A DNA stretch of 36,647 nucleotides from a bacterium (lineage in GTDB: Bacteria > UBP15 > UBA6099 > JAJRTR01), in contig JAJRTR010000150.1 of the NCBI GenBank assembly GCA_024278215.1, positions 1-36,647 of the forward strand, in the 5' to 3' direction. Under the pieces are notes generated by a model. That model was not told the origin of the DNA, searched no databases, and worked only from the letters and a program-made list of their open reading frames with translations. Below, piece after piece: positions 1-36,647 of the stretch (within the stretch, counting starts at the first letter, position 1; the number at the start of each line of letters is the position of its first letter). A program made the position numbers and the translations under genes.

Positions 1-3000
1 GAACGAGACGACGACGCGCAGCCGTCAAGCTTCGGCAGCTACGAAACTTCTGTCGGTTATCTAGCCATCGAAACAGGCGACGCCGACAACTCGTTACCAA
101 ATCTTGAGGCGCACGCGGACATCACGACAGACAGCGTTCCAAATGTTTTCTACTGGACAATCGTGGATACAGTCGCGCCGATAACAACCACGCCGGCGGT
201 TATATCGACCATAGACACAGTCAATGCCGAAGGTGGAGAAAACGCGGCGCACACGAGGTTGCAGTCCGTCACAGACGCTTCGTTCCAGATACAGGCGGAA
301 GAATGCCGTGACTGCTCTGAAGGCCACTCGGCCGAGGACTACGGCTGGTACGCCATCGAGCCGGGGCTTATCTACGGTCGTAAATATGGAAGCCCCGAGC
401 CTGTCGCCACCGTTAACGCCGAAGAAACAATAATTTATACGACGACTTCGCCGACGATACAGCCGGTAGCCGGTGACGGCGAAGCTTATGACGGCCTCGC
501 CGGGTTCTATGAACTGCTCGGCTTCGAAAATGCGGGCTCCGTCAAATATCAGGTAACGAACGACGGAACCTTCACCAACTGGTACTATCACGACGGCCTC
601 GCGTGGGCTACGGCGACCCTGGGGGTGTCCGAGAGCAACACGTCAATCGAACTGGACGACAATCTGGTCGATTTCAGCGCCGCTTACGGAACAGGCACGT
701 TCTGGTTCAAGGCGTTCCTGATCTCCGACGGCAGCCAGCTTGTGCAACTCGACGGTGTGGGTATTGTAAAAGTCACGGAAAACCAGTCGCACTACATGTT
801 CGCGACAAATACGACTTCCACACCCCTCTTCTATGAAACCGATCAGCCGGCGGCTCTCAATAAGGGCAAACCCTACCTGCTGGCGATGCAGATCGAGCAC
901 GAGGGTGCGACCGGAACATATAACTTCCAGTTGCAGTACAGGAGCAACCCGCCCGCACCCGCCGCGCCCGGCCCATGGACTTCGATCAACCTGACAAGCA
1001 CGGACTGGAAGGCTATCGACGGCCCCTGGGGCAACCATCTCGATCCGGTCACTACCGGCCAGTTCCAGGTCAACGGCGGCGTGGGTACGGGATTCGCGTC
1101 GGACGGCTACTACTCGGAAGAGGGAATCATACAGAACTATCTTTTCGGAAGCGGGACGTTCTACACCGAACTGTGGTACGCCATACAGCCCGATTTAACT
1201 ATTGCGACCGATACATTTAAATTCAGGATTGTAAACGGTGTTTCGCCCAACGGCTTCCGCTACTATGTCTATCCACTCGTGGGGCCGCCGCCTACCGACC
1301 TGACTGTGACAATTACGTCCGACGACGCATATTCCGACGTTACACATGAAAATTTCCCCGTGATCGACATGACCCTGACGTGCAATGACGCCACGACCGG
1401 AACACCATGCAACAGTGGAGACTGGATGCGTTTCGCCTGCGCGGAATCGAGCCTGCCCGGAACACCGTATGTCGCTTATTCCAACACATACAACGGCATC
1501 TTCAACATAACAACCGGCCCGGGCTGCAATACCAACGAAGAGATGAAAGTCATTTATTTCCAGGTCAAAAACGATCTCGATTTTCTGCAAATGTCGCCAG
1601 CGACGGCAACTACTTATTACGACAAAACCGACCCGGTGATCGACAACACGACAACTATCGAAGTGACATCGGATATGGAGCCCTATTTCTACGGCACTGC
1701 CGATGGTCTGACGTGCCTGGGCGACGGAGGCCCTCCAGCCTGTACCACTTGGTTCCAGAATTTGCCCATCGGCGGTGTAAATCAGAATATTACCGTCAAG
1801 GTCGTCGAGGGCACTTATGTCGAGGTCAACCCGTGGAAATTCGTCGGCGACACAGCCTTCGGAGACAGCCCTGCGGCAGACACTTCGGCCGCGGGCGACT
1901 GGACCCAGACATATAACGCGGACGTGGCGATTGTCACTGATCAGAGCAACATAACATTTACATTCCATGATATGGTTTCGCCACTCGGCGGCCATACCGA
2001 CTCTTTCGACATCACGTTCCGCCGCGATGCCGAAATACCGGACCAGGTCGCCGCCGTCACAGGCTACGAGGACATCACAAAACCGCTCCCGACACTCACG
2101 AGCGGCAACTGGTACAATTACCCCAACCCGCTGTTTACCTGGGCGGAACCGGCGGACAACCCGACCGTGCTGCCTTCCGGCATACAGGGTTACTATGTCG
2201 TGTTCTCGACAAATGCCGGCGCAATACCCGTGACGCTGCATACTGCAACACAGGCATGGGCCACCGGACCGCTGGTGGGCGACGCTTCATGGACTTATTA
2301 CCTGAATATCAAAGTCGTCGATAATGTGGGCAACGAAACGAGCGTAAGCAACTTATTTGAATACCGTTACGATTCGGCCTCGCCGACTTTCATCTACAAC
2401 TATCCGGCGGGCGCGGGACTCGGCACAACGTGGTACAACACCGACCCAGGCGCGGTAATAGATGTGGACCTCGGTTTCGGCACGGCCTCGCCGCTCGTCC
2501 ACTACGAATACGACATAAACGGCGGCGGCTGGAACGATATATGGGCAGGCAGCCAGGCAGCCACCTATACGACAAACTGGGCACTGCCGTGGGCCGCGCT
2601 TGCCGATGGAGAGAACCCGATCAACCTGCGCGGCACCGACGAAGCGGGCAACGTGCTTACGGAAATGTTCGCTACAACCGCCACGGGCTTCGTGTTCAGA
2701 AAAGACACTGCTCCCCCGATAATCGACTACAACACGCCCGCCACCGGCAGTCAGACCGTCTGGTACAACGCCGACCCCGGCGCCGCGATTGATGTGGATA
2801 TGCTGTGGTCCAGCAGTTCACCGCTTGTCAACTTCGCCTACAGGATCGAAAACGGCGCATGGACAGATATATGGAGCGGTTCGCAACGTGCCGACTATAC
2901 GACCAACTGGGCGCTGCCGTGGGCAGGCATCAGCGAAGGCAAGATTCAGATCGGGGTGCGCGCGACCGACGCCGCAGGCAATGTCACTACCGACAACTAC

Positions 3001-6000
3001 TCGTCTCTGAAGTCCGGCTTTGTGTTCCGCAAGGACACCATAGAACCCGTCATCGACTACAACACGCCCGCCACCGGCGCGACCACTATCTGGTACAATG
3101 CGGACCCGGGCAATGTCATCGACATAGACCTCGACTGGTCGACCGGCTCGCCACTTGTGCAGTTCGACTACAAGATCGCCGCAGGCGCATGGACCAGTAT
3201 CTGGAGCGGCTCGCAGAGTGCGGACTACACGACCGACTGGGCCGTCTCCTGGGCTGCGCTCGCGGAAGGCGAAAACGAAATCAGCCTGCGCGGCATCGAC
3301 ACCGCGGGCAATGTGAACACCGACAACTACTCGCTGGCCGCGGCCGGTTTCATTATCCGGAGGGATACTAAGGAACCTATCATAAAATACAATTCACCCG
3401 CTACCGGCACTACTATCACCACATGGTACGGTGCCGACCCGGGCAATATCATCGACATAGACCTGGAATGGGCTTCGGGTTCGCCGTATACAAGATTCAG
3501 GTACCAGATCGGCGCGGGCGCGTGGACGGATATCTGGAGCGGCTCGCAGAGCGCGGACTACACGACCGACTGGGCCGTCTCCTGGGCTGCGCTCGCCGAC
3601 GGCGAAAACCAGATCAGTATCGACGCCGACGACGACGCGGGCAATACGAATACCGACAATTACGCGGCAGGCGTGGCGGGCTTCATTATCAGGAAAGATA
3701 CGGTCGATCCGATTATCGACTACAACACGCCCGCCACGGGCAGCCAGACTGTCTGGTACAACGCCGACCCCGGTGCCGTAATCGACATTGATATGCTGTG
3801 GGCCAGCGGTTCGCCGCTTGTCAACTTCGCCTACAGGATCGAAAACGGCGCGTGGACGGACATCTGGAACGGTTCGCAGAGCGCCGACTATACGACCGAC
3901 TGGGCGCTGCCGTGGGCAAGTATCAGTGAAGGGCTGATACAGATCGGCGTGCGCGCGACCGACGCCGCCGGAAGGGTCACCACCTACGACTACGCGGCGG
4001 GCACGGCCGGCTTCATATTCAGAAAAGATATTACCGAACCAGTGATAAACTACAATTCGCCCGCCACCGGCGCGACTATCGTTACGTGGTACAGCGCCGA
4101 CCCGGGCAACATTATCGACATTGACCTCGACTGGTCGACCGGTTCGCCGCTTGTGCAACTCGACTACCAGATCGGCGCGGGCGCGTGGACCAGCGTCTGG
4201 AGCGGCTCGCAGAGCGCCGACTACACGACCGACTGGGCCGTCTCCTGGGCCGCGCTCGCCGACGGCGAAAACCAGATCAGCCTCCGCGGGATCGATACTG
4301 CGGGCAACATCAACACGGACAGCTATGCGGCTGGCTCGGCCGGGTTTATTTTCAGGAAAGACACACAGGCGCCGGATACGCCTGTAGCAGTCAACGGTTG
4401 GGACACCTCGGCCAAGGGCACGGCCATAACTTCGGGCAACAGCTACGATTATGACTACCCGTATTTCGAGTGGGCTCAGCCGAGCGACAATCCGGCGGCA
4501 CCCAACGCGGGCCTTACAGGTTATTACGTCGCCTTCGCGACCAACACGAGTTTCGACATAACGGCCACCGCGCCGCTTGCCGTCGGCTCGGAAGCCATGG
4601 CCGCCGCGCCACCCGAATGCGGCGCGACCTACACCCTCTACATGAAGACATACGACAACGCCGTCCCCCCGAACGTGTCGGCGACAGCATCGCTGTTCAC
4701 ATATTATTATGACTGCGGTGTCGACCCGGACTACCTCGCTGTCGTTCCTCAGGACGATGCGATCATCACAGCCGACACGCAGGCGACCGACTGGTGCTAC
4801 GGCACGGACTGTTCTGTCGCCTGCAATTACGGCGGCAATGACCGCTGGTGCACCGACAAGGCAGTGCGCTATATCCTCAACAAGCCGGATTATGTGAAGT
4901 ATGACAACGGCGCGACGATTCAACGCTCACTCACGAATATCGCCGACGAAACACCACCGGCAACTACCGAATGGTCGTGGGACCCCAACGACTACCGCAT
5001 TATTTTGTTCGACGATCCAACCACCGGCGCAACGGTTACATATACACCTTACGGCGGCAGCGAGGAAATATGCGTCAGTCTCTATGACGCTTCCGATACC
5101 CTTATGGTCAGCACTCCCTACGAAAACGTAGATGTGCAACTCGACCTGACGAACGCCCCCGGCTCGGGCAAGGACATCGCGGAACACGGCTCGACCGACT
5201 TCCTCGCCTACACCACACCTGCCGCGGGCGACTTCACCCCACTGAACCAGACAACCGTCAAGGGCCAGCTCAACGGCGCGAAGGCCTGCGTCATACTCAC
5301 CGCCGACAGTCTGCCCACCGACACGCCCAATACACCGATCACTGTCACCGCGACTTATTTCGATAAAGACACCGGCTTCGCTTCCACGCTCGCCCAGATC
5401 GGCGGCGCACAGGCCACTGCGCTGGTATACATAAGATTTGCAACCGGCGTGGCTTCGGGCGCCACCGGCTTCGGCGGCTACACATCCGTCGACGACGCCT
5501 TCACTCCCAGCCCCAACATGGCCACACAGGGCATAGTCCTCGCGCCCGACTGGAGTAACGACGGCAGCCATATCGTTTTCAACTCGATGCAGTCCAGCCC
5601 CTGCGACGGCAACGCCGCCACCGGACAAACACCCTACAACAGCTTCAATCTCTACACGCTCGAAATGTCCGGCGGCCTCCTCACCAACTGCGTGCGCCTC
5701 ACACGGAACTCCACCGACGGCGTCGACGACTACGGGCCCGCCCCATACTCGGAAACCACGTGGAGCCCGGCCAACGACAAGGTCGTTTTCGCTGCTCGCG
5801 ACGTCAACCTTTTCGGAGTAGACAAACTCTTCTGGGTCAGCGCGACATCGGCGGTAGGCGCGGCTACAGGCTCACAGTATAACTACCCCGTCGCAGACCC
5901 CAACATGATGTCCGACATGCTGACAGCGGACGCCGGCATCGGCGACACTGTGATAAACGTCTCTTTCGCCGGCGGCTTCACCATCGGAAAACAGGTCATA

Positions 6001-7995
6001 ATCGGACCCGGCGACGGCATGGTGACAATGACCTACACATCCTACGAAATCCGCACAATCACAGCAGTTGACGCGGGAGCGAACACAATTACAATCGACT
6101 CACCGCTGACAGCCGCGGTTCTGGCATGGGACGGCGTCACAGGCGATGTCGGGCTGGTACAATCACCACCCACTCTAAGGTCGATGAGACAGAACATAGT
6201 GCCGCTCGTCGACGCCGCCCAGTGGCTCGACCCCGACTGGGCACCCGACAACGCTTCATGCAACGCCACTTACAAAGACACCATGATCGCCGTGCGCATA
6301 CCCTCGGCCGACACGGAAGACACACTCCACTTCGCAGGTGGTACCGTGCAGGATACATTCAACACCAACTCACCCTCGACCGCCGCCAACATCGTATGGA
6401 TATCCGGCACCAAAGACGCCAACAACATGTTCAAGATCAGACAGGACGCAACCAACCTGTCGGACCTCAACAAAATCACAGACTTCCCCGTCGCAGACAA
6501 AATATGGCCCCTGAAACCTAAATTCTCACCCGACTGCACCATGATCTCATTCCTCGCCTGGGACCGCTCGACATCCACCGACCCGCCGCAGACCAGCGTC
6601 TACATCATCAACCTCGAAAACAACTCCGCAGGCTTCGTCAAAGCCGCACTGCCCATAACATCTCTCACGGACGCTGGCGTATACGAAGTCTACGACTACG
6701 CTTCCGGCACCTACTCCGCCTTCGCGCCCAACTGGTCCGCGGACGGCAAACTCGTATCATACGCCATCGACAAATCGCAAACTTTCAACTATGTCGACTT
6801 CATAAACAACTCTCTGAACTCAGTAGTCGAAAACATCTTCAGCGGCACGGACTTCGACATGTACCTCGAATACATCATGGACCAGCCGCCCAGCCAGGGC
6901 GCCCTGTTCGCCCCGCAGATCGTCGGGCGCGTCAACGCCAACGAACTCAGCCTCGTCCAGTGCCCCGGCAACCTCGCCGGCTCCACATGCCCCGACGGCC
7001 CCAACTTCCCATTAATACACGTAACCCAGATGATCAACTCCGGAGGCTCATTCCTGCGCCTGCTCAAACTCACCGACGAATCCACCGTTTCCGACGAAGG
7101 CGGCATACTCTTCCAGGACGGACTCGTCACCGCCGTATTCCCGCCCACAGTCGTCGCAAGCGACACCGTATTCTGGAACGAAGACCCCGACGCATACTGC
7201 GGCAGCCCCAACGCGGGCGGCCCCAACTGCGCCGTAGACCCCAACACCGAATTCATCGTCCAGGCAGGCGAAGCCCGCGAATACTTCCCCGACGGCACAA
7301 ACTTCGACTCCTATGTGCGCCTCATTTTCCACTACTGCGACAACGACAACGACGAATACCTCGACGCCAACACAGAAGGAATAATCGCGGCTACCAGCGG
7401 CGGTCCCTTCACCTACGACCCGCTCACCGGCGACTGCAAAATCAACGGAGTCGGCACCAGCGGCGGCACTATCGACGTGGACACCGTCGCCGTCTACAAC
7501 TGGGACAGCACGAACTCGCAATGGACACGCATGGAAGGCACCGTCGACAAGAACAATAAAACAATCACCGTCTTCACTACACACTTCTCGCGCTACGACA
7601 CACTCGGCTTCCGCTACGCGCAGCAGGCAATAATCGAACCCCTCGCTCTCAACAATGTACACACATACCCCAACCCCTACGTCGCGGGCCGACACACAGG
7701 CGGCATCACCTTCGCCGCCGACAGCGTCAACGGCAACTCGGCTGTCGACCTCAATATCAGGATATACGACATACGCGGCTCTCTCGTGACGACACTCATC
7801 CAGCACATAACCGACATAAAAGCCACACAGGATACGACCACAGCATCGAACAGCTACACACTGCTGAACTGGCCGCAGCCCGTCAACGCCGCCGGGCGCC
7901 ACCTCGCGTCCGGCATCTATCTCTACTATCTCTACGCCCGCGACGAAAACGGCTACGAAGTAACGCACAAAGGCAAGTTTACCGTAGTAAGATGA
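1..7995 (+). CDS. Giant exported multi-domain repeat protein, 5' end outside the window
   Basis: The frame is open from base 1 to the TGA at 7993-7995 (2664 codons seen). A GTG at 163 lies inside continuous coding sequence, so the real start is upstream of the window. Numbering from the first codon: residues 1-800 are beta-rich, Ig-like and threonine/aspartate-rich; about 795-1456 hold six tandem ~110-residue modules with recurring WYNADPG, GAWTDIWSGSQ and FRKDT motifs; about 1840-2260 contain PD40/TolB-like propeller blades (for example PDWSNDGSHIVF); 2545-2664 form a FlgD-Ig/type-IX-sorting-like terminal domain with YPNPY, IYDIRG, ASGIYLYYL and a final GKFTVVR. Such C-terminal domains usually occur on secreted or surface proteins. 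No catalytic motif is visible. I infer a cell-surface or extracellular protein; its ligand is unknown. Large antisense open frames over it are shadows of its codon bias. Confidence 0.85.
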   Translation, partial: ERDDDAQPSSFGSYETSVGYLAIETGDADNSLPNLEAHADITTDSVPNVFYWTIVDTVAPITTTPAVISTIDTVNAEGGENAAHTRLQSVTDASFQIQAEECRDCSEGHSAEDYGWYAIEPGLIYGRKYGSPEPVATVNAEETIIYTTTSPTIQPVAGDGEAYDGLAGFYELLGFENAGSVKYQVTNDGTFTNWYYHDGLAWATATLGVSESNTSIELDDNLVDFSAAYGTGTFWFKAFLISDGSQLVQLDGVGIVKVTENQSHYMFATNTTSTPLFYETDQPAALNKGKPYLLAMQIEHEGATGTYNFQLQYRSNPPAPAAPGPWTSINLTSTDWKAIDGPWGNHLDPVTTGQFQVNGGVGTGFASDGYYSEEGIIQNYLFGSGTFYTELWYAIQPDLTIATDTFKFRIVNGVSPNGFRYYVYPLVGPPPTDLTVTITSDDAYSDVTHENFPVIDMTLTCNDATTGTPCNSGDWMRFACAESSLPGTPYVAYSNTYNGIFNITTGPGCNTNEEMKVIYFQVKNDLDFLQMSPATATTYYDKTDPVIDNTTTIEVTSDMEPYFYGTADGLTCLGDGGPPACTTWFQNLPIGGVNQNITVKVVEGTYVEVNPWKFVGDTAFGDSPAADTSAAGDWTQTYNADVAIVTDQSNITFTFHDMVSPLGGHTDSFDITFRRDAEIPDQVAAVTGYEDITKPLPTLTSGNWYNYPNPLFTWAEPADNPTVLPSGIQGYYVVFSTNAGAIPVTLHTATQAWATGPLVGDASWTYYLNIKVVDNVGNETSVSNLFEYRYDSASPTFIYNYPAGAGLGTTWYNTDPGAVIDVDLGFGTASPLVHYEYDINGGGWNDIWAGSQAATYTTNWALPWAALADGENPINLRGTDEAGNVLTEMFATTATGFVFRKDTAPPIIDYNTPATGSQTVWYNADPGAAIDVDMLWSSSSPLVNFAYRIENGAWTDIWSGSQRADYTTNWALPWAGISEGKIQIGVRATDAAGNVTTDNYSSLKSGFVFRKDTIEPVIDYNTPATGATTIWYNADPGNVIDIDLDWSTGSPLVQFDYKIAAGAWTSIWSGSQSADYTTDWAVSWAALAEGENEISLRGIDTAGNVNTDNYSLAAAGFIIRRDTKEPIIKYNSPATGTTITTWYGADPGNIIDIDLEWASGSPYTRFRYQIGAGAWTDIWSGSQSADYTTDWAVSWAALADGENQISIDADDDAGNTNTDNYAAGVAGFIIRKDTVDPIIDYNTPATGSQTVWYNADPGAVIDIDMLWASGSPLVNFAYRIENGAWTDIWNGSQSADYTTDWALPWASISEGLIQIGVRATDAAGRVTTYDYAAGTAGFIFRKDITEPVINYNSPATGATIVTWYSADPGNIIDIDLDWSTGSPLVQLDYQIGAGAWTSVWSGSQSADYTTDWAVSWAALADGENQISLRGIDTAGNINTDSYAAGSAGFIFRKDTQAPDTPVAVNGWDTSAKGTAITSGNSYDYDYPYFEWAQPSDNPAAPNAGLTGYYVAFATNTSFDITATAPLAVGSEAMAAAPPECGATYTLYMKTYDNAVPPNVSATASLFTYYYDCGVDPDYLAVVPQDDAIITADTQATDWCYGTDCSVACNYGGNDRWCTDKAVRYILNKPDYVKYDNGATIQRSLTNIADETPPATTEWSWDPNDYRIILFDDPTTGATVTYTPYGGSEEICVSLYDASDTLMVSTPYENVDVQLDLTNAPGSGKDIAEHGSTDFLAYTTPAAGDFTPLNQTTVKGQLNGAKACVILTADSLPTDTPNTPITVTATYFDKDTGFASTLAQIGGAQATALVYIRFATGVASGATGFGGYTSVDDAFTPSPNMATQGIVLAPDWSNDGSHIVFNSMQSSPCDGNAATGQTPYNSFNLYTLEMSGGLLTNCVRLTRNSTDGVDDYGPAPYSETTWSPANDKVVFAARDVNLFGVDKLFWVSATSAVGAATGSQYNYPVADPNMMSDMLTADAGIGDTVINVSFAGGFTIGKQVIIGPGDGMVTMTYTSYEIRTITAVDAGANTITIDSPLTAAVLAWDGVTGDVGLVQSPPTLRSMRQNIVPLVDAAQWLDPDWAPDNASCNATYKDTMIAVRIPSADTEDTLHFAGGTVQDTFNTNSPSTAANIVWISGTKDANNMFKIRQDATNLSDLNKITDFPVADKIWPLKPKFSPDCTMISFLAWDRSTSTDPPQTSVYIINLENNSAGFVKAALPITSLTDAGVYEVYDYASGTYSAFAPNWSADGKLVSYAIDKSQTFNYVDFINNSLNSVVENIFSGTDFDMYLEYIMDQPPSQGALFAPQIVGRVNANELSLVQCPGNLAGSTCPDGPNFPLIHVTQMINSGGSFLRLLKLTDESTVSDEGGILFQDGLVTAVFPPTVVASDTVFWNEDPDAYCGSPNAGGPNCAVDPNTEFIVQAGEAREYFPDGTNFDSYVRLIFHYCDNDNDEYLDANTEGIIAATSGGPFTYDPLTGDCKINGVGTSGGTIDVDTVAVYNWDSTNSQWTRMEGTVDKNNKTITVFTTHFSRYDTLGFRYAQQAIIEPLALNNVHTYPNPYVAGRHTGGITFAADSVNGNSAVDLNIRIYDIRGSLVTTLIQHITDIKATQDTTTASNSYTLLNWPQPVNAAGRHLASGIYLYYLYARDENGYEVTHKGKFTVVR
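2386..4368 (+). repeat. Six tandem ~330-bp repeats inside the giant gene
   Basis: Module starts, taken at the conserved (I/V)(I/N/K)YN(T/S)PATG motif, fall near 2392, 2719, 3049, 3379, 3712 and 4039, a spacing of 327-333 bp, always a multiple of three. Modules 2 and 5 are nearly identical in DNA, and module 3 closely resembles module 6. This points to duplication of a roughly 990-bp three-module block on top of older single-module duplications. Each module reads like a bacterial Ig-like or cadherin-like beta-sandwich. Array length is likely to vary between strains and may be collapsed in short-read assemblies. Confidence 0.85.
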
Positions 7996-8015
7996 TTTCT
8001 TATAAAGGTTTGCAA

Positions 8016-8040
8016 GCCGCCCGCAAAATCGGCAGGCGGC
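8016..8040 (+). terminator. Possible hairpin terminator after giant gene
   Basis: GCCGCC at 8016-8021 pairs with GGCGGC at 8035-8040, 20 nt after the stop codon of the giant gene. The loop is 13 nt and there is no T-tract downstream, so this is not a canonical intrinsic terminator. It may protect the 3' end or aid Rho-dependent termination. Confidence 0.3.
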
Positions 8041-8074
8041 AAAATTCAAAAAATGTTCAGTACAACACACACTT

Positions 8075-8253
8075 GAGCCAATTGCAAAATTATGATTCTG
8101 CTGCGGTCGGCTGCAATTGTCCATAGCTGCGTTGTCGGCAGAAAATCATCCTCAACGTACTCGGTGAGTACGCCTGCGGGAATTTTGCACCTCCGCCTTG
8201 CTTCTGAAAAATTTCGTTCGACCTCGCTTCGAACATAATTTTGCAATTTCCTC
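8075..8253. repeat. Family A foldback element, copy 1
   Basis: A ~179-bp imperfect palindrome. The ends match as inverted repeats (AATTGCAAAATTATG near 8080-8094 against its complement near 8235-8249), and the centre is a perfect hairpin, GTACTC-GGT-GAGTAC. Related copies lie at 28606-28783 (same orientation) and 36506-36647 (inverted, cut by the window end). It resembles a MITE or foldback repeat and contains no transposase. Differences between copies are often compensated on the opposite arm, so each copy keeps the ability to fold. Confidence 0.8.
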
Positions 8254-8604
8254 GTATAGTTACGACTATCATGTACAAAGGAAAGAACACCTTATTGTCG
8301 TGTCAACGATGAAAAGACGTAAGAAAATAATTTAGGGGAAGGAACAGAAAAAATGTAGGGCGCGGTCACCGCAACCCGCCTTAACTTCTGGTCGTACAAA
8401 CAGTTATGCGTAATATATGCTCAGGCGCGATACGGTTACCGCACCCTTGTCTACACTCAAAACGTCGATACAAAGTTGACACAACACCATGTTGTTTCAC
8501 GATTTCATATACGCAATTTCTATTGATAACCGCTATAATAGCCGAATGCGATTTTCGCCTCTTCCTTTAAATTACGTGAAACTCATATTACAATATTTCT
8601 TTGC

Positions 8605-8679
8605 CGGGGAGTAGCACAGCCAGGTCAGCGCGCGTGCTTTGGGAGCACGAGGTCAGGGGTTCAAATCCCCTCTCCCCGA
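8605..8679 (+). tRNA. tRNA-Pro (anticodon TGG)
   Basis: A full cloverleaf can be drawn: acceptor CGGGGAG 8605-8611 with CTCCCCG 8672-8678; D arm 8614-8631 (one mismatch); anticodon stem CGTGC/GCACG 8633-8637 and 8645-8649 with loop TTTGGGA, anticodon TGG at 8640-8642; T arm AGGGG-TTCAAAT-CCCCT at 8655-8671; discriminator A at 8679. CCA is not encoded. Seven T residues follow at 8680-8686 or just beyond, which fits transcription ending near here or processing of a short transcript. Confidence 0.95.
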
Positions 8680-8746
8680 TTTTTTTCAACTGCCTCCGCA
8701 ATCATCACATTTTTTATCGCTTATGCCGATAGAAGTGTTGCCGCAC

Positions 8747-8775
8747 AGTTCCGGGGAACCCGGCAGGAACTTTTT
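8747..8775 (+). terminator. Candidate intrinsic terminator downstream of tRNA-Pro
   Basis: AGTTCC (8747-8752) pairs with GGAACT (8766-8771), with an inner GGG/CCC pairing around a GAA loop, and the stem runs directly into TTTTT (8771-8775). It lies about 67 nt after the tRNA. An internal loop weakens the stem, so the call is moderate. Confidence 0.4.
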
Positions 8776-8805
8776 ACCCGCATATTCAACAAATGCGGGT
8801 AAAAA
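8771..8805. repeat. Perfect 13-bp hairpin of the ACCCGCAT type
   Basis: TTTTTACCCGCAT and its exact complement are separated by a 9-nt loop. The T-tract lies on the 5' side of the stem on both strands and A residues follow, so it does not have intrinsic-terminator layout. The stem core ACCCGCAT recurs in hairpins at 10256-10285 and 28118-28147, suggesting membership of a dispersed hairpin family, although this loop does not contain TTTGTGA. Confidence 0.5.
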
Positions 8806-8889
8806 ACAGCCGGTCGGAGACCACGATGATCTATTATGCACATGTGAAGCAAGGTGAGGGATAAGAAGATTCAGTAAACAGGATGGATG

Positions 8890-9513
8890 TTAGCTGTTGC
8901 GTATTTTTTCTTTGCGGTTTTTTCGCAACTTTTTCAGCTCTTTAACAACATTTCGCCAGTTCGAGAAATATTTTAACAGCATCTTGTGAAAATCAGGCGC
9001 TTTTTTTTTGATTTCTCTTTCATCAAGCGTATCCATTTTTTTAAGGCGTTCGAGCAGTAGATGCCTGTACCAGTTCTTTCGTCTTTTCGCCTTTTCCTCG
9101 CGACCGATACATATAACCTCGTTGTAGTCGTACCCTAGTTTTTCGAGCGCCTTTTTCCAACTGCCGAAGTAGTTGCTCGCAGCCGCCACAAGTGCGGGGT
9201 ACTTCTCCTTCATGAAAGCATTGCTGAGGTCCTTTTCCTTTTCAGCGACAGCCTGTATATCCTGAAGGACTTTACCTTCTGTCCATACGCGAACTTTTTC
9301 CTTGCGACGGGTTTCGGATATCCGCCTGATGTTGCTGTAGTCAAGTCCGGCGGCCTTTATGGCAGCGCCCCAACTGCCGAAATATCGTGTTGCGGCACCC
9401 ACCAGCGCACTGTCGGTTTTTTTCACCGTCGCACATGTCATATCGACATCCAGCTCATACAGCTTGAGTATCCTGTCGATAATCTTCTCTTTGCTCCACC
9501 TGGCCTTCGCCAT
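8890..9513 (-). CDS. Protein of three homing-endonuclease-associated (HNH_repeat) modules
   Basis: 207 residues from the ATG at 9513. A GTG two codons upstream is possible, but the ATG has AGGAG at ideal spacing. Three modules share the pattern W...I...I...(A)L..AA..YFGSW..AL..(A/L)G.DY: residues about 6-59, 77-130 and 148-193, the last degenerate (YFSNW). This matches the HNH_repeat family, small helical units usually found beside homing-endonuclease catalytic domains and thought to bind DNA. No HNH, LAGLIDADG or GIY-YIG nuclease motif is present, and the protein is very rich in Lys/Arg. I infer a sequence-specific DNA-binding protein. It lies 20 nt downstream of a stand-alone receiver-domain gene on the same strand, so the two are probably co-transcribed and functionally linked. 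Confidence 0.75.
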   Translation of the reverse strand: MAKARWSKEKIIDRILKLYELDVDMTCATVKKTDSALVGAATRYFGSWGAAIKAAGLDYSNIRRISETRRKEKVRVWTEGKVLQDIQAVAEKEKDLSNAFMKEKYPALVAAASNYFGSWKKALEKLGYDYNEVICIGREEKAKRRKNWYRHLLLERLKKMDTLDEREIKKKAPDFHKMLLKYFSNWRNVVKELKKLRKNRKEKIRNS

Positions 9514-9533
9514 TTCCACTCCTGATTGGAACT

Positions 9534-9914
9534 TTATTTCCCTTTTTTCTTTCTCATAAGTTTCCTGATCCCCTCTATCAGCACTTCCCTCTCGAACGGC
9601 TTATCAAGTAGCAGGTCAGCGTTTCTTTCTCGTGCCTGCTGTTTCCTTTCTTCCGTGAAGACCACGCTCATGACTATTACGGGAAGGTCAGGACGCGCAT
9701 CTTTTATCATCTCCAGAAGGTAAAGTCCGTGCATGCGAGGCATCGAATAATCAGTGATGACAATATCGAATTCCTCTTTTTCGATATGTCCGAGCGCCTC
9801 ATTGTAATTCAATGCGCATGTAACAACAGCGCCATCCAGCTCCAGCAGCACCTTAAACAGATCCAGGAAGTCCTGCTCATTGTCCACAAGAAGGATTTTA
9901 ATCGGTTGTCCCAT
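9534..9914 (-). CDS. Stand-alone response-regulator receiver domain (CheY-like)
   Basis: 126 residues, a single receiver domain with no output domain. The phospho-acceptor is Asp55 in ITDYSMP, the acidic pocket has Asp11 but Asn12 and Glu13 (VDNEQDF), the switch Ser is Ser83 (VIVMS), and Lys105 sits in the LLDKPF motif. These support a working phosphorylation site, with one less acidic residue for Mg2+ than usual. The C-terminus ends in a lysine run. No histidine kinase lies in the window, so it is an orphan receiver. It is the first gene of a tight pair with the downstream HNH-repeat protein. A weak purine-rich ribosome site precedes the ATG. Confidence 0.9.
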   Translation of the reverse strand: MGQPIKILLVDNEQDFLDLFKVLLELDGAVVTCALNYNEALGHIEKEEFDIVITDYSMPRMHGLYLLEMIKDARPDLPVIVMSVVFTEERKQQARERNADLLLDKPFEREVLIEGIRKLMRKKKGK

Positions 9915-10390
9915 GAATCACTCAACTTATCCCGTCGTCATAATACACTGGATTCCCGCATTAAACAGGAACAACGCAAAAGAGCAGAACCGACACATTG
10001 CCGACACCTCGCAACTTACTGCGTGCGGCTTCATTTCTGTTTGCTGATATTAACGTCCCGGCTTTTGAACTATGTCTGAAATTATATAATATAAACGACA
10101 GAATGTTAATCGTTTCCGAACCAATTTTTTATTTTTTTGCAGCGACTGTTTCGAGCCGGGTGTTTTTTCAGTGTGAACCGTCCGCCTTTAGAAATAGTGA
10201 AAAACAAACTTTAGACTTCATAAATTTATACCCTGAAAAAGGTCGTTTTAAACAATAACCCGCATTTGTGAAATATGCGGGATAAACGCAGCAACACTTC
10301 AACCGGGTGAAGAATTCCCGGGTGTACGAGCCGGCTCAAAAGCGGCAATGTCAATTGGGAGTCAGTGAAGTAAGCAAGAGCAGATGCCTG
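9915..10390. other. Intergenic region between receiver gene and tsaC
   Basis: 476 bp. I see no convincing gene; an 86-codon plus-strand frame has no family resemblance and crosses AT-rich DNA. The main feature is a 30-bp hairpin at 10256-10285. A TATTAT element on the minus strand near 9945 could be the -10 of the receiver promoter, but its -35 is not recognisable. Confidence 0.5.
10256..10285. repeat. Family B hairpin with TTTGTGA loop, copy 1
   Basis: ACCCGCAT and its complement bracket a loop containing TTTGTGA. The whole 30-bp segment is identical, in reverse complement, to 28118-28147 almost 18 kb away, while flanking DNA differs. It lies downstream of tsaC and upstream of the receiver gene. 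No T-tract follows on either strand. Confidence 0.7.
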
Positions 10391-11026
10391 TTACCGGTCG
10401 ATTGTATCGAGAATATCCTTTTCCGGGATCATTCCTTCACGGATCACTGTTACGAGATCCCCGTTGACGGAAACGACAGTGGAGGGAGACGCACAGGATA
10501 GTGTTCCGCCGTCGATGAGGGCATCAATCTGCCCCTGGAAATAATGGACGGCTTCCCTGCATGTCTTGGCGACGGGCTTGCCGCTGGGGTTTGCGCTTGT
10601 AGCGACGATCACGCCTCCGCAGCGGTGCACGAGGTCGAGACAAAGCTTGTGGTCGGGCATGCGGAATCCTACTTTGCCCGCCGGGGCGAGTTTTTCCGGT
10701 ACTCGCGCGGGGGCGATCTCAAGCACCAGCGTCATCGGACCCGGCCAGAACTTTTCCATCAGTTTTATCGCGCCCGTACTCGGTTCCGCGCCCCATTCAG
10801 CAAGTATTTTTTTGTCTGAAATAAGAACCTGAAACGGTTTTCCCTTCGCCCTGCCTTTGAGACCCGCAAGGTTTTCCACGCCCCTGTTGTCAACCTTCGA
10901 TCCGCATCCGTAGACGGTTTCGGTGGGAAAGACAACTATTCCGCAATTATCTATTATGTCGACTATCGCGCCGGCGTTTTCGTTCCAGTCTTCCGCCGGT
11001 ATAATGTTTATCTGCTTTCTTGCCAT
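10391..11026 (-). CDS. tsaC: L-threonylcarbamoyladenylate synthase (TsaC/YrdC/Sua5 family)
   Basis: 211 residues, the size of a single YrdC-fold domain without the extra Sua5 domain. Family motifs: FPTETVYG (33-40), KGRAKGKPFQVLIS (57-70), a WPGPMTLVL segment and TSANPSGKP. Enzymes of this family make threonylcarbamoyl-AMP from threonine, bicarbonate and ATP, the first step of the t6A37 modification of ANN-reading tRNAs. The start overlaps the 3' end of prmC by 19 nt, so translation is probably coupled. It is the last gene of the rho-rpmE-prfA-prmC-tsaC run, an order that also occurs in Firmicutes such as Bacillus (ywlC). A cysteine replaces the usual Leu after VYG, a minor change. Confidence 0.92.
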   Translation of the reverse strand: MARKQINIIPAEDWNENAGAIVDIIDNCGIVVFPTETVYGCGSKVDNRGVENLAGLKGRAKGKPFQVLISDKKILAEWGAEPSTGAIKLMEKFWPGPMTLVLEIAPARVPEKLAPAGKVGFRMPDHKLCLDLVHRCGGVIVATSANPSGKPVAKTCREAVHYFQGQIDALIDGGTLSCASPSTVVSVNGDLVTVIREGMIPEKDILDTIDR

Positions 11027-11883
11027 CCTGTGACAACCCTTTCTATTCCGCCCAGATCATTATGAACCACGCAATCGACAAAGCCGGACGTTTTCATGAT
11101 GCTGCGCACTTCGCCGGCCTGGCCCGCGCCGACTTCGAGGGCGAGCAGTCCGCCCGGTTTCAAGTGTCCCGGCGCGCCGGCGATGATTCGCTTTATCGTA
11201 TCCAGCCCGTCCGGGCCGCCGTCGAGCGCAACGTGCGGATCGTGGTCCCTGACGACCGGCGGCAGGTCCGGGATGTCGGCGGTCGGTATATACGGCGGGT
11301 TCGCGAGTATCGCGTCGAACGCGGCGCGGCCTGTGCCGAGCGGTTCGTACAAGTCGCCGCGCAATATTCTAAGTCTGTTTCCGAGTCCGGTCGACGCTGC
11401 GTTTTCCGCAATGTTTTTCGCGGCGTCCGGGTCTATCTCGACCGCTACGGCTTCCGCTTCCGCATCTTTCAGAAACGAGAGCGTCGAAAGGCATACAACG
11501 CCTGTGCCCGCGCACAGATCGAGTATGCGTTTCGGGCCGTCTGTCATTTTATCGCTGATAAGTTTCACGGCGACTTCCACGAGTGTCTCCGTTTCGGGGC
11601 GCGGGATGAAAACGCCCGGCATGACTTTAAAAAAATTAGAGAAAAACTGGGCGTCGCCGAGTATTATCTGTATCGGCTCTCCTCCGGCCAGCCGCCCGCA
11701 CCGGGCGCGTACGGCTTCGACACCTGTTTTGCTTACCTGCCTGTTGTAATCCGCGAATATGTTCACGCGCTTCATTTTCAGAGTGTGCGAGATTATTATC
11801 TCCGCACAAATGTTCGGTCGCTCGATGTTGTGTTTGCGCAACAGGGCGGTCATCTCGCGTTGAAGTTCTGTAAGAGTCGTCAT
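11008..11883 (-). CDS. prmC: Release factor glutamine N5-methyltransferase (PrmC/HemK)
   Basis: 291 residues from the ATG at 11883; a TTG at 11892 would overlap the prfA stop and add three codons. It is a class I SAM methyltransferase with the SAM-binding segment LDLCAGTGVVCLS, an acidic loop (VEIDPDAAKN) and the diagnostic NPPYIP motif that positions the substrate glutamine. The N-terminal helical domain and the FIPRPETETLVE segment are typical of PrmC. It methylates the GGQ glutamine of RF1/RF2; its direct upstream neighbour is prfA, the substrate gene. The Cys in LCAGTG replaces the common Gly/Ser. Confidence 0.95.
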   Translation of the reverse strand: MTTLTELQREMTALLRKHNIERPNICAEIIISHTLKMKRVNIFADYNRQVSKTGVEAVRARCGRLAGGEPIQIILGDAQFFSNFFKVMPGVFIPRPETETLVEVAVKLISDKMTDGPKRILDLCAGTGVVCLSTLSFLKDAEAEAVAVEIDPDAAKNIAENAASTGLGNRLRILRGDLYEPLGTGRAAFDAILANPPYIPTADIPDLPPVVRDHDPHVALDGGPDGLDTIKRIIAGAPGHLKPGGLLALEVGAGQAGEVRSIMKTSGFVDCVVHNDLGGIERVVTGWQESR

Positions 11884-11888
11884 ACGGC

Positions 11889-12995
11889 TCAATCGGTTCC
11901 GCCCGCCTCCAGTGCTTCCTGTTCTTCGGCGGCTTCGCGCATGTGTTTCACGAGGGGCTCGAGGATCAGGCCCAGTTCGCCTTCAATGATCAGGTCCAGT
12001 TTGTAGAGAGTGATGCCTGCGCGGTGATCCGTCAGCCTGTTTTGAGGGAAGTTGTAAGTCCTTATTCTTTCGCTGCGGTCGCCGGAGCCCACCTGGTTTT
12101 TGCGGTCCGCCGATATCTGTTGTTGCTGCTCGTGCTGAAGCTGGTCGAGTATCCTTGCGCGCAGCAGGCGCATGGCTTTAGCCCTGTTCTGGTGCTGAGA
12201 GCGCTCGTCCTGACACTCGACGACAAGGCCGGTCGGTATATGCTGGATGCGCACGGCGGAGTCAGTTTTGTTGACGTGCTGGCCGCCGGCGCCCTGCGCG
12301 CGGTAGGTGTCGATCTTCAGGTAGACAGGGTTGATCTCGACTTCCACCTCGTCGGGTTCGACGAGAACGGCGACGGTGGCAGCGGAAGTGTGTATGCGCC
12401 CGCTTGTTTCGGTCACCGGAACACGCTGCACGCGGTGCACGCCGCTTTCATATTGCAGCAGGTAAAAGGAACCGTTGCCTTTGACGGAGAAAACGACTTC
12501 CTTGAACCCGCCGAGTTGTGTTGGCGACGCGCTGAGCGGTTCTAAAGTCCAGCCCTGGTTTTCGGCGAAGCGGGAATACATGCGGTAGAGGTCGCCGGCG
12601 AAAAGAGCGGCTTCGTCGCCGCCGGTGCCGGACCGTATTTCCAGGATCACCGGCCTGTTCGCGTCATCGCCGCCGCCTTCGAGTTTTTCTTCGATCCTGG
12701 TTTCGCATTCTGCAAGTTTTCGCTCGAGTTCCGCAGACTCTTCGCGGAAGAGATCCGCCATTTCCGGATCGGATTCTTTTTCCGCTTCCTCGCGGCACTT
12801 CGCGAGTTCATCTTGTATATGCACGAATTCCCTGTACAGCCTGCTTAGCGGTTCGATTGTGGAGAATTCTTTGCCGAGTTCCCGAAGTTTCTCCGGATTC
12901 GATGTTACGTCGCTGTCGGCCATCAGCTTTTCGAGCGCATCGCATCTGTCGCTGACGGCTTTGAGTTTTTTTGATCTTGCGTTGGAAAGAGCCAT
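11889..12995 (-). CDS. prfA: Peptide chain release factor 1
   Basis: 368 residues. GGQ is at 237-239 ([16 protein letters not shown]) and catalyses peptidyl-tRNA hydrolysis. The codon-reading tripeptide is PVT at 193-195 ([17 protein letters not shown]), which makes it RF1 (UAA/UAG) and not RF2. RSGTGGDEA near 121 and the [15 protein letters not shown] segment are also classic. The start ATG follows GAGGTG at good spacing. Length is slightly above the usual 355-360 because of a longer N-terminal coiled region. The stop lies 5 nt upstream of the prmC ATG. Confidence 0.97.
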
Positions 12996-13016
12996 CCGTG
13001 TTGCACCTCATAATAC

Positions 13017-13041
13017 AAAAGCTCCGTTGGAAGCGGAGCCT
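13017..13041 (-). terminator. Intrinsic terminator between rpmE and prfA
   Basis: Read on the minus strand: GGCTCCG, a short loop, CGGAGC, then TTTTG. It lies between the rpmE stop and the prfA ribosome-binding site. It would end or attenuate the rho-rpmE message before prfA, allowing abundant L31 and lower RF1. The T-tract is only four bases, so termination may be partial. Confidence 0.55.
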
Positions 13042-13089
13042 TTGGTGGATTCTATGACATCGCATATGTGCGCGAATTTGTCGTGGGAG

Positions 13090-13557
13090 CTAGCTGTCCT
13101 GTTTGTTTTCTTCTTCCCGGGGTGCCGCGCCGGATTCGCTGTCGACCGCCTCGGGCGCGTCCTGTTGTGGGGCATCGTCTGTTGCCGCATCGGCAGCATC
13201 GGGTGCCGTTTCCTCCGCGGGAGTTGCCGCATCGGGCTGTGCTTCCGGTTCGGTGTCGGCAGAGGTGTCGTCAGCAGATTTTTCGCTGTTTTCCATTGCT
13301 TCCACTTCTTCGTCGGTGAGGCGTTTTCTTTTTTTCTTTTTCTTATAACTGCGCTGTGCTTCTTCGCCGTATTTTCTGAAGAATTTATCGACGCGCCCCG
13401 CAGTATCGACAAACTTCTGTTTGCCGGTGAAGAAGGGGTGGCAGGCCGAGCAGATATCCAGCCTGATTGTTTCCTGAGTCGAACCTACAGAGAATTCGTT
13501 TCCGCAGGCACATCTGACCTTGGCCTGGTAGTAATTAGGTTGTATGTCTTTTTTCAC
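13090..13557 (-). CDS. rpmE: 50S ribosomal protein L31 with long charged C-terminal extension
   Basis: 155 residues, about twice the usual ~70. Residues 1-70 are a zinc-type L31: MKKDIQPNYY start, Cys16 and Cys18 (RCACGNEF), Cys36 and Cys39 (ICSACHPFFTGKQKF), then VDKFFRKYG. After a basic run (about 70-80, KKKKKRKR) comes a ~75-residue Asp/Glu/Ala/Pro-rich tail that is probably disordered. The extension is in frame with no stop, and the codons look like its neighbours. The core is certain; the role of the tail is unknown. Gene order rho-rpmE is common in bacteria. Confidence 0.95.
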   Translation of the reverse strand: MKKDIQPNYYQAKVRCACGNEFSVGSTQETIRLDICSACHPFFTGKQKFVDTAGRVDKFFRKYGEEAQRSYKKKKKRKRLTDEEVEAMENSEKSADDTSADTEPEAQPDAATPAEETAPDAADAATDDAPQQDAPEAVDSESGAAPREEENKQDS

Positions 13558-13656
13558 TTCTGATCACGCCTTTCGTGTGTTTCGGGCACAACAAGTTGCC
13601 GCCAAGATGATTATGATAGCAACTTACGGTCAAAATATCAATCCCGTGAGTTATTT

Positions 13657-14931
13657 TCAGGAGTTGACATATTGGAGCGACTGGAGGAATGTCTCGTTTG
13701 TTTTCATGTTGTTGAGCCTTTCGATGACAAGTTCTGTGGCCTGAGTTTCATCCAGTGCGTTGATGAGTTTCCTGAGTTTCCAGATTTTTTCGCGTTCTTC
13801 GTTGGAGTAGAGCAGTTCTTCGTGCCGTGTGCCGGACTTGACGATGTCGATAGCCGGGAAGATGCGTTTGTCCGCGAGTGTTCGGCTGAGCTGGAGCTCC
13901 ATGTTGCCGGTGCCTTTGAATTCTTCGAAGATGACCTCGTCGAGCCTGCTGCCCGTGTCGATCAGGGCGGTTGCGACAACGGTGAGGCTGCCGCCGCCTT
14001 CCAGGTTGCGGGCAGCACCGAAGAAGCGTTTGGGTTTATGCAGTGCGTTGGGGTCGAGCCCGCCGGAGAGTGTGCGTCCGCTGGGTGGAACAGTGAGGTT
14101 GTACGCCCTTGCGAGCCTGGTGACGCTGTCGAGGAGTATAAGCACGTCGCTGCCCATTTCCACGAGTCTTTTGGCACGTCTGAGCACGAGTTCGGCGACG
14201 GCGATGTGGTGTTCCGGTTTTTCGTCGAAAGTGGAACTTATGACATCGCCTGCGACGGACCTGCGGAAATCCGTGACTTCCTCGGGGCGCTCGTCGATGA
14301 GTAGTGCCATGAGGATGATGTTCGGATGGTTGTGGGTCACGCTGTTGGCGATTTTTTTAAGCAGGATCGTTTTGCCGGCCTTGGGCGGCGAAACGATCAG
14401 CGCGCGCTGGCCGCGTCCGATGGGAGCGATGAGGTCGATAATGCGTGTGGAAATGTCTTTAGGGTTATATTCCATCTTGAGTCGATCGTCGGGATATATG
14501 GGTACAAGGGTGTCGAACTTCTTGCGGTTCTTGGACTCCTCGGGCGGCATACCGTTGACGGCCTCCACTCGAAGAAGACTGTAGTAGCGTTCGTTTTCCT
14601 TGGGTGGACGCACCTGCCCAGCCACGACGTCTCCGGGTCGCAGGCCGAACCGCTTTGTCTGTGAGATCGACACATAGATGTCGTCGCTGCCTACGGTGAA
14701 GCCTTTTCTCCTGAGAAATCCGAACCCATCGGAAACGAGGTCGAGTATGCCTTCCCCGTAAATGAGTCCGTTAGTGTGAGCGCGAAGCTCCATGATTTTC
14801 TTGATCAATTCCTGTTTTCTGTACTTCTGAGGACTTTTAATCCCTTTTTCTGAAGCGATCTTGTGCAGCTCTGTTACTGTGTGTGCTTCGAGTTCTGCGA
14901 GTTCCATATCTTTCTCCCGTGCGTTTTCCAT
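13657..14931 (-). CDS. rho: Transcription termination factor Rho
   Basis: 424 residues, the normal length. A Rho_N helical domain (about 10-50, LHKIASEKG...YRKQELI), an RNA-binding cold-shock-like domain (about 56-125, [15 protein letters not shown]) and a RecA-like ATPase with Walker A PPKAGKT (182-188), [12 protein letters not shown] (211-222) and [14 protein letters not shown] (Walker B) are visible. It is a hexameric RNA helicase that terminates untranslated transcripts. The ATG at 14931 follows AGGAG at good spacing. The gene is divergent from def across 578 bp. Confidence 0.98.
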
Positions 14932-15509
14932 AGATTCTCCTGCTTAAGCTTTTATTGCAATTTATTCATCGATATGGTTTTGGAAAGATGAATTCAATTT
15001 GATGTGAGCGTAATTCTGCCGGGCCTTTTCATGATGCTTTTCTCCGGCGTTTCCGTTCCTGTCCGGTATCAGCCGTTTAATAATGTATTACATATAGGTC
15101 CATGAGCCGTCAGGGATGGAACGCCATTTTCCACTTTTGGAGAAGTCGCCCGGATGTTTCGGGCATTGCGACAACCTTAATGTAACTTATCAAATGCGTT
15201 AATTGTTCATTGTTGTCCAGCGTTACCGGGTTATGTTCCTGATCCTCAATTGTCGCTTAAGAGTGGATTTTGGATACTAGAAAAATCAGAATCAACTTCT
15301 GCTGCCAGTGACATGATAACGGCAAGTATCCATAATGTCAACTGTATGCCGAAAATATTTTTTGTCGTCATCGGGCGTTATCGACGATTGGGTTTCAAAC
15401 CGAATATGGTTATAATAGAATCGATTGCAGCAGAATCGGAATCTTGCAATCGGTTCACTAGTATGTGTGTGGTTCAGGGTAATGGAGATTTTACAGGGAG
15501 AATGAAGAT
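14932..15509. other. Divergent intergenic region between rho and def
   Basis: 578 bp with no credible gene; a 100-codon plus-strand frame overlapping the def start has no recognisable composition. It should carry both promoters. The def promoter is visible (15388-15416). For rho I see only weak AT-rich elements within 60 bp of the start. The rho leader could be long, since rho leaders are often autoregulated, but I find no clear structure. Confidence 0.5.
15388..15416 (+). promoter_or_regulatory. Sigma-70-type promoter for def
   Basis: TTGGGT at 15388-15393, a 17-bp spacer, and a perfect TATAAT at 15411-15416. Transcription would start near 15423, giving an ~87-nt leader before the def ATG at 15510. 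Confidence 0.55.
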
Positions 15510-16136
15510 ATGGCGATACTGGAGATTGTTACGGATGATCACCCTGCGCTGAAAAAGAGTTGCAAAAAAGTGAGAAAGATTACGGAAGAGATCAGGCAAC
15601 TCGCCGCCGGTATGCTGGACACGCTCGACGCGAGCGGCAACGGCGTGGGGCTCGCGGCGAACCAGGTCGCCCGCAATGTAAGGGTGATCGCTGTTTGGGA
15701 CGGAGAAGAAGGTACCGACATTTATATAAATCCGAAGATTGTTTCCAGGTCGGGCCAGATAGATTACGACACGGAAGGTTGCCTGAGTTTCCCCACGCTG
15801 TTCGGTACGGTCGGCAGAGACACGATGATCGAGCTTCACGCGCAGGACCTCGATATGAAAAAGATAAAGCTGGTTGTCGAGGGTTTCAGGGCAAGAATAT
15901 TTCAGCATGAAGTGGATCACCTTAACGGTATCACTTTTCTCGAACGGGTCGAGGAAGGCACTCTTAAAGAGGTGATTCCCGGGGAAGATGACGACGAACC
16001 GGAAGAGGGTGAAGCATCATGCGCCGGGGCCGAAACCGCCGACACGGTGGATGTCGAGCGTCTTGAAGAAATAAATGCAGACGAAAAAATCACGGGGAAG
16101 CAACCCTCCGCCGGTCCCGACGGGGCGCAGTGCTGA
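15510..16136 (+). CDS. def: Peptide deformylase with acidic C-terminal extension
   Basis: 208 residues. All three catalytic motifs are intact: GVGLAANQ (45-52), EGCLS (89-93, metal-binding Cys91) and QHEVDHL (132-138, His133, Glu134, His137). It removes the formyl group from nascent polypeptides using Fe2+ or Zn2+. The catalytic part ends near residue 150; a ~55-residue tail follows, strongly acidic at first (GEDDDEPEEGE) and probably disordered. Usual length is 150-190. GGGAG precedes the ATG. It is followed after 32 nt by the DUF362 gene on the same strand. Confidence 0.95.
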   Translation: MAILEIVTDDHPALKKSCKKVRKITEEIRQLAAGMLDTLDASGNGVGLAANQVARNVRVIAVWDGEEGTDIYINPKIVSRSGQIDYDTEGCLSFPTLFGTVGRDTMIELHAQDLDMKKIKLVVEGFRARIFQHEVDHLNGITFLERVEEGTLKEVIPGEDDDEPEEGEASCAGAETADTVDVERLEEINADEKITGKQPSAGPDGAQC

Positions 16137-16168
16137 TTTTTACTTGAATCATTTGATCGGAGCTGAAA

Positions 16169-17152
16169 TTGCGAAACAGCAACGTAAACAAGTGGGACGG
16201 GATTGTGCAGGGGCGGCGGCATTTCATGCAGACGCTCGGCGCAGCCGGGCTTGCCTGTTATGGTGTGACGCTGGCAGGCTGCAAGTCCGGTTTTTCGCGT
16301 GCGGAAGCAGAGACGGCGCGGAAGCCGGTGAAAAGCAGGCTGAAAGAGGGCGTCTTCGCCGTGCGGGGCGGCGACGATCCGTATAAATTGACAGTGGCGG
16401 CAGTGGCGGCGGCGGGCGGCATGGACAGCCTGGTGTCGAAAGGCGACACTGTGCTTGTAAAGCCTAATATAGCGTGGGACCGTTCACCCGAACTGGCGGC
16501 GACGACAAACCCGCGGGTTGTCGCGGCTCTTGTGGAAATGGCACTCGATGCCGGTGCCGCGAAAGTTAAGGTGATGGACCGGACATGCAACAGAGCGCGA
16601 AAAAGTTATGAGAGAAGCGGCATAAAGGAAGCTGCGCGAAAAGCAGGCGCGGAAGTCCTTTATGCCGACGACGACAGGTTCGTTTCGGTAACGATACCCG
16701 ATGGAAAACTGCTGAAAGAGTGGCGGTTGTTGCGGGATGCTGTCGAGGCCGATGTTTTTATCAACGCACCGATCGTCAAACACCACGGCGCTGTAGGCAT
16801 GACCGCCGGTATGAAGAATCTCATGGGTTGCGCGGGCGGCAACAGGGGCGCGTGGCATGTGGGCGACATAGACCAGCGCATCGCCGATGTACAGACTGTC
16901 ATCAGGCCGGATATGGTCGTGATCGACGCTTTCCGGATGCTCATGGCTCATGGCCCGCAGGGCGGCAGTCTCGCCGATGTCAAGCAGGCCTCGACCGTTG
17001 CCGTGTCCACAGACATCGTCGCCGCAGACGCTTACGCGGCGAAGGTTTTCGGCGCGGATGCTCGAGATTTTGTTTACATCAGGTATGCCTCTGAAATGGG
17101 GCTCGGCGAAATGAACCTTGCCGATGTCAATTTGCGCGAGGAATCTGTCTGA
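16169..17152 (+). CDS. DUF362 family protein with Tat/lipoprotein signal
   Basis: 327 residues from a TTG at 16169, preceded by GGAG 7 nt upstream; later Met starts would remove the signal. Arg16-Arg17 in GRRHFMQTLGAAG is a twin-arginine motif, and LAGC with Cys38 is a lipobox, so it is probably a folded, Tat-exported lipoprotein. The rest is a DUF362 domain: VKPNIAWD, a P-R-V-V-A-A-L-V-E segment, FINAPIVKHHG and AGMKNLMG. DUF362 proteins often occur with ferredoxin domains, and their substrate is unknown. The next gene on the same strand, 380 bp downstream, is a polyferredoxin, supporting a redox role. A cluster-binding Cys motif is not visible here. Confidence 0.88.
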   Translation: MRNSNVNKWDGIVQGRRHFMQTLGAAGLACYGVTLAGCKSGFSRAEAETARKPVKSRLKEGVFAVRGGDDPYKLTVAAVAAAGGMDSLVSKGDTVLVKPNIAWDRSPELAATTNPRVVAALVEMALDAGAAKVKVMDRTCNRARKSYERSGIKEAARKAGAEVLYADDDRFVSVTIPDGKLLKEWRLLRDAVEADVFINAPIVKHHGAVGMTAGMKNLMGCAGGNRGAWHVGDIDQRIADVQTVIRPDMVVIDAFRMLMAHGPQGGSLADVKQASTVAVSTDIVAADAYAAKVFGADARDFVYIRYASEMGLGEMNLADVNLREESV

Positions 17153-17272
17153 ACGACGCGCGGGTTGCGGTTGCGTAACATTACCGTTTCCTCAACAGGC
17201 CCTTATCGCGTCATAAGCAACAACATGTTGTCGCTAATTCAGATAAAACTTATGTGTACCGTGCTCAAACTT

Positions 17273-17333
17273 GATTCCGGCGCAAAAAGTCCGTGTTGAG
17301 TCTTAATGGAAAACAGTCAGCGAAAAACGGGGA
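17273..17333. repeat. Family C element, truncated copy
   Basis: Starts with the terminal repeat GATTCCGGCGCAAAAAGTCC and matches the reverse complement of 26084-26144 over about 61 bp with one mismatch. The second terminal repeat is missing; the match stops where family B-like sequence begins. Confidence 0.75.
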
Positions 17334-17335
17334 CT

Positions 17336-17404
17336 GGCAACGCGGTAGAACAGGCGTTATCGCGATTTTCCGGATTTCTTTGTGAGAAATCCGGGTTAGA
17401 CCGT
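17336..17404. repeat. Family B foldback half-element with TTTGTGA hairpin
   Basis: Matches 28237-28305 at roughly 80 % identity by eye. It ends in a hairpin at 17370-17394: stem CCGGATTTC/GAAATCCGG (9 bp, perfect) and loop TTTGTGA. In the 28-kb copy one stem base pair is a wobble instead, so pairing is kept. Confidence 0.7.
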
Positions 17405-17532
17405 GTGCCGTGCTCGAACCGCATTTGTTTGGGCACGAAAATGCGGCTTGTTTACATTCGTTCCAGGTCGGAGCACCGGAATGATAAAAACAATCATTAC
17501 TTGCCTGCCCGGGGGATGGACTGCTCGATTTG

Positions 17533-19890
17533 ATGATAAAACTACGCCGCATCACTCAGGTCGTTTCGCTGCTGTTTTTTGTTTCCCTTCTTTCATTAAC
17601 GATCTATCCTCTCACATTGCCGCCGGGCCTTGTAGATATTTATCTGCACCTGAGCCCGCTGCATCTACTGGCCGTATCTCTCAACGTATGGAAGTTTTTC
17701 GCGGTCTTTCTGCCCGCGATTGTGCTGCTCGCGCTCACTCTGCTGCTGGGCAGGTTCTTCTGCGGCTGGGTGTGTCCGATGGGGATAACGCTCGATGTCA
17801 CCGACAGGATTCTCACTACAAAGAAAAAGAAACACGACGATTCCACGGAACCGCTGCCGCTGAAACCGCTTAAATACGGATTGCTCGTCTGCATACTGGT
17901 CGCCGCCTATTTCGAGGCTAATCTTGCCGGATGGTTCGACCCGCAATCGCTGATAACAAGGACTTACGTGCAGGTGTTCCTGCCCGCTTTCCAGTATGCA
18001 ACGGACCTGATATTCAGGGGCCTTTACCCGATAGGTTTCGCGCGGCCTGTTGTAGAAGGTGCGCATTCTTTTTTCAAGACGACTCTCTACGCGCTCGAAC
18101 AACCCTCGTTCCACGGCAGCGCGGCGACATTTCTTATATTCATGCTGATCGCGCTGCTCGTGTTTTTCAATCGCCGTTTCTGGTGCAGGTTCCTGTGTCC
18201 TATGGGTGCGGTTCTTGCGCTGACATCCCGCTTTTCGCTCTTTAAACGCACTGTGGACGAAACGAAGTGCATCAACTGCAACCGCTGTGTGCGCAACTGC
18301 CGGATGGGCGCTATAGAAGTGGGCGGAAAAACGGGCTACAGGGGCGAGTGCATCGAGTGTTTCACCTGCGTCGACGTATGCCCGGTGGATGCCGTCGCGT
18401 TCAGGCCTGTGTGGATGCGCGGCGCGGATAAGCTGCCGGTGAGCTTCACGCGCAGGACGCTTGTGCTGTCGGCGGGAGCGGGGATTATGGCGGTGCCGGT
18501 GGTGAGGCTGGCCGCCGGACAGCCGGCGAGAAGTCCCATCAGGCCGCCGGGTGCGGGGGCCGCCGCGGGCCGCGATTACTTTATGCAGACCTGCATCCGT
18601 TGCGGAGAGTGCATGAGGGTGTGCCCGACAAACGCGATCCAGCCGGCGTGGTTCGACGCGGGTGTCGAAGGCTTGTGGACGCCGGAGATCGTGCCGCGGA
18701 ACGGCTATTGTTCGTACAATTGCACCCTCTGCGGACAGGTGTGCCCGTCGGGCGCGATTCAGCGCCTCGTGCCGACCGAAAAGAAACGCAGGCAGCTCGG
18801 CATCGCCGTGTTCGACCACAACAGGTGCATACCCTGGTCGCGCGCGGAGAACTGCCTGGTGTGCGAAGAGCATTGCCCGGTAGCCGGCAAAGCTATAAGG
18901 TTTCGCACCGGGGAGATGCCCGGCGACACGGGCGCGCTGGTGCAGGTGAAGCTGCCTTACGTTGTCGAAGCGGAGTGCATCGGCTGCGGGATATGTGAGA
19001 ACAAATGTCCGCTGCACGGCAGGGCGGGTGTGCGCGTGACGGGTTTCATGCCGCAGACGATGAAAGTGGCCGGGGCGAGCGCGCCGCAGGCGCGTAAAGG
19101 GATCGAATCCCTCCTGCCCTCGACACTTGCCGGATGGCGCGCTGTTTATGATGTCGATACATACAGGAAAGATAATCTGTTCGAGTTCATAGACGGAGGC
19201 GCGGAAGTATATTACGAATACGGATATGAAGAAGCGGCGACAAGGGACTATGAGAAGGGCGACGCCTCGCTTACGGTGGACATCTTCAGGATGTCGGACA
19301 GCGACGCCGCCTATGGCGTAATGACATACGAGCGGCCCTGGGGAGCGGCACCGGCACTGGTGGGGGAGGCAGGCTATTTATCCGGCGGAATGCTCGGGTT
19401 CAGGCAGGCAGCCTATTATGTGAAAATAAATTATTACGGCGACGGCATTGGTAATGATGTGCTGGAGAAGGTCGGCGGCCTGATAGCTTCTATGATCGGC
19501 AACAAAGGCGGGCCGCCTGAAATTCTGTCACTGCTTCCGTCCGGTATTCCCGAAGAGGCCGCGAAGATTGTCGGCGGGCCACTCACTGTACGGGGATTCC
19601 ACAATTTCGGAGACGGAGTTATCGATTTCGCCGGCGGCGCGCGAGGTCTTTATTATACGCAAAAAGATGATTCGGACACAGGCGGCGCGAGTGTTCTCCG
19701 GATGAAGTTTGCAGACGGGGCGGCGATGACTTCGACTGCGAAATCAATAGAAAAATCGCTTGAAAGCGACGGCTACACGCGAGTTTCGGACAATTTGTTT
19801 GCGGGACACAGCGAAAAGTTTTCGCTGAATTTCAATGTCGCACCGGCACCGATTCTTGAAGTTGTGAAAACACACAAGATCAGTTTATGA
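17533..19890 (+). CDS. NapH/MauN-like membrane polyferredoxin fused to DUF6599-like domain
   Basis: About 785 residues; the ATG at 17533 is chosen over an adjacent TTG at 17530 (numbering below counts the TTG as 1). The N-terminal part has about four to five membrane segments with the NapH-type motifs FCGWVCPMG (Cys78, Cys82) and WCRFLCPMG (Cys219, Cys223), then 4Fe-4S motifs starting at Cys247 and Cys274. A second twin-arginine-like stretch (308-309, TRRTLVLSAGAG) precedes a NapG/MauM-like ferredoxin part with clusters beginning near Cys355, Cys398, Cys442 and Cys483. Residues about 525-786 resemble DUF6599 (LLPSTLAGW, FEFIDGGAEVYYEYGY). It looks like a membrane electron-transfer protein joining what are usually separate H and G subunits. 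The 3' end overlaps serS convergently by 11 bp. Confidence 0.88.
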   Translation: MIKLRRITQVVSLLFFVSLLSLTIYPLTLPPGLVDIYLHLSPLHLLAVSLNVWKFFAVFLPAIVLLALTLLLGRFFCGWVCPMGITLDVTDRILTTKKKKHDDSTEPLPLKPLKYGLLVCILVAAYFEANLAGWFDPQSLITRTYVQVFLPAFQYATDLIFRGLYPIGFARPVVEGAHSFFKTTLYALEQPSFHGSAATFLIFMLIALLVFFNRRFWCRFLCPMGAVLALTSRFSLFKRTVDETKCINCNRCVRNCRMGAIEVGGKTGYRGECIECFTCVDVCPVDAVAFRPVWMRGADKLPVSFTRRTLVLSAGAGIMAVPVVRLAAGQPARSPIRPPGAGAAAGRDYFMQTCIRCGECMRVCPTNAIQPAWFDAGVEGLWTPEIVPRNGYCSYNCTLCGQVCPSGAIQRLVPTEKKRRQLGIAVFDHNRCIPWSRAENCLVCEEHCPVAGKAIRFRTGEMPGDTGALVQVKLPYVVEAECIGCGICENKCPLHGRAGVRVTGFMPQTMKVAGASAPQARKGIESLLPSTLAGWRAVYDVDTYRKDNLFEFIDGGAEVYYEYGYEEAATRDYEKGDASLTVDIFRMSDSDAAYGVMTYERPWGAAPALVGEAGYLSGGMLGFRQAAYYVKINYYGDGIGNDVLEKVGGLIASMIGNKGGPPEILSLLPSGIPEEAAKIVGGPLTVRGFHNFGDGVIDFAGGARGLYYTQKDDSDTGGASVLRMKFADGAAMTSTAKSIEKSLESDGYTRVSDNLFAGHSEKFSLNFNVAPAPILEVVKTHKISL

Positions 19891-21166
19891 CATCGAAGTC
19901 AAGATACTTCTGAAGAGCGCCGGGGACTTTTATGCTCCCATCTTCCTGCTGATAATTCTCCAATATGGCGAGCAGTGTTCTCGATATGGCGAACGCGGTG
20001 CCGTTAAGCGTATGTAAATATGCGGTCTTTCCGGTTTCCTTCGATTTATACTTAATATTCAACCTTCGCGACTGATAATCGGTACAATTGGATGTAGAGG
20101 TGATTTCGCCCCAGTTGCCGGCGACATTTTTATCTTCATTGTGGCGGCCCGGCATCCATGCTTCAAGGTCATATTTCCGGTAGGCCGGTCCGCCGAGGTC
20201 TCCCGTGCAGATGTCGACTGTCCTGAAAGGTATGTCCAATTCTTTATACAACTGCTCCTCTATCTGCCTCAAATATTCGTGCATCTCGCCCGATTTGTCC
20301 GGGTGCGTAAATGCGAACATTTCGATTTTTGTGAATTGATGCACACGGTACAGGCCTTTGGAGAATTTACCGTAAGACCCGGCTTCGGTCCTGAAACAAT
20401 GTGATATGCCCGCCAGTTTTAAGGGAAGATCATCTTCGTCGATTGTAGTATTCGAGTACATGCCGCCGAGCGTTATCTCGGAAGTTCCGATCAAGCACAA
20501 GTCGGAATCTTCTATGGTGTACACCTGTGTTTCGTTTCCTCTCGGATTAAATCCAATGCCTTCCAGTATCTCACTTTTTGCAAGGTCGGGGGTCGAGACC
20601 AATGTGAAACCATTCTCAAGCAATACATCCAGCGCAAACCTTGTCAGCGCGTACTCGAGCAGGACCGCTTCGTTCTTGAGAAAATAGAATCGGGCACCCG
20701 ACACTTTCGCGGCTGCCTGGAAGTCGATCAGATCAAGTTCACGCCCCAATTCGACATGGTCCTTCGGGGTGAATGCAAACTCCGTGGGTTCTTTGTAGCG
20801 AGAAATCTCTACATTATCATCTTCATTTTTACCTATCGGCGAGTCGGGATGGGATATGTTTGGAACTTTCTTCAGTTCTTCTACATATTTCCTTGACAAT
20901 TCGTCCAGTCCGACCTCCTTTTGCGCGATCTCCTCTTTTAACTTTTTACTCTTGTCTATGAGCGATTGCCTGTCGTCCTGTGATGCCGCCGATATTTGCT
21001 TATTAATTATGTTTCGTTGATTACGCAGATCGTCGACAGCAGCCTGCAACTCGTTCTTTTTTCTATATATTTCAATCAGGCCGTCGATGTCCAGCGACAG
21101 GTTTCTGTTCCTGATATTGGTTTTCACCAATTCAGGATTATCAATTATAAATTTAATATTCAGCAT
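19880..21166 (-). CDS. serS: Seryl-tRNA synthetase
   Basis: 428 residues, normal length. The N-terminal coiled-coil arm (about 30-100) binds the tRNA-Ser long arm. The class II core has a TSE loop (228-230), motif 2 FRTEAGSYGKFSKGLYRVHQF (starting at 258) and motif 3 LNGTAFAISRTLLAILEN (387-404, catalytic Arg396). Motif 3 is usually LNGSGLAVGRTLVAILEN, so this is a divergent branch. GC is about 37-45 % in sampled lines, well below neighbours, which with the divergent motif suggests horizontal acquisition. It lies 81 nt downstream of the LolA-like gene on the same strand. I see no T-box structure in that short gap. Confidence 0.97.
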   Translation of the reverse strand: MLNIKFIIDNPELVKTNIRNRNLSLDIDGLIEIYRKKNELQAAVDDLRNQRNIINKQISAASQDDRQSLIDKSKKLKEEIAQKEVGLDELSRKYVEELKKVPNISHPDSPIGKNEDDNVEISRYKEPTEFAFTPKDHVELGRELDLIDFQAAAKVSGARFYFLKNEAVLLEYALTRFALDVLLENGFTLVSTPDLAKSEILEGIGFNPRGNETQVYTIEDSDLCLIGTSEITLGGMYSNTTIDEDDLPLKLAGISHCFRTEAGSYGKFSKGLYRVHQFTKIEMFAFTHPDKSGEMHEYLRQIEEQLYKELDIPFRTVDICTGDLGGPAYRKYDLEAWMPGRHNEDKNVAGNWGEITSTSNCTDYQSRRLNIKYKSKETGKTAYLHTLNGTAFAISRTLLAILENYQQEDGSIKVPGALQKYLDFDVIN

Positions 21167-21247
21167 AAGTTATGCTCCATAAATCATAAATATATCATTA
21201 TCGGAAAGCCGATAGCGGAAAATATGTGCCCGGGTCCGGTCCTGGTC

Positions 21248-22213
21248 TTACTTTTTGTCGGAGATTTTTCTGCCCTTGAAATAATCTTCCCAGAGCTTAT
21301 CCGGTAGTTCGGGATTCTCCGTCAGATCGGAGAACAACATGACCTGCACCAGGCCTGATTTCTCATACTCGATGAATCCAAGGAACATCTTCGTTTTCGG
21401 ATCAATGTCGGCGATAACCTTTGTTATGCCCTTATTGGCCGCAACATCTTTGGGAATTATTGTAAGCCGCACGGCATCGGCGGGCCTGTCTATGCCGGAC
21501 TTCATGGTAAGCATTCCTGTTTTTTTATTCAGTACAAAATCGCTCTTCATGTAATGTGCTGCGTCGGCGGCTGTGATGTCGGCATCGTTGAAGTAGTGAT
21601 CGAATCGCTTCATGGTTTTGCCGATGGCCAGGTCGCCGAGTTCGTTGCCGCGCAGGTCGCGGGTCTCTTCGAGCGTCTGGTGATAGACCTCTTTCCGGGA
21701 GGCGATCATAAGCAGTTTCAACGCACCCTTCCACGCCAGAGAAATAGGTAATTTCTTGAACTGCTTGTTCGTGAGATACGGAAACACTATATATACAGTG
21801 TCATCGTTTTTATAACCATAATTGAACGTCGTGCCCGACGCATACTTCAGCATATACGCAACGCCACGGTCTATGATGGAGCCGTTATTCGTGTCTTCAT
21901 TGACTGATTCCAGATATGTAAGGAGGCTCTTGCCGGGCTTTTTGTATCTGATGTGAAATCTGCGGTAATCCCAGTCCGGCTTGTCTTCCGGTTTGACCAT
22001 ATCGGGGAAGTTTTTTATGTACGAATCCGTTCTGCGGGTGTAAGAAAAAAGATCGCATTCATAAGAGTTTATTTCGTTGTCCCATTTCTCCGAAACCGCA
22101 CTCCATAACTCACTGGCTCTCTCGTCCACAGCCGTATAAGTGCAGACCTGCAACGCGAATGCAATAAACAGAGAAAAAGCAATGATACCGATAATCCGCA
22201 TATTTCTTTTCAT
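21248..22213 (-). CDS. Exported protein with LolA-like C-terminal region
   Basis: 321 residues from the ATG at 22213, which has AGAGGAG 9 nt upstream; a longer frame upstream lacks a ribosome site. Residues 1-24 (MKRNMRIIGIIAFSLFIAFA...) form a signal peptide or anchor. The C-terminal part, around VRLTIIPKD, ITKVIADIDPKT and FSDLTENPELPD, follows the pattern of LolA/outer-membrane lipoprotein-carrier domains, half-barrel proteins that hold lipid chains in the periplasm. The family call rests on pattern only. It shares low GC with serS and may have arrived with it. No lipobox is seen. Confidence 0.65.
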   Translation of the reverse strand: MKRNMRIIGIIAFSLFIAFALQVCTYTAVDERASELWSAVSEKWDNEINSYECDLFSYTRRTDSYIKNFPDMVKPEDKPDWDYRRFHIRYKKPGKSLLTYLESVNEDTNNGSIIDRGVAYMLKYASGTTFNYGYKNDDTVYIVFPYLTNKQFKKLPISLAWKGALKLLMIASRKEVYHQTLEETRDLRGNELGDLAIGKTMKRFDHYFNDADITAADAAHYMKSDFVLNKKTGMLTMKSGIDRPADAVRLTIIPKDVAANKGITKVIADIDPKTKMFLGFIEYEKSGLVQVMLFSDLTENPELPDKLWEDYFKGRKISDKK

Positions 22214-22578
22214 GTAACCCAATCTCCTCTTGATTATTCTCCCGGCAGGGATATTATTTGATCCTGCGTCTACCCAGAGTACATGAACCTGCAATTATAA
22301 TGTTATTACTTTCAGTGAACTTACATACTCCCCTGGAAAACAGGCCTGTTTGATAATACAATAATCACATATCATAGCTTTTGAACTCTATGATGTCAAC
22401 GGTAAAACCCAGTCCTGCGGAATATCCCGGACTGCTGATCTTTTCCATTGTTTAACCCGGTCGGGAGGCAGGCGTTAATCCGAAATATTAATCTTTGCTT
22501 CAGGCGATTGCAACGGCATAACACAATAGTGCATGATCAACCATGTGTGCAATATTGCACAACTATGTACAACTAAAC
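22214..22578. other. Intergenic region between Memo gene and LolA-like gene
   Basis: 365 bp, AT-rich, no gene. It contains a perfect 14-bp palindrome GTGCAATATTGCAC (22547-22560) just after the Memo stop, which has no loop or T-tract and so is not a terminator. A minus-strand TATAAT (22294-22299 on the plus strand as ATTATA) is a possible -10 for the LolA-like gene; its -35 is poor. Confidence 0.5.
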
Positions 22579-23814
22579 TTAATAAAACCCCATTCCTGCG
22601 AAGGACACAACCGAGCCGCTGTGCGTATCATTCATCTGTTCATATTCAAGGACTTCGCCTCTTTGAGCGGCAATCGATTTCAGGAAAATGTATATAGCGG
22701 GAAAGCCGCATACCCGGCGCGCGTCGCCATCCTGCGCGATCGAGTTGAAGAAAGCCGTTGCGTCGATACGCTCGACGGTTTGCAGCATCGCCCTGTCTCT
22801 CTTTTCAATCATTTCGCAAGTTGCCACGCCGGGCGCGTCGGCATCTCCGAAACGGCGCCCCACGTGCGCCAGGTCCACTCCGCCGACCCAGCAAACGTCC
22901 CTCGCGCCCACCGCCGCCCGGAGCGCTTCGAGGAAATCTCTAACTTCCGGCACTGTGTCCGGCTCCTCACCGCTCTCGACCATCGGATGAAACGACGAAC
23001 ATAATATCGGCAATATCGGCGGCGGTGTCTCGTCGCCATAAAGATGTTTCAGAAATACTGTCTGGAACTCGATCGAATGTTCATTCCTGTGTTCGAACTC
23101 CTCGGCGAATATCGAGTCGCCCAGCTTCGAGCGCAGTATTTCCACACCAGAGCGGTCCACCGGCACGGTTCCGAGCGGTGTCTCGAAGTCGCGGTCGACG
23201 ACAGTGAAATAATTCTCCGACATAGCATGTGCGATACCGATAACGACAAAAAGATCGGGCCTGCGGCCCCTCAACGCGGAATACGCCTTCGCGAAACACG
23301 GCCCGCCGTGCCGGATGTCTATGTGCGGGGCGAGAATGCCTTTAATGTCGTTCACCGGTGTGTTTTCGCCCGGTTCGAGCCCCTGCTGCCCGGCAACGCC
23401 CGCGGTTTTATAAAAAGAATCAAGGAGCGACTTCAGTTCGGCGGGGTCCGCCGGGTAGCTGATGCCGGCGTGCGAACTCGGCCGCGCGTCTAGACATTCG
23501 TAATCGCGGCGGACCTGTTCCATCTTGCTCCGGAAACGGGCGTTATCGAGGAAATAATATTCATCGAGTTTCTGTACAAGTTCGTCGATCTGCGCGCGGG
23601 GAAGTATCTCGTTTGTACGACGTGCAAAGTCGGCCTGGATGTCCAGCACGGATTTTACGCCGTCGAACTGGCTGATGATATAAAAAGCGAAATCGTTAAT
23701 GAATATTGTCTGGTCGGTAATCCGCTGGGGGTCGCGCAGGCAGATGCTGCGCTCGCCCTCATATTCCACCGGGAACGCCTCAATCGGCCTCAATTTCGGT
23801 TTTTCGTCCATCAT
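22579..23814 (-). CDS. amrB: AmmeMemoRadiSam system protein B (Memo-like) with N-terminal PqqD-like domain
   Basis: 411 residues. Residues about 115-411 are a Memo-type domain: HAGISYPAD (115-123), APHIDIRHGG (162-171), VVIGIAH with His196, EHSIEFQTVFL with His246, GGVDLAHVG and GFPAIYIFL. Histidines 164, 196 and 246 match the metal/active-site histidines of Memo proteins, related to non-haem iron dioxygenases. Residues about 1-105 are an added domain reminiscent of PqqD-like small winged folds (FINDFAFYIISQFDGVKSVLDIQADF). The partner AmmeCR1 and radical-SAM genes are not in the window. It is the last gene of an ancestral four-gene operon, now separated from the phosphoesterase by a family D insertion. 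GAGGG precedes the first of two adjacent ATGs. Confidence 0.88.
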   Translation of the reverse strand: MMDEKPKLRPIEAFPVEYEGERSICLRDPQRITDQTIFINDFAFYIISQFDGVKSVLDIQADFARRTNEILPRAQIDELVQKLDEYYFLDNARFRSKMEQVRRDYECLDARPSSHAGISYPADPAELKSLLDSFYKTAGVAGQQGLEPGENTPVNDIKGILAPHIDIRHGGPCFAKAYSALRGRRPDLFVVIGIAHAMSENYFTVVDRDFETPLGTVPVDRSGVEILRSKLGDSIFAEEFEHRNEHSIEFQTVFLKHLYGDETPPPILPILCSSFHPMVESGEEPDTVPEVRDFLEALRAAVGARDVCWVGGVDLAHVGRRFGDADAPGVATCEMIEKRDRAMLQTVERIDATAFFNSIAQDGDARRVCGFPAIYIFLKSIAAQRGEVLEYEQMNDTHSGSVVSFAGMGFY

Positions 23815-23837
23815 CAGCCCTCGATTTCAGAATCTTA

Positions 23838-24038
23838 CTAAACTTGTGCGTTTTTCTATATATTGTGAGACTTTTGGGAACATGACTGAAATTCGACATT
23901 TAGTTCCAATACCGTTAAGTTAAGACCTAATGTGCCAAATAACGCCATTGTTTATCTGCGTTTTTATAGTTTTTACACTACCCCATCGAACATCTTTTCC
24001 TTGTTGACATGGCACTACCTTTTATAAAAACGCACAAG
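23838..24038. mobile_element. Family D MITE-like insertion with 12-bp flanking direct repeat
   Basis: About 201 bp, AT-rich, non-coding. Direct repeat TTCAGAATCTTA flanks it at 23826-23837 and 24039-24050. Inverted repeats AACTTGTGCGTTTTT (23841-23855) and its exact complement (24026-24040) sit at the ends; the left end has five extra bases (CTAAA) between the direct repeat and the core inverted repeat. Deleting the element plus one direct repeat leaves the phosphoesterase TGA, 12 nt containing GAGGG, then the Memo ATG. No second copy is visible in this window. Confidence 0.75.
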
Positions 24039-24039
24039 T

Positions 24040-24516
24040 TCAGAATCTTATGATTTTTCCGGTAATTTTACTGCCTTCCACAGCGAGAATGCCGAAATAA
24101 GGCCTTCTTTCGCGGCGGCGCCGGGTGGGCGAGCCCGGATTGAAATGGAGCACACCGTCGCGAACAGTGTTTTCCGGACTGTGCGTGTGTCCGAAGACGA
24201 CGCAATCGACTTTCCGACCGAAAACGCCTTCAGGCGGCGGGTAGAAGACATGCACCATGCCGATTATGCATCCCTCGACTTCCACTATTCTCTTTATCGG
24301 CGCAAGTTGTTCATTGTGTTCGTGGTGAATGTTGCCACGCACCGCCAGCACGGGCGCGACGAGTTCCATGTTGCGCAGGGCTCCCAGGGCGACGATGTCT
24401 CCCGCGTGAAGTATCATCCGCACACCGGCCTCGACGAATCCCGCCTGAACCGGCCCCGGCAGCGACTGCGTGCCGCGCGAAAAATGTGTGTCCGATATTA
24501 CGCCTATTTTTGTCAT
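24040..24516 (-). CDS. YfcE/MJ0936-type metallophosphoesterase
   Basis: 158 residues, the usual length for small calcineurin-like phosphodiesterases. Metal ligands: Asp9 and His11 (SDTH), Asp40 (HAGD), Asn62 (RGNIHHEHN), His89 (GMVHV), His110 and His112 (FGHTH). The family hydrolyses phosphodiesters in vitro with two metal ions; the natural substrate is unknown. GNIHHE replaces the common GNCD. The stop codon TGA lies inside the right-hand copy of the 12-bp direct repeat next to the family D element. The gene begins 14 nt after the phospholipase-D-like gene, in the same operon. Confidence 0.92.
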   Translation of the reverse strand: MTKIGVISDTHFSRGTQSLPGPVQAGFVEAGVRMILHAGDIVALGALRNMELVAPVLAVRGNIHHEHNEQLAPIKRIVEVEGCIIGMVHVFYPPPEGVFGRKVDCVVFGHTHSPENTVRDGVLHFNPGSPTRRRRERRPYFGILAVEGSKITGKIIRF

Positions 24517-24530
24517 ATCAGTTCATCAGA

Positions 24531-25088
24531 TCAACCGGCTGTCTTCGGCGATTCCAGAGGCACTATGCAGTGCTTGCGCCTGCCGCATTTCCTGCATTTC
24601 GCGCCGTTCCATATCGCGTCGTAGAGCGCGGCGATCTGGTCCATGACCCTGTCTTCGCCGCTCATCATGCCGATCTCGAAGTTCCTGCGTCCCCTGCCCT
24701 TCATCCCTATGCCCGCGCCCGTGAAATTCGCGCTGCCGACATACACTTTCCTGCTGTCGATCAGTACACATTTGAAATGCACGCGCACGCATCGGCGCAT
24801 GTCGAAATTCGGCGAATGCAGCAATTTCCGCCTTTCTTTCAACTCACTGAGGAACGACCCGGACGGAACGCCGGAATGCAGGAGCCGGATGCGCACCCCC
24901 CGCGCTGCAAGTCGCTCGAACAGCTCGATCGACGACCCGACCGCGCCCGCCCCCAACGCGACAAACATGTTTTTCACGTTCGCCGTGGCGATCCACACCG
25001 AGTGGCGCGCTTTCATCATGCCGTTTTCGACAACTTCCGTATATATCGCTTCATTTAAGAGTAGTTCCTTCATATTCAGGCGACACAT
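24531..25088 (-). CDS. Single-HKD phospholipase D-like protein with C-terminal Cys cluster
   Basis: 185 residues. One HKD motif: His104, Lys106, Asp111 and GSANFTG with Asn121 (HFKCVLIDSRKVYVGSANF). Single-motif PLD proteins such as the nuclease Nuc work as dimers, so a phosphodiesterase or nuclease role is plausible. The N-terminus (IATANVKNMFV) matches the first PLD strand. The C-terminal CRKCGRRKHC (Cys165, 168, 174) could bind zinc with a fourth ligand elsewhere. The gene starts 9 nt after the tatD-like stop; an internal ATG five codons in is an alternative start with no better ribosome site. Confidence 0.85.
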   Translation of the reverse strand: MCRLNMKELLLNEAIYTEVVENGMMKARHSVWIATANVKNMFVALGAGAVGSSIELFERLAARGVRIRLLHSGVPSGSFLSELKERRKLLHSPNFDMRRCVRVHFKCVLIDSRKVYVGSANFTGAGIGMKGRGRRNFEIGMMSGEDRVMDQIAALYDAIWNGAKCRKCGRRKHCIVPLESPKTAG

Positions 25089-25097
25089 TTCCCGACA

Positions 25098-25898
25098 TTA
25101 TTCCTTCGCATCCGGCGGCCCCAGCCATGCGGCGACACTATCGCCGAAAAGACGCGCCGCGTTCCGGGTGGTCGCTTCGGCGATTTCCTCGACGGTGACA
25201 CCCCGCACCCGCGCTATTTCTTCCGCTATCGCCGGGATATACGACGGCTCGTTGCGCTTGCCGCGCCGGAACTGCGGTGTAAGAAACGGGCAATCCGTCT
25301 CGAGCATAAGGCGGTCGAGCGGCACACGCCGGACGACATCCCGCAGCCTGTCGTTTTTCGGATATGTCACCGGCCCGCCAACCGAAATATGCAACCCCAG
25401 CTCGAGTGTCTGCTCCAGGAACGCCGGCCCGCCCGAGAAACAGTGCATCACACCCTTTAGCGTCGCTCCGGCACCTCTTATCATGTCGATCATATCGTCG
25501 TTTGCCGCCCGGCAGTGGAACACGAGCGGATAGTCCGTCGGCACGCAGAGTTCGAGCACCTGCTCGAAAACTTTACGCTGAATGTCCACAGGAGAATAAT
25601 CCTTGAAATAGTCCAGCCCCATCTCGCCGATGCCGATATATTCTCCATCGTGCGCGGCGAGGAAGTCCTTGAAAACAGCGAGATCGAAGCTCTTCGCCTC
25701 GTGCGGGTGCGCGCCGACGATGGGAAACACCGACGGGTACTTCTCCGCCAGCGCGAGCACCTGCCTGTTTGTTTCCGTGTCGAGTCCGACCTCGAAAACG
25801 GCAGCCACACCCGCGTCCAGTGCCCGTTGTATTACGTCATCGCGGTCTTCGTCGAAATTCCTGAAAAAAGTATGTGCGTGTGAATCAATAAATTTCAT
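25098..25898 (-). CDS. TatD family metal-dependent hydrolase
   Basis: 266 residues, normal length. Metal ligands of the TIM-barrel amidohydrolase fold: His7 and His9 (DSHAH), Glu92 (GEMGLDY), His128 (FHCR), His152 (MHCFSG) and Asp202 (ETDCPFLTP). Other family motifs: VGAHPHEA, RGKRNEPSYI and TRNAARLF. Family members are 3'-5' exonucleases or D-aminoacyl-ester/DNA-repair enzymes; the exact substrate here is unknown. GGAG lies 8 nt before the ATG. It heads the operon tatD-like, PLD-like, yfcE-like, memo. Confidence 0.95.
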   Translation of the reverse strand: MKFIDSHAHTFFRNFDEDRDDVIQRALDAGVAAVFEVGLDTETNRQVLALAEKYPSVFPIVGAHPHEAKSFDLAVFKDFLAAHDGEYIGIGEMGLDYFKDYSPVDIQRKVFEQVLELCVPTDYPLVFHCRAANDDMIDMIRGAGATLKGVMHCFSGGPAFLEQTLELGLHISVGGPVTYPKNDRLRDVVRRVPLDRLMLETDCPFLTPQFRRGKRNEPSYIPAIAEEIARVRGVTVEEIAEATTRNAARLFGDSVAAWLGPPDAKE

Positions 25899-26303
25899 TA
25901 AGCATCTCCGGACTCCGTTGTTTCAAACATGGTTCCTGTGCAACAAGCTGAAAATGTCGAAAAATCAGGTGCCGGCAGTCGTAAAAAACACTTTGCCGAC
26001 CCCCATTTTTTGCATAGCTGAAATTGATGTTTGTAAAAATTGATTCCGGCGCAAAAAGTCCCAATACGCGAAAAGCAGGTAAGTCCCCGTTTTTCGCTGA
26101 CTGTTTTCCATTTAGACTCAACACGGACTTTTTGCGCCGGAATCAAAATTGACGTTCACGGGTGTGTATTTGAAATGTCTGGAATGCAACGACTGTGTCG
26201 TTGCAGGTGCATCGACCTGTTGCGCCGTAATCAAACATCACTGGAATTATAATCATAGGTCAGACAAGTTAAAGGGGTATTACTGCTTTTCGGTCGGAAA
26301 CAA
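25899..26303. other. Intergenic region holding a family C element
   Basis: 405 bp between the divergent ends of the small unknown gene and tatD-like gene (both on the minus strand). Apart from the family C element at 26042-26144, I see no gene or clear promoter. The operon promoter for tatD should be here, but no good -35/-10 pair is recognisable. Confidence 0.5.
26042..26144. mobile_element. Family C MITE-like element, complete copy
   Basis: 103 bp with perfect 20-bp terminal inverted repeats: GATTCCGGCGCAAAAAGTCC at 26042-26061 and its complement at 26125-26144. AAAATT directly abuts both ends (26036-26041 and 26145-26150), consistent with a 6-bp target-site duplication. No coding capacity. 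The truncated relative is at 17273-17333. Confidence 0.8.
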
Positions 26304-26606
26304 TCAGTCTTTCTTAGCTTCGTTCCATATTTCTATAAAAGTCTTTTCGGGTTTTTTCTTCAGTTTCCACCTATCCCATTTCGTGTCGTAGACAATGTCG
26401 CATTCACCGAAGTCGGTCAGCTTCAAGCGGAAATGTTCCGAGATGTCTTTTGTTTTCACGTCACATTTCCTGTCTTTAAAGACAATATATTCAACAGGGA
26501 ACTTCCTGCCGTTTATGATAACTTTGCGCGGTGTTTCACCTGCTACGTAACCGGCGTAGGCTTCCACTTCGACATCTTCGGTGTTGTCTTTGTTTTCTGT
26601 TTCCAT
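26304..26606 (-). CDS. Small unknown protein downstream of GH1 gene
   Basis: 100 residues from the ATG at 26606, chosen because AGGGGG lies 9 nt upstream; a longer frame runs back into the GH1 gene without a ribosome site. The N-terminus is acidic (METENKDNTEDVEVEAYAG), then alternating strand-like segments (RKVIINGRKFPVEYIVF, DIVYDTKWDRWKL) and a basic/amphipathic C-terminal helix. No signal peptide or membrane segment. I do not recognise the family. It follows GH1 by 61 nt on the same strand and may be co-transcribed. Confidence 0.6.
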   Translation of the reverse strand: METENKDNTEDVEVEAYAGYVAGETPRKVIINGRKFPVEYIVFKDRKCDVKTKDISEHFRLKLTDFGECDIVYDTKWDRWKLKKKPEKTFIEIWNEAKKD

Positions 26607-26667
26607 CAGGTTTACCCCCTGCAAAATATTGGTGTTGCGGCGTCGATTCGGGATCGGGTGGATAAAA

Positions 26668-28029
26668 TTATTCAACCCCCGCCGACCCCCATATCTCGTC
26701 GGCTGCTTCAGGAGCGAATTTTTCGACAATCTTTTCGGTGATCCCGTTCGCCTTGGCTATATCGCCGTACATGTAGGCGCTGGGGCGGGGCAGCCTGTCA
26801 AGGGTTTCAGGTTCCATGGCGACCAGCCCGAAGTGCATCGAAAAACCTTCTTTCCACTCGAAGTTGTCGATATAGGACCACTGGAAATAGCCGCGGATGT
26901 CGATACCGTCGTTTATAGCGCGTTTGACCTGCGCCAGGTGACGCAGAAGGTACGATGGTCTCTGCGCGTCTGTCTCGTCGGCGATCCCGTTTTCAGTTAT
27001 ATACAGCGGTTTGCCGTATTCCGCCATGTCTTTGATAACATTATAAAAGCCGGGCGGGTAAACCTCGTAGCCCATTTCCGTTGTTTCGGTGCCTTCGGGC
27101 AGATAGTAGAGGTCTTCCGGGAATTTTTTCGGCAGCTTATCGGGCAAATGGAACCGCATCCGGGTGTAGTAATTGACGCCGATATAGGAGAAGGAGCCTT
27201 CGAGTCCGTCGATCTTTTCGTTGAAGCCGAACGGGAAAGGGTTCCTGCCTGTTTTCAGTGCATCCATGAAGCAGTCGTTATGAAAGAACTTCAGGAATTC
27301 AGCCAGTTTGCAGTGAATCGGGTTATCAGGTTTGGCCGGCTGGAAATCGGCGAGCGCATGTGCGATGCCAACGAGCGGCTGCGCCTCCGGGTCACGTTTC
27401 TTTGCCTCACGCTGTATGATCCTGTATGCTTCGGCGTGCGCCTTGAGAAGATTCTTGAAAGCTTTGCGCGCCAGAAAGAAGTTCCTCTTCTCCGGCGGAA
27501 ATTCTCCAGCGATATATCCGGCGATAATCGGGCATGTCGGCTCGTTCAGCGTGCACCATAAATGAACTTTGTCGAAGTAACGCGGGATGACTTTCCGGCA
27601 GAAACGTCTGAACCAGCGCACGCTCTCGGGCACTGTCCAGCCGCCCTCGTCGGCCATCCATTTGGGCAGTACCCAGTGGTAGAGCGTGAGACACACTTTC
27701 AGGCCGCGTTTTTCCATCTCGGCAAGCACACGGTCGTAGTGTTCGAGCGCTTCCTCGTTATATTCGCCTTTGCGCGGCTCGATGCGTGCCCACTCGATGC
27801 CCAGCCGGAAAGCGTTCAGGCCGATTTTCTCCATGAACTCGAAGTCTTCCGGGTAACGGTTGAGCATGTCGCTGGCCGGGCCTGACACTGTGCCGTCGCG
27901 GATTTTGCCTTTCTGCTCCCATGCCCACCAGTCGGAGTTTACATTGTAGCCCTCGGCCTGGTGTGAGCAGACAGATGTGCCCCACAGGAACCCATCGGGA
28001 AATTCGATAACTTTTTTCTTATCAGTCAT
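26668..28029 (-). CDS. Glycoside hydrolase family 1 beta-glycosidase
   Basis: 453 residues from the ATG at 28029; an upstream in-frame extension to 28128 is unlikely because GH1 proteins begin near FPDGFLWGTS. The acid/base is Glu163 in TLNEP and the nucleophile Glu346 in YITENG; the substrate-site residues Gln24 (SHQAEG) and His118 (TLYHWVLP) are present. No signal peptide, so it is cytoplasmic. It probably cleaves beta-glucosides or beta-galactosides; the sequence does not settle which. No transporter or regulator of sugar use lies beside it. The ribosome site is weak. Confidence 0.95.
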   Translation of the reverse strand: MTDKKKVIEFPDGFLWGTSVCSHQAEGYNVNSDWWAWEQKGKIRDGTVSGPASDMLNRYPEDFEFMEKIGLNAFRLGIEWARIEPRKGEYNEEALEHYDRVLAEMEKRGLKVCLTLYHWVLPKWMADEGGWTVPESVRWFRRFCRKVIPRYFDKVHLWCTLNEPTCPIIAGYIAGEFPPEKRNFFLARKAFKNLLKAHAEAYRIIQREAKKRDPEAQPLVGIAHALADFQPAKPDNPIHCKLAEFLKFFHNDCFMDALKTGRNPFPFGFNEKIDGLEGSFSYIGVNYYTRMRFHLPDKLPKKFPEDLYYLPEGTETTEMGYEVYPPGFYNVIKDMAEYGKPLYITENGIADETDAQRPSYLLRHLAQVKRAINDGIDIRGYFQWSYIDNFEWKEGFSMHFGLVAMEPETLDRLPRPSAYMYGDIAKANGITEKIVEKFAPEAADEIWGSAGVE

Positions 28030-28117
28030 AATTGATATGCCATTCTGTGAAATTTCCCGCCGTCCCTGTTGTCGAGCCGGGATGATGTTCCTGCATTTGC
28101 CTGTTGGAGCCGGGCCG

Positions 28118-28295
28118 TTATCCCGCATATTTCACAAATGCGGGTTAAAAACCGGAAGAACGCCTGTAATACAAGGCGCGGCAAGTGAGTGGTGCGGAAG
28201 CATACTGAAAGTATGTGACCGATCCCGAATCGTCGTCGCAACGCAGTAGAATAGACATTATGCCGGTTTTCCGGATTTCTTTGTGAGGAATCCGG
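28118..28295. repeat. Family B foldback capped by two TTTGTGA hairpins
   Basis: The left cap (28118-28147) is a hairpin with stem TCCCGCAT-type and loop TTTCACAAA; the right cap (28271-28295) has stem CCGGATTTC/GGAATCCGG and loop TTTGTGA, so the loops face in opposite orientation. Between them the sequence folds on a centre CATACT-GAA-AGTATG (28201-28215), with inner CCGG boxes on both sides (AAAAACCGG left, CCGGTTTT right). The left cap is identical to 10256-10285, the right half resembles 17336-17404. No coding capacity. Confidence 0.65.
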
Positions 28296-28464
28296 GCTAT
28301 GCTCTTTTTCGGGCTCCACAGTATTAAGTTATCCGAAGTTTAACTGAATCGCGGGTTTTTGACAAGAAAAGTATTTTGGATTTTATCTTTTGCGGCGAGC
28401 CGGTTGTAAAATTATGCAGCCGGCCCCATCGTTTTTTATATATGTTCGGGTGAAAAACGAGAAT

Positions 28465-28529
28465 AAAAAAAACCCTGAGCGCTAACTCCTACAAGCCGGG
28501 TAAAAGAGTTTAACTACGCGCGCTCAGGG
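28465..28529 (-). terminator. Intrinsic terminator of the membrane-propeller operon
   Basis: Read on the minus strand: CCCTGAGCGC (28529-28520), a 37-nt loop with an inner AACTC/GAGTT pairing, GCGCTCAGGG (28482-28473), then eight T residues. It is the best intrinsic terminator in the window. It lies 340 bp beyond the last gene of the operon, with a family A element in between. The large structured loop could also be a small RNA. Confidence 0.7.
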
Positions 28530-28605
28530 CTCGCTTAGGTGCATAAATCATATCAAAATATCTACAAAATGTCAAATTATACAATTATTGCGTATTTAGC
28601 TTTTA

Positions 28606-28783
28606 GAGCAAGTTGCAAAATTCTGATTCGGCTACAGTCGGCTGCAATGGTCAACAGCTGCGTTGTCGGCACAAAATCATCCTCGACGTACTCTACAAGT
28701 ACGCCTGCGGGGATTTTGCACCTCCGCCTTGCTTCTGACCATTTCGCTCGACCTCGCTTCGAACATAATTTTGCAACTTGCTC
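28606..28783. repeat. Family A foldback element, copy 2
   Basis: 178 bp. Terminal inverted repeat GAGCAAGTTGCAAAATT at 28606-28622, matched at the right end (AATTTTGCAACTTGCTC). TTTA abuts both ends (28602-28605 and 28784-28787), a possible 4-bp target duplication. The centre is CGTACT-CTACA-AGTACG. Compared with copy 1, changes are paired: AATT/AATT near the tips becomes AGTT/AACT, and an inner TGGTCA is matched by TGACCA on the other arm. Confidence 0.8.
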
Positions 28784-28868
28784 TTTATAATAAATCACTG
28801 TTTAATATTAACATTTTTTTGAAATTCTGTAAATACCTGAATGTGTGATAAACATCACAATATGTTAA

Positions 28869-30311
28869 TTAGCGGCTGGGCGAAAACCTGCTCCTGCCGG
28901 AATATACGCGAGATATCCGTGATCTTCGTTCAGCCACTAAATTATCTGTCTTCAACTCGATGACACCCAGAATAGTTCCGGCGAGCACCCGGTTGCTTTT
29001 CGGCGTAATGTAGAAAACCCTGCACTGGGAACCAGTGAATATTTTTCCTGCAAGTTTTCCGTCAAAATCGAACACGCTCACATAGGGCTCTTTCATGTTG
29101 CCTGCGTAAATAAGTTTCCGCTTGCTGTCCACACATACGGGCCTGACCATCGTTTTTGTCTTTATTCTGTCGACCGTCTCGAACGAATCCCTGTCGATGC
29201 CGACAATCGTGCCCGAAAGCCCGAGTGTAAGGTATATCCTGTTGCGCACAGTATCTATACTTATGCCACCGGATGCGGGTGGAAAAAGAAACTTTCTGCG
29301 GCGCACGCGATGACTGTAAAACTCGACTTCGGAAAGCACATACCATGAAATCCAGTTGGCGGCGTAGAATACACGGCGTTGCCTGTCTACAGCGATAGCG
29401 GCGGGCGCGGTGCCGAGTTTTGTTTTTTTATAGTATTTAACGTCCGGCAACGAATATATGGTTGCGATGCCGAGACCTTCGTGTGTCACGGTAACGCGCG
29501 CGCCCGGCTCGTCGACGAGGATAAATTGCGGATATGTGGATGTCGGCCTCGTATCCAGAACAGCGAGCGTTTCCGGGTCCATTATGAGCAGTTTTCGCTC
29601 GTAGTAGCTTGTGGCGAGCAGTTTTGTTTCGTCCGGAGTGAGGGCCAGGCCGAAGACGCGGTTGCCCCTGAATGCTTTCACGTTCGACGGGTCGCCCAGG
29701 TCGATTCTGTATATGCTTTCGAAACGGAACGGGTCGGTGACGCCCGGCGGCGCGTGGTCGACAGTGAAGTATATAGTCGTTTCGTTTTTATCGGTGATGA
29801 TCGAGCGCACGCCCTGGTAGGGAGTGGCGGGGCGGTCGTCGGCTATCATCGTTTCGTCCGGCAGAAGATATACCGGCGCGGCGTATTGCTCATTTTCGAG
29901 TTTGTCCAGCATATTCATCGTGATGCCGGGCGGACTGAACATGAGGAAAAGAAGCAGTGCGCATACATTTGCCATCGCGCCGATACTGAAAACGGCGCTC
30001 GACCTGCGCAGCGCGAGCGGCACGGCGAATATTACGGCCAGAACAGCGAGCGGTACGGCGTAGTAGTCGAAGAGCGCGCGGCCCGCGACAGCGATAATTG
30101 CGGCGATTACGGCCCAGTAGACGACCATGCCGCATGTCGGGATGAGGCCCGGCTTTTTTCCGTTGTCGATTTTCCCCTTATAGAACGCGTAAACAAAGGC
30201 CAGCGCGACGCAGACACCGATTGCGGGCGGTGTCACACTGCCCATCAGGGCCGTGAGCGTGAGAAAGGGAAAGAATCCCACCGCGAAGTTTTTAAGTTTG
30301 CCGAGTTTCAT
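28869..30311 (-). CDS. Membrane protein with C-terminal beta-propeller, paralogue 3
   Basis: 480 residues from the ATG at 30311, which overlaps the previous stop as ATGA; a longer upstream frame is a shadow of that gene. The N-terminal 150 residues form about five membrane segments; the remaining ~310 residues are a YVTN/NHL-like propeller with repeated strand patterns (RVFGLALTPDETKLLATSYY, RPVCVDSKRKLIYAGNM) and the end RVLAGTILGVIEL. That end matches the ends of the two upstream genes. The propeller should face outside the cytoplasm. No catalytic motif. Function unknown; perhaps a receptor or scaffold in the envelope. Confidence 0.8.
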   Translation of the reverse strand: MKLGKLKNFAVGFFPFLTLTALMGSVTPPAIGVCVALAFVYAFYKGKIDNGKKPGLIPTCGMVVYWAVIAAIIAVAGRALFDYYAVPLAVLAVIFAVPLALRRSSAVFSIGAMANVCALLLFLMFSPPGITMNMLDKLENEQYAAPVYLLPDETMIADDRPATPYQGVRSIITDKNETTIYFTVDHAPPGVTDPFRFESIYRIDLGDPSNVKAFRGNRVFGLALTPDETKLLATSYYERKLLIMDPETLAVLDTRPTSTYPQFILVDEPGARVTVTHEGLGIATIYSLPDVKYYKKTKLGTAPAAIAVDRQRRVFYAANWISWYVLSEVEFYSHRVRRRKFLFPPASGGISIDTVRNRIYLTLGLSGTIVGIDRDSFETVDRIKTKTMVRPVCVDSKRKLIYAGNMKEPYVSVFDFDGKLAGKIFTGSQCRVFYITPKSNRVLAGTILGVIELKTDNLVAERRSRISRVYSGRSRFSPSR

Positions 30312-32692
30312 TGGATGGAATCCGGAACGATCTCGAAGATGCCGCAGGCGGTGACGACGAATGTGCGGCCTGTCTGCGGGTCGATGTAGATGCTGCGCAC
30401 GAGTTTTCCAAGATATATTGTGGCGATTATTTGCCATTTGTCGACATCTATAACGCTTATCGTGCCGCTCCCGTAATTGGCGACGATGAGGCGGCCTGAT
30501 TTTTCATGGTAGGCCACTTCGCGGGGGAACTGCCCGACGGTCATTTGCCGGGTCACATCGAAGCTCGCGCCGTCGACCTCGATCAGTGTTTTTATAAACG
30601 GCGAAGTGAAGTATATCCTGTTGCGCCGGCGGTCCAGGGCAACGCCGAGCGTGGGGACGGGAACCTGGAATGTTTTGCCGCCGGGTATCGGCACGTTCAT
30701 CGTGATTTCGTGCTCGACCGAGTTGTGCGTTTTCTGCGCGATACCTTTCACTTCATAGATGCTGAACCTGTTGAAAGGGTCGAGCGAAGGGATGATGATG
30801 CGGTCGCGCGCGCGGTCGACAGCGAAGTAGTCGGCGTAGCCGAAACGCCCGAAGTGGAGAGCGGCCCGCTCGGAGTGGGTCGTGCCGTCGAGCACCCTTA
30901 TGTGGCTGTCGGGGGGGCCGAGGAATATCACGTAAAGAGTGTCGAGACGCGGCACATATTCGCAGTTGGTCGTTTCCACGTCGGGGAAGGCGATACGGTC
31001 GCGCAGTTTCAACGAGTCTGTCGAGTAGGCAATGTCCAGGAGTTGGAAATTGCGACCGCTTTTTGTGGTCGAATACAACTGACGGCGTTTCTTGTCCGCG
31101 CAGAGGCGTTCGGGATAGAAAAGAGAGCCGGGGAATCGGTCGTTTTCCGTGACGAGGTGGCTTTTTAATCTGCCGGAGCCGGCGTCGACCGCGACTATAG
31201 CGCCGTAAGATATGAAGTTCTTGAAAGTAGCGAAAACGGTATCGGTACCGGCATCGAAAAGAGCGTCATAGGGGAGCGCGCCGTCGAGGAATCCCTGCCG
31301 CCGGAAGTCCGCCATCGTCCAGACGGGCCGGACGTATTCAGTCTTGTTGACCGCGCGGCAAGTGTCCCACGACGGCGGTATCCGGTTGTAGCTCTGCACA
31401 AAGAAAATGGCAATCCAGACGAGCAGCATATAGCCGGCGAAAATGCCGCCGGGCACATAGCGGGGAATGAACCCCGCCGCCGCCGACCTGATCGAGAACA
31501 ATACGACCGCCGCAACCGCCGCAACCGCGAACCACACGGTATTAACCGAGAAAAACAGTATTATGAAATAGAAAACCGCCGCCGCGTAGGCCAGTTTGAG
31601 GAACGGCGAAATAAACAGGTTCAGCCGACCGGCGACCGCGCCGACCGGCAGCCGGCGCATCCCGGCCTCAAGGTCGAACTTACGCGACATGACCCAGAGT
31701 GTGTAGACGAAAAGAAATGAAAAAAGAATCGCGATAGTAACCGCGAGTCCCGCAACGGATTGTGTGAATTCAGTCGAGACGGCCACAATGACCGCCGCGC
31801 CCGTGAACACGCCGAATATCAGCCACGACGCCAGGAATCGCCTGAATGTAAACGACCTGTTGCCGCGCCTTCGGAATGCAAAGAAGTATAGCAGCGAATA
31901 GAAGAAACCGAGCAGGAAAACGCCCAGCCATATCAGTTTGACAACGGCAACGGCGGAAACAGCGAGGATGAGTGTGCCGCTGAGAATACTGCGAAGCCGC
32001 GTGCCGCCGCGTGCCGGTCCGCCGCCGGTTTCTTCGCCGGTCTGCAACAGTGTTTCCAGGTCGACAGGGATCAGCACGCGAAGCGAATATATCAGGGAAA
32101 GGTAAGCGGCAAAGACGATTGCGCTCCACTTTACGGCGTCGATCACAGGCCCGTAGCCGTAGACATCCGGCACACGGAAGATAATCACCAGAGGCATAAC
32201 AAGCAGAAATAACTCGGTGTACCATATTGTGCACCGGACAGGAAACCCGGCCCTGAACGCGCGGGGTACACGGGCGGCGGTATCGGAAGCGCCGACTGCT
32301 ATCCTGACGGTGAGAATAAAAAGATAAACGAGGCCGTAGAAGATTAGTTCGAGTATCGAGAGTTCGTCGCCGTCGGGCGTTGGTTCCGACCAGTCGGGAG
32401 CATCGTCGACAACAACAGCTTTCTTTTTGGCAACCGAGGCGTGCTCCGGTTCGGCGGGCAGGTTATCCGTATCGACTCGGGCCGTTCGTCGCGGCACGCG
32501 GGGCGGAAACATCGTTTCTTCTTCATCTTCCTCCGGGGGCGGTTCGCCCACGTCCAGAACACGCGAGAATAACTTCGCAATATCCGAGAATATCCAGCCA
32601 AGAACCGTGAACAAATGTCCCAGCAGTTTGAATGCGAACCTGAAGATGAAGAAAAGGACGACGAGAAAAATGAGGAGCACGACGAAACTCAT
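30308..32692 (-). CDS. Large membrane protein with C-terminal beta-propeller, paralogue 2
   Basis: 794 residues. One membrane segment (2-24), a cytoplasmic-looking acidic/proline-rich linker (about 48-108, EPPPEEDEEE), then about ten further membrane segments to near residue 450, and a ~320-residue propeller. Typical blade text: REVAYHEKSGRLIVANYGSG and RSIYIDPQTGRTFVVTACG. The start ATG overlaps the previous stop as ATGA, and so does its own stop with the next start, so all three genes are translationally coupled. The membrane part has no transporter signature that I recognise. Role unknown. Confidence 0.8.
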   Translation of the reverse strand: MSFVVLLIFLVVLFFIFRFAFKLLGHLFTVLGWIFSDIAKLFSRVLDVGEPPPEEDEEETMFPPRVPRRTARVDTDNLPAEPEHASVAKKKAVVVDDAPDWSEPTPDGDELSILELIFYGLVYLFILTVRIAVGASDTAARVPRAFRAGFPVRCTIWYTELFLLVMPLVIIFRVPDVYGYGPVIDAVKWSAIVFAAYLSLIYSLRVLIPVDLETLLQTGEETGGGPARGGTRLRSILSGTLILAVSAVAVVKLIWLGVFLLGFFYSLLYFFAFRRRGNRSFTFRRFLASWLIFGVFTGAAVIVAVSTEFTQSVAGLAVTIAILFSFLFVYTLWVMSRKFDLEAGMRRLPVGAVAGRLNLFISPFLKLAYAAAVFYFIILFFSVNTVWFAVAAVAAVVLFSIRSAAAGFIPRYVPGGIFAGYMLLVWIAIFFVQSYNRIPPSWDTCRAVNKTEYVRPVWTMADFRRQGFLDGALPYDALFDAGTDTVFATFKNFISYGAIVAVDAGSGRLKSHLVTENDRFPGSLFYPERLCADKKRRQLYSTTKSGRNFQLLDIAYSTDSLKLRDRIAFPDVETTNCEYVPRLDTLYVIFLGPPDSHIRVLDGTTHSERAALHFGRFGYADYFAVDRARDRIIIPSLDPFNRFSIYEVKGIAQKTHNSVEHEITMNVPIPGGKTFQVPVPTLGVALDRRRNRIYFTSPFIKTLIEVDGASFDVTRQMTVGQFPREVAYHEKSGRLIVANYGSGTISVIDVDKWQIIATIYLGKLVRSIYIDPQTGRTFVVTACGIFEIVPDSIQ

Positions 32693-34071
32693 CTGGTGGG
32701 TTCCTCCGTGTCGTCGCCGCGGAGCACACTTCCCGCTATGCCTGTTTTCTTCGGGTCTATCATGATGAAACCGTTCGTCGACGCCGCCAGTAGAATGTCC
32801 TCGTCCTGCTCGTAGTTTATGTAACGTAATCGCCGGCCGAGAAATATCTTTCCGGCGCGACGCGGCGCATCGCCGCTCGTATCAATAATATAAGCGTAAC
32901 CGTCGACAAAATTGCTTGCGTAGAGCAGCTTTCTTTTTGTATCGAATGTCAGGTCGCGGATCCCGATGGGTAATCTTTGTTTCCAGACTACGCGTTTCGT
33001 CTTCAGATCGATCATGTAGACAGCGCACTCGAAGGGTGCCGCGACGAATGCCTTCTCGCCGGTCGGGTCGACGGTGACATGGAAGAAATAGCCGAGATTT
33101 TTCCACAGGCTCCACAGTCCCACCCATACTTTCTCCACTTTCCCTGTCTTTTTGTCAATGACATAAAGAAAAGGATTGAAGAGATTGGCGGAAGTAGCCA
33201 CGACACGCTTAACGGTGTTGTCGACAGTCAGCAATGTGCTGCCGGGAATAACTATTTTTTTCGTAATCTTTTTCTCGACCAGATCGACTACGGCTATCCA
33301 GTTGCGGTCCGATATGACGTAGACCGTGCGTCCGTCGGGCGCGACGCTCAGGAAACGTGGCCGCGCGCCGGGCGAGCGAAATTCCGCGATTACCGACTTG
33401 CGCCTGTCATCCCAGAGCCGGATGGTGTTCGAGGGTGATACAAGGAAAATGCAGATGTCGTTTTCCCGGCGGCAATAGCCGCGGAACACGGATTTTGTTT
33501 TAATTACGGTTCCGATTTTATTCGAGTCGCGGTCCACCTGAATCAGAACCTGCTGCCGGGTGTTCGTTTCCGCGCCGAAACCACAGTAGACCCCCTTTCG
33601 TGTCGAGTCGAGAAAGGCATTGCGGCAATGAAAAATATCCCGCGTGTATTTTTTCATGGCTTCCTGCTCCGGTCTGGTGCAGAGAGAAAGGATGATATGC
33701 ACGCCGGGCCGGCTCTCGACATCGTCACATCTCTGGCCGTTTGTGATCGAGAACATAAGGATAGCGCCTGCCAGGTAGAAGGGGAACCAGAGAATAAATG
33801 TCCGGGCGAAAATAATGATTCTCCGCGGCCACGTTTTCGGTTTCTGCGCCGCCCACAGGAATGCCGTCCCCATGAAAATCAGGAAAGCGCCGGCGCTGAA
33901 CATCCACATCGCCTCGATGAAAGGCCGGAAGATCAACACCGCTATGATAAAAAGAAACACCGATCCTGGTTTGATGATGCCCGTTCTCCCCGCGCGCCGC
34001 CTGAAGACAAAATGAATCACAAGTGCGGACAAAAAGATAAAAGGTATAAAGTGAAATAGGAAAATGCTCAT
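32689..34071 (-). CDS. Membrane protein with C-terminal beta-propeller, paralogue 1
   Basis: 460 residues from the ATG at 34071 (MSIFLFHFIPFIFLS...). The longer frame to 34260 overlaps the previous gene and is less likely. About four membrane segments lie in residues 1-125, then a cysteine-bearing linker and a propeller with blade text such as RFLSVAPDGRTVYVISDRN and RDLTFDTKRKLLYASNF, ending ILLAASTNGFIMID. The ribosome site is weak (AGGAA 16 nt upstream), so the start could be wrong by some codons. It begins 92 nt after the GT-C-like gene and is coupled to paralogue 2 by ATGA. Confidence 0.78.
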   Translation of the reverse strand: MSIFLFHFIPFIFLSALVIHFVFRRRAGRTGIIKPGSVFLFIIAVLIFRPFIEAMWMFSAGAFLIFMGTAFLWAAQKPKTWPRRIIIFARTFILWFPFYLAGAILMFSITNGQRCDDVESRPGVHIILSLCTRPEQEAMKKYTRDIFHCRNAFLDSTRKGVYCGFGAETNTRQQVLIQVDRDSNKIGTVIKTKSVFRGYCRRENDICIFLVSPSNTIRLWDDRRKSVIAEFRSPGARPRFLSVAPDGRTVYVISDRNWIAVVDLVEKKITKKIVIPGSTLLTVDNTVKRVVATSANLFNPFLYVIDKKTGKVEKVWVGLWSLWKNLGYFFHVTVDPTGEKAFVAAPFECAVYMIDLKTKRVVWKQRLPIGIRDLTFDTKRKLLYASNFVDGYAYIIDTSGDAPRRAGKIFLGRRLRYINYEQDEDILLAASTNGFIMIDPKKTGIAGSVLRGDDTEEPTR

Positions 34072-34163
34072 ATTATATGCTGTTGTTATTCCTGTGTGCT
34101 CTCGTGCAATCCGGCATGTATATTGTACAGTGAACGGGAAAGTGTCTTCAAGCCGCGCGTTTC

Positions 34164-36452
34164 CTACGGCGCGCTGCGCCTGTGGTCGAGCAGCATAAAA
34201 ATGAACACATCGCCTCTGTGGTAGGCGAGTTTGAAGTCGCGGGGATTCTCGACCGCCCACGTGAGCTCGACCGGGTCGGAGATGACGCCGCGATAGAACT
34301 CACGCGAAACAAACAGTAGATCGACACGTTCGCGGCGCAGCGCCTGCCGCCACCTGTCATAGTCCCGGTTGCCGCGGAATATATAGTTCAGCCCCACGGA
34401 TTCCGTGGGTGGCGCGTAAGCGGCGGCTTTCCTCGCGCCGATCTCATAGTCATGGAATATCCTTCCGGTGCGCCCGTCGGTGTTTATATAAACCACTGTG
34501 TTTTTGAAGCCGTTGCCGTACAGCCCGTACGGAGAACAGTTCCCGGCATAAGCGATAGTCGCGGGTACCCTTATCGCCGCCTCCAGCCATGACCAGCCCT
34601 GCGCGAGGTAGTGGCCCGCGTACCATTTGTACCGGCCTTCATCCATAAAATGTTTTTTTGTGTTCAGAAACGCTCCGGTAGCGGCGAGCGCGAGCAGGAC
34701 AAACGCGGCGGCGACTGTTCGGCGGCGAGCGCGCGACGCCCATACGGCCAGGGCCGATGCGGCGAAAACAAGTGCGGCGAATATGCCGGTCCGCATACCC
34801 AGGTTGTACCAGGCGTCGGTCGGGGCGTTGGAAACCGCGTCGTGGAAGAACCTGCTTATGCGCGAAAGAGAAACATAATTGGCCGCGAGTGCGGGGACAG
34901 CAAGCGAGGCAATCGCCCAGTGGTTCCATCGCCGCTCACGCGCGCCGACCACTGCCGCGAGAGCTACAAACGCGATAAAAACAGCGGGGATCGTGAAACG
35001 GTAATTATTTGCGGTGTTGTACGGATTGACATACCAGTAGAAGAGAATAAAAAGAGGCGCGAGCCATAGCGTGTAGTGCAACCGCCGGGGCCGGTCGCGC
35101 ATGACGGCGCTTATTATGATCGCATACGCCGCCGCTGCAAGCAGTGGCAGAAACGGCACTGCTGCCGCAAGCACGCCGGTGCCTGAATACGATATAAACC
35201 CGGCGGCGGCCACCGATAATATAAGGATTACAGCGACAACCCTTGAGATAGTGTTTTTTGCAGTGAGCGCACCGGCGACAAATAATAACGCCGCCGCCGC
35301 GAGCAGCCATTTACCCGCGATGAGTCCGGAAATTATGCTGCCGAGATACGAAACATCCTGAACGGGAATGTGGAGATAGGAATTAAACATAGCCGAACGG
35401 TTGAACGCGCCCCTGAAAAATTCGATGCCGCCGATGTCGAATCCCATCGGGTAGAACGGACTCCCTGTCAGTATGATATTCCTTATGTACCAGTAGCCGC
35501 ATGTCGCCGCGGCGGCGGCGGAGAAGAGGACGACCGCGACCGGTCGCGACATCCTTTTTCTCTTTATTAACAGCAATGGGATCAGTAATACCGCGAACGG
35601 CACGCCGACATATTTTGTGCCCACGGCCAGCCCCGCGGCGAGCCCCGCGACGATGATTTCCGCATAAGTGTTTTCAGATTCGTCGGCCGGCAGCAGAAAA
35701 GCCGTCGAGCAGAGAAGCGAAGCGGCGAAAAACATATCCACGCCGAACTGCTGCGTGAGATTAATTACGCCCGGCGCCATGACGGCGAGCGCCGCCGCGC
35801 CGAACGCGGCGTTCCTGTCGAGTCCCGCACGAAGCCCGATCCGCACACAGGCGAGCGCGGCGAAAACAAGACTCAACGGCTCGAGCAGACCGGCGAGCAG
35901 ATCGTCATGCAGCGGCATCATCAGCCGCAGGTAAAGCAGTTCGCCGTTGCCCGGATAATATGTCGTCGCCTGGTCGGGGCTCAGAGTCTGCACCAGCGTG
36001 ATGTGCGCGGCGCGGAGCCACTCGGCAGGGAACACGAGATGGTCGAGAAAAGCGTCTGTCGGCGCGGGGGGCGTCACAAGAGCGAAAACAAAGTTCGCGA
36101 AGAATACGGCACAGGCGACGGCTATAAGGATTTTTATCGGCAGGCTGATTACCGGCGAATGCCCGGCCTCCCGCGATGAGCCGGTTGCAGTTTCGACATC
36201 GTTTTTTTTCTTACCGAAATGATGGTATAAAACCAGCGCGAAAAACGCAAAATATTCCAGGGGGAGCACCGGCGCAAAGAAGTATGGCGAAGATATTTCC
36301 AGCGCGATGACAATGAAAGAAGCGCCGCAAACGAACGCGCCGACCGCCCGGTCGAGCGGGTCGCGCAGGCGCAGAACATCCGCCGCGACCAGCCACGAAA
36401 CGGCGCACAAGATCGAGAATGACAGAATACAGTTTAAGGTTTGCGAAAACAT
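34164..36452 (-). CDS. GT-C-like polytopic membrane glycosyltransferase (ArnT/PMT type)
   Basis: 762 residues: about 13 membrane segments to residue ~600, then a ~160-residue soluble tail. The first outer loop has Asp133, Asp137 and His138 (PTDAFLDHLVFPAEW), in the place where ArnT/PMT-type enzymes keep catalytic acidic residues, followed by YYPGNGELLYL; GLAAGLAVGTKYVGVPFA is a typical internal segment. Such enzymes transfer sugars from polyprenyl-phosphate carriers to lipids or proteins outside the membrane. The acceptor is unknown. The call rests on pattern, not on a strict motif. It is the first gene of the propeller operon, so its product may glycosylate the propeller domains. Confidence 0.72.
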   Translation of the reverse strand: MFSQTLNCILSFSILCAVSWLVAADVLRLRDPLDRAVGAFVCGASFIVIALEISSPYFFAPVLPLEYFAFFALVLYHHFGKKKNDVETATGSSREAGHSPVISLPIKILIAVACAVFFANFVFALVTPPAPTDAFLDHLVFPAEWLRAAHITLVQTLSPDQATTYYPGNGELLYLRLMMPLHDDLLAGLLEPLSLVFAALACVRIGLRAGLDRNAAFGAAALAVMAPGVINLTQQFGVDMFFAASLLCSTAFLLPADESENTYAEIIVAGLAAGLAVGTKYVGVPFAVLLIPLLLIKRKRMSRPVAVVLFSAAAAATCGYWYIRNIILTGSPFYPMGFDIGGIEFFRGAFNRSAMFNSYLHIPVQDVSYLGSIISGLIAGKWLLAAAALLFVAGALTAKNTISRVVAVILILSVAAAGFISYSGTGVLAAAVPFLPLLAAAAYAIIISAVMRDRPRRLHYTLWLAPLFILFYWYVNPYNTANNYRFTIPAVFIAFVALAAVVGARERRWNHWAIASLAVPALAANYVSLSRISRFFHDAVSNAPTDAWYNLGMRTGIFAALVFAASALAVWASRARRRTVAAAFVLLALAATGAFLNTKKHFMDEGRYKWYAGHYLAQGWSWLEAAIRVPATIAYAGNCSPYGLYGNGFKNTVVYINTDGRTGRIFHDYEIGARKAAAYAPPTESVGLNYIFRGNRDYDRWRQALRRERVDLLFVSREFYRGVISDPVELTWAVENPRDFKLAYHRGDVFIFMLLDHRRSAP

Positions 36453-36505
36453 GGGCTACCGGATTGTCTGTAGAGCCGTTTGCGGCCCTGTAAATTCAAC
36501 ATATC

Positions 36506-36647
36506 TGAGCCAATTGCAAAATTATGTTCGTAGCGAGGTCGAGCGAAATTGTTCAGAGCAAGGCGGAGGTGGAAAATCCTCGCAGGCGTACTTGTAGAGT
36601 ACGTCGAGGACGATTTTTTGCCGACAACGCAGCTATGGACAATAGCA
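36506..36647. repeat. Family A foldback element, copy 3 (cut by window end)
   Basis: Same family as 8075-8253 and 28606-28783 but in the opposite orientation. It starts TGAGCCAATTGCAAAATTATG and has the centre TACTTGTAGAGTA. The outer part of its right arm is beyond the window. It lies just upstream of the GT-C-like gene, where the operon promoter should be. An apparent frame within it has an in-frame stop that copies 1 and 2 lack. Confidence 0.75.

Follow-up and report, generated by a model that had tools for sequence, protein, structure and literature searches.

A transposase-less MITE at the phosphoesterase–Memo junction of a four-gene bacterial operon

A 206-bp element without a transposase gene is inserted at the yfcE end within a four-gene operon, and both neighbouring genes are undamaged. 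The window analysed is the whole 36,647-nucleotide stretch of contig JAJRTR010000150.1. We are highly confident that the segment is a copy of a repeat family, which we call family D, inserted, presumably by a DDE transposase working in trans, into the heptamer AATCTTA with its neighbours left intact.

The element and its site

The initial annotation had described a tatD–PLD–yfcE–memo operon split by a segment of about 201 bp. The gene set is borne out by the domains of the four products (TatD, PLD-like, Metallophos_2 and Memo; Table 1), as are the operon spacings of 9 nt (25089–25097) and 14 nt (24517–24530). The insert itself is longer than proposed, at 206 bp (23838–24043), and holds no open reading frame of at least 80 residues. 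The 12-bp direct repeat TTCAGAATCTTA is present at 23826–23837 and 24039–24050, and the inverted repeats form arms at 23838–23858 and 24023–24043 that are 90% complementary over 21 nt, with the two 18-nt ends of the insert one base apart. As a multicopy element of 50–500 bp with terminal inverted repeats (TIRs), a target-site duplication (TSD) of fixed length and no transposase gene, the insert has the properties of a MITE.

Table 1. Features of the operon and of the inserted element (window coordinates)
Feature	Position	Strand	Basis
TatD DNase, operon member	25098..25898	-	profile search
PLD-like domain protein, operon member	24531..25088	-	profile search
YfcE-like phosphoesterase (Metallophos_2), upstream neighbour of insert	24040..24516	-	PF12850, E=8e-27
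Phosphoesterase TGA stop, within element tip (CTGA)	24040..24042	-	reconstruction; C-terminus compared with relatives
Memo-family protein, downstream neighbour of insert	22579..23814	-	PF01875, E=6e-42
Family D MITE, complete, without transposase coding capacity	23838..24043	.	206 bp; TIRs, TSD, genome-wide copies
Left TIR, CTAAACTTGTGCGTTTTT	23838..23855	+	1 mismatch to family TIR
Right TIR, CTGAACTTGTGCGTTTTT	24026..24043	-	exact family consensus
7-bp TSD AATCTTA, left copy	23831..23837	.	7/7 match at family boundary
7-bp TSD AATCTTA, right copy	24044..24050	.	comparison with other copies
TTCAG, original flank equal to the element's last 5 nt (24039-24043)	23826..23830	.	sequence; 118-end flank test
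Foreign middle, left part of a family E MITE (ends CAATACCGTTCAGTTAAG), replacing the usual family D middle	23907..23972	+	sequence matches

The gap between yfcE and memo is now 225 nt and falls to 12 nt when 213 bp are excised. The proposed pre-insertion arrangement is thereby recovered, TGA-AATCGAGGGCTG-ATG with GAGGG inside the 12 nt, and the reconstructed empty site is identical whether a 12-bp or a 7-bp boundary is used; as reconstructed, it would read ...ATAAGATTCTGAAATCGAGGGCTGATG. The Memo ribosome-binding site GAGGG (CCCTC on the plus strand of the window) is kept beside the insert.

An empty site in relatives, suggested earlier as a check, was found at the level of gene order and not at the nucleotide level, the nearest genomes compared being of the same order. 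In one of these (G002, from another family) the phosphoesterase and Memo genes overlap by ATGA, which argues that the gap seen here is derived; since protein identity is about 40%, this genome supports the adjacency of the genes and not the exact nucleotide site. The first three operon genes are conserved in G001, G003 and G006, where Memo does not adjoin them.

Family D, its mosaic copies and candidate mobilisers

Copies were gathered by pattern and by region from the genome (G000; 4.5 Mb in 207 contigs). A search for further copies had been suggested, and the element gives 53 matches. The 18-nt tip CTGAACTTGTGCGTTTTT, at up to three mismatches, matches 124 times against three for the reversed control, so the repeat is far beyond chance; 36 matches to a variant tip, CTGAACTTGTGCGAATTC, partly overlap the 124. 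Sixteen long copies align with sharp ends and with the outer 70–80 nt or so conserved on each side of a variable middle, which is often a GC-rich hairpin and in one copy holds a further repeat. Members of a short subfamily, about 122 bp long, have the same tips, and copy lengths run from about 120 to 486 bp.

Elsewhere, seven single matches were found across 85k species genomes, which is about chance, and only two single matches, each with two mismatches, in six genomes of the same order; a similarity search of 60 relatives returned none, nor did viral contigs match a pattern built on the TIRs and characteristic of the short subfamily. Family D is apparently a lineage-specific and undescribed MITE family.

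Two other repeats were seen. One, of 416 bp at 72% identity (G000:C31:4902-5311 and G000:C87:141-517), starts with the family tip and extends past the short subfamily. The other, with ends GAGCCAATTGCAAAAT, lies in the window at 8075–8253, 28606–28783 and 36507–36522 (seven matches against 0.37 expected) and at many places in the genome, once nested in a family D copy (C151).

The window copy has a foreign middle, absent from 15 other family D copies, that matches C105, C24 and C48 over 66–67 nt at 88–94% identity and the end of the IS4 element in L179 over 25 nt at 92%. The three longer matches belong to a separate MITE of about 98 bp, family E, with apparent 9–11-bp duplications at C24 and C48. 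Its right half is lost in the window copy, and by inspection the junction falls in a TTTTATAGTTT-like stretch that the two families share. The window copy gained half of this IS4-type MITE, either before or after its own insertion. The ends of family E match those of the resident IS4-family element (transposase NF033592, E=9e-66) and fit the published IS4-subgroup pattern -AATR--------WTW (PMC2266710). This element (L179 1018–2517, G000:C200; ends CCAATACCGTTCAGTTAAG) is the likely mobiliser of family E; as mobiliser of family D it was rejected, its ends differing from D and matching E.

The likeliest mobiliser of family D is an ISPepr1-like IS4-family transposase absent from this assembly, with an IS1634 relative, resident or former, in second place. 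ISPepr1 has ends YT-AA-YTT---A and direct repeats of 7–8 bp in AT-rich targets (PMC2266710). The 7-bp AT-rich duplication of family D fits that length and CTGAACTTG fits YT-AA-YT, with departures at position 9 (G, not T) and position 13 (G, not A); most of the conserved tip positions, with the CT ends, agree with the ISPepr1 features. Unlike that subgroup, with its DDE transposase and YREK motif, the MITE encodes no transposase, and no member of the subgroup was identified in the genome. The search for an autonomous IS with TIR AACTTGTGCG, proposed at the outset, found none among the PF01609, PF00665, PF00872 and PF13612 matches in the genome. Transposases of the rve, Transposase_mut and DDE_Tnp_1_3 families were not found there; the three DDE_Tnp_1 proteins are one IS4 and two IS1634.

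It is possible, if somewhat doubtful, that a resident IS1634 element mobilises family D and that 7 bp is a variant of its usual duplication. The IS1634 family makes 5–6-bp duplications in AT-rich targets and has the end consensus C-----YT (PMC2266710), with which the CTGAACTT ends and AT-rich flanks of family D agree. Five resident copies (L180, L199, L205, L210 and L211, on C48, C150, C14, C178 and C108 of G000) stop sharply on the right at CTGAACTTCCCAACG or a near variant of it, with the terminal 8 nt identical to those of family D, and plasmid relatives have C(C/T)GAAnTT tips. However, the likeness of the TIRs ends after these 8 nt, the plasmid relatives show 6-bp duplications (CTTAGA, TTTAAA and TCTAGA) and the flanks of four of the five resident copies look like NTTAGN, a motif present at only two of 150 family D ends. 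The resident copies are decayed or truncated, with no complete left half in the DNA examined. An ISPepr1-like transposase would provide the better fit to duplication length, since 7–8 bp rather than 5–6 bp is typical of it.

Effects on the operon and use of the tip as a stop

Insertion would have proceeded by cut-and-paste: a DDE transposase supplied in trans would have worked on the CTGAACTT tips and made a 7-bp staggered cut at AATCTTA, within the last phosphoesterase codons. The operon gap would thereby have widened from 12 to 225 nt with the Memo ribosome-binding site intact. The phosphoesterase ends in GKIIRF*, compared with GEIIRL* in G001, G003 and G006 and GEIIKI* in G005. Its last codon (TTC) and TGA stop are completed by element bases equal to the old ones, and were regenerated because the target site continued with CTGAA, just as the element begins.

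Scans of the insert for promoters and terminators detected none, and co-transcription across it therefore probably continues; any translational coupling between yfcE and memo would be lost. The RNA fold of the insert is stable (z = -3.8), and the transcript would gain its 18-bp terminal stem, which could be an RNase III site. Such a fold, and the proposal that MITE stems of Neisseria are RNase III sites (PMC2229807), might be taken to mean that the insert is a regulatory element, an RNA stem or processing site, maintained at this junction. We consider this very unlikely, as any copy would form such a stem through its TIRs and the insert has neither promoter nor terminator nor, in an Rfam scan, any known family. 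The insert makes the junction a well-bounded natural test of the effect of a 213-bp insertion on operon expression.

The use of the tip TGA as a stop recurs among gene ends in this genome, including at tips that have lost the remainder of the element. Where a confidently called gene runs toward an element end, the stop codons are concentrated right at the boundary, and several belong to the tip itself. In the window a partnerless tip-like 18-mer, CTGATCTTGTGTGTTTTC (19866–19883, minus strand), provides the TGA of the seryl-tRNA synthetase gene (19880–21166). An open reading frame of 786 aa on the opposite strand ends just past this 18-mer. Solo tips with a built-in TGA (CTGA) might conceivably be selected as gene-end modules, an idea that we regard as unlikely; if it were true, retention of the tip as a stop would let family D settle at the 3' ends of operon genes at little cost.

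Duplication length and known parallels

The repeat at the window site had been read as a 12-bp duplication, long for a MITE. Comparison of copies gives instead an AT-rich duplication of 7 bp. Among 41 putative pairs of CTG...CAG ends, some of them spurious, perfect 7-bp flank matches occur in six against 0.22 expected from re-pairing, and matches of at least six in seven positions in nine against 0.45; there is no comparable excess at 3–6 or 9–12 bp. Examples are TTATTTA, TAATAAT, TAAACAG, TAATATC and AATCTTA, and one copy (C5) fits an 8-bp duplication. Across 118 ends, AT content is 75–91% at positions -1 to -7 compared with about 57% further out.

The window repeat looks 12 bp long because the flanking TTCAG, beside the 7-bp TSD, is identical to the element's final 5 nt. 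A preference for targets with CAG/CTG adjoining the duplication was ruled out as the source of TTCAG by the same 118 ends, in which there is no enrichment at -8 to -10; since such flanks are not generally preferred, the match looks like coincidence, perhaps favoured as the gene end is kept. A true 12-bp duplication, placing the element in an IS4-like family with 10–13-bp duplications, would account for the 12/12 identity here and an apparent 11-bp repeat at copy C5, but is most improbable given that six copies with the same CTG...CAG boundaries are perfect over 7 bp, most diverging immediately outside, and that AT-richness peaks over those seven positions. With the duplication set at 7 bp, the case shows how a long apparent TSD can arise from a chance match between target flank and element tip.

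These observations document a MITE family with more than 100 terminal-repeat copies in one uncultured lineage. The small intergenic Correia/NEMIS MITEs of Neisseria have long terminal stems and can be co-transcribed with genes (PMC2229807); family D resembles them in size, location and terminal stem, and differs in sequence and host. A parallel to the operon copy is Chunjie of Geobacter uraniireducens, a 235-bp MITE with TIRs and direct repeats, known from copies of 178–235 bp and many partial ones, one copy lying inside an operon whose structure, according to the title of the original report, is not disturbed (Chen et al., 2008, as cited in PMC10969869). Set alongside Chunjie by that description only, family D is likewise a TIR and direct-repeat MITE with an operon copy, although host and locus differ and family D is mosaic and more variable in length. 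Since MITEs of such size inside operons have been described, family D is a new family of an already known kind.
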